From Phoenix dactylifera (lineage: Eukaryota; Streptophyta; Magnoliopsida; Arecales; Arecaceae), in assembly GCF_009389715.1 (NCBI RefSeq), contig NW_024067686.1, forward strand, positions 712,501-776,500: a stretch of DNA of 64,000 bases, in the 5' to 3' direction. The notes below the pieces were generated by a model. It ran no database searches, was not told the DNA's origin, and saw nothing but the letters and a program-made list of their open reading frames with translations. The position numbers and the translations under genes were made by a program. Of this stretch, positions 1 to 64,000 are shown piece after piece (the stretch's first letter is position 1; every line of letters starts with the position of its first letter).

Positions 1-53
1 TAAGATATCGGTTCAAGTCTACGTCGATTTAGGATATTAGGTATATATTAGTC

Positions 54-873
54 TGTTGCTGGAAATTGGACCCGGGGGCGGCCGTCGGCTGAGGAGGAGG
101 AGCTTCGGCGAACTCTGGCGGGCGGCGATCTGTCGGCGAGCGGCGTCCTCCGTGGAGGGGGGACCTGCAAAAAGCCGGTGGCCGGGGTTTCCGGCGCCGG
201 CCCTCCGATGCTTAAGTTAGAGGGGGTTTAAATTTGGAAGAGAGGAAGAGGGAAGAAGCGTTCTGCTTCCTTTTTTCTGAGTCCAACCCCCTCATTGAGA
301 AGGAGGGGTTCCTCTTTATAGGGGGGTCGGATTACCTGGATGTGATGGGGCGAGGTCGCCGTACGACTTAGCACGTCGCTCGAGTTGGTGCGCGATCAGG
401 TGAATTAATGCTTCGATGTCGGAGGTGAGGCCGGGATCAGAGAGTTGTCACGGCTGACTGAACACTGTCGAGCCGATTTGCCGTGGAGGACTGAGGATCT
501 GTAGATAACAGGAGCCACGCGCATTGATTGTTGAGTGAGCCGGAGATACACATTAATTGTTGAGTGAGTCGGAGATACATATTAATTGTTGAGTGAGTCG
601 GAGATACACATTAATTATTGAGTGAGTCGGGGGTTTGCAGAGGTCATGTGCATTAAATGCTGGAGGCGGTGGCAGGGTATGGCCCCTGACCAGACTTTGG
701 CAGGATGCAACCGCGGTAGGTAGGCGGCGAGGGCGGACTTCCGAGGTCGGGAGCTCTTCGGGTCGGATGTTCCGGGGTCGGGCACCGAGCTCGGCCGCCC
801 GAGGTCGGCCGTCATCCGGTCCTCTGATGGCAAGGTTCTCATGCACTCGGGGAGAAGCTGCGCTCCCCCAACA
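54..873 (-). repeat. 3' LTR of the Tat-lineage element (left copy)
   Basis: This 820-bp repeat matches 12985-13806 closely. On the minus strand it starts TGTTGGGGGAGC and ends TTCCAGCAACA. Just inside it, 874-890 reads on the minus strand as a purine-rich tract with six G in a row, the expected polypurine primer site. About four copies of a 29-bp unit lie near 525-630. Confidence 0.95.
525..632. repeat. 29-bp tandem repeat inside the LTR (about four copies)
   Basis: The unit contains TGAGTGAGTCGGAGATACAC followed by ATTAATTGT, and repeats about four times with one or two changes per copy. The same block recurs in the right LTR near 13455-13562. A diverged version with the same 29-bp period is in the related solo LTR at 30821-30936. 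Confidence 0.85.
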
Positions 874-1576
874 CTACCCCCCGACTTTCGAGTTCGAGCC
901 GCTTGCGAGCTCGGGCGCGGGAAGCAGAAGTCTTTATTATGGTAACTCAGATCGAGGAGAGTTGAACTATGTTGGCGCCCTCACGCATCCCGAAGCATTT
1001 ATAACGGGGGGTTGTGCCTTTTGGCCCTTCGTGGTCGTTTCGTATGGCGAACTCATGATGGAGTCCCAAGACCCGATGGGGCGGCTCCTCGATCTTATAG
1101 TCAAGGCGTCTTTCCTAGATAAGTATGCTGTGTCGATCCTTGAGGCGGACACGTGGTGCGATCTGGAGATTTATTGGGTCGATCGCCTTGAGGTCGGGTG
1201 TTGGATCAGCCGCTCGGGATTTAAAGCCGAGTCGGTAGTCCGGGATCGAGGATTAGGCTAATTACTCGAGGTCGGACGCATTTAATCTCATATCGGCCGA
1301 ACGGAGATTTGGGAGGCTAAGATTACATCGGCGCTCCACGCGTCCTGGGGCTTCTTAAATGAAGGGAGCGGGGGCGGCATCTGCTCGTCTTTCGGAGCGA
1401 TCCGGCGCAGCGGATCCATGATGAGGCTGCGAGATCCGATGGGACGGTGCCTCGGTTCTGCGCTCGAGGCATCGGTCCGGAATGAATGCGGTGCTTCGGC
1501 TTCCGAGGCCAACACGTGGCGTAATCCAGACGGGGGGTGGAAACCAAATCCGCCGATCTGGGCCGTTAGAGGGATC
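874..1576. other. Element interior between 3' LTR and antisense promoter, no gene seen
   Basis: I find no convincing coding frame here. Two related stretches, about 1004-1160 and 1375-1515, share phrases such as CTCATGATG...CCGATGGG and ACACGTGG, which suggests an old internal duplication about 370 bp apart. The segment ends at the TATA box of the antisense gene. Confidence 0.5.
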
Positions 1577-1584
1577 TATATAAA
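1577..1584 (+). promoter_or_regulatory. TATA box of the antisense gene
   Basis: TATATAAA in the context GATCTATATAAACCCC lies about 220 bp upstream of the antisense start codon at 1805, on the strand opposite to gag-pol. Its position before a CT-rich leader and an intron-bearing ORF makes a promoter likely. Transcription itself is inferred. Confidence 0.6.
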
Positions 1585-1804
1585 CCCCCCCAAACCAGCC
1601 CTAAGAGCAGTCTTGTTCGATTGCCTTCTCTTTTTCGCCGTCTCCACCTTCGTCCTCTTTCTCAACAGAATCTCGCCGGCGATGTTCGGAGCGATTTCCG
1701 GCGACTACCCCCATAGGTTTCTTCCTTGTGTTAGCTAGGGGGTTCTCCTTCTCTCTCCTTTTTTCCGTCTCTTTCGTCGTTAGGTTACTTCGTTTTTCTC
1801 CAAA

Positions 1805-3865
1805 ATGGGTTTTGGTCCGGATGAAGTTGGATCTAGTCTGTCGGAGGAGGAGCTGGAGTTAATCTGCTCCCGGTTCTTTTTCTAGCCCGGGTTTCGTCTC
1901 GAAACTGCAGGGCCGGAGGATAGGGTGACGCGGCCGCCCCCAGGTCGGATCGCGATTCATCGTGAAATGCTCTGGGCCGGCTTGCGGTTCTCCTTGCACG
2001 AGTTCGTGAACAGCTTGCTGGTGGAGTACCAACTCGTCCCAGCACAGCTCGCTCCGAACTCGTGGAGGACCATAGTCGGGTTTTTGTCCCTTTGTCTTGC
2101 ACATGGGATCCCGACTTCGGTGAGCGTTTTCCGCCGGTGTTTCTTGCTAAAGACAAACCTGGCGGATGGAGGGTGGCTATACTTCGCCTTTCGGGGTGGT
2201 ATGTCGCTTTTTCAGGATGCCTCTTCCTCTATTCATGAGTGGAAGGGGAAGTTTTTCTTTCTGGCGTCCGAGGTGCCATGGGGATTTGACCCGAGGTGGG
2301 GGCACCCCCGGCTGAAGGCCCTTAACAGGCTCTCCGAGCCCTCGGCGAGGGACCAGAGGGTCCTTGACGCCCTGCGGGGCCTCGGGAAGGGGTTCAACCT
2401 GACCGAGCTCCTAAGAGAGGATGCCTTGGCGAGCGTTGGCTTGAGTTCGGCGCGTTCCGAGGGTAAGAGTAGTCGCATTGTTTCATCTTTGCTTTATCTG
2501 TTTCTTCCTCTTGATCTTCTAATGTTGGTCTGACACTTAGGAAAAATCTTTTTTGTTTCAGACATTCCTCACATGTCGACCAGCAACACATCCCTCTTCT
2601 CCCGGTTGAAAAGGCGGGAGGCCGAGGCCGGCAGGGCTATTCCCCAGCCTCGGAATAAGTCGAAGTCGGCCGCCACTTTCTACCTCGGCCGGGATGGGAG
2701 GCCCGGAGGCGGGGTTCTCCGCAGCCGCTCGAGGGCGGGTGTCGGCCGCCGGTGATGCGGGCTCGGCAGCCCCATCCTGTCCTGTCCCTGGCGCCCAGCA
2801 GGAAGGGCCGACAGTAATCCAGCTGCGGCGTTCGGGGCCCGAGCCGAGCAGGGGCCCCGAGGTCCCCAGCTCGGACGAGCCGAGCTCTTCAAGAGGCCAA
2901 AGGGGGGAATCAGCCGAGCCAGGGTCCCCACTCCTTGAGGGGAGCTCGGCCTTCCACGATGCCGATGTCGCGCGCGCAGTGTTTCGGCACGCTATGCTTC
3001 CAGCGGACCGGGCCGAGTTCCGGAACTTATTGCTGGAAGAGATCGTCGACGGTACCAGTGTACATATTGTATGTTTTTTACTTATAATCGCTTTCTCTCT
3101 TTTCTCTTGCAGCACATTCACGAAGTCGACACCTTGTTATTCATCGCCCAAGGATGTCAGGAGGAGACTCGGCGACTCAGCCGGCAGTTGGAGCCGGCCA
3201 AGAAGAGGGTCGCCGAGTTGGAGGCCGCGCTGGCTGAGGCCGAAGCGCGGAGGGAAGCGACGGAGGCTGGGCGACTGGCCATTGTTGAGGAGCTCGAGGA
3301 GGAAAGGGCTGCTCATTCCCTGGCCAAGTTGGCCCTGCGCGCTTCGGAGGCGCGTCTGGCGGAGACTCAGTCCGAGGTTGCGGGCCTCAAATACGAGGGC
3401 GGGGTCTTGCGTCTGAAGGTCGAGCAACTTGAGGCCCGGAAAAGGAGGGCACTCGAGCGAGCTGAGCATGCCGTGGACTTCTTCAAGGACTCGGATGAAT
3501 TCCGCGACATGCTAGAGGAGGAGACCATAAATGGGTTCCTCCGTGGCTTCGACAACTTTCGGAGGCAGATGGCTCGGTTCTGCCCCCAGCTCGATATCTC
3601 AACGATTCGTCTGAGGATGAGGTTGGGCGCCGACTTCGACGACGACGTTTCTGCTGCCCTCGTGTCCGAGGAGTCTGCCGAGGCTGAGGCGGACGTAGCC
3701 GCGCCGGCGGTGACAGAGGCTCTCCCTCGCGAAATCACCGAGGACGCTCCCGAGGTCCCCGCCGCGGTCCCCGCCGCAGACCCCGAGCCCGTGTCCGCCG
3801 AAGGCCCCCAGGTCATCGCCATAGATGACCCCGACGGTGACGCCAATGCAGCTGCCGCCCCTTAG
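1805..3865 (+). pseudogene. Antisense intron-bearing gene of a Tat-lineage element
   Basis: Three exons are suggested on the strand opposite to gag-pol. Exon 1 (1805-2462) opens MGFGPDEVG, has one TAG at 1883-1885, then encodes a conserved region including NSWRTIVGFLSLC and WGFDPRWG. I recognise this as the plant-transposon-type protein common in monocot Tat elements. A good intron follows (GTAAGA at 2463, TTTCAG ending 2561). Exon 2 is a Pro/Ser-rich linker needing one frameshift between about 2640 and 2755. Exon 3 (from 3113, after CTCTTGCAG) is a strong coiled coil, then MLEEETINGFLRGFDNFR and an acidic Ala/Pro tail ending at 3865. The donor of intron 2 is unclear: GT at 3052 or GTATGT at 3069; the latter leaves only 44 bp. 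Function is unknown. Confidence 0.75.
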
Positions 3866-5040
3866 GACTTAGACTTTTATCTTCCTTTTATTGTAAATGA
3901 GGTCGGCCTTCAAATTTGTTGAACGGCCGACCTCCAATTTTGTACTTAGCATTCCGGCACTTTACTAATGAAAAGATTTTCTTTTGCCATTCTGCGCTTA
4001 TTTTTTCCTTTTATTTTCTTCAGTTGTAAACGAGGTTGGTACTTCAACTTATTGTTTTACCGACCCTCGACTTTGTATCCTAGCCTTTGGGCTGCTTGTC
4101 AATGAAAACATGTTTCTTGGCTGTGTTTTGCTTTTCTTTCCCCTAACTTGTTTAAGTGTCCAAGTTCCGATTACGCTGATTAGGGGGGGCTCTGAGCTTG
4201 GATTCTAGGAAGCTTCACCAAGTCTTGGAGCTCAAAATTGAAGCTCGCAGAAGTCGCCGGGTTTGGTTTTTGGATTTCTGAGGCATCAGGCTCGGGCCTC
4301 GGATCCCCGAGAGGGGGCCTTGTTAGATTTGCATAGGTCGCTATCGGGGTATTTGGCCAAGCTTTTGAGTTTGGCTTTTTGGAGCGTAGGTCCATAAAAA
4401 TGTTAGGGCTGTTCCCTGACGGGGAGCATGAGCCAATAGTCAAACTGTCATCGGGGCTTTCATGGTTATTGCCCTCGGGCTCTGCCGAGGTTCTGGCAAG
4501 CGGAGTCAGAACCTATAGAGAGTACCTCGGCCTTCTTGAGCTTGATCAGCACGCCCGTGGTCGAGGTCATCTTCACAGGTCGACATTGATGTCTCAACGT
4601 ATGGGAGCTGAATCAGGCCCTTACTCAAAAAGGTTTGCATGAGTTTTCATGGGGGTCACCGGTAGAGGAAGCGTGCATGAAGTCGGTGGGACCTCGGTCT
4701 TGGATCAACTCGTAGGGGCGACCCGGCCTTGGCCGGGATGAGGTTCCGATCTCAATCGGGATTTTGCTGGCAATACATAGGTAGATGAATATAACAAGGC
4801 GGATGTCAAGTGGGATGTACCTCTTGCACCTCCGAGATTGCGCGCTTCGTAGTGGAGTAGATCGCTTTGTTTCCTGGCCGGCCTTCGGAGTCACCCTTTA
4901 GCTTGGGGTCTATTTCGGGAATACCAATTGAACCAGGGGGTATTGCCGTTGTCGAAAGCTTTCGCGAGCGTTGCTCCGTTGTTGCTGTTGAATGTCCCGG
5001 AGGACCGTCAAGGCACTATCCCCGGTTTCCTCGGATTGAG
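3866..5040. other. 3' flank of the antisense gene; no further gene seen
   Basis: AT-rich stretches near 3880-4150 contain AATGAAAA-type signals that may serve as the antisense polyadenylation region. Two similar blocks (about 3885-3975 and 4020-4110) share TGTAAA/CGAGGT...CTTCAA...TACT phrases and look like a diverged local duplication. Nothing else is supportable. Confidence 0.4.
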
Positions 5041-5044
5041 GGGG

Positions 5045-5850
5045 GCATGAGCTCGTCGTCAGCTTGGCAGTACTTTCCGAGGTCGAGAGAGTTTGGAACT
5101 CTACGGTCGACTCACGGGGCATCCCGACCTTGGTCGGGGTATCGAGCGCGAAGTCGAGGAAGCTTGGGTTTGCTATCATGCTGGCGTCGCTTCCCGAGGT
5201 CGAGGGAGTTTGGATCTCTACGGTCGACACTCGGGGCATCTCAAACTTAGTTGAGGGATCATACACGAGATCGAGGGGTCTGAGGTCGCACTCTCGACCC
5301 GTGACGCTTTCCGAGGTCGAGGAAGTTTGGAACTCTACGGTCGATACTCGGGGCATCCCGACCTTAGTCGAGGAATCGTGCGCCAGGTCGAGGGGTCTGG
5401 AAACGCTCTGTCGACCTACGACGCTTTCCGAGGTCGAGGAAGTTTGGGACTCTACGGTCGACCCTCGGGGCATCCCGACCTTGGTCGAGGAATCGTGCGC
5501 CAGGTCGAGGGGTCTGGAAACGCTCTGTCGACCTGCGATGCTTCCCGAGGTCGAGAAAGTTTGGGACTCTACGGTCGACACTCGGGGCATCCCGAACTTA
5601 GTCAGGGTCTCGTGCGCCAGGTCGAGGGGTCTGGGAACGCTCTGTCGACCTGCGACGCTTTTCGAGGTCGAGAAAGTTTGGGACTCTACGGTCGACACTC
5701 GGGGCATCCCGAACTTAGTCGGGGTCTCGAATATGGGGTCGAGGGAGCTTGGGCTCATCGTCGACCTGGTGGCGCTTCCCGAGGTCGAGGGAGTTTGAGA
5801 CTCTACAGTCGACGCACAGGGCATCCCGACCTTAGTCGGGGTATCTAAGG
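5045..5850. repeat. 117-bp tandem array, seven copies, inside the Tat element
   Basis: The phrase CTACGGTCGA recurs at 5101, 5218, 5335, 5452, 5569, 5686 and (as CTACAGTCGA) 5803. Each step is exactly 117 bp. Because 117 is 39 codons, long frames stay open on both strands, but these are by-products of the period and not genes. Units share GAGGTCGAGG...AGTTTGG...GGGGCATCCCGA. The array lies between the integrase end and the antisense gene, a place where Tat elements are known to carry tandem repeats that can seed satellites. Confidence 0.93.
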
Positions 5851-6267
5851 ATCACAAACGACCCAATATTAGAGAAGACATAATCATAATCATTGTGAGG
5901 AGGCAAATCATCGTAAAGAGGAGACAGGATCCATGTTCCTGATCGCCCGGAACCCCTTGGGGTTTTATTGATAATACATCCGTAGATTCTCGGAATTCCA
6001 GCTTCGCGGGATAGGGGTTCCATCAAGAGATTTCAACTCGTACACTCCGGATCGTTGCACTCGAGCGATTTGATACAGTCCTTCCCAGTTCGGGGTGAGC
6101 TTTCCTTGCTCGATGGGCTGAGAAGCTTCGGCTCTCCTGAGGACGAGGTCCCCCACCTTGAAGAGCTTGGGCTTGACTCTGGAGTTGTAGTACTGGGCCG
6201 TTTTCTGCTAGTACATTGCCATGCGGACTCGGGCGACCTCTCGTGTCTCTTCGACGAGGTTCAAGTT

Positions 6268-7768
6268 TGTTGCCCAGAGATGGTCACCCAAGAGGGGGGT
6301 AAATTGGGTGTTTTAAAAACTTTTGACTATTTAAAAATAAAACACACAAATGTATGAGCTAAACAGAAAATAAAGCTATGAAGACAAACAATCGCAAACA
6401 CAAGCTTTTATAGTGGTTCGGAGCCTCCACTGCTCCTACATCCACTCCCCAAAGCACCGTTGGGAATTTCCACTATAATCCACGATTACAGTACGGTAGT
6501 TTTGCGAGTTCACTACCCAACTCGTTGTTTTACACCGGGCTAACAACAAACCCTAAAACCCCCAATTTAACCTAGGCTTGGGACGCCTTTCCCTTGTTCC
6601 AAGTCCCTTGACTGGAACAAGCACCACAATGAAAGATTTTACAAAGGATTAAAAAGCTCTAAATAAGCAAATAAGACAATGATAAACAATAGAACCCGGA
6701 AGAATCCTTTTGCCGTTGAAAGCGTGGGAAATGGTGATTCTTCCGATGTGGATCGCGTAGGTTTGAGTGTGAGCTTTGAATCCCGAGCGCACGAGAGTGG
6801 TTGAGCTTGAAATCACTTGGGAAGCTTGAAAGCACTTGATTTCTTCACTTGAATGCACTCACTTCCTTGAACCTCTCTCTCTTGCTTCTCTCTTAAATGA
6901 TCTAGCTTTGGGTTGGTGAAGAGTTGTTGAGAAGCACTTAAGTGGTCCCTTTTATAGACCAAAAAGCAAATATAGCCGTTAGAGATAAAGTTAGAGAGAT
7001 TTGAAATTCAAAACAACCTGCAAAAAATTGTCAGTCGCATCCCAGGCGCTCCGGAGACGTCTCCGCTTCAACGAGAGACGTCTCGGCTGCAAGATTTTAC
7101 TTTTTACGTTGTTTGGGGTCGACTCGGCGTTCTACGGGGACGTCTCGGCTTGTTTGCACTTTCTGCATGGGGACGACTCCGCTCCCTCGGGGACGACTCC
7201 GCTTCTTTATCTCCGAAAAACATGTCTTCTGGAATTCCCTGAGAGAGTCGACTCCGCTCTTTCAGGGGACGTCTCCGCTGCTTTATCACCGAAAAAATCA
7301 TTTTCTGGAAAACCCTGAGAGAGCCGTCTCCGCTATCTCGGGGACGACCCGGAGAGTCTGCTTTTTACTTGCGGGGACGACTCCGCGTACGGTGGGGACG
7401 TCTCGCGCATATCTCTTGAAAACTGCCTTTCTGCCGCCACTGAGAGAGTCGACTCCGCTGCTGAGAGAGTCGACTCCGCTATCGCGGGGACGACTCGGCA
7501 GGTGCCGGGGACGTCTCCAGACGTGCCAGTTCTTCCTGTTTGTGCCAGAGACGTCTCTGAGACAACCCGGAGACGTCTCGGCTGTCCCTGAACTTTTTCT
7601 TTCATCTCAAAAATTCTTCAATAAGTCCTTAAAAATCATTGGAACTTGCCTAGACGTTTCTTAACAATATTCTTAATAAAATACATGAAATCCTCAATTA
7701 AATTGTTAAGATAAATGAAATTATACTCTAGTATTTTGTATTCATCAAAATCTATTAGGGGGTTAACA
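6268..7768 (-). mobile_element. SIRE/Maximus-like Ty1/copia solo LTR nested in integrase
   Basis: This 1501-bp insert begins TGTTGCCCAGAG and ends GGGGGTTAACA, flanked by AAGTT at 6263-6267 and 7769-7773. On the minus strand it opens TGTTAACCCCC...GATTTTGATGA, a phrase I associate with SIRE-type copia LTRs, and has a TATA-like CTATAAAAGGG near 6948-6958. No internal coding region is present, so a solo LTR left by recombination is the simplest reading. The stretch 7050-7590 is unusually rich in GACGTCTC and GACGACTCCGCT motifs. Confidence 0.88.
7050..7590. repeat. Degenerate short repeats in the nested solo LTR
   Basis: Blocks such as GGGGACGACTCCGCT, GAGAGAGTCGACTCCGCT and GGGGACGTCTCCGCT recur more than ten times with variable spacing (about 15-60 bp). 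They create many AatII/SalI-like palindromes. There is no constant period, so this is a degenerate interspersed repeat and not a clean minisatellite. Confidence 0.7.
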
Positions 7769-10700
7769 AAGTTATTCCTGAACCGGAAAGAGTTGGAGTC
7801 GGCGTCGTAGTGCTCCACCCTTGAGGAGGGGAGGCCGATTTCCAGCGGGATAACAGCCTCCGTGCCGTATGCCAGGTTGAAGGGGGTCTCACCAGTGGGT
7901 AATCGGAACGTAGTTCGGTAAGCCTAGAGGATGTTGTACAGGTCCTCGACCCACTGTCCTTTGGACCGATCAAGCCTAGCCTTGAGCCCCTGCAAAATAG
8001 TTCGACTCGTTACCTCGGTTTCTCCATTTGTCTGAGGATGCGCGACCAAGGTGAAGCGGTGGTCGATGCCAAGCTCGGAGCAGAACTCTCTGAATCGAAC
8101 GTTGTCGAACTGGCGGCCGTTATCTGATATAAGGATACGGGGGAGTCCGAATCTGCATATTATGGACTTTCAAACAAAGTTCCGCATTTTTTGCTCGGTG
8201 ATCCGGGCCACAGGTTCAGCTTCGACCCATTTGGTGAAGTAGTCGATGGAGACGACCAGAAATTTTCTTTGCCCGGTGGCTAGGGGGAAGGGCCCCAGGA
8301 TATCAATTTTCCACTGGGCAAATGGCCAGGGGGCGATAATTGAGGTCAGCGGGGCCGAAGGTCGGTGCTGGATGTTGGCGTTCCGTTGACACCGATCACA
8401 CTTCCGAACGAAGTCCGTTGCGTCTTTCTGAAGCGTGGGCCAAAAATATCTTTGCCGCAGGATCTTATGGGCTAGTGCCCGGCCTCCCAGGTGGTTTCCA
8501 CAAATCCCTTCATGGACCTCTCGGAGGGCATAGTCTGCCTCCGAGGGGCGGAGACATCTAAGGAGAGGAGAAGTAAATGACCGACAATAGAGCTTGTTCT
8601 CATATAGGACGTACCGGGAAGCTTGACGCCTGATCTGGCGGGCCTCCAGCTCGTCGTGATGGAGGGTCCCATCCTGGAGATAGCGGATGAACCCGTCGAT
8701 CCAGCTTGGCTCGAAGTCGATACACATGGTCGGTTCAGGTTCCTCTGTGCTGGGTGTTCGGAGATATTCGAGCATCGTTGCCTTGGAAAGCTCACTCATG
8801 CGGGAGGACGCCAGCTTTGACAATTGGTCCGTCCTAAGATTCTCCGTTCTGGGAATGTGCTGGATGCTAAAGGAACCTAGAGCGGACGTAAGTTCCCGCA
8901 CCTTTTGGAGATATTTCCGCATCGATGGCTCCTTTGCTTCGAAGTCTCCCTGGACCTGGCTTACTATTAGCTGGGAGTCACTGAAGGCCTTTAGGTCTTC
9001 CACCTTCAGCTCCTTCGCCAATTTGAGTCCGGCAATGAGCGCCTCGTATTCTGCCTCGTTGTTTGAGGCTGGAAACTCGAGGCGTAGGGCTTGCTCAGCC
9101 ACCACCCCGTCCGGGCTGGTGAGGATGAGTCCAGCTCCGCTACCCCCCGAGGTCGAAGAGCCGTCCGCATGTAGGACCCATGGCGGCTTCGGGGTCTCCT
9201 CTGTGGGTGTGAGTGGTAGCCCGGGGTCGTCTGGCAAGGTGCACTCCACGATGAAGTCGGCAAGTACTTGAGCTTTAATAGCTGGTCTGAGGCGGTATTC
9301 AAGGTCGAACTCCCCGAGCTCAACCGCCCATTTGGCAATCCTTCCGGCACGATCCGACCTTTGCAGTGTTTGCTTCATAGGCTGGTCGGTCAGTATGGCT
9401 ATGGTATGTGCTTGAAAATAAGGCCGGAGTCTCCGAGCTGAAATGATCAGGGCAAAAATTGTCTTCTCAAGCTTACAATATCGGATCTCAGCATCCCTGA
9501 GGACCCGGCTGGTATAGTAGACTGGCTTCTGGAGCATGTCCTCTTCCCGGATCAGGACTGAGCTCACTGCGACCGGGGAGACGGCCAGATATAAATAAAG
9601 AACCTTGCCCCGCCGAGACTTGGTAAGTAGCGGGGGAGAGGCAAGAAGGCGCCTGAGTCCTTCAAAGGCTTGCTGGCATTCCTCCGACCATAGGAAGTTC
9701 TTTGGCCGCTTAAGGATCTTAAAGAAAAGGAGGCAGCGCTCGGCCGACCGGGAGACAAATCTCCCCAAGGCGGCGACCCGCCCGGTGAGCCGCTGCACTT
9801 CTTTAACTGTCTTTGGAGGTGTCATCTCTTGCGGTGCTCGGATTTTCTCGGGGTTGGCTTCAACTCCACGCTGGGTTACTATGAAGCCCAGGAATTTGCC
9901 CGAGGTAACTCCGAATGCGCACTTTGCGGGGTTGAGCTTCATTTGATATTTCCGGAGCTTGGAGAATGTTTCATTGAGGTCGGCCACATGGTGTTCCGCC
10001 GCTCGGCTCTTCACCAGCATGTCATCCACGTAGACTTCTATATTTCGGTCGATCTGGTCTTCAAAGATTTGGCCGACCAACCTTTGGTATGTGGCTCCGG
10101 CATTCTTCAGCCCGAATGGGATCACTTTGTAACAATATGTGCCTTTGTCGGTGATGAAGGCCATCTTCTCCTCATCTTCTGGCACCATTCGGATCTGATT
10201 GTATCCCGAGAAGACGTCCATAAAGGTCAGCAGCTGATGTCCCGAGGTGGAATCGACGAGCTGGTCAATACTGGAAAGGGGGAAACTATCCTTCGGGCAG
10301 GCCTTGTTCAGGTCGGTGTAGTCCACGCACATGCGCCATTTTCCGTTGGCCTTCTTTACGAGGACTATATTGGCAAGCCAGTCTGGGTAGGAGACCTCCC
10401 GGATGAAGCCGGCCTCAAGGAGCTTATTCACTTCCTCGGCTGCGGCTTGCTGCCGTTCCGGGGCAGAGCCCCGTTTTTTCTATTTTACAGGCCTGCAGGT
10501 CGGCTTCACCTGAAGTCGGTGAACCATGACCTCAGGGTCGATTCCTGGTATGTCGGCGGGCGACCAGGCAAAGACATCAACATTGTCCCGTAGGAAGCTG
10601 ATGAGGCGATCTCTCTCGCGAGCACCAAGGCCGGAGCCGACCTGCACGGTTAGCTCGGAAAAATTTTCTCGTAGAGGAATTTGAATGAGAAGCTCACCGG

Positions 10701-11419
10701 GCTTTACTTGCTTCTTCCAGAGGTCGTCCCTCATGTCCAAGGTTTCTATGGGCAGCGAGCGGCCCATTGCTTGAGTTGGCGCCTCGGCTGATAGCTCTTG
10801 CCGACTCGACTCTTCAGTTGATTACTTTGCTTTACAGCTCGCCATGTAGCACCGTTTAGCCATCAGTTGGTTCCCGTGGACCTCGCCTACTCCTTGGTTG
10901 GTAGGGAATCGCACGAGTAGGTGACAAGTTGAGACCACGGCCCGAAGGGCATTTAGCCCTGGTCATCCGAGGATGGCGTTGTAGGCCGAGGATAGGCGGA
11001 CCACAAGGAAGTCCGTCCTCACTGTACTTTTTCGGGGGGCGAGGCCGACCGTCACAAAAAAGCTGATCTCGCCCTCGACCGGGACCGAGTCCCCAGTAAA
11101 TCCGACCGGCGGGGCATTTATTTTCTAAAGCTGGCTTCCTGTTGACCCCATTTTTTGGTAGGCGTGGTAATACAAAACATTAGCTGAGCTTCCATTGTCA
11201 ACCAAGACACGTTTTACATCAAATTTGTTTACAATCATAGAGATGACCACAGCGTCATCGTGAGGGATCTCAACCCCTTCCAGGTCCTCATCCGAGAACG
11301 AGATGGCTTCAGAAGTGCGCTGGCGTTTTGGGGGGATTCCTTCCTGGGCTAGCTCTCCAGCCGAGGTCCCTCCAATTACATTGATGGTGCCGGCGATGGG
11401 CCTGTTGTCATTCAGATTT

Positions 11420-12951
11420 TCGGGCGGTATGGCATTTTCCACTGGCCTTCTTTCCTCACGTTGGTTCCTTACGAACCGATTGAGTACTCCGCGGAGAATA
11501 AGCGCCTCAATCTCATCTCGGAGCTGAAAACAGTCCTCCGTGTCGTGCCCGTGGTCTCGGTGGAAGCGACAGTACTTTCTGGGATTGCGCGGGACTCCCG
11601 TGTCCCGCATAGGAGGCGAGGGTCGGAAAAAATCTCGGCCTTCAATCTCCATCAGAATCTCGGCCCGGGGTGCGCTGATAGGAGTGTAATTTTCGTACCT
11701 CCCCAGGTGCATCCGAGGTCGTAATGGGGACCCCGGCCGAGGCGGGGACCTCGGTCGAAGCTGTCCCCGCTATCGAGGCGGGCTTCTCAGCCGGGGGAGA
11801 TTCTTCTCTCGGCGGGGGGACCGGTTTCTTTGACGGCCGCGCTCCTCGCGGCATTTCTTCTGCTTCTTTGAAGCTTGTTCAGTTGTACCCTGCCTGGAGG
11901 CAATAGCCTCCTCAGCCTTAGCATACTTCCGAGCTCGGGCCAGCATCTCGGTGAAGTCGGCAGGGAAGCTATTCTCGATAGAGAAGAGGAATATGTAGGA
12001 ACGAGCCCCAGTTTTCAGTGCCGACATGGCTATTGACTGGTCGAGCTCGCGAACTTCCCACGTGGCGGCGGTGAAGCGGTCAAGATACTCCTTGAGAGAT
12101 TCCCCCTCCTTCTGCTTGATATCTAGGAGGGAGTCCGACGTCCGCCGCTGGCGTCGGCTGACAGCAAAGTTGGTGGCGAACTGTCTGCCGAGCTACTCGA
12201 AAGAGGATACCGTGCTTGGCTTCAGCCCGAAAAACCAGAGCCGAGCTGTCCCTCGGAGGGTCGCTGGGAAGGCCTTGCAGAGCACGGCCTCCAAGGAACC
12301 TTGCAGTGCCATGAGAGCCCGGTAGCTTTCCAGTTGGTCGAGGGGGTCTGTGGTTCCGCTGTAAGGCTCCACTTGAGGCATCTTGAACCTCGAGGGGATC
12401 GGCTCGTCCTCAATCTGGCGGGAGAAGGGGAACTTGGTGGTGAATTCAAAGTCCCCCTCATGCCTTGCCTTCCTGCTGCGGAGCGCTTCAATCTGGCACT
12501 CCAGGTTCTCGACTTTCCTGTCGAGCTCCCCAGCCCGGGAAATTGTCACCGTAGTTTGCTCCGGCTCGCGGTGGTCCGGTGCCGACTCAGCTTCGGAGAG
12601 CTGGGGTCTTCTGTCTAAAGATCCCCCCGGCAGCTTTCTCTGGGGAGACACTCGCTCTTCGTTGTTGGCCCTGGAAGAACCGTGAAGGTTCTGGCCTTAG
12701 AGAATCGGGCCGTTCGGAGGAAGCACCGGCGGGACCTGGGCCTGCGGGGTGAGCATAGGTAGGGCTTCCTCGCGCCGCAGGCCTTGGACGGCGGCGGCCA
12801 GGGCCTGGACTTGTTGTACCAAAGCGATGAACTGTTCCGGCAGAACTTGGGGATCCGGATCAGCCGGAGAAGGCAAATTCTGGACAGAGTGTCCAGGACT
12901 ATGCGGGGGACGCCGGGAAGCATTGGAGGCTCCCTTACTTCTCAACTTCAT
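11420..12951 (-). pseudogene. gag: Tat gag polyprotein (broken)
   Basis: The start at 12951 (MKLRSKGASNASRR) lies 34 bp inside the 5' LTR, just past the primer site. The capsid-like region around 12230-12480 carries FKMPQVEPYSGTTDPLDQLE and ALCKAF-like text (read as AVLCKAFPATL), typical of Tat gag. A C-x3-H-x4-H-x4-C finger (YCRFHRDHGHDTEDC) is near 11555-11600. Gag and pol share one frame with no frameshift needed. Stops interrupt at 12697 (TAA), 12193 (TAG) and 11770 (TAG), so a full Gag cannot be made. Confidence 0.88.
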
Positions 12952-12965
12952 GACCGCGACTCGGG

Positions 12966-12982
12966 CCCTTCCTCTAGCGCCA
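12966..12982 (-). other. Primer-binding site of the Tat element
   Basis: Immediately after the 5' LTR on the minus strand, two bases precede TGGCGCTAGAGGAAGGG. This is the expected position and style of a tRNA primer site beginning TGG. I cannot assign the tRNA from memory. Confidence 0.75.
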
Positions 12983-12984
12983 AC

Positions 12985-13806
12985 TGTTGCTGGAAATTGG
13001 ACCCGGAGGCGGCCGTCGGCTGAGGAGGAGGAGCTTTGGCGAACTCTGGCGGGCGGCGATCTGTCGGCGAGCGGCGTCCTCCGTGGAGGGGGGACCTGCA
13101 AAAAGCCGGTGGCCGGGGTTTCCGGCGCCGGCCCTCCGAAGCTTAAGTTAGAGGGGGTTTAAATTTGGGAGAGAGGAAGAGGGAAGAAGCGTTCTGCTTC
13201 CTTTTTTCTGAGTCCAACCCCCTCATTGAGAAGGAGGGGTTCCTCTTTATAGGGGGGTCGGATTACTTGTGATGTGATGGGGCGAGGTCGCCGTATGACT
13301 TAGCACGTCGCTCGAGTTGGTGCGCGATCAGGTGAATTAATGCTTCGATGTCGGAGGTGAGGCCGGGATCAGAGAGTTATCACGGCTGACTGAACACTGC
13401 CGAGCCGATTTGCCGTGGAGGACTGAGGATCCGTAGATAACAGGAGCCACGCGCATTGATTGTTGAGTGAGCCGGAGATACACATTAATTGTTGAGTGAG
13501 TCGAAGATACATATTAATTGTTGAGTGAGTCGGAGATACACATTAATTGTTGAGTGAGTCGGGAGTTTGCAGAGGTCATGCGCATTAAATGCTGGAGGCG
13601 GTGGCAGGGTATGGCCCCTGACCAGACTTTGGCAGGATGCAACCGCGGTAGGTGGGCGGCGAGGGCGGACTTCCGAGGTCGGGAGCTCTTCGGGTCGGAT
13701 GTTCCGGGATCGGGCACCGAGCTCGGCCGTCCGAGGTCGCCCGTCATCCGGTCCTCTGATGGCAAGGTTCTCATGCACTCGAGGGGGAAGCTGCGCTCCC
13801 CCAACA
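12985..13806 (-). repeat. 5' LTR of the Tat-lineage element (right copy)
   Basis: This 822-bp repeat is near-identical to 54-873; I counted about 20 differences. It holds a TATA-like CTATAAAGAGG on the minus strand (13235-13247) and the 29-bp tandem block. The following TAGTC completes the target duplication. Confidence 0.95.
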
Positions 13807-13811
13807 TAGTC

Positions 13812-14610
13812 TAAGTTGATTGTTATAGGAATATCAGTTCGAGTCTAAATTAGTTTATTCTATTATATATATATCTCTTATAACCCAATGAGAAGGGTGC
13901 AATTGACTGTATCCTAGAGATCAGATGTGTTGGAGATTAGAGTTTGTGAGGTTATCTTGTAAGCTGTAATTTTCAGTTTTTTTAATAGTGAATTTTTTAT
14001 ATTGTTTCTGCTTGTAAGCTGTAATCTTCAGTTTTTTTTTTTTTTTATCTGTTACTTATTATCAAAATATCACGCTTAAGTATTCCAGCTCCTCTTCGTA
14101 GTGCAATAATAATTTCTTCAGTTCTACCTTACGGAGGACAGAGAACTTTTATTTCAGGCCGTGATGGTACGGTCCAGTTGGCCAAGCCTGACCCTGTCCG
14201 TCATTAATAGGTTAGCTACGGAGAGTCCGAAATGATCCATACAAAACTGGCTCAGGTCCACCTTAAAGCAGATCTCATGGTTGGCTTAGCCCTGTCAAGC
14301 CCGAGCCCAAGCCCATATGAACTTTTAAAACTCTTAATGGACCCAAACTTTAGAGACGATAAGGTGATAAATCTCAACGGGACGGTGTCTTGGTTTTAGA
14401 ATGGGCTACACTTGAAAATTTTATCATGCAATGTTTGTCTGCATGCAATCGGGCGGGTCGTAGTTGCAAATGGTAGAATCCAATTGCAACCATCCAAAAC
14501 AACTGTTTGAATACTTTGTAACTACAATTGCAGGCTGCATTCGAACTCCTAAATAAACCTCCGCATCGTAAAGTTAGAAAATGCAGGCAAAATTGACCTC
14601 GATTCGTATT
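13812..14610. other. Non-coding stretch, no gene recognised
   Basis: AT-rich sequence with two near-copies of CTTGTAAGCTGTAATTTTCAG (13958 and 14010) followed by T-runs, resembling LTR or UTR debris. No coding frame, RNA gene or element boundary can be supported. Confidence 0.4.
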
Positions 14611-14615
14611 ATAAT

Positions 14616-15053
14616 TGTGAGGACCCGTGCGGGCGTGTGTTTAGTCCCACATCGGTTATTTGCTGGATAGATCTTGGGTACTTATACAGGATCAAGGAAC
14701 CCAAATAATAACTTCCGGCTAGCCATTTTGGATGAGATCCTGGGTTGTTACAAATGGTATCAGAGCGAACTCAACCCATAACCTATGTGGACTAGGGGAC
14801 ACTGCAGCACGGATCCATTGGGGCTGACCACGGGCCAATCGTGGTGTTTATGATTTGATTTGAATAGATATGAACCCTTAGCCTGACGAGGACGTCAGGG
14901 CTTGAACGGAGGAAGTATGTGAGGATCCGTGCGGGCATGTGTTTAGTCCCACATCGGTATTCGCTGGGTAGATCTTGGGTACTTATACAGGATCAAGGAA
15001 CACAAATAATACCTTTCGGCTAGCCATTTTGGGTGAGATCCTGGATTGTTACA
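14616..15053 (+). mobile_element. TRIM (terminal-repeat retrotransposon in miniature)
   Basis: Two terminal repeats of 137 bp (14616-14752) and 136 bp (14918-15053) begin TGTGAGGA and end TTGTTACA. They share TTTAGTCCCACATCGG and enclose only 165 bp. A classic initiator-tRNA-Met primer site, TGGTATCAGAGC, is at 14755-14766, and a short purine-rich GAACGGAGGAAGTA precedes the second repeat. The flanks ATAAT (14611-14615, 15054-15058) are identical. There is no coding capacity; movement would depend on enzymes from other elements. Confidence 0.95.
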
Positions 15054-15572
15054 ATAATATTTGTTGCAATTGGCACGGAAAGGTGTTCCTCTAAGTACTC
15101 TCTAGATATTAAATTTTAACATTATTTCTCTTTCAATATCATATAGTAACATACTTGCATATGCATTTACATTGTTTAAGTACAGACTACCAAATAAAAT
15201 TAATTTTTGCAATTGCGATTCCAATTTTAGCATTGTCAATTAGAGTTTGCATGTGAAATGTAGAAACTTGCATTGCAGTGAAACAAAAACGGCGCATAAA
15301 CTGTATACAATAACTTACTTCCAAACTCTTACCAATGAAACTTGTGTCTTGAAATCTAACGTGTAATGTGTTTGAGTCATTTCAATAGTTGGTAGCTGAG
15401 CAGGCTGGCAGCCATATCTATCCTCCACATTAAAGTCCGATCCAAAGAAGACATGCATGCGATGTGTCCAGTTTCTCCATGACCCCATGTTGGTCGCTGT
15501 TTTTCACTTGCAGTACCCTTCCTCCAGTTTCATCACCATTTGATCGAACGCATCCGACCAAGACTCAGAGAG

Positions 15573-15574
<2 letters not shown>

Positions 15575-15655
<81 letters not shown>

Positions 15656-15726
15656 ATCACCGTGGGATGCATCCACGGTGCTCCACAGAGTCTATATATA
15701 TATTATATATATATATATATATATAT
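15575..15726. repeat. Compound microsatellite (AT)n(GT)n ... (TA)n
   Basis: An AT run (15575-15608) passes straight into a GT run (to about 15652), and a second TA run covers about 15693-15726. Between them CACCGTGG and CCACGGTG form an inverted repeat around GATGCAT (about 15659-15681). Confidence 0.9.
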
Positions 15727-16525
15727 GAGCGTACCAGAATTTGAGCCCAAAATGAGGAAGTTCTGAAAATGAGAAAGTATTGAAAATTTGAGCGCACCTG
15801 TATTTGAGCCCTAGTTTGATCCTATCCGTCCGGCTGAAGTAAGGTTGCAGAAGGGAAAAGGAAAAGAAAACCATACTAAAAGAATGGGAGGAGATAGGTG
15901 TTACGCTCCGAACCCAAAGTGCAACAGATGCCGCATACCTATATGGCGGGCCATACATGCTTACAAGGCTACAAATTATATCAAAGCAATAATAAATTCT
16001 AAAATTTTATTTAATTAATAATTTATTCAAATCAATCTTACAAAGTTCCAATGCAACATATGTCAACATATATTAACTAATAACATCAATCAAATTAAAT
16101 ACTCTAACTAATATGACTAACATGCCATCAACTAAAAGTATCTTTAGAAGATCTAACGCACTCCTCAGCCCCGTGCGATCATGCATCTAAATTTGAAAAA
16201 TAGAAAAACATGATAATGAGCTATACTAGCCCAGTAAGCAACATAATTCCCTAAAGTGGTCTCATGCCCCGAGATCAATTTGGTCACGCGATTGTGTCTG
16301 ACTGCCCAGGTCGATCCAAGCAAGGAGGGTTCAACAAGTCAGGTGAAGGTCAAAAGTGACCAAATTTTCTAAAGGTCTAACTGAGGCTGAGGTAGTGGGC
16401 TAGTCTACCGCCCGGGTACCGGGGCAATTCAGGGCCTCCTTCTCGAGGTCAACTTGGATCTAAGCAAAAAGAAAATCAGAGCTTTGAACTAAGATTCCTA
16501 AGTCTGGCTTAGAGAGAAAGAGGCT

Positions 16526-16927
16526 TGATGGGGACATCAGAGCCCTTCATCCAGATGATCCTGAGCCTCCGGATTGAGCCAGACGCATTTATTTGCATTT
16601 AGGGATTTATTTGTGGTTTATTTTATTTCTGAGTTTATTTGCATTTTAGGGCTTATTTGTGGTTTATTTGTGTTATTTGTGGGCTTATTAGGATTTATTG
16701 TTGTGTAAGGGGGTTTATGCAAGTTGTGTATTTGGGCCCTATATATAGGGAACTATTTTCATGATTAGGGTTGAATGAAGTGATTTGGAATTTCTTTCCC
16801 CCTACGTTCTTTTTTTCTCTTTTTCTCCTCTCCTCCTCTATTCTTCCTGCGTCTCTATAACCTCTTCTTCCTTTTCCCTCTCTTGTTCTTCCTTCTTCTC
16901 CTCTTTCCCCACACTTGTGCTGCATCA
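16526..16927 (+). repeat. 5' LTR of the young chromodomain element
   Basis: 402 bp, with a TATA box (TATATATA, 16740-16747) inside the palindromic GGGCCCTATATATAGGG, and a pyrimidine-rich downstream part. It ends CTGCATCA directly before the primer-binding site. Confidence 0.95.
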
Positions 16928-16941
16928 ACTTGGTATCAGAG

Positions 16942-17643
16942 CAAGAGGCTTTGCCCCTGCTGCCAAAGCCACGGTCCCGTGTTTCCTCTTTTCCTTTCTC
17001 TCTCGGTTTTCACCAGCCCCCCTTCCCCTCTGTCGGTTTTCACCGAAGAAAAAAAAAAAAAAAAAGAGAACAACCCCTCGATTTCAAAACAGAAGAAGGA
17101 AAAGAAGAAACCCTTCGGTGGTCTCCCCACCACCCGTCACCACACCCACGCCCACCCTCGCCGGCTGCTTCCTCTCCGCCACACCCTACCGCCAACATCG
17201 CCGCCGTGACTTTAGTTCATCGCTGGAGATCGTCGCAATCCCACGAAAGCGCCGCTGTGCCCGAGCTCTTTGTGTTGGTCACCGGCTAGCCGTGTCCGAC
17301 CCTCGGAGGAGGTCACTGCCCCGTGGGTATCCGTAGCCGGCCGCCGCCCGTCGCTGCGAACCCCAGAGTCGCCACTGCGATCTCCATCCCGCCTCGCAGC
17401 CACCGCCACAAAATCCGGCGCATCCCCAACGAATCCGTCGGAGGTTGAAGACGGCCAGCTAAACGGGTAAGTCTCAGACCCGTTAGCCCGCCACACTAGC
17501 TCGGATCCGTTCCGAAAAAAAAAAAAAAGAAAAAGAAAAAGAAAAAAAAAAGCAGCGCACGTGAGTTGCACATGCGGATGAACGGGTATCGGAGCGGGTT
17601 GCACCAGAAAATCCGGACCCGATAACCCGAACCTGTAATTCAA

Positions 17644-17676
<33 letters not shown>

Positions 17677-19021
17677 TAGCACGTGCCTTGCACGCGACAA
17701 AAAAAAAAAAAAAAAAGAAAAATCCTTACCTCTGTCCGTCGTCTCGATCGGCCGCCGCTTCTTCTTCCGCCGTTGCCAAGCCGCATCACTGCGCCCGCCG
17801 TCGCTTCTCCGCCACCGCCTACGCCGCCGCCACTTCGCCGTCGCCACCGCCCGCTTAGCACGGCCCCACCGTCGCCGCAGCGCCGCCAAGCCGTGCGCCT
17901 CTTTCCCCGCGGCCGATCGCAGCATCGCCGCTGACCGTGAAGCGTCGCTCCACCCTAGCCGCCGCAGCCGTCGCCCCTCCGGCCTCGCCACCCCGCCGCC
18001 GTCGAGATCCGTCGCCAACCCACCTCCCATACTGCACCGCCCTCGCCGCCTCGCCGTTTCCGCCTCCGCTCGCACACAACGCCGCCCCACCTCAACGCAC
18101 CACCGTCGTCACCGCAGCTCTGCCGCCACCCGCCTGCCGCTTCGTCTGCGCCGCCGCCGGCCGTCCCCATTCCGAACCCCTGTCACCTTCCGCCGCGCCC
18201 CCCCCCCCCCCCACCCCCCCCTTTTTTCCCCTTATTCATTTTCGTCTTCGGCCACTGCAGCTCAACCGAGCAACCCTCCATCGACCCCAGACAGGCCCCT
18301 TTTGGGCCCAAGTTTCGGGCCACCCCACCTCACGGGCCCAAGCCAGCAAGCCCTCATTACAGAGGCCTGATCCGATCTCACAAAATTCCAACAGGTCCAC
18401 TCCCCGCCATTTTACAAGCCCAGCAGACTCACCAAGGTGCTGTGATCAGAACTAAATTGAAGCCAATTGAAGGGTCCATCAGCTGCAGCCGCGCACCAAT
18501 CGTCATCCCAGCCCACGAGCACACAATTTTGGTCGACTACTTCACAACAGGTGATAGGTTTCCACTTTTCTTGGGCTTGTTCATTTAATTATGTTCTAGT
18601 TCTCTTGCATGATAGCCACATTTTGAAAACTTATATTGCTGTTATAATTCAGAACATTGAACCTTTCACTTCCGAACCCGTCCTCTTACCCTTTAAATCT
18701 TGACATTAAATTAGCACACCCTGGTAACAGGACATTTCTCAACATTATTCGATCAGATTGATTTAGGATCAGAACAACTGTACTACTTGATTGCAATCTA
18801 ATTTCTTAAATTGAATAATCTTAATCCTTAGTTCTGAATAACCGAAGTAAAAATCAGCAACATTTAAATTTTAAGTTATTATTGTGGAGACTTGCTGATT
18901 TCTGAAATCATAGTAGATTGCATTAGTAGGTTGTCCTGCATCAAATTTGGTCCTACATCATAGTTATTAGGGTTTCATTAGTGACACTGCATTTCACAGC
19001 ATCACCTAGTGTCATCATTGC
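16942..19021 (+). other. Long GC-rich leader of the chromodomain element, no gene
   Basis: About 2.1 kb between primer site and ORF. The section 17100-18450 is GC-rich with many CCGCCGCC-like triplets, which opens spurious frames on all strands. A-rich runs lie at about 17048, 17515, 17641 and 17698, and a C-run near 18199. I see no conserved gag domain in any frame. It could be an untranslated leader or captured sequence. Confidence 0.55.
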
Positions 19022-20614
19022 ATGTCAACCTGTAGTGACATGGAGTACTATTTCAGTCAACATAAAACCCCTGTAACTACCATGAATTCCGACATTTTGA
19101 GGTATATTAAGGAACAGATCGTTGCCATACGGACTGGATACAAAGAATTCACACAAGAGATCCGTGAGCTCAGGCAAAATTCTAGGACCCCTACACCGCC
19201 AACCCATGTTGCAGCCCAACCTAAAATCGGTTTGGTTGCACCACCTGTAACCCTTCCCCATTCTCTTGGGCACCAAATGTGTCAACAATTCGACCACATA
19301 GCAACCCAATGTCCTATTAGGACCTACCTGATTACTGAACCAGAAGTTAGGAGCCAAGAGGTCGAATATGTTGAAGAAGTCTATGAACCAAATATAGAAG
19401 ACTATGAAGAAGACTTTGAAGACGAACCTATAGAATTAGATTTTGTCCAAAATGATTCCCAAAGGGAGACTATTGATCTAAATACAACCAAGTCATTTCA
19501 CATCACTACTGTGGAAGAGGTAGTGACAGATATTGAGAGCCAGTCACCTGAATTGGCACTTGTAGCTAAAGATACCCATGTGGAGTCCAATCTTGAACAT
19601 TCCCCTATAGTAGTTTCCCTTCTAGAAGAGTTTAATGATGTAGTCCCTGATGATCTTCCGGATGCACTTTCTCCGATGCGTGATATCCAACACGCAATTG
19701 ATCTAGTTTCCGGAGTATTTTTGCCCAACCTTCAACATTATAGGCTCAACCCAAATGCATATGCTAGGACCTGGAGTTTAATATTACCGACAGTTGAGTT
19801 TGCATATAATAGTTCGGTTCATAAGTCCATAGGCATAAATCCGTTTGAGGTGGTGCATGATTACAAACCTAGGCAACCCATAGACCTGTTTTTCATGTCT
19901 CATCAGTATAGAATCTTTGAGTCTGCACAATCAATTGCATCACATCCACATTCATCGCATCAAGAAATCAGCAATTGCAGTCACTTTAATAACTTAAAAT
20001 ATAAATTCCTTGCTGATTTAACCAGACGTTATAATGAGTTAAGTGAAAGAGATTATGTCATGATAAGAATTAGGTTTGAACGACTTTCTTCGGAAACGTT
20101 TAAGAAATTGCAAACTTGTAGTGCAGAACCGTTCAAAATCTTAAAGACAACCAGTTCGAATGCATATGTTGTGGATCTTCCTGATGACTATGGGATTAGT
20201 GCGACATTTAATATTGAAGATTTAGTCCCATACAAAAAGTTAATATTCATGCCTTCTGACCCCTTTATTGATATACCTACCCATGTTGGACACCCTGACC
20301 TCTTACCTGCTGTTGAGCCACCACCTTCCAAATCTCATGCACGCAGAGAACAAATAGAACATATATTGGATGAGCAGGTTATTTCAACCAGGAATGGTAG
20401 TTACCAACGTTACCTTGTTCGGTGGAAAGGTCGACCAAAGTCTGATGTGACATGGATTTCCAGAGCACAGTTGCAGCGCCTTGACCCCGATCTTCTGGAG
20501 CAGTACGACAGCCGGCCAGACTTGTACTCGACGGGGTCGAGTTTTTCTCACCTGGGAGGAGTTGATGGGGACATCAGAGCCCTTCATCCAGATGATCCTG
20601 AGCCTCCGGATTGA
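19022..20614 (+). CDS. Fused gag-pol remnant: zinc knuckle, RT edge, integrase C-terminus, chromodomain
   Basis: This 530-aa frame is intact. Residues 84-97 hold a knuckle-like H-x2-C-x4-H-x4-C in which the first Cys is His. Residues about 200-243 (FNDVVPDDLPDALSPMRDIQ) are the segment just before RT in chromodomain elements. At about residue 244-248 (near nt 19750-19765) the text jumps to the late integrase core (ILPTVEFAYNSSVHKS), so RT, RNase H and most of integrase are missing without loss of frame. The GPY/F-like part is about 335-405, and residues 445-495 are a chromodomain (YLVRWKGRPKSDVTWIS). The stop lies inside the right LTR, so the last 17 codons are LTR-encoded. The protein could bind RNA or chromatin but cannot reverse-transcribe. 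Confidence 0.9.
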   Translation: MSTCSDMEYYFSQHKTPVTTMNSDILRYIKEQIVAIRTGYKEFTQEIRELRQNSRTPTPPTHVAAQPKIGLVAPPVTLPHSLGHQMCQQFDHIATQCPIRTYLITEPEVRSQEVEYVEEVYEPNIEDYEEDFEDEPIELDFVQNDSQRETIDLNTTKSFHITTVEEVVTDIESQSPELALVAKDTHVESNLEHSPIVVSLLEEFNDVVPDDLPDALSPMRDIQHAIDLVSGVFLPNLQHYRLNPNAYARTWSLILPTVEFAYNSSVHKSIGINPFEVVHDYKPRQPIDLFFMSHQYRIFESAQSIASHPHSSHQEISNCSHFNNLKYKFLADLTRRYNELSERDYVMIRIRFERLSSETFKKLQTCSAEPFKILKTTSSNAYVVDLPDDYGISATFNIEDLVPYKKLIFMPSDPFIDIPTHVGHPDLLPAVEPPPSKSHARREQIEHILDEQVISTRNGSYQRYLVRWKGRPKSDVTWISRAQLQRLDPDLLEQYDSRPDLYSTGSSFSHLGGVDGDIRALHPDDPEPPD

Positions 20615-20964
20615 GCCAGACGCATTTATTTGCATTTAGGGATTTATTTGTGGTTTATTTTATTTCTGAGTTTATTTGCATTTTAGGGCTTATTTGTGGT
20701 TTATTTGTGTTATTTGTGGGCTTATTAGGATTTATTGTTGTGTAAGGGGGTTTATGCAAGTTGTGTATTTGGGCCCTATATATAGGGAACTATTTTCATG
20801 ATTAGGGTTGAATGAAGTGATTTGGAATTTCTTTCCCCCTACGTTCTTTTTTTCTCTTTTTCTCCTCTCCTCCTCTATTCTTCCTGCGTCTCTACAACCT
20901 CTTCTTCCTTTTCCCTCTCTTGTTCTTCCTTCTTCTCCTCTTTCCCCACACTTGTGCTGCATCA
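20563..20964 (+). repeat. 3' LTR of the young chromodomain element
   Basis: 402 bp, matching the left LTR with one difference seen. It supplies the last codons and the stop of the 530-aa frame. The AGGCT duplication follows. Confidence 0.95.
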
Positions 20965-21104
20965 AGGCTTAGAGCGAGAATCTTGATCCAAGTTTTGGTC
21001 CGATCCTGATCACGGGCCTGATCCGAGTGGTTCAAGTTGACCATTAGGAAAAGTCTAAGCGTACTCAATTAAAGGCGAGTGAGGGGTTAGTTTTTTTTCT
21101 CTTG

Positions 21105-21490
21105 GCCCAAAATGTGGATGAACATCGTACATAATGGAGGAACAAGGCCAAAAATGAATAAACACGACCCACAATGTATGAACACAACCTAAAATGAATA
21201 CGATCTACAATGGATGAACACGGCCCAAAACGAATGAACACAACTCAAAATGAACACAACCCGCAATGGATGAACAAGGGCCAAAATGAACGAATATGGC
21301 CCAAAATGAACGAACATGGCCCAAAATGAACATAACCCACAATGGATGAATAGGACTCAAAATAAATACGTCCCACAATGGATGAAAAAAGCTCAAAATG
21401 AATATGACCCACGCTGGATGAATAGGGCCCACAATGGATGAACAGAGTCCAACATGGCACAAAATGAATAAACTCGCCCCGTAGGGGTTC
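21105..21490. repeat. Degenerate short tandem repeats in the Tekay-type LTR
   Basis: Units of about 20-30 bp built on CACAATGGATGAACA and GGCCCAAAATGAA repeat over nearly 400 bp with irregular spacing. They lie within the minus-strand solo LTR and have no coding meaning. Confidence 0.75.
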
Positions 21491-22170
21491 TTCATCCCAC
21501 TAAGCAAACAAGGAGGAAGGAGAAGAGAAGGAAGAGAGGGAGGAGAGGCCGGAAGGTCCGACAGTGGCTATCCTGGGTGATCGACAGCCAGCCATCGACA
21601 GCAGTGGTGGCCGACGGTAGCTACGGTGGCCAAGGAGAAGGGAAAACTGAGAACATTCTCGGTTTGGCCCGAAATAGAGGAAAAGATATTGGCTTTGGTT
21701 AAACCAGGAGTAGAAGAATAAAGGGAAGGGAGCTTACCAACGCATCGACGGAGGGTTGGATCCCAGAAGGTAGCCGATCCGGTGGCTGATGGCGGCAATG
21801 GCGGTGCTTCCGACAAAGAGAGAAGATCTTGGAACATGAAGAAAAAGAGGGAGATAAAGGGCTTCAAGTGGTGGTGCTTGGTTGGGGTGGCACGCTGGCC
21901 ACTAGAGGAGGGAAAGGAGGGAGGAAAGAAAGGAGAAGGCTCAGGGTGGCGGAGCTCTCAGTGGGATAAGGGGTTTTTATAGGGGTTCCGAAGAAGATCA
22001 TGGCTCGTTCACCACTGGAATTCTCGAGGCGGTTGAGCATGATCTGCGGCTGTTCAAAACGGCCGCAGAGTTGCCTCGGGGTTACTGCGCATCTCGCCCC
22101 CATTACCCCAAGATAGGAGGAGCAGAGGATCGGGATTGCGATCCTATGTTCTGCTTCTTCTTTCCAAACT

Positions 22171-22205
22171 GGACTGAAGTCGGTTGGGTTTGCCGACTTC
22201 AGTCC
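22171..22205. repeat. 13-bp perfect inverted repeat near the LTR start
   Basis: GGACTGAAGTCGG and CCGACTTCAGTCC flank a 9-nt loop, about 30 bp from the start of the minus-strand Tekay-type LTR. The second Tekay-type LTR has the equivalent hairpin at 48245-48281. Confidence 0.9.
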
Positions 22206-22240
22206 AATATGGCCCATTTCAAGCTTGATCTCACACTAGG

Positions 22241-24211
22241 CAGAATGTGCCTTCCACTCCTTGCAAATCTATCTGTATTATTTATGAAACATGTGGCATT
22301 TTTTATCTAGACTGTGGACGCTAGAAGAAAAGTTGGCTATCCTGACATTTACATATCGATGCTAGGTAGAAGCATCGGTAATTTGGCTCCAGCACCAAAT
22401 TTTGGCGATTCTTTTAGGCCTCTTCGTTATCCTATCCTAATCACCGGATATTCAAAGGAGAGAGGGGTCAAAAACAAGGTGTAGATTCATATCAATAGAA
22501 AATTGATGTAGGGATGGCGCAGTCACTTCCGCATCAACTGTGATGTGTGGGAGTGCGTTGTATGCTGCAGTCCCTTCCACCTATTTATGCTTCTTGAGTT
22601 GGGATTGTTGCTGCAACTCTTTGGTGGCTTTTAGTTTGCCCACGGAGGGTTGATGCCACATACCACATGTTGATAGGGCGTTGGACAATAGAAGGAAAAA
22701 GTGAAAAAAAAAATATGGAGATATGGAAATTTTCTCATCTTTCTTAAGCCCCTAGGCAAGGCATATTGTAAGGTGGCTTCCATGTGGGAAAAAAATCTCG
22801 AGGTGTGAAAGAAGAAATTTTTTATAAAGATATCTTTGTTTATTTTCTAAAAGATTACCAGAAAGAATTGTTTATTTCTTGAGAAAAATATCATAGCCGA
22901 TGCACCTGCAGATATCTGCAGAATTATTTTTCTTGGAAAGGAGCTCTGTTGCAGAATTAAAATTAGAGATTTTTTTTTTTTTTGAAAGGAAGCTGCCGAT
23001 CATGGCTTTTTTTTTAGTATGGAGAAAAAGCTTCGGTTATGAACGATTTATTTCAAAAAAAAATATTTTTTTTAGCATCTGCTAGTAGGATTTTTTTTTA
23101 ATGGCAAAAAAAATGAATCCGACTGCGGATCTAGTTTACACTATTATAGGTCCAAATTTGGCCAGCCTAGGATAAGAAAGTAAGAAGAATGAAGTTTCTG
23201 CCGTCTCCAATATTATAAAACTTCAAACCCATGGCCCACCATAAGCAATATCAGATTAGGAAGCCAGTTACAGCAATCAAAAAGCCTCAGTTCGATTCCC
23301 GATCAGTATTTTCGTGATCGGATGGACCAATCATGCCCTGAATTATCCTCGGTTTTAAAAATTGTGGGAGACTCGACCATAAATGGGGAAGCATGGCTGT
23401 TGATATTCTTGAGCAAGGATTGCTCATAGAAGGGAATGGCGCATGAGGCCTAAGGTTCCAAGCACAATAATTCCAAGAGACTAAGATCAAACGCTTAAGA
23501 GAGCCGGACGAGAGCAGTTTTAACCCTCAACTTGATTTGAAAAAATTCTAGCAGAATAAAACCGGATTTGCAAAGTCAAATAATATCAAGATTCCATTCA
23601 TCGTCGCCAAAGGCCGAAGACCCCAGATGCATCACTGCAAATACCTTGAAAAGTGGCTTGTTTCTTTCCCTTGTTTAAAGAGTTTGATTTCCACTACCTA
23701 CTAACTTTGATGGTATTGGTGCTATTATAACCATCCTATAATTATTCTGTGAGGAATTGCAGCTGGAAATAGACCTAATGGAGTCGAATATTTAGAAGAA
23801 ATTTAAGCAGAAAGGAACAAGAGAAGTTGTTGGCATAGTCCATGTTAGGAAGAAGATCAATTGCATTAGTCCATCTCAAGAAATTGCGTGCGCAACAGCA
23901 AAAGATATCTATAAAACATATTACTAGCATCTTAAATTTGCCAGCAAGAAACACTGAAACTTTATCTAGTAAACCATGCATGCAAGGACAGGTCCAAAAG
24001 ATGCCTCGTAATGCTAATTAAATTCCATGAAGATTTCATGAAAGGCTTGGATAAATAAAATTGAGTTCTCATGATACAGTTTTATGATACTGGAAGATAT
24101 ATGCAATAGAAAGTCAAAAAGGTTTCAGTTCTCATTACAGTGTTCAGAAGAGCAGAAATAAAACAGAAGAATCAAAAATTACAAGGCAACATCGCTCGAG
24201 CTATCAAGATA
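22241..24211. other. Intergenic region, nothing recognised
   Basis: About 2 kb of AT-rich sequence between the solo LTR and the end of GAPA. Poly-A/T runs occur near 22970-23110. No coding exon, RNA gene or element ends were found; the last 200 bp presumably contain the GAPA 3' UTR. Confidence 0.4.
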
Positions 24212-28276
<4,065 letters not shown>

Positions 28277-28500
28277 TGCCTTGGTCTCGGGGCGAGGAGA
28301 GTGTGAAGCGGCAGCAGAAGAAGAGAAGAAGGGAGGCTTATATGATACAAGGATAAGAGCGGGCGAGAGAAGGTTGTGGTGAACGGAAGCAGCGGGCATT
28401 GAGAGGAGGGGATTACGCAGGGGATGAGATTGCGGATAGCCTAATCGTGGAACGTATGGCTGGCAACCCTTTTCGATCGAGTGCCGTGACGTGGGCTTGG
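28277..28500 (-). promoter_or_regulatory. GAPA proximal promoter and short 5' UTR
   Basis: On the minus strand CATATAAG (28338-28345) is a TATA-like box about 65 bp upstream of the start codon. The plus strand has GATAAG (28352-28357), an I-box motif often found in light-responsive photosynthesis genes, and TGACGTGG (28487-28494) with an ACGT core. Light control is expected for GAPA but is not shown by sequence alone. Confidence 0.5.
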
Positions 28501-30545
28501 GCTTCGACCTGGGCCCTTTAAAGCGGTTTGTGGTCTTTAGACCTCGTAGCGGGGGCCACCTCCATTTCTGGCTCCGGTTTTCTTGCATGACGGCTGGGGC
28601 CGAGCGAAAGCGGTTCGGATCCTCCACGGCTCTTTTCCTTGCATTCTCTTCTGCGTCTGCCCTGCGAGCGGAGACCGCACCTTAAAATTCCACCAACACT
28701 GATGTATTTTGGATCTTCTATTCATAGATCTTTCTTGGACCACGTGCCTCGGCAAGGCAGACCAATCACTAACGGAAGAAGCCCCATTACAAGGCCATGA
28801 ATGATTTGCTCTAGGGGAAAAGCATATGCCAACCATGATTCTATTGCTTGGATGCCCCATGAAGGCATCTGCTGTCTGAATTTTTTGAATGTACTCATGT
28901 TAAAATCGTATAATATATCCAGCTTATCACAACAAAAAAAAGACATTTGAAATCATCGGAGAACTTAAAATGAATAGCTTTTTTTTTTCTTTTTTTTTCT
29001 TTTTTGACAAAAAGAAGGGGCTGCTCTTGTGCTCTATAGTCCCATGAGTTTATCATCTGTGCTAGTTGGCATCCATGGCCAGCCTTGCTTATTTTAGCTA
29101 GGGCTAAGGTTCCTATATATATTTGCATGGTAACCAATTGCTCGAGGTACTAATACCATTAGTTTTAGCCAGTGTGCCATGACTGTTATCTATCTCTAAT
29201 GAATGATGAAAATCAGCATCATCTCTATTGAGATTTTTTTTTTCTTTAAGTAAAAAAAAAATGGGGTGAAGCCCAAAATGGATAAATCAAAAAACAAAAC
29301 GAAATACCATCTGCCATTAATGATTGAGGGTACATACTTCAATTAGTTGTCATTGTAATTTGTTTGGAGAATATGTGCGCAAGGCAATTCGGATGTCCTT
29401 TACAGTAGGAGTATTGAAGAGAACAAGAAGCAATTCCAGTGTGCTATTTTAGATTTACAGACACAGAATCAGGTGTCTTCTGAGTGAAGAGCTGTGAAGA
29501 AGCTGCTGTGTTCTGTTTAGATCAAATTTAGTATCAGCAGCAATGCTCCATAGTCAACCTTGTTCAAGGATTTAAAATATTTAACTTGATGCATTATGAA
29601 TAAGGTGTCTAGGCTAATTAAAAAAAATATGACCCATTATAGCGGGTTTAGTTATTGTTATTTTATTTTATTTTTACCTTGTTGGGTTTAGTTAAAACCT
29701 GACCTAATCTTAATTTAACTAGACCAATTGTACCTGACCACTTGTGTTCTGGTTTGTGCATGGTACCTGGCTAATTGTTCTCTCAAGCATAGAGATTTTG
29801 TTGCAGTGAGTGATGGCTAGTTTGTATAGGTGAAAATGGATCGAATAATATCCATCCGAATATATTTTTGTATTCGAAACTATTCAGATATAGACAGAAA
29901 TTTGAGCATCCAATCAATATTCATATACGTATCCATATCTATTAAAGAAAAAATAGATATGGATATGAATAGACAATTATCTGATTCATATCCGAATATC
30001 TGATTCCATTTATAAACCTATTTAATTTTATATAGCACTAATTAACTTTTAAGAATAATAAATGATAACATACTATTAACTTAATTTATCATCCAATCAG
30101 TAATATTTTTGAATCTGTAATCATAAAATCTAATTATTCAATTTATACCGATATTTATATTTATACTTTCGGTACCTGATTTATATTCATATTCGTTTAA
30201 AATAATTATGGATATAAATTTTTGAATCTAACTAATATTTATATCTATATTCGTATTCATTAAATAAAAAGATATAAATATAAATATATTAGTATTCAAT
30301 CTGTATTCAATTCGATTTCAGTTTTACTTTAGTAGTGAGCTATCAGGTACATCGACCTAGGTTGCGTTTGGCAAATTTGGACGACACGTCTCATAAGCCG
30401 AATTTGAGGCGCAACCGGATCCTCGAACTCGCCGGGATGGTTTATGCACGTGCCGATCCGCGGGCGGGGGCTGAAAGAAATCGCCAAGCTTGGGGAACAA
30501 TTCGCGAATTCTTTTATGTTCTATCTTCTTTTTTTTTTTTGAACG
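28501..30545. other. Intergenic region between divergent genes; AT-rich repeat-like part
   Basis: No gene found. The part 29820-30330 is strongly AT-rich, with many phrases on the theme GATATGAATA / TATTCATATCC in both orientations, and looks like an old repeat or foldback without clear ends. T-runs lie near 28979-29005 and A-runs near 29250. Confidence 0.4.
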
Positions 30546-31542
30546 TGTTGGGGGAATAAGATTTTTCCCCCCAAGTGACACGAATGCCCCCAAGAAGCCG
30601 CACAATCGCCGACCCTGAACAGCCAAAGTCGGCGTCCGACCTCGGAACGCCCGACCTCGAGACCTCCGACCTAGGAAAATCCTGATGCTCAAGGTCTACC
30701 CTTGTCAGTCACCTACTACGGCCGTACTCCTCCGAAGTCCAACTGAGGACCATATCCTGCCGCTGCTTCAGCATTTATTGCGCATGGCTACTGTAAACCT
30801 CCAGTTCACTCAACAATCAATGCGGATCTCCGGCTTACTCCACAATTAATGCGGATCTCCGGCTTACTCCACAATTAATGCGGATCTCCGGCTTACTCTG
30901 CAATTAATGCGGATCTCCGGCTTACTCCACATTTAATGCGTATGGCTCCTGTCATCTACGGACTCTCAGCTCTCCACGGCAAGTTAGCCCAGCAAAGTCT
31001 GGTCAACCATGATAAGTCTCTGATCTCGGCCATACCTCCGACACCAATGCAATGATTCGCCTGGTAGCGTACTGGTTCGGGTCGTACGACGCCCTCACCG
31101 CCGACATCAGCACAATGATTCGCCTGACCGTGCGCCGACCTGAGCCACATGCCGAGCCGTACTATGGCCTCGCCCTGTTACATCACTGGTAAACCGACCC
31201 CCACCTATAAAAGGGAGCCTTGGCTTCTCAGGAGGGGGTTGGAAAATTTCGTGCCCTACAAACACTGTTTATCTCCTCTCTACACACTTTGCCCCCTCCC
31301 TGACTTGAGCGTCGGAGGGCCGGCGCCGGAAAACCCGGCCACCGGCTTGCCTGCAGGCACCCCAGACGGTGGACGCCGCCCGCTGACGGATCGCCGCCCC
31401 GCTGTGAGGACCCCCTGCTCCCTCTCTCCGGCCATCCCAAACGGAGGATGCCGCCCGCTGACTGGTCGCCGCCCCGCCGTGGTGACCCGCAGCTCCCTCT
31501 CCCTCGACCGAAGATTGCCCCCGGGTCCAATTTCCAGCAACA
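30546..31542 (+). mobile_element. Tat-family solo LTR just upstream of the TDP1-like gene
   Basis: This 997-bp segment begins TGTTGGGGGAATAAG and ends CCAATTTCCAGCAACA, with GAACG on both sides (30541-30545, 31543-31547). Its ends and a 29-bp tandem block (30821-30936) mark it as a diverged relative of the LTRs at 54-873 and 12985-13806, but in the plus orientation. It has a TATA box at 31206-31212. There is no internal sequence. It lies about 310 bp upstream of the next gene's start codon and in the same orientation. Confidence 0.93.
31206..31212 (+). promoter_or_regulatory. TATA box of the solo LTR
   Basis: TATAAAA in ACCTATAAAAGGGAGCC. A transcript starting about 30 bp later would leave the LTR and enter the TDP1-like leader in the sense direction. 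Use as a promoter is inferred. Confidence 0.6.
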
Positions 31543-31596
31543 GAACGGAAGGAGGGAAAAAGAGAGGGAAAAAAAAGCGGCTAAAAGCTCCTCGAA

Positions 31597-31782
31597 ATGG
31601 CGGGAATTAGGGTTTCTCATCTCCCCACCCCCTTCTTATTCCTCTCTTGGCGATCTTCTACTAACCTTTCCTTCGCCATTATTCTTTCTATTCTTTTTCT
31701 TCACTTTGATCTAATTCTTCTGATCGATTTCGATTTTGATTTCTCCTGTGATTCGTTTGCTCGAAACGCGCTTTCGTCGTAG
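31597..31782 (+). other. Upstream ORF and telo-box in the TDP1-like leader
   Basis: An upstream ATG (31597) opens a 61-codon hydrophobic ORF that ends before the main start at 31854. TTAGGGTTT, a plant telo-box motif, lies at about 31608-31616. If the leader is transcribed from here, the ORF could reduce main-frame translation. Its peptide looks non-conserved. Confidence 0.4.
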
Positions 31783-31853
31783 GATTCTTTTCAGAAGATC
31801 TGCCCTATTCCGTCGTCTAGATCACTTCTGATCTTCCAATTCATATAATTTTT

Positions 31854-34800
31854 ATGGAATTCCATTCTTCTAGCAAGCGGATGGGAGAAGAGGAACCTCG
31901 ATCCCCTCTTCCGTCCTCCAAGAAGCAGAGGATTCCGATCCCTGAGCTGGGTTTCTTCCACCTCCGACCCCTCACCGGTGGGCCTGATCCGCCCCGCGAG
32001 CTCATCTGTCGGAGATCCGACCGGGTCTACATCGCCGGCCGGGAGAGACGGCGCTGCGAGATCGTTCTCCGTCATCGCTGCATCAGCAGGCGCCACTGCC
32101 AGTTCTTCCTCGATGGATCTGATCGCAAGCTTCAATTGATGGATGGCTTCTTTCTTACTGACACTTCGGATCTCGATGAGATCAGGCGGAGATTCCGGTC
32201 CGCAGGTGAGGGTTTAGCGTCTAGGGTTTCCTTGAATGGAGTCTTCATCAATGGCCGCAGGCTTCCAAAAGGTATTGCGGCAGAGCTGACCGTCGGCGAT
32301 GAGATCTTGCTTGGTTGTTGGAAGCCATCGGATGGTAATTGTAGGATCAAGTATGGTTTTGTTGTAGAGAGGATCCTTTTCTCGGAGGTCACTGGGCGCT
32401 TTGATACTAAAGATGCCCTCTTTCCCAAGGGAAACGTCATTTGCGAGGATACCGCTCTCTGCAGGTCGGAGTTTGAAGAATTGGTCCCAAGAGCAGTGTT
32501 CCTTCTGAACGAGTTGAGAAGTATCTTGGGGTGCTCAGATCCTGTGTCCTATTTGAGGAGTTCTTTCAATTTGGATCATCATGGAAGGAGAACTGCAGAG
32601 CCTGAAGCTGAAAGGGTTGTGGAACATGGGTCGAAGGAAATCCATCCTCTGGATACAGAGAAACGCTCCAAGTTGGGCGCCACTTGGAGAAATGCTGCCA
32701 TTGAAGTGATTTCTTCCGAGGAATCTGATCGAAACGTTGTTGGGAACTATGAGCACGGGGAGTGCTCCATGAACCCAGTTGGAAAAAGTGAACATACCCA
32801 CAGTCAATCACATCCGAACAAAGATGTAGGGATTGGTTGTTACTCGAATGGCAAAACGTTCTTTCTGAATCGCCTTGAATTTATGGGTCCTGGTACATCA
32901 GATCAACACGCTGGAATCACTTTGCCTGAGCTCCTCCATCCCATCGAAAGCCTTATCCGAGTATTTATTGCAACATTTACTTGTGATGTATCTTGGTATA
33001 TGAATCTCTCCACCATAATGTTTCAGTACAAATTTCCATGTTTATTAGCACTACGTAATAAATGTGTTGATTAGTACTTCCCTTTTTTAATAAAAAAAGA
33101 TTAGAACTCTCGATGTTATGTAACATAGAAACCCTTTGCAGGTTTTTGTCATGTTGTCAAGTGCCCAATCATCTACCTATAACAATTGCATGTCACAGTG
33201 GTGAGAGATGTTGGAGTTCTAGCCACGATAGCAGAACATCATCGCCATATGTAAATTATCCAAACTTATTGCTCGTGTACGTCTTTTAATCTACATCTCT
33301 TCTTTTATTGAGTTCAGTTTGTTTTGGCCATAAGCTTCAATTGTTTTTGTTTTGTAGTTATCCCCCATTTTGTGACGTAATAGCCTTTGGGAAAGATCGC
33401 AAAAAGCAAGGCATTGCATGTCATCACCCCAAATTGATTGTCTTGCAAAGGAAGCATAGTATTCGTGTTGTCATAACTTCGGCAAATCTGGTTCCTAAAC
33501 AGGTGATTACTTCATTTCAATCAACTATGAATCCACCATCATTTGAAATTTACTCATGTTATCTGACATTCCCGTAATCAAGGCATTAGCAGGTTATGTG
33601 CATGACTAAAATAATATGGTCTCTGTCCGCACAGGTTAGATATCTGCCTGACTATGTTTGCTCAGCTGGTTGGTACCCTCCTCTCTATAAGAGTGCTCCC
33701 AGGTTCAATCCAGGGTGATGGCATATAAACCACCATATCAATAGTAATAATCAAGGGCATTAGTATTTTCAGTATCATCAGTGTCATCATTATCAGTAGC
33801 AATAAATTATCATTACTAATAATTTGAAGCATGCTTGCAAGTTGTTTACCAATCCCGTTGTTGTTGCTGTTGTTCTTGTAGATAATATTTATATTTCCTC
33901 ATCATTGGCTATGCATGTGTGATTGTAATCCTATTGTAAAGTTCTTTACAGTCCTTTCCTTCTAATTTCTTCAAAAGTGTTTGATTGGCATGGCATTGGC
34001 TGCCTGAGCTCCTAACTTTACTTGTTTGTCCTTATATTATTATTATTATTATTTTGAGATATAGTTGGACACCAAGTCTAACCTTTTTCATGAAGATAAT
34101 GAAAATCTATACTTATTATTATTATTACAAATTACATATAAACATAAGCAACTAACTAGTGCACCTCTTACACAAGGCAAATTCGGTGGAGTCATGATAT
34201 TTCCAAATATGTAGCATAATGATCATCCGACTTTCCTATTGACTTTGCCTCATTTTTATTATCCTTCAAATTGTATCGTTGACACCCTCTTCAATGGGGT
34301 TGCTTGTAATTATGAAAACCTCCTCTATCTCCTTTCTGTTAGTTCATCCTCTGTTGCCATTTCTAGATTTCTTTGATTTCTTAAATCTAATTGCATCCCC
34401 TAGTCATGCTAAGCATACTAAACTGTGCCGAACCAGACCAGTCGGAACCGGCATGGTTCAGCTACTTATTTTGGTTTGCCTCTGTAAAGCACTTGTCTGA
34501 ACGTTTCGTCACTTTGTTTGGCTTTTTCGGCACTTCAGCACGTTCCGAGCCCCCTTGAAACCCCTCATTCAAGCCCTAGGAAGCCTTGGAAGGTCCTCTC
34601 TCCCTCTCCACCTCCTCCCCCTCTCTCTCCCTCCCCTCCCCCCCCTCTCTCTCTCGTGTCTTCACTCCGTTCCATTGCTTTGCCTCCATTGCCAAACTTG
34701 GGCGAGCTAGGATTTCTTCCGATCGAATGAACAGCAAGCGACGGACAACCAGCCAACACCGGCAGCTGGTGCCATCGACCTCTTTGGCCTTTCATCATGA

Positions 34801-34961
34801 TGGTGGAGTAGTCCAAAGTGGAAATTGGAAGAACTCCTTGAAGAGGTTCTCTCTCCTCGTATCTCTCTCTCTCTCTCTGCCTCCCTTCCTCTCTCCTTTT
34901 CTTTCTTTCACCCTCTCCCTCTTCCTCTCCTCTTTCGAAACACGGAAGAGTGAACTCTTTC

Positions 34962-35023
<62 letters not shown>

Positions 35024-38000
35024 TTTTTGAATTTTGAATGGAAGTTGGTTTATCCTTTGCCGACTTTAGTTCAAAATCTAAAAATAAAAAAAAAGAGGTT
35101 GAAACACCCCCAACATGGTATGGTACAAACTTGTATTGTACCATGCTGGTCGTCAATGAGCATGGGTCTTAGTACCGGTTTGGGGAACCTTGATACCAAA
35201 TATAAAAGATAAATCCACATGTAGGTAGGGGTGGCAATCGGGTCGGGTCAGACATAAACGGGTCGGGTCAGATGCGGATCGGGTCAGAAAATTGTAAATC
35301 TGAACCCGACCTGTTTATTAAACGGGTCAGAAAGTTACAACCTGAACCCGACCTGTTTATTAAACGGGTAACCCGACCCAACCCGTTTAATTAAAAAAAA
35401 TAAAATTTAATCCGGGCGCTGGGGAGTGGGGAAGAAGGTGCCGACCCTCACGGTGGTGGGCATGGCAGTCCCCTTTCACATCTTCGTCGGCGTCACCGTC
35501 TCCATCAGCGGCTTCCCCATCCTCGCCCGTATGATCACCGAGCTGAAGCTCCTCAACACCGGGGTCGGCCCCGTCGCCATGGCCTCCGCCATCATCAACA
35601 GCGTGCTTTCCTTCACCCTGCTCGGCGTCGCCATGGCCTCCGGCGTGCGCTACGGGGAGGAGGCATCGATGGCGGCTGCGGTGTGGGTGACGCTCTTGGG
35701 CGCCGCCTTCGTTACCGGGTGCTTCTTCATGGTCCGACCGGCCATCAAGTGGATGGTGCGGCGCAAGCCGGAGGTGGGCGAGCGGGTGAGGGATGTCGAG
35801 ATCAGCATCATCCTCGGGGGCGCGGCGGCCGCCGGCTTCATCTCGGACGTGATCGGGTTGAACTGGGTCTTCGACGCCTCGCGTACGGGCTCTGAGGGAA
35901 GGAGAACTCCCTTCCATCACAGACATCGTCCATGGTGGAGCCGTGGAGGGCAAGTGGATTTGGGGATGGAGGAGGCATCGATGGCGGCGGCGGTGTGGGT
36001 GACGCTCTCGGGCGCCGCCTTCATCGCCGGGTGCTTCTTCGTGGTCCGACCGGCCGTCAAGTGGATGGTGCGGCGCAAGCCAGAGGTGGGCGAGCGGGTG
36101 AGCGATGTCGAGATCAGCATCATCCTTGGGGGTGCGGTGGCCGCCGGCTTCATCTCGGATTGGATCGGGATGAACTGGGTCTTCGACGCCTCGCGTACGG
36201 ACTTTGAGGGAAGGAGAACTCCCTTCCATCGTAGACAACGTCCATGGTGGAGACGTGGAGCCGTGGAGCGGTGGAGGGCAAGTCGATTTGGGGATGGAGG
36301 AGGCCGGCGCGAGGAGCGAGGGGAGAAGCCGAGAAGGGTTTTATTTCCACCTAGGGATAGGGCTTTTGTATTTGATTTGTTTATTCAAACGATCCGTTGG
36401 GCTGAGGCTGTGACTTGTGAGGCACTTGTTCTCGATAATAAAAAAAGCCCGGCCCATATATTAAACGGGTTAAACGGGTTAAATGGGTCAGACATTTAAA
36501 ACCCATATCCGACCCAATTAATAAACAGGTTAAACGGGTCGACCTGTTTATGACCCGAACCTGTTTAGGCCAAACCCAAACCTGTTTATGGCGGGTCGAA
36601 CACGGGTCGGGTTGGCGGGTCGGGTCATATTTGCCACCCCTACATGTAGGCATGACTATCATTGCTTTTTTTGCCACGTATGTAACATCATCTATTACTT
36701 TCATCTACATATTTTGTGATCAGGTAATAGTTTTGGTAAATGTAAATGTTCTAGTGTAAATAGACTCACTTGTAAATCACACTTATGCAGTGGCATTTCT
36801 AACTCACAAAATCAGATAAACCAATAAAATAAAAATTACTGATATGGAAAATATTACTGATATTGGAGCCCACTCTGTTGGCATTTAATATTTCTTGTGT
36901 GTGAAGAGATTTTTGTCTTGTCGATGGACAAGGTAACATTCTGTCTATAGATAATATGCCTCCGATGGGGAAGTTTGTCCACGAATAAAAAAGTAGTTCA
37001 TGCATAGACAAGATAATATGCTAGCTATGGATGATACTAGTAGTATGCCTCTAGATATTATAATTATAGACGTAGTGGGTGCTGCAGAACTTTTTTGAAC
37101 CTATTAATTCACTACTACTTGTTGATTTTGAATCGTTTGTTGGACTTTCAATTCCCCTCTTTTTTTTCCTTTTTTTCTTCTCTGGTAGACCTTTTTTCCC
37201 TCCTTTTTTGGTGGATGCTCAATTCCCTCCTTTTCTTTTTTCCTTTTCTTCCAAGAGATACTTTTATCAGGTTTATGCCATTTTCATTCTTTAATCTACA
37301 TGGGTTATTCAATCTTGCAATCCCATGGCTAGAACAGTAAACTCTTTAAGGCATGACATGATGTGAAGAGATACTAATAGCATCAGAAAATATTTGAAAG
37401 TCTTATATTGGTGCTAGTTTTAGAATGCTTTAAATTTTCAACATCATTAGAGCTAAATAGGGAGGAAACTAGATAACATGATCTCAATATCAAGACTTCG
37501 ACTGTCTGGGGTTGGATTTATGAATCCTGTTCACTTAAAATTGATTTTAGGAGTTGCCTCTGGTGTTATGACAAGTCTTTTCAAATCTTTTTGAACAGTT
37601 TCCATCCATCTTAGCTAGGTCATGCCCTACTTGACATTTGAGGACGAATTGAACACCTATGCCTTAATGCTGAAGGGTCAGGAAGTTAGAAATTTGAGAT
37701 GCTGCCCATGCATTATTATATTGTGCTATATCAAAAAGATCATGAATTAGGTTCATTATATTTTTCATTGGTAGCACAGGGAGGCCAGTAAAAGTCATTA
37801 GTTGAGTCCGAAAAAAAACTACCTTTTCCTAAGCATTCTTTTTCGGGGCATTCTCTTGTAAAATCATGTGGGAGATCCAAGCATCTGAACTTTTGGAGCT
37901 CATGTACTTTGAACATGATGTGAAGAGTGATAGAGTCTTTGATATGATCTTTGTTTTCCTCTTGATTTCATCTAAGTGCAAATCATGATTCTGTAATCAC

Positions 38001-41000
38001 ATTGTGCTGCCTTCTAGCAAACTCTCACTCACATCCGATTTATCATACTATGATATGAATTTTTTTAATTGTTTTACCAAGCACTGCCTGCACTTTTCTT
38101 TCTTATTTGAAGGTAGCTTATTTTGACAGTGGAACCACATAACCAATACAGTTTGGTGGCAAGATTTTCCTCGTAGAACTGCTCCAGATTATTCAGCTCT
38201 TCTTGGTACAATTGAAGATTCAAAATCTGACTTTGCTGCTCAACTTGCTGGGTTTATAGCATCTCTTATCACTGATGTACCCAGCCAAGCACACTGGATT
38301 AAAGAATTGACTAAGTATGACTTTGGAGGGGCTGTTGGTCATTTGGTTGCTTCGGTACCTGGAATACATGCGCAGAGCTCTTGTTACCTTGATGCTGATT
38401 ATTGTCTCTCTGTAAGTTGCTGTCGTACATCTTGGTAGTATGGTAATGACCAAATGAAATCACTTTGGTAGGTATCCTACAAATTGCAGGGTATACCATT
38501 CTATTTATATTTTCCTCAGCTTTTATTGTATTTTCGTGTGAATCATTTTAGATCTCATAAAATTATTTTATACATATTTTGTTGGATAATGCTTATATAT
38601 TCTAATTTATTCATTTGTCTCAAGAATTGCATCGTAATACAACATTTCAAGCCAAGATTTCTACTTCTTTGCTATTTTTTAATTTTTGATCTCTATGCTT
38701 TAAATTGCTTTTTGATTGATTGTAGAAAGTGTTAGTTTTACCTTCTCCAACCAGTGATATTATCATCTAATGCAGGCTCAACAGATTGTGCATTCAAAGT
38801 CTGTTGCTGGAAAATTTCTTGGTTATGTTCATGCATCTGTAGTCGGTTTAAGCCATCGTTTTCATGCTGCAACTGACTCTAATTGTGCTCAAGTGAAAAT
38901 GCTGGCTTCACTTCTTGGAAAATGTCGGGAGAACTCAAGTGGAACCATAGAAGTTCTGTTGAAACGAAATATGAATATACCTGCAGATGCTAATGCTGTG
39001 AGCATTCTTGTTGCAGATTTAAATGAATTTTCTGTGGGAGGTATGCATAATTCATATGCTACATCTTTAATTTGGTTGAGCCAATCAGTAAATCATGCAT
39101 AGCTACCAATTTTAATATGTTCTCCTGGTAAGTCTGTCAGATTTAATTAGCATCAAATCATGGGTTGCTTTGTCTTGCAAGCTATTCACATGCACCTACT
39201 GGCGATTCTCATGCTTCCAGTACACCGCTTTGATCAGCTGTACTTTGTCAAATGTTTTACATATGATAAAAGTAAGGACAGAGAATTGAGATTTCAACAG
39301 GTTGCAGAGATATCCATAAACTCTGGTAGGAGTTGTGGAATTGTCTCTTTCTTCCCTTATTCATGAAAAAAGAACTTGTTTTGTTTCCTAGTTATCTGGA
39401 GAATCTTGGAGGTTCGCTCCCTAGTTGTATATGCTCGAACTGCCTACTGGATAAGGTAGTTTTTCTTTCTCACTGACTTGCGTTCCATTTTTATTCAAGG
39501 CCCTCTTTTGCCTCAAGTTGCCTTGGCGAAAAGTTGACCCTAATTCGAAAGAACTTCTTTTTAGGGTATATAAAATTTCCCAGACCTTAATGGTTAGTTA
39601 TCATACTTTTTCCATCATTTATATCCTATAGGTAGAGCAGCATAAGCAGTAATATTCTATTAAAACCATCGCCATTCAAGAATTGGGCATTGTTGTTGGA
39701 TTACGTGATAAAACATTAATGTGAACTGACTATTAATAATATAGATGCTGCAGCAGGCAGCTATAGCTAAGGTTCTTCAGTCGAGGAGAGAGAGCAATTT
39801 AAACATATGGAACACAGCAAGTTATCTGATCTGGCTATATGGTCTAATGGAGAAAGCTTTACTATATGGTGGTATGGTGGAAAGCAAAAAGCTGGTGGAA
39901 AATCTCCATACGAAGTTGCTCAGGAATCCCAGCCCGAACCACTCAGAATGCCAATACAAGAAGATGATACCTTCGAAACTCTAAAAGGTCATAATATATT
40001 TGTAAAGGCACCTTCAAACCTTAAGGCTTCAGGCCACTCCATGGGCCTCAGCCCCTGCACAGAAGAACCTCCCAGGCCCTTTTCCTTGCCTTCCTCTAAA
40101 TACAGGACACAGTTGCAACAATAAATACAAGGCTTATGTTAGGGTCCAACCTTGAGCAGTTATCTTTTTATTCTTGTCATCGATGCATGATAGATGATAT
40201 GTAGGTACCATAGTATATGTGTTTGTAAATGATATGACAGGTAAGACAAGATTATGGTTGAACCTAAATAAGAGTTCTGTAGGATAACCCTGATAAATAG
40301 GATCCAAGAATCAGTATAAGTTAATTGGACTGGAATATAATTATAGTGGGGAAAATGAAAGGGAGGCTTTATTTTCTATTCATTATCTGTTGAAGGTTTG
40401 TCTTTTTTCCCTTTTCCCCTCCCCAAGAGAAGCAAATATGACTCTGACCCCACTCTTCCTGATTTAAAAATCTATTTACAATGTTCTTTGTGATGAGAAT
40501 ATGAGTATAACATAGGTATTCAAATCCCTATTGCCAGAATTGACATGCATATGGTAGCATTGCAAATGGCATAGACCTTTGAATTTGCTTTCAGAATCCT
40601 TGGTTGTCGAGGATTCTTAAACATTTAAAAGAATCCAAGCTTCAATATCTTCAACACTAGCACAAATTGGCATAAGGAGTCTGTGATAATTGGTTTGAAA
40701 TACTTTTCATGTTCTTGCACTGCATTGATTCTCTTGTGCTAGGAATGTTAAACATAAATCACAAAAAACTGTATAACTTTAATTGTTCGAACAGTAAGTT
40801 GCTTTTGGTGCAGCCTTTATCTCTGTAGTTTACGCTGTTTCCATTATCTTGAACCAGATGCTGTACAACTTGGTTTTTTGCCTAGGGATGCTGCAAAGTG
40901 GGTATCACCTCTCAGTGATGCTGGGTTCTTTAATTTTTCTGCCTATATCTATCCTAAAGAAGCCCTTGCAGCTGCGTTCGAGGGAGGCAACATGAAAGTG

Positions 41001-43928
41001 CAGCTCATACTTCGTGTATCACAGGCATATCAGACACTGAAATTGCATTTTAAGAATTCTTTTGAAGAAACAATTATGCTGATCATCTGTAATTTGTTCT
41101 GATGGAAGTTTTAGATCATGTAGATGTGACAGAGGTTGCTATGCAATGCAGGGGCCAAAATTTTCTGAAATATCAAGGTTGATCCAGCCTCACCATGTTG
41201 CTTCATTATGCTCACTACTTTCATCCATACAGAGGTGCCTTGGCCTTTGGCGCTTGCAAGAGGTACCATTATGGCCCTTGACAGTGTTCATTTAGAGTTT
41301 TAGGTTTCAACTGAATTTTAACTATTTTAAATTTGGAAATATAGGCTTAGATGAAAATCCAACAGATCAGAGCGCATGTAGTACATGATAGGAATTAATC
41401 GAGCATTTCCAACTTCTTCATAATACTCGGTTTTGTTACCTTCATGCTCAGTTTTGCATTAAAATTTATGTTTTCGCGAAAAAGCCATTCCTGAAAGAAA
41501 CTGGATATTGTGCTGTGAAAAATATTTATATGAAGGAAATTTCATATTATCAAACAAGCTTCTGTAGGAGTTTCCAGAGTGGTTACCAGCGAAATATTGT
41601 AACTTTTAGGTAACACCTGTGTATTAAATGAATGCCAAGCTGAAGTTGGGAATTTGCGACCCACAGGGCTTTTACAAGCCCAATTTAAAGTTGTTGCATC
41701 ATGAAGGGCAAACATGCAAATCACTAGCTCATCTAGGTAAGTTTTTGTTTCATGAAATTAGTTGCAATATGATTATTGATTTTACTGATACACCAAAAAA
41801 ATTCCTTGTTATGATCTAGTGGGTCCCTAAACTTTTGCATTCTCCACCTTATTTATTTTGAAGATCTTTAGTAGTGTACAAGGCATATAAGTCTCTTTTG
41901 CCGCTCCCATTTCTGTCCCTGCCAAATCTCACCAGGCAATCAAGTTCCTTGATGATAAACTCCTTTTTCTACATGAGTTATGAGAAAGCAATTGGTTGAC
42001 ATCATATGTTTGTTTTTCTTCAAAATAGGTGTTGTCTCGTTACAAATGGCTTGATTCATTAGAGACAGATTTTATATATGGTGAGAATAAAGCTATCCAG
42101 TTCTTGTTTGGTCAAGCATAATATTGATAAATGGTCTTACTGTTTTTTTTCTTCCATCTGTAAAGGTTCCTCCTCGATAGGAACTTCAGTCAATTCGCAA
42201 TTTTTGGCTGCCTTTTCAGCGGCTGCTGGGAAAAGGTCATATCAGTATCCTGAATCTGAAGAGTCTGATCCAGAGGTAGTTTGCTCTCTATAGTTAATCT
42301 CAGCCTGCTTCTATTTTATTGGGCTTTATCTACTCTTGTTCTTGAGATCATTGTTTCTTTCCATTTTTTCTAAGTGGGGTTGCTGGACTGCTGTTCACGA
42401 GTCAAGAAATCCATCAATGAGGATCTTATTTCCTACCATTGAAAGAGTGAAAAATGGATCTTGTGGTATTCAGCCTTTCAGATGCTTGCTTTCCCTGTCA
42501 GAGGTATTTTTCTATATAAAAAAGAAGAAATTCTATATAGCTTTACTTGTGACGAAAAAATGAGTGCTTAATTTCCAGATATGTAAATCGTTAAGTTTAT
42601 TTGGATATTTTCTTACTTAAAATATATTTGGATATTATGGCTTCTGAGTCTGAGCTTGGAAGTTGTTGTGTTATGACTTTTTCTCTGTGTGCTCACCTAA
42701 TGAGACAGTCATCTTTTGAGGGACTGATTACTGCTTTGATCTACCGGCCATATTAGTTCGTTTGATGAATGGTTGTCACTGATGACATTTCCATTAAGAA
42801 TCTGAATTTCTGCCCTTTGTTTTGGATGCTTTGACTAAATTTGTTTTCTTATGAGTGTTGCCTTTTAAGTTCTTATGTATTTGGATTTCAGTTACCTCTA
42901 TATTACTCCCATTCTGCAATTTCTTGGTTCTTTTCTTCTCTCTCTCTCTCTCTCTCTGTGTGTGTTTTTTTTTTCTTTTTAAAAAGATTATATCTGTGAG
43001 GCATTTTGCTTTCTGACACTTGGTCAATGACATGAGATAACCATCTATTTTAAATGAATCTCTGGTTCCTTTGTTTCATGGTGAATTGCTGTTTATCATC
43101 TTGCCATTAAAAAAAATGTGACTTACCAGTTCGCAATGTTGTTCATATATATGTATATACATATGCATCTGCAGCTACTTTGCAGCTACTTTTCTTGATG
43201 ATCAACAATTCTTGTGATAGAATTATTTTCCTACGATTTTGTTCAACTTGAGCTCACCCTACCCATGTGTTACTCCTTGGCAGAAAACATGGCAAAGATT
43301 GAGAACTGCAGGTATATTTCATGATGCAATTCCTCATCCATGTAATAGAGTAGGATATCCAATGCATGTTAAGGTACAATCTTTTTCAGATGATCATTTA
43401 GCCTTATCATGTTATCAAGATTAATAGTTCTAAGTGTTGTATAAACAGGTTGCTCGTAGGCGCTTTGTGTCCAAAGCAACCATGTCCTCATTTGGCTGGA
43501 TATATTGCGGATCTCACAATTTCAGCCCAGCTGCTTGGGGACGCACTGCTGTGTCTACTGCTTCAAGTCTAAGATTGCATATTTGCAACTATGAACTTGG
43601 TATTTTATTAATTGCCCCCCCATCAGATACATCAGAGGGGACTGATGGAAAGACTTTTAATCTAGATGATATTGCTCTGCCATTCGTCATGCCTGCACCA
43701 AAATACCAAGATAGTGATAGGCCGGCAACTGCACAGGCCATGCGGGAGGCTGTTGCTGTTCTCCAGCGAGACAAGTCATCGGCCGCAGTAGCTATGGAAG
43801 AGGTGAATGAGGATATCCCAGATGAAGAAGAGGAAGTGTTTGAGGCATCTGATTATTTCACTGAAGAGAAAGAGGAGGAGAAAATCTATGCAGAGATGCT
43901 TTGGAGCCAGGTGGACTCTGAAAGCTGA
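31854..43928 (+). CDS. TDP1B: FHA-domain tyrosyl-DNA phosphodiesterase 1 (TDP1-beta type), twelve exons
   Basis: Exons: 31854-32995, 33142-33276, 33358-33502, 38130-38411, 38776-39040, 40858-41024, 41152-41262, 42029-42080, 42166-42275, 42375-42503, 43284-43373, 43449-43928; 3108 nt, 1035 aa. TDP1 enzymes hydrolyse 3'-phosphotyrosyl links left by trapped topoisomerase I. Residues about 30-150 form an FHA domain (VYIAGRERRRCEIVL, RRHCQFF), a phosphothreonine reader. Two HxK motifs of the phospholipase-D-like fold are present: H449-P-K451 and H874-V-K876, with Asn900 in GSHNFSPAAWG. This layout matches the plant beta form. The tail is acidic. Exon 6 needs a GC donor (CAG/GCATAT) unless a GT donor at 41016 is used, which removes three residues. 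Intron 3 (4.6 kb) holds a hAT element. Confidence 0.92.
33650..33720 (+). repeat. Possible tRNA-derived SINE fragment in intron 3
   Basis: TTGCTCAGCTGG (33658-33669 region) resembles a pol III A box and GGTTCAATCC (33702-33711) a B box, about 45 bp apart, as in tRNA-derived SINEs. The cloverleaf is not convincing as a functional tRNA, and clear ends or a target duplication were not found. Confidence 0.35.
34963..35020. repeat. (TA)n microsatellite
   Basis: An uninterrupted TA run of nearly 60 bp in intron 3 of the TDP1-like gene, preceded by CT-rich tracts (34600-34640 and 34860-34930). Confidence 0.95.
35226..36642 (+). mobile_element. Non-autonomous hAT element carrying a host gene fragment
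   Basis: The 1417-bp element starts TAGGGGTGGCAA and ends TTGCCACCCCTA, a perfect 12-bp terminal inverted repeat. The 8-bp flanks CATGTAGG (35218-35225, 36643-36650) are identical; an 8-bp duplication is diagnostic for hAT. Subterminal regions carry many CGGGTCGGGT / ACCCGACC motifs, likely transposase-binding sites. The interior is a GC-rich host-like fragment and not a transposase, so it depends on a transposase in trans. It sits in intron 3 of the TDP1-like gene, in sense with respect to the captured frame. Confidence 0.95.
35426..36499 (+). pseudogene. Captured cation/proton antiporter (CHX-type) fragment, internally duplicated
   Basis: An uninterrupted 357-aa frame contains the membrane-core text of plant CHX antiporters: VSISGFPILARMITELKLL, then a segment ending FFMVRPAIKWMVRR and GGAAAAGFISDVIGLNWVF. 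A 312-bp block (35657-35968) recurs directly as 35969-36280, so the FFxVRPAxKWMVRRKPEVGER part appears twice in frame (312 bp = 104 codons). The fragment covers only part of the transporter and lacks the N-terminal helices and the cytosolic domain, so transport is not expected. The frame ends within the element's subterminal repeats. Confidence 0.85.
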
Positions 43929-44188
43929 TCCAAATTGAAATCAAACTGTTCTCTATATTTGGAGTTGCAGCTGCACGGTAAACACAACCTACTTCAGGTA
44001 ACCGGTAAATGCATGGTTTCAGAGCGGGGCTGCTTCTAAAAGATCTCTGTGCCGTATGTCATGCTAAAATGCTGAAGTATACCTTGAAGGCAAGAAGCCT
44101 ATTACTCATTGATATTGAAAAATAAGAAGTGGGTACGATGTGGGCAATGTGTCCTTTTGTTATTAGTTGATAAACTGAAGATTATGGT
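43929..44188 (+). other. 3' UTR of the TDP1-like gene
   Basis: AT-rich sequence after the stop at 43926-43928, up to the next insertion. No ORF. With the following element removed, AATAAA would follow about 220 bp after the stop (now at 47147), so the element may have landed in the 3' UTR; this is inference. Confidence 0.45.
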
Positions 44189-45362
44189 TGATGGGGGGCA
44201 AAATGGATCGTCTTGCTCACAACGGAGATCACCCCGTTTCGGCCTCGGCCTTGGCCAGACCTCTCCCTCCCTCCCTCGGAGCGTCCTTATATCTGCCTTA
44301 CCTCCAAAATCACCCCTTGAGCCGGGCCCAGGGCACACCATTCTCCAAAGTCGCTCCTCGAGTTCGGCTCGGGGCGCGCTTCTTTGCCGACGTACCTCGA
44401 CCGAGCTCGGGGCGTCCTTATATTCGCCAGCGTGGTCGGGCTCGAGGCGCCTTTATATCAAGCACACCTCTGAGCCAAAGAAGCCAGGTCTGGCTTCACA
44501 GCTCACCGAGTTGACCTTATCGAGTATATGCTACGACTTCCAAAGTGAGTCGTACGTAATAACTTCATCGTGCCATGCCCTGCTACATTGGCCGCGTAAA
44601 TTGTGTCTCAAGCGAGCCTTGGCGACACGCCACACTGACTGACGCCATGTTGCTTGAATTGTGTGCCTCAAGCAAGCCTTAATACATGCTACCAGGTCGA
44701 AACCATCCCCTCCATAATAGGGATGGGACAGACATCTGCCATTTGGGCACCTCCGCCGGGGGTATAAATAACCCCCTTCAGGTAACATGAAGAACAGACT
44801 CTCGGGCCACTAAAAACTCCACTCTAACTTGAGCTTCGGAGGGCCCCTATCGGAACCATCATGGGGCTTTGTGCATGTACGCCATCGCGCGGGAAGGTGG
44901 CCCCTCTTTGTTCTCTGCCCTGGCAAACGGCTCCGTCGACTCTCCCGGCGTGGTCACCCTTGGGCCATTTTCGGTGAACGGTCGACGAGGCCACTTGGCC
45001 TCTTGGTCGATATTGCAGGGCACCTCGAGCTCAATCCTCACACAAGGACCTGAAGCCGACCTGGTGCCTGATCTGGGTGCCCGAAGTGCGCCAACAGATG
45101 AGCTCAAGAGTAGCAGATTCTCTAACTTTCTAAGACTATCTTTAAGTTGGAAGTAAATGCCGAGCACGAGATTCAACACTGGTGGCCCGTGCAGGTCAGA
45201 CTTCAAAAACAAAGCAAAGTAAGCTCAAATACATTGCCAAGTCATGCAAAGTGCCCAAAAGGTACATTTCATTGATGATGAAAGGCCAAAGGCCAAGTAT
45301 AAAAGAATCCAACCTTAAGGTCGGATTGGATACCATCTACAAAAAGGCTTAAGTGGCCAGCC

Positions 45363-45746
45363 TTACAAGAGTAGAGAGGAAGAAAAGAGAAAACAAGCTT
45401 GAGCAGCGCCCTCGTTCGCCGCCTCAATGACGAACTCACATGCCTCGGCATGCTCGTTTGCTCCAAATGTCACCCCACCCATGGTGAAGGCCGGGACCGA
45501 GGCGAACCGCATCTTATACCGGAAGCCCTTGGTGATGCTGATGATGGGATTCTTCGGGACGAACCGCATCTTGTAGTGGAAGCCCTTGGCGACACCAGCA
45601 ATGGGACTCTTCGACCTCCCCTCAGACCGAGCTCCATCCAAGGCAGCCACCTCCTTGCTGCGTTGGGCCATCAGGGCCTCGCCGTTGAAAAGCATCTCCG
45701 CAACTTTTGATGACAGAGATGACAATCGGAGAGGAAGGAGGAGCAA
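45363..45746 (-). CDS. Antisense ORF of unknown function inside the short LTR element
   Basis: A 127-aa frame opens MLLLPLRLSS and runs against the element's own direction. It contains an internal repeat, AKGFHYKMRF and TKGFRYKMRF, 24 residues apart, and an acidic/Ala-rich C-terminal part. A TATA box lies 39-45 bp upstream on the same strand. I recognise no domain. Whether it is a gene or chance is open; its promoter and position recall the antisense gene of the Tat element. Confidence 0.4.
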   Translation of the reverse strand: MLLLPLRLSSLSSKVAEMLFNGEALMAQRSKEVAALDGARSEGRSKSPIAGVAKGFHYKMRFVPKNPIISITKGFRYKMRFASVPAFTMGGVTFGANEHAEACEFVIEAANEGAAQACFLFSSSLLL

Positions 45747-45784
45747 AGGAAATCAAATGAGGGCCTAAGATATCCCTCGAGGCC

Positions 45785-45791
45785 TTATATA
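45785..45791 (-). promoter_or_regulatory. TATA box upstream of the antisense ORF
   Basis: The minus strand reads GGCTATATAAGGCCTCG, with TATATAA at 45785-45791, about 40 bp upstream of the antisense start codon at 45746. A promoter role is inferred from context. Confidence 0.45.
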
Positions 45792-47141
45792 GCCTACCTC
45801 AGCCCCTTCGATTGGCTGGCTTGGGCGGCCAGGTGGCCGGGTCTCGCCACGTGACAGGCCTAGAAGCTTCCTCAGTAAAGTCTTGCCGGATCACAGCCCT
45901 AATAGCCAATCGTCATGGTGGATGCTTCGGAGAACGGGGCGATAATGGCCGACCCTCTGCTCTCCGCCAGGCGCCCCGACAGGCCATTAATGATTGGCCC
46001 CTCGCGTTCCACCCAGCGACGCCTCGAGAAGGAACGCACACGCAGCACATCAAAGAGCTCCTCCAGCCGACTCCACTTGGAACTTCGTGACAGGTTAAGC
46101 CACCCAAGCTCAGCTCAGGAAGCTCGGCTTGCAGCCGTCAGCCCCAGTGGTACGCCATGCGACCGGCCCGGTGCGCGCATCTCCATGAGCACTAGGCCAC
46201 GACGTAGGACGACCAACAACTTAGCTACTTCGTTCGCCTGAGCCAAGGAGCGACTCGACCTCGGAAGTCGGGGGGCAAATGATGGAGGGCAAAATGGATC
46301 GTCCTGCTCACAACGGAGATCACCCCATCTCGGCCTCGGCCACGGCCAGACCTCTCCCCTACTACGACCTGCAGCCATTTCATTTGATGCTTACGACAAC
46401 ATACCCTGGCCAAGCTCGGAGCACCCTTATATCTGCCTTACCTCCAAAGTCGCCTCTCGAGCTGGGCTCGGGGCGCACCCTTCTCCAAAGTCGCCCCTCG
46501 AGCTCGGCTCGTGGCGCGCTTATTCGCTAATGCGCCCCGGCCGAGCTCGGGGCGTCCTTATATTCGCCAGCGTGTCCCGGCCGGGCTCGGGGCGCCTTTA
46601 TATCAAGCACACCTCTGAGCCAAAGAAGCTAGACCCGACTTCATAGCTCACCGAGCTGACCTCGCCAAATATATGCTGCGACCTCCAAAGTGAGTTGTAC
46701 GTAATAACTTTACTGCGCCATGACTTGCTACACTGGCCGTCGCCATGCTGCGCAAATCGTGTGCCTCAAGTTAGCCTTGGCCACACGCCACACTGACTGA
46801 CGCCATGCTTCCTGAATCGTGTGCCTCAAGCAAGCCTTGATCAAACGCTACCAGACCGAAGCTATCCCCTCCCATAATGGGGATGGGATAGACATCCGCC
46901 ACCTGGGCACCTCCGCCGAGGGTATAAATAACCCCCATTAGGTAACATGAAGAACGGACTTCCTGGCCACTAAAAACTCCACTCTAACTTGAGCTTCGGA
47001 GGACCTCCACTGGAACCACCGGTGGGACTTTGTGCAGGTACGCCGTCGTGCGGAAAGGTCCCCTCTTTGTTCTCTGCCCCGGCAGACGGGTCGGTCAACT
47101 CCCCCGGCGTGGTCACCTCGGGCCAAATTTGAACCACAACA

Positions 47142-48101
47142 ATGGCAATAAAAGATGGGGCTACCTGGCAATGTAAAGACAAATTAGAGTTTCAGGAGGC
47201 TCTGTCTCGTGCTATTGATCCATCAGTAAATTCTCTGGACTTGGAAGACTATGTTGTATATGATATATATGATTGAATTATCATTGTCTATATAATTTAA
47301 TCTATTTCTATGCAAAATTAAGGACAAACTTCATCTGTGGGAATGTTGATTCTTTTCTATATAGAAGCAGCGTCGTTTCAAAATTTACCTTCTCTTCAAT
47401 ATCCTGGCTTAAAAGTCTGGTTTCCGTCCAGGCATTTTGATAGAATCTATAAAAATACCTGTTCAATTCTAGCTGACGGCTTGAGACCAGATCTTCTGGA
47501 ATTTGCTTCTTGGTGCAGCTTTGAATACCAAACTGGTAGTTGTTACACCTGCGAACTCATATAGCTGGCTTTAGCTGATGGGATTATCCATATTGTTGCG
47601 ACTTTGGCTATCCTTACGACAAAGGAGAATAACAAAATAAGAAGAAAAAAGAAAAAATAACGAGAGTACGCAATATATATGTGGTTCGATCTGTTAATCT
47701 ATGTCCGTGGGTAGAGACGATGCAAAAGTTTTACTCAAGACATTCAACAAATTTTCACCTTTGAGCCTTACCTCAGTCCGGTGTGGCGCTCCGGTGGCTC
47801 TCCGGCGATAAATCAAGGAAGAAGGACTCGGAAGAGGAGCTTCGGATTCAGCGGTGATTTCTGGCAATTTGGATGGAGAAAATCAGAGGAGGAGAGGAAA
47901 AATTATATAGGCAAAATCTCCAAGTTCGATTCGAACTCGGAGAGCTCTTGACATGCCCTCTTCTCCGCTGGATTCGGGGAGGAAGAAGACCCCACTCGGG
48001 TTTTCTTTCTTGACCGCCCCCATGCCAGGCACGGATCAAGTTTTTGGGTCTGGCCACTCCGGGCCGGCCCACGAGACCTTTTATTTTTAGGGGTATTAAA
48101 G
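47142..48101. other. Unrecognised sequence with small ORFs and LTR-like text
   Basis: A 44-codon frame starts at 47142 (MAIKDGATWQCKDKLEFQ) and a 75-codon frame at 47337; both have gene-like composition, but I know no homologue. The part 47605-48100 has an AT-rich start (TGTTGCGACTTTGG) and a minus-strand TATA-like CCTATATAATTTTTCC near 47903-47918. It interrupts the copia RT text at about 48100, so it may be another LTR fragment; its ends and a duplication could not be fixed. Confidence 0.35.
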
Positions 48102-48234
48102 TTATAATTATTATCAACCATAAAAGTATCAAATCTTCGGTACCATTGCCTAGGTAACTGTTTCAAGCCATATAATATTTTTTCCAATAGCAAGCATGAT
48201 TTTCTTTACTAGGAATGAGTAATTACTTTGGCTA

Positions 48235-50482
48235 TGTGAGATACTGGGCTGAAGCCGGCAGCCCCAGCCGACTTCAGCCCAACACCCCTTTTGAAAGGGG
48301 CATAGCAGGGGACCGCAGACGCGATCCCCTCCATCTTCTTCGGGCGCAGAGACGCCGCGGGCATCCCGCGGCTGCACCGCGGTCGTCCCGCGTCCACCTC
48401 GCGGCCGCATGCACGGCAGCTGATTTCGCCTCCGCCGCAATTCCCGCGGCGGAGAGCCGTTACAATGGGGCTATAAAACCCCCGTTCCTCCTCCTTCGGA
48501 GATCACCCAAGCCCTCCTCCCTCTCCTCCGTCTCCTCCTCTCCCTCTCCTCCCTCTCCTCCCTCTTCTTCCTTTGTTCTTGCCTCCCGAGTGACCGGCGT
48601 CCTCTTCCCGACCGAGCGCCGTCCGGATCCCCCTCGCGGCCATCCCCTGTTCCGAGATCCATTCTCTCGGTTTCGAATGCCGCCGTCGCTTGACCGCCGG
48701 ATCAAACAGACGCGGCCGAGATCTTCCTCCCGTCGCCTCCGTCGACCGCCGGTAAGCCTTCTCTTGCCCTGTATTTCATTGTTTTTTTTCTGTTCAAGCC
48801 CCAAACTGAGGTCATCCTCGGATCCTCCATCTACGGCCGAGCCGCCGTGGCACTCTGCTGCCGGCCACGACCGCCCTACCAACGGCCGTGTCCCCCGCGA
48901 GCCGCCGGCCGGGCCACTGTCCGGCCACCTAGGCCGCCCCCCCCTTCCTCCCCTATTTTCCCATCTCCCTTGTCCGTGGGGAGATTGGGAAGGAAGAAGG
49001 CCCGTTATGGGCCGAACTGGGCCAAGATTGGGCCCAGTTCACGGTGGGCCCAACTTGGGCCCAGCTTTAAACCGAACCCGAATCCGAACTTGAACTCGAA
49101 CCCGAAACCAGAACCTGAAACCCGAACCCATTTGGCCAATAAATGGAATTTTGTAGTTAAGCCCTTGACAGTATGTTATTTCATAAAAGGATCTTCTATA
49201 AGTTATGTTTGATCCCTATAAGAAAGATTATTACATAAGAGTCCCCAAATGTATTCGATTGGTCCCTCCACTAAAGTTTTATTATAAAACAGTACCCTGT
49301 AATTAAGTATTAGCCCCTGCAATGCATAAATAATCCATTAGAGACCAACTTTGGGGGCCCTATTGGGCTGGATCTATGCGGGCCAATTGGGCCGTGTCCA
49401 ATATGGGCCCTATTGGGCCATGCCCATTATGGGCCAACTCTGAGCCCTGTTGGGCCATGTCCAATGGTATTACTTTTGGTTTTGCTTAGCTTTGAAATTT
49501 ATAAAGAAATTAATTAAATGTTAACAGGTGAACCTGATCCGCCTACCTGAAGTAGGAATTAAGCGAGGAGAGGTATAACTTAATACTTCGAGTGTGATTT
49601 CCAAATTATTTGATAAATAGATTAAATTCTAATAAATGTTTTGTATTCTATAAAATGGGTCTGGCATGTTAAATTTTATTTGAAAATTATGCTTTGAAAT
49701 CCGTAAACTATGACTGAAAAATTTATGAAATCTGTTTTTATATATATGTATTCTCAGCATGGCTATGATCTGTTCTGTTCTATTCTGGCCCCGCCAATGG
49801 GGATTATACGTTGGACCTGTCGACTTGTAATCTGTGAGGAACCGGTTTCGACACCGCGCCACCGGTGATTAGAATAGTGGTTTCTGGACACCGGCTGCCA
49901 TCGGTGGGTAAATATAGTGGATTTGGCACTTTTTTGTGCAACACCGGCTGCCATCGGTGGATAAAAATAGTGGATTTGGCACTTTGTGCAACCCATGCCA
50001 CTGGGTTACGTGGCCGTAGCCTATCATGTTGAGATTCTGATATCATATTTTTGGAAAAATGATAATAAGTTTTGAAAACAGTAAAATGATGTTATTTATT
50101 CCAGATATTATCCTGCATTTTGATCTGATATGCTCTGACCCCACTTTGGCGTATTTTGTTGCTTACTGGGCTAGTGTAGCTCATTATTCTGTTTTCTCCA
50201 CTTTTCAGATCCAGAGGCTTGATCTCACAAGATTGAGGAGTGCGCTAGATTTTCCGATGATTTCTTCGATTATGGGCATTTTAGTTAAATTAGTTTGGAC
50301 ATTTGAACTATGTTGGCATATGCTATTTTGAAATTTTGTAAGACCGCTTTTGAACATTTTAAATAATTATGTCATCTTTGAATAGCTGTATCTGCTTTGA
50401 TATGATCTGCTGCCTTGCGCGCCCGTGCGGCCCGCCGTGCGGGCGTGCGGCGTCTGCCGCGCCTCGGGCCCGGGGCGTGATA
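48235..50482 (+). mobile_element. Tekay/Del-type solo LTR nested in copia RT
   Basis: This 2248-bp LTR begins TGTGAGATACTGGGC and ends CGGGGCGTGATA, with GGCTA at 48230-48234 and 50483-50487. The expected terminal CA is TA, a single C-to-T change. It has a TATA box (TATAAAA, 48472-48478) followed by a CT-rich stretch, a segment rich in GGGCC (48990-49450), and near its end the typical CAGATCCAGAGGCTTGA phrase (50207). Frames within it are spurious. No internal region remains. Confidence 0.9.
48245..48281. repeat. 15-bp inverted repeat near the LTR start (one mismatch)
   Basis: TGGGCTGAAGCCGGC and GCCGACTTCAGCCCA flank a 7-nt loop, 10 bp inside the Tekay-type LTR. It corresponds to the hairpin at 22171-22205 in the other LTR of this type. 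Confidence 0.9.
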
Positions 50483-52530
50483 GGCTATGACGTAGATTTA
50501 TTCTTCCTAACTCATCATGCAAGAAAGCTACTTTGACATTAAGTTGCTCAAGCTCTAAATCGAACGTGCAAACATTACAAATAATACATGTATCGAGCTA
50601 TGCTTCACAATAGGAGAGCAATTCATGAAAGTCCACTCCACCTGAGTGTAGCCTTTTGCAACTTACAATGCTTGGAACTGTGCTACCTCAGTCCCAAGAA
50701 TACCTTCCTTCTTCTTCAAAACCCAATTACAACCTCCTACTCTTTTATTATTAGGCAATTGGACTAACTCCCATTCTGAAGTGATTTTTCTGAAGTGACA
50801 AAATCTCTTTATTCATGGCTATGGCCCATTCTATGACTTCTTGCTGTTAATTGCATCCTGATATGAGGAAGGTTGCTCATCCACAATACTCTCAACTACC
50901 ATAAGAGCATAAGCAACCATGCCTGCATATTGTAAAGATAGTTTAATCTTCTGTCCCGACCAGTAGCAATATTGTACTGCTATTGTTGTTGTGACATATA
51001 GCGGACTCATTAAAAGTAACATCTCTGCTAATAATAATTCTGAATGACCTAGAATCATTTATACACTACAATCTATATCCCTTCACCCCATATGCATATC
51101 CTAGAAATATGTATTTTCTTACCCTCAGTTCAAGTTTACCATCATTCATACGAACATATGTAGGACAACAAAATATTTTCAAATAAAAATAATTAATAGA
51201 TTTACCGGACCATACCTTATATAGAATCTGCACTCAATTGCATTGATTGAGATCAATTTATTAGTTACCATATTGTAATAATTGCTTTAGCCTAGAAGGT
51301 TTTGCTAAGGCCAATATTTGTGAGCATACAACAAGCTCTCTCCATGAGTGTCCTATTCATTTATTTTGTAACTCCATTCTGCTATGGTGATCATCGTAAA
51401 ATATGGTATCTCACTATAGCTTCATTCTTGGAAAACTCGTCAAATTCTCCTCAACAATACTCCAAGCTATTATTGGTTCTCAGCATTTTAATCTTCTTTC
51501 AATCTGCTTGTCAACCAAAATTTTTCACTGTTTGAATCTGACAAATACTTCATCCTTGTATTTTGGAAAATACATCCTGACATTTCTAGAATAGTCATTA
51601 ATAAACATCAGAAAATAACGATGTCCATTTATCGATGTAATTGGAGAGGGACCCCAAAGTTCTGAATAGATGTAATCTGATGCACCCTTTGATACTATGA
51701 ATACTAGTACTAAATTTTGTCCAGCACTACTTGCTAAATACACAATGTTCGTAGAAATCTAGTTTCCCTATCTTTACACTATCAAGCAGGGCTCTCTTAA
51801 ATAGAGTCATCATCCATCTCTCACTCATATGCCCTAATCGCACATGCCATAACTGAGTAACATCTGTATTTAACAACTTTGATGATAAAGAAACTATTGT
51901 AGTACCAGTTATTGTTTTACACTATAAGTGATACAAGCAATTCACTAACCTTCCTTTCAAAAATACAAGGGGCCTCCTTAGAGATTCATAACAAACTATT
52001 CTCACAATATATTTATACCCTTGAGAATCTAGAGTATTCGAGAAAATTAGGTTCTTTTTTGACTTCTGAAACATGCCAAACTTCTAAGATCATCATAGTA
52101 CCATCATACATCTCAATTTGAATTCTTCTAACCAACAACCATAATGAATTTATTGTCCCCCAACAAAATCTTTCCTCTCTTAGGTTAATAGATAGAAAAA
52201 CAATCACTATAAGGAGTCATATGAATAGAACAACATAAATTAAGAATCCACTCTCTCCTAGATCTACTGATAATAATTGACAGAACTTCACTACCAACAT
52301 CATCGGAATTTTCTTGCATCACACTAGTATTAGCATTAGAGATAGTCACTATCTTTTTCATCATTTTCTCTTTTTTGTGGACAAAGTCTTATAATGTGCC
52401 CTTCCTTGTGACAGTGGAAATAATGAATGTTTTTGAGTTTCAACTTTAATTTAGACTTGCCCCTACTGCTAGAACCCCTTTCAAATTCACACCCAGATGT
52501 TCGGGTTTGGAGTACCTCGAGTAGCACCAG

Positions 52531-53509
52531 TGTCAGAGTGGGGGATCTCTCCTGCGTCCTTCGGCGGGAGTATAAGCCAGGACCGGACTGTGCTTGGATT
52601 TGATGCTTTGGTCTTCATCCGAGGGTAGTACTATTTTTATGGAAGGTGGTCTGGGATCGCCTACCGATGAGAGCAGTGCTTAGTGGACGTGGTTTGAGGA
52701 TTTTCTCAGTATGCGAGGTGTGTGATGTTGACGAGACGGTAGACCATGTGATGTTTCAGTGCACACGGGCAAGGATGCAATGGCAGGTGGCGAGATTCCC
52801 GTAGGGGGCTTCGTGCCAGCGGGACCAGTTCTTACTGGCCATCTGCCGATGGTCTGGTACGCCATTGTTACGCCAAGAGGCTATCAGAGCGACCTGCACA
52901 ACCTACCAGATTTGGCTGGCAAGGAATGCTCGAACTTTTGGTGAGTATAGATTGTCGCCGAGGCTCGTGGTGGAGAGCGCCCGAGTGTAGGCGGCGGAAA
53001 TTAGTCATATCTCATCCTTAGAAGGGCCTTTGATAGCTCGGGATATTTGGGGCTCCCATTCTACTCAGGCAGTACCCCGTAAGATATTCTTCACCTAGGA
53101 GCCCCCATCCCCGAGTTTTCTCAAGGTCAATTTTGATGAGTTCGTCTCGAATGGAGGTATGAGGGGAGGCGCGAGTTTTGTTATCAGGGACCCGGACGCC
53201 ATGGTGGTGGCAACAGGCGGTTATCAGCTATTTGACATCTCCGTGCCTGGTGCGGAGCTGAGGGCTGCCTAGGCGGGCTTTTGACACGCCCAGCTTGAGT
53301 TACGAGCCAGCTCAGTCATCTTGGATGGTGACTCGGATACAGTCATCAGTTGGATCCAGGGGGTTAGAGAGGTGCCGGCGGCAATCACCCATTGCTTCGT
53401 GACATCTAGACAATGACGAGGCATGGAGGTGCCTTTTAGGCCAAGCATGTATTTCATGAAGCTAATGGAGCTGCGGATTGGGTGGCCGCCGATGTAGCCA
53501 GCCATGTTG
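52531..53509 (+). pseudogene. LINE (L1-type) 3' part: RT zinc region and RNase H, first segment
   Basis: The frame from about 52637 reads LWKVVWDRLPMRAVL, then a C-x2-C...H-x4-C motif (CEVC...HVMFQC) typical of the region after LINE RT. Next is an RNase H domain with Asp in KVNFDEFV, Glu in GAELRAA and Asp in ILDGDSDTVI. Several stops interrupt it, so it is inactive. It is 5'-truncated, which is usual for LINEs, and lies next to copia sequence. It is broken at 53509 by a CACTA element and resumes at 56757. Confidence 0.85.
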
Positions 53510-53879
53510 CACTACAAAAGAAAGGATATGTCCCGGCGGTTTTTTTGGTCTCTACCGACGCTTTTAAGCGTCGGCGAATTTCCAGCCCACGCACCCCAAA
53601 GCATGGGTCAGACGTCGGGTAGGTGGGCGTGGGTCCGATTTTTGCCGACGCGAATAGAAAGCGTCGGCAGAAACAGGGCTTTCCCGACGCTAATAGAAGC
53701 ATCGGCAAAAACGACATTCGCCGACGCTTTAAAGTGTCAGGAAAGCCCAAAGCATTCCCAGTTTTGGGTTTTCGCCGATGCTTTAAAGCGTCGGCGTAGG
53801 CGTGCCATAACTTTTTTTTACTAACGCTTTAAAGCTTCGGGATTGCTATTTTTGAAAAAAAAATAAAAATACGAATATA

Positions 53880-54636
53880 AATTAAAGCCATATCAACCTG
53901 TGCTCGGATTATGAGGATGTATGCATTCCTAGCGGCACCATTTAACACTGAATCTGCATCGTCATGCCTTAGGAGCTTAAGAGCCTCCTCCTCTTGCAAT
54001 GCAAAGACCTTAAGAGCATAACACAATGGGCATGTAAGATGAAGTTGAACAAGAAAAAATGTATAGACTTAAATTATCTCTACCCAACCACAGTTAATAC
54101 TCTTCTTATGAAGATATTAAACAAAATGACACAGGAAATCTTTTAGACAGCGTTCAACTGACGTTCCTCACTGTAAGTTCTACTCAAATCTTGATTGTAG
54201 TTAGATCTTCAAATGGAACCTGATTGCATCTCAACAGGGCAACAATATGCGGTGTGGCAAAAACATATAACATAGTAATATTAAGTAAAAACTAACATTT
54301 TGAAATAATGAATCAATTTGGACAAGGAAATTGATAAGGAAGCTTGGGCATATATACTTTCAGGCAAACATAATACATGAAACAAGATAAGGTATAATTT
54401 CTGCCACCATGTAAACTGAAAGGTTATTGTAATGTAAGACCTGTGGTGCAGAATCGGCACCAGCAGAGACAGCAGCCTGTGATTCCTTTAACACAGTGAA
54501 CCAATCCTTTTGCTTACGTGCTTCATTACACTTGGCCAAATGGGTCTGGAGAGCATGCACTTGTGAGAAGTCATTAGAGCTGGTTTCCTTTCGTGATAGC
54601 TTGTAATGGTGAATTGCCTTCTCAGCTTCTCCCAGT
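53880..54636 (-). pseudogene. Captured TPR-protein fragment (TTL-like), two exons
   Basis: One exon (54636-54441, between a CAG acceptor and CAG/GTCTTA donor) reads LGEAEKAIHHYKLSR...HLAKCNEARKQKDWF...AAVSAGADSAPQ. The next piece (about 54012-53880) reads VFALQEEEALKLLRHDDADSV and AYILIIRAQVDMAL. The order and wording match the TPR region of plant TPR-thioredoxin-like (TTL) proteins as I remember them. The fragment has intron sequence between exons, so it was copied from genomic DNA. It has no start or end of its own. Confidence 0.7.
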
Positions 54637-55011
54637 CTGTGAAATATGTGCAGAAATATCAAGTTTTGTTTAAATAAGGCTATGGAAGAAGTAAATTATG
54701 AGGAAAGATGCCACCCTTCCTTTGAGTTTAGTACTCCACATGGAAGAAGATCACTTAGAATATAAGCCAATCATAATTAAATCAATATGTAAATAAGAAC
54801 CTAGTGAGTACCTTCAGCTTACGCAGAGACCCAGAGATTTCCTCTATCAAAAGAACCTGAAGATGATCAAAGCACATATTAGAGGTTCTAAGCAATTTAA
54901 AACAATCAATTCAAAATTCACAAGAATCCCCCTTTTTTTTAGCAAAACAGAGAGAAGGACCACAATACATAAGAGTTCCAGATGTTTGGAGCACTTAAGA
55001 AGCTTCATTAC

Positions 55012-55081
55012 CTTAGGCATTTCAAAGCCAAGTAGCTCAATTTTCCACTGAACATAAGCTCCTTCAGGAACACTAGAAGGC
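55012..55081 (-). pseudogene. Captured FKBP-isomerase exon (PAS1-like)
   Basis: A single exon between an AG acceptor and AAG/GTAATG donor encodes PSSVPEGAYVQWKIELLGF followed by EMPK. This is the end of an FKBP domain of the plant PASTICCINO1 type, where VPxGAxVQWEIELLGFE is conserved. A second splice-bounded piece at about 54813-54857 is open but unassigned. Only one domain edge is present, so it has no isomerase activity. Confidence 0.65.
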
Positions 55082-55158
55082 CTGTTCATGAAATCTCATT
55101 AGTATTTTCAAGTGTTTTGTTCAGAAACCAAGATAGCCAATTGGTTTAGAAAATTGAC

Positions 55159-55460
55159 CTTGTAAACAAGTTCCAAACAAGGTCTGTAACAGAGTGTTTA
55201 AGCCGGCCACAAACAGTAATGTCTGGATCACCTGAGCTTTCTCATCCTAAAGCAATAAAAGTGGTTTCACGTACAATTTTTTTTGAAAACAAAAGCTAAA
55301 CGAACCATCAACCTCATGGATCATGCATATTTGTGTAATTAAGTCATACATTTCCTCCACCCATCTGAGGAACAAGAGCAAATGATAACAGTGGTGCCAA
55401 GCATAACCAGGTAGTGCTGGAAACCGAGAAGGATAGCCTCCGCTGCATCGAAATTTCGCC
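55159..55460 (-). pseudogene. Captured nucleobase-ascorbate transporter (NAT) fragment
   Basis: Two pieces follow each other. The first (about 55460-55352) reads EAILLGFQHYLVMLGTTVII, then after a small frameshift ALVPQMGGGN before a GTATGA donor. The second (55246-55159, TAG acceptor, CAAG/GTCAAT donor) reads DEKAQVIQTLLFVAGLNTLL and continues QTLFGT. These are the first conserved helices of plant NAT/NCS2 permeases. The frameshift and missing remainder make it non-functional. Confidence 0.8.
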
Positions 55461-55822
55461 ATTAAGCCAAACAGGTGACGCTAACAGCCAAAAACCCACA
55501 CCAGATGGAAAACAAAGTAATGAAACCCTCAAAAGCAGAAAAAGGAAGAACATTAAATAAATCCCACTGAATTAGCAACAAAAGACCAAATCTAGTAGGA
55601 GCACCTACCCAGATAAGAGAGTAATAATACTTCAACTAGATACAAGCGGCACATATACGAACATTTATTTTCATATTAGTAATCAAGAAGCATATTAAAG
55701 ATACAAAGAGAGTCAAGCAGGTCTCGAACGAGTAAACTAAATTCAAACAAATAAAAGTTAAAAAAAGAGAGGAAACAATCAGTTCTTATACAGCAAACAC
55801 AATATAAAATAGCAAAAATTTG

Positions 55823-55865
<43 letters not shown>

Positions 55866-55879
55866 GGTGGTTTTGGGCT

Positions 55880-56425
55880 CACGCCATGGAGGAGGACTGG
55901 TTTCCTCGTCAACCCGCGCCAGGTAGCCATCATTGATGCCGTAGGCGGAGGCGCGCACCACTGTGTGGACGGACCCGTGGACGCCGCGCGGCGGGAAACG
56001 ACAGAATGAGACGGCGAGCTCGGCAGCGCCGGGGGACTCGATCATGGGGAACATGAGTCCCTGGGGGCCGAGATCAAGGGCCTTCTTGGCCCAGGCGGCG
56101 GAGAGCTCTGGAAGGCGGAGGATGGCCGGGGTGCGGGCGGCGGCGAGGGCGAGGAGGCAGGGGAGGGCCTCCGCGATGCCGCCAGAGCCGTGCTCCATGT
56201 CGACGACCACGTAGTCGTAGCCGGCAAGGCCGGCGATCTCGGCGAGGGTCGGGGAGGAGCGCAGGAGGAAGAGGCCGTAGAGGGTCTCGCCGGCGATGAG
56301 GCGGGACTTGAGGATCTGCGGTTCGAGGGAGAGGGGGGCGAAGTCGGGATCCAAGGAGGCGGCGAAGAGGTGGGCGAAGATATCATCGCCGGAGCCGTTC
56401 TGCTTCTTGAATCTGGAGGGGGTTA
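55880..56425 (-). pseudogene. Captured HpcH/HpaI-type aldolase N-terminal fragment
   Basis: A GC-rich open frame reads SRLIAGETLYGLFLLRSSPT, LAGYDYVVVDMEHG and LGPQGLMFPMIESP, ending near HTVVRASAYGI. These are hallmarks of the HpcH/HpaI aldolase family (class II, metal-dependent; the Glu of MIES and Asp of VVVDMEHG region are typical). About 160 residues, the first half of the fold, are present. Family text stops around 55890, before a GA-repeat (55827-55861). It is the 5'-most captured piece in transcript order. Confidence 0.8.
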
Positions 56426-56753
56426 GGGAGGGGGGGGCGATGATGATGAGAGAGAGAGAGAAGACGAGGAATGGACGAGGAATGGGGATGATGATCCCCT
56501 CTTAAAAAACTCTGGAATGGGTTGAGGGTGGAGGGCGGTGGCCGGGAAAACGGAAGGAGAGAGAGAGGGCTCGTTTCCGACGACGCTTTTTAGCGTCGTC
56601 TTATCCGGCGACTACACCGACGCTTATTAGCGTCGTCCTTTGCCGACGCTTTTTTACAAGCGTCCGCAAATTTTGACGCTAGACCAAATATTGCCGACGC
56701 TTGTGAAAAGTGTCGGCAAAAAAGCGTCGGTAAAACCGACTTTTCCTGTAGTG

Positions 56754-56900
56754 TTGGTGGTATCCTGTAGGCTTGGGATAGGGAGTTGCCCCGGGTGCTC
56801 TGAGATATTCTGTTTTCTGATTTTATTGGGTGTATTCGTACTCGTCAGGTATGAGTTATCTATCTTAACAAAAAAAATAAAAAATATAAAAATAAAAACT
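56754..56900 (+). pseudogene. LINE 3' end, second segment with A-rich tail
   Basis: With the CACTA element and one TTG copy removed, the LINE RNase H frame continues without a shift from WVAADVASHV into GGIL (stop TAG in place of an expected W codon), AWDRELPRVLRDILF and a terminal TGA. An A-rich tail (AACAAAAAAAATAAAAAATA) starts near 56867, as expected at a LINE 3' end. Confidence 0.8.
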
Positions 56901-58242
56901 ACATGAATAATTAAATTTACCAATAATGAAATAAATTGATGAAAATAGGATATTTAATTTATCAATAATTAGTGGCTAGATATAAAGTGATATACCTCCC
57001 TCCACAAATGACTCTATCAAACTTTTAAGATTAGTCTAAAATATCTCATTTCTGTACTAGCAAGTCATACCGAGAGTACTCACAAAAGTCTTTTGATTAG
57101 AAGAGAGGAAACAACTTGATGTGATTGAGAATGGCAATACAAAGGATGCATGGAAATTCTTTCTCTAGTGTCACTATTATTATGAAAAGATAGCAGGTCA
57201 ATAAACAGTAAACTTGAATTAGTTGAGTCAACAAGCGCGTTTCCTGATTAGGTCATGGTCACAGACTGGGCTCCCTCTCCCTTGAAAAATTCAATGCTAG
57301 ACAAGTTAATGAGTCTTAGAGACTTGGTTCACTTGTCAGGCCTATAAGCGTTTACTTTGCAGAGAATCTTAGACATAATTTGACTCAGACTTGGTTTTCT
57401 CAAGTGTGGTGGAGGGAAAAGGAACAGATGGAAATATGAAAAGTCCACATTGATAAGCTGGCGTATTGGAAACGTTTGAATCCGAAATACACTGTCATGG
57501 GCCAAGTAATGGTCAAGCTTGGGACCGACCACTTGACGGTATCCAGGAAATTTCGCTACCACTCTTAATAGTTTTGCTCACGACGGTCCTAAAACTCCAG
57601 GTTTTTTCCGGGAGTATTTTAGCTCCGAACTGTTAACTGATATATTCTATTGAAAATAAATTGATTTACGTTTAAATAACTAGCAATGGAATAATTAGTT
57701 TAGCTCATAAGTTGATTTATGTTTATAAAAGCTAGCAATGGTGTAAAGGACATACCAGCAAGAGTTCCTGAACAAACAGACGTCTCATTAGGATAATTTT
57801 CCTAGAAGAAAATCACCTGCTTACCCATAAAGTTGGGCGACCTTTGGTTTCACTAACATGAGCTGTTGAGCATCTAACTATGCACTCTTCCCACGCAAAA
57901 ATGTTGTGGCAGATTAATTTTTATTATTGGAGTTCTAGTCACCTAGTGTGAAATTACTTTGCAATGACCCTTGATCAAATCCAGGTATATATCCTAACCA
58001 CTGTTAATAAATAAGCATATCAATCATGTAACCTTGTAAGAGCATTAGTACTAAACTATCACCACGATAATAACAAAAATAGTCTATACCAATATTACAG
58101 ACCTCAAACCTTCAATTACAGTATCAACCCACAATTGAATACTTATTATTCACCACACTGATACGTAAACATAAGCAAGCATGGTTTTGACGATTACACT
58201 TGCATCACTTCTCGACAGAAGTAACGGAAACACTAACGAACA
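56901..58242. other. Intergenic region, nothing recognised
   Basis: AT-rich sequence between the LINE tail and the receptor kinase stop codon. No gene, RNA or element boundary could be supported. Confidence 0.4.
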
Positions 58243-60478
58243 TCAAACTTCTTCTTGCTCAGAGTATGGTTCGGGGATAGTTGTCAAATTTGTGCTAAGA
58301 CGCCTATCAGACAAAGCTACGTGAGTATTTAGTGGACCAGCAGAAGTGAAAGGATTGGGAGGCATTACCAAGTTCTCCATGCTTCCCTCTAACATCTGCA
58401 CAACACTTTTCATTGAAGGGCGATCCACTGGATACCACTGTATGCACCAAAGTGCCACAATAGTCAGGTTTCTTGCAATAATTGCATCGTTCTCTTCAAT
58501 AATGTGGAGCCCAAGCTCCTCCTCCTGATACAAACGATTGTAGATCCATTCTGGGAAGTACACTTGGCTGGTGTTTTCCACTGTTGCATCCATGTTCTTC
58601 CTCCCACCCACCATTTCCAGCAATAGCATTCCAAAACTATAAACATCGGATTTGTATGAAACATTTCCAGAGTTCCTAGAGCACACTTCTGGTGCAATGT
58701 AACCTGCAGTCCCTCTGGCAGCTGTCATTGACACTATGCTTTGGTCTTTCGAACACAACTTTGCAAGCCCAAAATCCGAAATCTTTGGACAAAAATTATC
58801 GTCTAACAAGACATTATGGGGCTTAATATCGAAATGGAGGATACGTTGGTCACATCCCTGATGAAGATATTCAATTCCTCTAGCTATGCCAATGGCAATG
58901 TTATGAAGCCTGTCCCAGCCTAGCAATGTACTTCTACCATTAACTGAGAAAATGAACTTCGCCAGCGATTCATTTGGCATGAATTCATAGATAAGAGCTC
59001 GTTTAAATCCGTCAGCACAGAATCCTAGAAGACGCACGACATTGACATGGTAAATCCTACCAATGGTGCCTACTTCATTTACAAAATCTTCACCGTTGCT
59101 GCCTATAGATGTTAGGAGTATCTTCACGGCAACAGGTACTCCATTAGGAAGAAATCCTTTGAATACACTGCCGTAACCACCCTCACCTAATTTAGTTTTG
59201 AATTGATTGGTGATCTTCTTGATATCAGCATAAGAATATCTCATGGGTTGAAGAGCTTTATAGTCTTCCAAGAACTTTTCAACCTTTAGTTGACTTTCCT
59301 TTTCCTTCTCTCTTTTTAGCAACCAAGAGTGGCATACCTTAATTGAGATTGCCGTTGTCACTAAAAGAACCAAGGTGCTCAGGACTGCACCTGCACATTT
59401 GTAAAAGAGCATCAGAAGGCATTGTGAGCACTGGTGCGGTATCCATATGTAATTTCAGTAAGAGAGGGTGAAGATATCTGGTCCTTGTAGATAAATTAGA
59501 TGGCCTTACCTATAATCAAACACTTCTTGCATACACCTACATAGAGATGATGGGAGAAGATCAGCAACATTGCTATCAAGTGCAAAGCAGACTGGTCAAA
59601 AATAAGTTGAGAAATTTGCAGTTTAGAAAATACTGAAGTGCGAGAACTTTGCATAACAAGGTGACTCTTAGGACACCATCCCTAGAGCGATGGAAATGAA
59701 GAAACAAAATTGGGAAAACCATCAAGAATAACCAATAGGTGAAATACTGACCTCTATGATCATGATCCGGCGGAGGGTTGAGTTGAGGCAGAGGATTGGG
59801 TTGAGGTTGGTATGAACACATAATTTCATGACTAGTAGAATTGTGGGGTTGACAAGTCCCTCCTCCAGTTTCGCAGTAAGCACAATCAGGTCTCTCCCAC
59901 GTTAGAATAGGATCACGTATGATGAAAGTAGCATATGGCCATCTCCACTGGTTGGTCTTTATTGGTGTGCAATATTTTGGTAAGTTAGCCAAGTTCGAAG
60001 ATGGTCGCACGAGGAAGATGCGATTATCAGATTCACTTAGGCAGTCGATTTCATCATAATAATCGAAGTAATCGTATCTGCTGTTGGTTGCTGTAAATGA
60101 ACAGTTGAGGAATATGAAGTCCCGAATCACGTCTTCCAGGCCGTTAGTGTAGAAGCGGAAAGGCGAGTTGGAAACATCAACGTTCAAGAGGAGGGATTCG
60201 CAGACTTTTGATTCAAGACGGAGAATCTGTCCAGCATAATCGATGAATGCTATAGGAAAAGCTCCGGATGATGGAAGCTTGATGACAGTGTCACTACCCT
60301 GGCAAGCCAGCTCGAATCCTGGATAGCCACAGTGCTCTGGGTAGTCACTTCTCCAAAATGGGAATCTGATTTCGGGGCCGTCCGGACTGCAGCTGGAAGG
60401 CGGACAATCATCTTTGCTAGCTCCAATATCCAGAAAGACGAAGAAGAGAATAGTACAGAGGGCACCTAACCTACCCAT
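58243..60478 (-). CDS. LRK10L-type receptor-like kinase (non-RD), three exons
   Basis: Exons: 60478-59752, 59536-59510, 59390-58243; 1902 nt, 633 aa. A signal peptide (MGRLGALCTILFFVFLDIGAS) precedes a GUB_WAK ectodomain (CPPSSC, FPFW, CGYPGFEL) and a Cys-rich WAK-associated part (CAYCETGGGTCQ). A 9-codon exon (GVCKKCLII) leads to one membrane helix (VLSTLVLLVTTAISI). The cytosolic kinase has GEGGYGSVFKG, VAVKIL, HFDIKPHNVLLD, DFGLAK and IAPEV. HFD in place of HRD makes it non-RD, a class linked to immune signalling. It resembles Lr10/LRK10L rust-resistance-type kinases; the ligand is unknown. It is divergently arranged with a related ectodomain gene. Confidence 0.93.
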
Positions 60479-61161
60479 CCTTCTTCACACATACAAAGAT
60501 TGCAACGGTAGCAAGTTGTGGTCTCCCTACAATCATAAATAACTCCCAATCAGGCGTCCCATAGCCCTTTGCGGTGAACAGAGAGAGCATAATATGCACA
60601 CTTTCAGCCTCCAAGGCTTTTCCATGAACAGAGCGATCACTTCAATCAATTCCTTGCTGCTGAATAGTCACAGGTAAGAAGACAACGCAGGAAGAAACTG
60701 ATCTAACTTTTGAGGTCAAGCTCGTGGAAAAGATTGCTTACGCGCAAGGAGCTCGAACAAAATACTGACCATACGATTTTTCCACACGAAATTTCCAGCT
60801 GAGTTACCGTCGTTGCTTTCTGCCAAACAAAATCAATCCGACCCAGTCGGCTAATAATACATCCAAACAGAAGTAGAAGAAGGGAGGAAAAAAAATGCAG
60901 GACTGTCTCAGTGATTTCAACATCACCTTGGAATCAAATTAGCCGCCGCGAGGAAGCTTCCTGAGTCAAACATCTGTTTTCTTCTGGAAAATTAGGCAGC
61001 ACTTCAGCGTAGATAAACACGCGTTTTCAAACGCGTAACGGCCATCTCCTTTTTCTCAAACACGCACGCTGATTTGGCCGCGTGCGCATTTACATTTTTC
61101 CAACAAGGAGTACCCTATTTACCCAAATCCACCGTTCTTTGGAGCCTCATCCCCTCCATCC
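60479..61161. promoter_or_regulatory. Shared intergenic region between two divergent LRK10L-type genes
   Basis: The two start codons (60478 minus, 61162 plus) are 683 bp apart, so both promoters must lie here if both genes are expressed. No clear TATA box was found for either. No ORF is supported. Confidence 0.45.
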
Positions 61162-61875
61162 ATGGACCCGAGACGGCTGGCCTCCATCATAGCCATCTTG
61201 TGGTTAACGCCCACCATCGCCTCCGGAGAAGACTGCCGCCCTTCTTCTTGCGGAGATCTCCGGAACATAAGCTACCCCTTTCGCCTGACCACCGATCCTC
61301 CCACCTGCGGAGATCCCCAGTACAACCTCACCTGTGATCAGAACCGAGCCGTCTTGGAGTTGTACTCGACCAAGTACTACGTGGAGAAGATCTCCTACGA
61401 GGACCAGGTGGCCCGCGTCGTCCTCGCCGACCTCGATCCCGCGAGCTGCTCCCCGCGGTCTCTACCCTTCGTGCCTCCGTCGATATTCACGTATGGCGAT
61501 CCCTACGAGCTAGCGAGCGACACCAGCGTCACGTTCGTGACTTGCCCCGCATCATTGGAGGGCGATCCTTCATATATCCCCATCGCTTCTTGTGTCGATC
61601 ATTCTTCCCCCTCCAAAGAGTACTTGCATGCGGTGGTGGGATATGTGACGGTGGCCGCTCTTCGGAACAGCTGCGCTACCGCAGGGACGGTGCCGGTGGC
61701 GGGCACGCTTCGGAATCGCACGCAGGCTGCGGTTCGCGACGTGTTGCTGGGAGGGTTTGACATCTCGTGGTACTACGTGGCTTCGGATCATCGATGCGAA
61801 AGCCCACTCCAATCCGCTCGCTGTGAGTTCCCATCAAGCTTCCACCGATGTTATCACGGAAAGATGACTCCTTGA
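61162..61875 (+). CDS. LRK10L-type ectodomain protein without kinase (orphan or truncated)
   Basis: The 237-aa frame begins with a signal peptide (MDPRRLASIIAILWLTPTIASG) and a GUB_WAK galacturonan-binding-type domain (CRPSSCGDLRNISYPFRL, CGDPQYNLTC, KYYVEKISY). Conserved Cys residues continue (CSPRSLPF, TFVTCP, CEFPSSF). A stop follows at 61873. No membrane helix and no kinase exon could be found in the next 2 kb, which turns into AT-rich DNA and a minisatellite. It may encode a secreted soluble receptor domain, or be the first exon of a kinase gene that lost the rest. The wording is closest to LRK10L first exons. Confidence 0.8.
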   Translation: MDPRRLASIIAILWLTPTIASGEDCRPSSCGDLRNISYPFRLTTDPPTCGDPQYNLTCDQNRAVLELYSTKYYVEKISYEDQVARVVLADLDPASCSPRSLPFVPPSIFTYGDPYELASDTSVTFVTCPASLEGDPSYIPIASCVDHSSPSKEYLHAVVGYVTVAALRNSCATAGTVPVAGTLRNRTQAAVRDVLLGGFDISWYYVASDHRCESPLQSARCEFPSSFHRCYHGKMTP

Positions 61876-62639
61876 TCCAATTTAATTTTATAGGTTCATA
61901 TTAAAAAGTTATTTAGTTGTTGACTATGAAATAGAAGATGAGATTTTCATTTTTTTTTTGCCCGCAAAACCATACACATGAAGGGTCCTTGACGATTTTC
62001 ATCCTGGATTTAAATGCAAAAACAATTAAAGATTTTATATTAAAAATAATTACTTAGTAATTTATCGTAAAAGAAAAGATGAGAATTTTTTTTTACAAAA
62101 CCATACGTATTAAGGGTTTTGGAAAATTTTCATCCTAGATTTAGATAAAAAAATGGTGATAATCTAAACAAATATATATCAAATAATTATTATATATATT
62201 GGAAGTTCAATACACGTATATTAAAAGTTTAGTAAATATGTAGAGCTCAACTCATACTTAGTCCCAACAATGAAATTGACTAAAAATTCTTTTCTTGCAT
62301 AATCAATAAGTAAATAATTTTTTATACAAAATCTTGAAATGTTATAGTATTTGTACTAGAGCAAAATAGAAATTTTGGAGCCTGTTAAATCTACTGATGC
62401 CGGAGTGACCAAAATTCTGAGTGGTCGCCTCAGAGTCAGCACACTCGACAGAGTGACCCCATGCAACCTCCCATTCCGGCAGTGACTCTGTCCAGAGCCT
62501 CTTGCCTGATCCCATGGAGCCCTCGTTGAAGTAGGGCGTCAACCTTGATAAGAGGATCAAGAAAATGGACTTCCAGATTCAGTACTTTAAGGGGTAGGTT
62601 CCGAGGGCAACCAACGACCTCAACTTCTCCTCGGAGCCT
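61876..62639. other. Non-coding stretch before the minisatellite
   Basis: AT-rich sequence to about 62380, then moderately GC-rich text. Two similar AT-rich blocks (61935-62000 and 62075-62140) share AAAACCATAC...AAGGGT...GATTTTCATCCT, a diverged duplication about 140 bp apart. No gene recognised. Confidence 0.4.
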
Positions 62640-64000
62640 CCCTTCTCCCAGCATATCATGGAGGAACCGATCCCACATCGGTTCAAGATGCCTTGGGGAG
62701 CATACTCCAGAGACGAATGGAGGTGCCGACATTCTGAAGATCGAGCACATTTGAATTTTCTCTAGTAGCCAAATCTAGAGATGCCTCCGGAAGCATACTT
62801 TGAACATGAACGGAGGTGCCAACCTTCCGAAGACCGAGCCACTCGAATTTTTTCTAGGTAGCCAACCCTAAAGATGCCTCGGGGAGCACACTCCTGAGAT
62901 GAGAAGATTGAGACCACTCAAATTTTCTCTGGATAGCCAACTCCAGAAATGCCTCAAAGAGTATGCTCCTAAGATGAGAAGACCGAGCCCACTCGGATTT
63001 TCTCTAGTAACCAAACCCAGACATACCTCTAGGAGCATACTCTGGAGATGAATAGAGGTGTCGAGCTCTTAAAGATCGAGTCTACTCAGATTTTCTCGGG
63101 TAGCCAAACCTAGAGATTCTTCCAAGAGCATACTCTAGAGATGAATGGAGGCGCCGACATCTCGAAGATCGATCGCCCTCAGATTTTTTCTGGGTAGCTT
63201 ACCCTAGAGATGCATCGAGGAGCATACTCCCGAGATAAGAGGACTGAGCCCATTCGAATTTTCTCTGGGTAACCAACCTTAAAGATGCCTCGAGAAGCAT
63301 ACTCCCAAGATGAGAAGGCCGAGCCTACTCAGATTTTTTCTACATAGCCAATCCTAGAGATGCCTCAGGGAGCATACTCCTGGGATGAGAAGATCGAGTC
63401 CACTCGGATTTTCTCTAGATAGCCAACCTTATAGATGCCTTGGAGAGCATACTTCCGAGATGAGAAGACCGAGCCTACTCAAATTTTCTCTAGTATCCAC
63501 CCCTAGAGATGCCTCGGAGAGCATACTCTCGAGATAAAATGACCGAGCCCACTCAGATTTTTTCTATGTAGTCAACTCCAGGGATGCCTCGGGGAGCATA
63601 CTTCCAAAAAGAGAAGACCGAGCCCACTTAGATTTTCTCTAGTAGACAACCCCAAACATACCTCAAGGAGCATACTCTCGAGACAAAAAAATCAAGCCCA
63701 TTCGAATTTTCTCTTCTTGATTTTCTCTGGGCAGCCAACCCCAGAGATGCCTCAGGGAACATACTCCCATATGAGAAGATCGAGCCCACTTGAATTTTCT
63801 CTGGGTAGCCAACCCTAGAGATGCCTCAGGGAGCATACTCCTGAGATGAAAAGACCGAGTCCACTCAGATTTTCTCTAGTAGCCGACTCCAAAGAAGCCT
63901 CAGGGAGAATACTCTTAAGAAGAGAAGATCGAGCCCATTCGAAAGCTGGACTTCAGAAAGATTAGTCGAGAAACTCAAAACAGGCCCAAAGCTCTGCGAG
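62640..64000. repeat. 74-75-bp minisatellite, at least sixteen units, open at the window edge
   Basis: GAGCATACTC and variants recur near 62698, 62791, 62884, 62958, 63032, 63126, 63221, 63296, 63370, 63445, 63519, 63595, 63669, 63757, 63832 and 63905. Most steps are 74-75 bp; five are 88-95 bp, some with an extra 19-20-bp piece such as GGAGGTGCCGAC. Each unit has GATGCCTC...GAGCATACTCC...GACCGAGCCCACTC...ATTTTCTCT...AGCCAACC. The array reaches close to the right end of the window and may continue beyond. Confidence 0.92.

Follow-up and report, generated by a model that had tools for sequence, protein, structure and literature searches.

The window analysed here, a stretch of 64,000 nucleotides from Phoenix dactylifera, holds at positions 53510-56753 pieces of several host genes packed side by side, which raises the questions of what kind of element carries them and how they came together. 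The segment is a complete CACTA transposon of 3,244 bp with exact boundaries and an exact target-site duplication (TSD), and two ends, five gene pieces and one stretch of 206 bp together make up its whole length:

53507..53509, no strand: left TSD, TTG, seen in the sequence and from empty sites
53510..53883, no strand: left end, with terminal repeat, subterminal repeats and an A-rich inner edge ending in AAATACGAATATAAATT
53884..54787, minus strand: fragment of a TTL-like TPR gene, with exons 54636-54441 and 54008-53898 and the intron between them
54780..54866, minus strand: NOP53 remnant with an exon of 45 nt (54856-54812)
54861..55167, minus strand: fragment of a PAS1-like FKBP gene, with an exon at 55081-55012
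55162..55901, minus strand: fragment of a NAT (PF00860) permease gene, with the end of exon 1 (55901-55883), exon 2 (55442-55350) and part of exon 3 (from 55246)
55903..56363, minus strand: fragment of an intronless HpcH/HpaI aldolase gene (PF03328, E 1.6e-21)
56364..56569, minus strand: stretch common to aldolase-bearing family copies, absent at this place from the aldolase gene on contig C17
56574..56753, no strand: right end, with subterminal repeats and terminal repeat
56754..56756, no strand: right TSD, TTG, seen in the sequence and from empty sites

The two ends, CACTACAAAAGAAAG and CACTACAGGAAAAG, have CACTACA in common, as expected of CACTA terminal inverted repeats; a preliminary description of this DNA had called them perfect, which holds for these first 7 bp, but beyond them the match is imperfect. 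The TTG duplication and the CCGACGCTT-type subterminal repeats that it had listed are both present. These repeats, of 10-20 bp and in both orientations, agree with the definition of CACTA elements in the available part of a Chenopodium study (PMC8978399). Allowing at most one mismatch, their core CCGACGCTTT matches the window 17 times, with 13 of the matches within the element, whereas 100 shuffles of the full window gave 2.96 matches on average and none reached 17. A Pfam scan of 20 translated ORFs or exons from the element or its edges (87 ORFs listed) recognised no transposase, and no origin was found for 56364-56569. The element thus has the makings of a Pack-CACTA or Pack-TYPE element: no transposase coding, host-gene fragments with sources elsewhere and multiple mobile copies.

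Joining the flanks without the element gave 2,181 candidate genomic matches, 40 of which were scored; 39 align across the junction with 76-85% identity, and the remaining one is the window itself. Judged by these alignments, the 39 matches are empty paralogous sites, and the element is inserted in a repeat that belongs to a family. The repeat (53200-53509 and 56757-56860) contains a frame that we take to resemble the tail part of a reverse transcriptase element of RNase H type; a short joined flank piece gave no Pfam family.

The sources of the pieces were sought in the whole genome (773,078,369 bases in 2,391 contigs). The aldolase, NAT, PAS1 and TTL fragments named in the preliminary description are all real, but the count is five sources rather than four, as the NOP53 exon had been missed. 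In minus-strand order, starting at the right end, the pieces are aldolase, NAT permease, PAS1-like FKBP, NOP53 and TTL-like TPR, so that the relative order aldolase-NAT-FKBP-TPR given earlier is kept, with NOP53 between PAS1 and TTL. All five pieces lie on the minus strand, as had been stated for four; the chance of five independent pieces pointing in one direction is 2 x (1/2)^5 = 1/16, and therefore the uniform direction alone is not significant. The proposed search for source loci returned homologous sequence of each family on separate contigs, namely C17 (aldolase), C7 (NAT), C3 (PAS1), C1 (NOP53) and C561/C358 (TTL), and not contiguously in one host locus. Intron sequence of TTL and NAT lies inside the stretches aligned to the sources, which bears out the earlier claim that the captures were from genomic DNA.

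The TTL piece, with sources on C561 (L017) and C358 (L018), is 97.45% identical to L017 over 903 aligned sites, in addition to two gap events of 43 bp; the exons of the source, when joined, match TPR models with E values up to 3.6e-31. The NOP53 source at C1:7706807-7706893 (L046) shares 96.6% identity over 87 bp (54780-54866), and the exons neighbouring the C1 match, joined with the following exon as read in L020, match PF07767 with an E of 2.5e-21. The NAT piece, which in the window copy has a 5-bp frameshift deletion in exon 2, is 98.9% identical to its source on C7 (L019) over 736 aligned sites, in addition to four gap events of 41 bp; PF00860 matches the piece with an E of 1e-8 (exons joined, XX at the frameshift) and the source with an E of 5.3e-14. 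The closest gene to the aldolase piece, on C17 (L029), has an intronless frame of 369 codons and 94.6% identity over 461 bp.

For the PAS1 piece, the likely source is C3:23683932-23684238 (L047), with 98.7% identity over 307 bp. A query with an Arabidopsis PAS1 sequence found its best matches beyond the piece, at C3:23688289 and C3:23689190 (E 1.2e-4 and 6e-8), whereas an FKBP model on two joined exons of L042 gave an E of 0.0022, below the cut-off. Six further places, not fetched whole, match the same stretch at 97-98%; because one of them, on C176, also has an aldolase match nearby, the six are taken as family copies, and C3 is called the source because it holds the best match and TPR exons beyond it. 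Searches of Pfam and PDB with the PAS1 or TTL piece by itself turned up nothing convincing, and both pieces were identified through their source loci; a match of the TTL piece to a kinetochore protein (E 0.0081) was taken as a chance match. The K2P distances to the sources are 0.011 for NAT (736 sites), 0.013 for PAS1 (307), 0.026 for TTL (903), 0.035 for NOP53 (87) and 0.057 for aldolase (461).

The search for other copies, also proposed earlier, found three more continuous copies (L009, L010 and L011) and an interrupted one with the same mosaic. The four continuous copies have different TSDs of 3 bp (TTG in the window; ATG, TGT and GCA in the others), and the window copy differs from the other three by a K2P of 0.019-0.024; L011 lacks ~140 bp of aldolase. 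The fifth copy lies on C8; it is split by ~10.6 kb and also shows deletions in its interior. It corresponds to L015/L016 (C8:25387500-25391200 and C8:25400000-25402900), where window bases 55638-55643 match both sides, like a target duplication.

Simpler relatives were found among the 36 loci (L009-L044) fetched from the genome search matches. Five of them (L020, L021, L023, L027 and L033) were compared with each of the five genes and have NOP53, PAS1 and aldolase without NAT or TTL, their sole NAT matches being simple-repeat matches of 29-34 bp. In L030-L032, L034, L035, L039 and L040, matches are to aldolase and the right end alone; the same holds, within the stretches fetched, for L024, L026, L037, L041 and L044, with no PAS1 in L024, L026 and L044. 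L012 and L014 have TTL, PAS1, NAT and aldolase pieces without NOP53. Between TTL and PAS1, L012-L014 carry ~1.4 kb of other sequence, at 2257-3700 of L012 (C1:28468900-28474700); three ORFs of the L012 insert gave no Pfam match, and five unassigned ORFs of L012, L020 and L040 gave no Pfam family. The pairs L025/L028 and L021/L022 are each >99% alike over 4-4.6 kb including flanks, and we take them for haplotype contigs or segmental duplications, not for independent insertions. Genome-wide, the matching rows number at least 17 for NAT, 14 for TTL, 40 for NOP53-PAS1 and 79 for the aldolase family, all lower bounds in which some rows are sources or gene relatives. Since the simpler relatives hold aldolase alone or NOP53-PAS1-aldolase, comparison of the copies suggests, as the simplest order of capture, aldolase first, NOP53 and PAS1 next, and NAT and TTL last. 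Against a strict order stands the fact that PAS1, placed earlier, is closer to its source than TTL, placed later.

Further analysis of the junctions, which were read by eye, revealed short shared sequences at some of them. GTAAAC (6 bp) is common to both sides of the PAS1/NAT junction, ~5 bp are shared between TTL and NOP53, and 3 bp between NOP53 and PAS1; nothing is shared between the left end and TTL, nor between NAT and aldolase, where one nucleotide is added. In L023, which lacks NAT, the PAS1 and aldolase parts kept by the window copy are 304 bp apart; of this intervening sequence, 73 bp match PAS1 and 157 bp aldolase. Because the 304 bp at this place are partly PAS1 and aldolase, NAT appears to have replaced older cargo. 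The NOP53 piece is ~0.7 kb long in L020 and L021, and the window copy retains 87 bp of it beside TTL.

Altogether, we propose, with a probability of about 0.92, that 53510-56753 is a non-autonomous Pack-CACTA element that captured its pieces stepwise, moved in trans and has since been decaying neutrally. A CACTA transposase made elsewhere would act on the ends of the element and move it in trans. A break inside a copy would be repaired with unrelated host-gene DNA as template or filler, so that the pieces would enter singly, and this repair would often replace older cargo, as NAT may have replaced the 304 bp made up of PAS1, aldolase and unassigned sequence, and TTL most of the NOP53 piece. 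To judge from the junctions, break repair with host genes as filler is probably the route of capture.

The same element could also have been assembled by the fusion of neighbouring insertions, as in the model proposed for Arabidopsis Pack-CACTA, in which a gene piece lying between two copies becomes part of a single mobile unit once the inner ends of these copies are lost. This route is described for Pack-TYPE elements including CACTA, with AB and BB composites, in the available parts of two papers (PMC8903248, PMC13317346). No family ends were found in the six source stretches (L017, L018, L019, L029, L046 and L047; 3.7-9.3 kb each, both strands; 1,599 bases of L047 masked), in a search that did find the ends of the element loci L009, L020 and L031 used as positive control. 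Insertions of this kind could, however, have been removed by excision. Moreover, the inner junctions show 0-6 bp of shared sequence and cargo replacement, and no remnants of ends. We therefore regard capture by fusion as a serious but unlikely alternative to break repair.

The left end of the family adds a further detail. Among left-end matches to 53640-53960, 40 of 345 candidates were scored: 8 continue into TTL, and 25, second pieces included, end 0-18 bp beyond 53883; the other 7 end before that point. Twenty of the 25 stopping copies were fetched (L053-L072) and compared with the window and six earlier loci, 27 copies in total, and the sequence that follows falls into nine similarity clusters; some of these share their first 6-12 bases, so that the independent junctions are fewer than nine. 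The TTL junction and one NOP53 junction fall directly at AAATT. L020, L021, L023 and L027 are among the left ends that stop at this A/T-rich edge and continue into different interiors. A fixed A/T-rich left-end edge followed by many interiors is the least expected detail of the family. The family might have a capture hot spot, at which the left end stops at AAATACGAATGTAAATT (with up to ~12 bp more) and is followed by varied interiors; we hold this tentatively, as the 20 fetched copies were chosen for reaching the edge and offer a lead, not a test. If true, recurrent breaks at the A/T-rich edge would swap cargo like a cassette behind a fixed cap, and host-gene filler at the hot spot would be joined through short shared sequences.

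Transposase of the Transposase_21 type is abundant in the genome (534 candidates, 150 scored). In a left-end search with 525 candidates, 2 of the 40 scored matches have a transposase 4.7 kb inside. One of these two copies, L052 (C14), was fetched, and no right end was found in it; L048 (C10) was looked at as an autonomous element and was not borne out.

Besides its origin, the coding potential of the mosaic was considered. Under a splice model with one chosen set of sites, in which a cryptic donor closes the NAT piece, AG/GT sites for the single joined transcript envisaged earlier are retained in three of the four copies (the window copy, L009 and L011), whereas L010 has lost the donor of NAT exon 1; an open frame through aldolase, NAT and PAS1 exists in no copy. 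With the same model, a single open frame runs through aldolase and NAT in L009, L010 and L011, where PAS1 and NOP53 lie in another frame and TTL returns to the first frame behind a stop. In the window copy, the 5-bp deletion shifts the rest of NAT out of frame, with a stop before PAS1. None of the four copies has an ATG upstream of the conserved part of the aldolase frame. As far as these reading frames tell, the element is not a five-part gene, the whole chain being encoded in none of the copies.

In the aldolase stretch, the changes fit the expectation for unselected DNA. With the consensus as ancestor and a CpG-aware expectation, 18 aldolase-bearing copies (L011, L020, L033 and L041 left out as short or deleted) have 186 distinct changes, 72 of them synonymous against 63.9 expected (z 1.27), compared to 34 against 16.9 in the intact gene L045 (z 5.0); L031 alone leans towards selection (z 1.87). 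Selection had been considered from raw pN/pS values of 0.40-0.69 among the aldolase copies, which are no longer significant with the CpG-aware expectation. Transitions per site and copy in the four continuous copies amount to 0.0289 at CpG, 0.0106 at CHG, 0.0085 at CHH and 0.0020 at A/T. As this is the pattern expected for methylated DNA, we infer from the mutations alone that the copies are methylated and silenced. Copies that are methylated, silent and drifting neutrally would yield at most a nonsense or non-coding chimera as minus-strand transcript. The retained splice sites and the aldolase-NAT frame of three copies would suit a new chimeric host gene with a useful, expressed minus-strand transcript of aldolase, NAT, PAS1, NOP53 and TTL; given the broken frames, the missing ATG and the neutral aldolase stretch, such a gene is highly improbable. 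That the pieces were taken together from one host locus, or that the mosaic is an assembly artefact, found no support and is next to impossible with sources on separate contigs and four continuous copies with different flanking duplications.

Among known systems, the element most resembles Tgm-Express1, a CACTA element of the soybean wp allele that, in the available passages of its description (PMC1947982), contains parts of five genes, both intron and exon, with its pieces joined as cassette exons in a single transcript. Both are CACTA elements that contain exon as well as intron sequence from five unrelated host genes and retain splice sites. They differ in genes and host; the window element sits in a repeat and is known from its DNA sequence alone, whereas Tgm-Express1 lies within an intron of a gene and has chimeric RNAs that have been cloned (PMC1947982, same passages). 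The suggestion that uniform direction was undescribed is not supported in the light of this example, since five fragments spliced into one transcript imply one orientation, although the searched passages of that paper do not use the word 'orientation'. The novelty is thus low. In the accessible part of a survey of Pack-TYPE elements in Arabidopsis, rice and maize (PMC8903248), maize Pack-CACTA contain the most distinct loci; unlike the elements described there, the window element has same-genome relatives that suggest an order of capture, and a common left inner edge is visible. Like the Chenopodium CACTA elements (PMC8978399, in part), it has captured host-gene pieces and has subterminal repeats; however, their captures lie in the 5' region upstream of their own ORF 1, whereas the window element is mostly captured DNA with no recognisable transposase. 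Among the literature matches listed, no title or start of an abstract reports this element, which does not show it to be unpublished.

The aldolase family illustrates a practical consequence. At least 26 of the 79 genome rows with the aldolase domain PF03328 lie inside fetched element loci. One aldolase-bearing relative, L031 (C11:13100500-13105500), has an open frame of 365 codons that matches PF03328 with an E of 1.3e-40. Transposon-borne aldolase copies could inflate gene-family counts in annotation.

Overall, the window element appears to be a well-preserved mobile element of a known, gene-scrambling kind, whose surviving relatives show the steps. How plant DNA transposons acquire gene pieces is still debated, and here a single genome retains the sources, the intermediates and the end product, so that the order, the junctions and the replaced DNA can be read directly.
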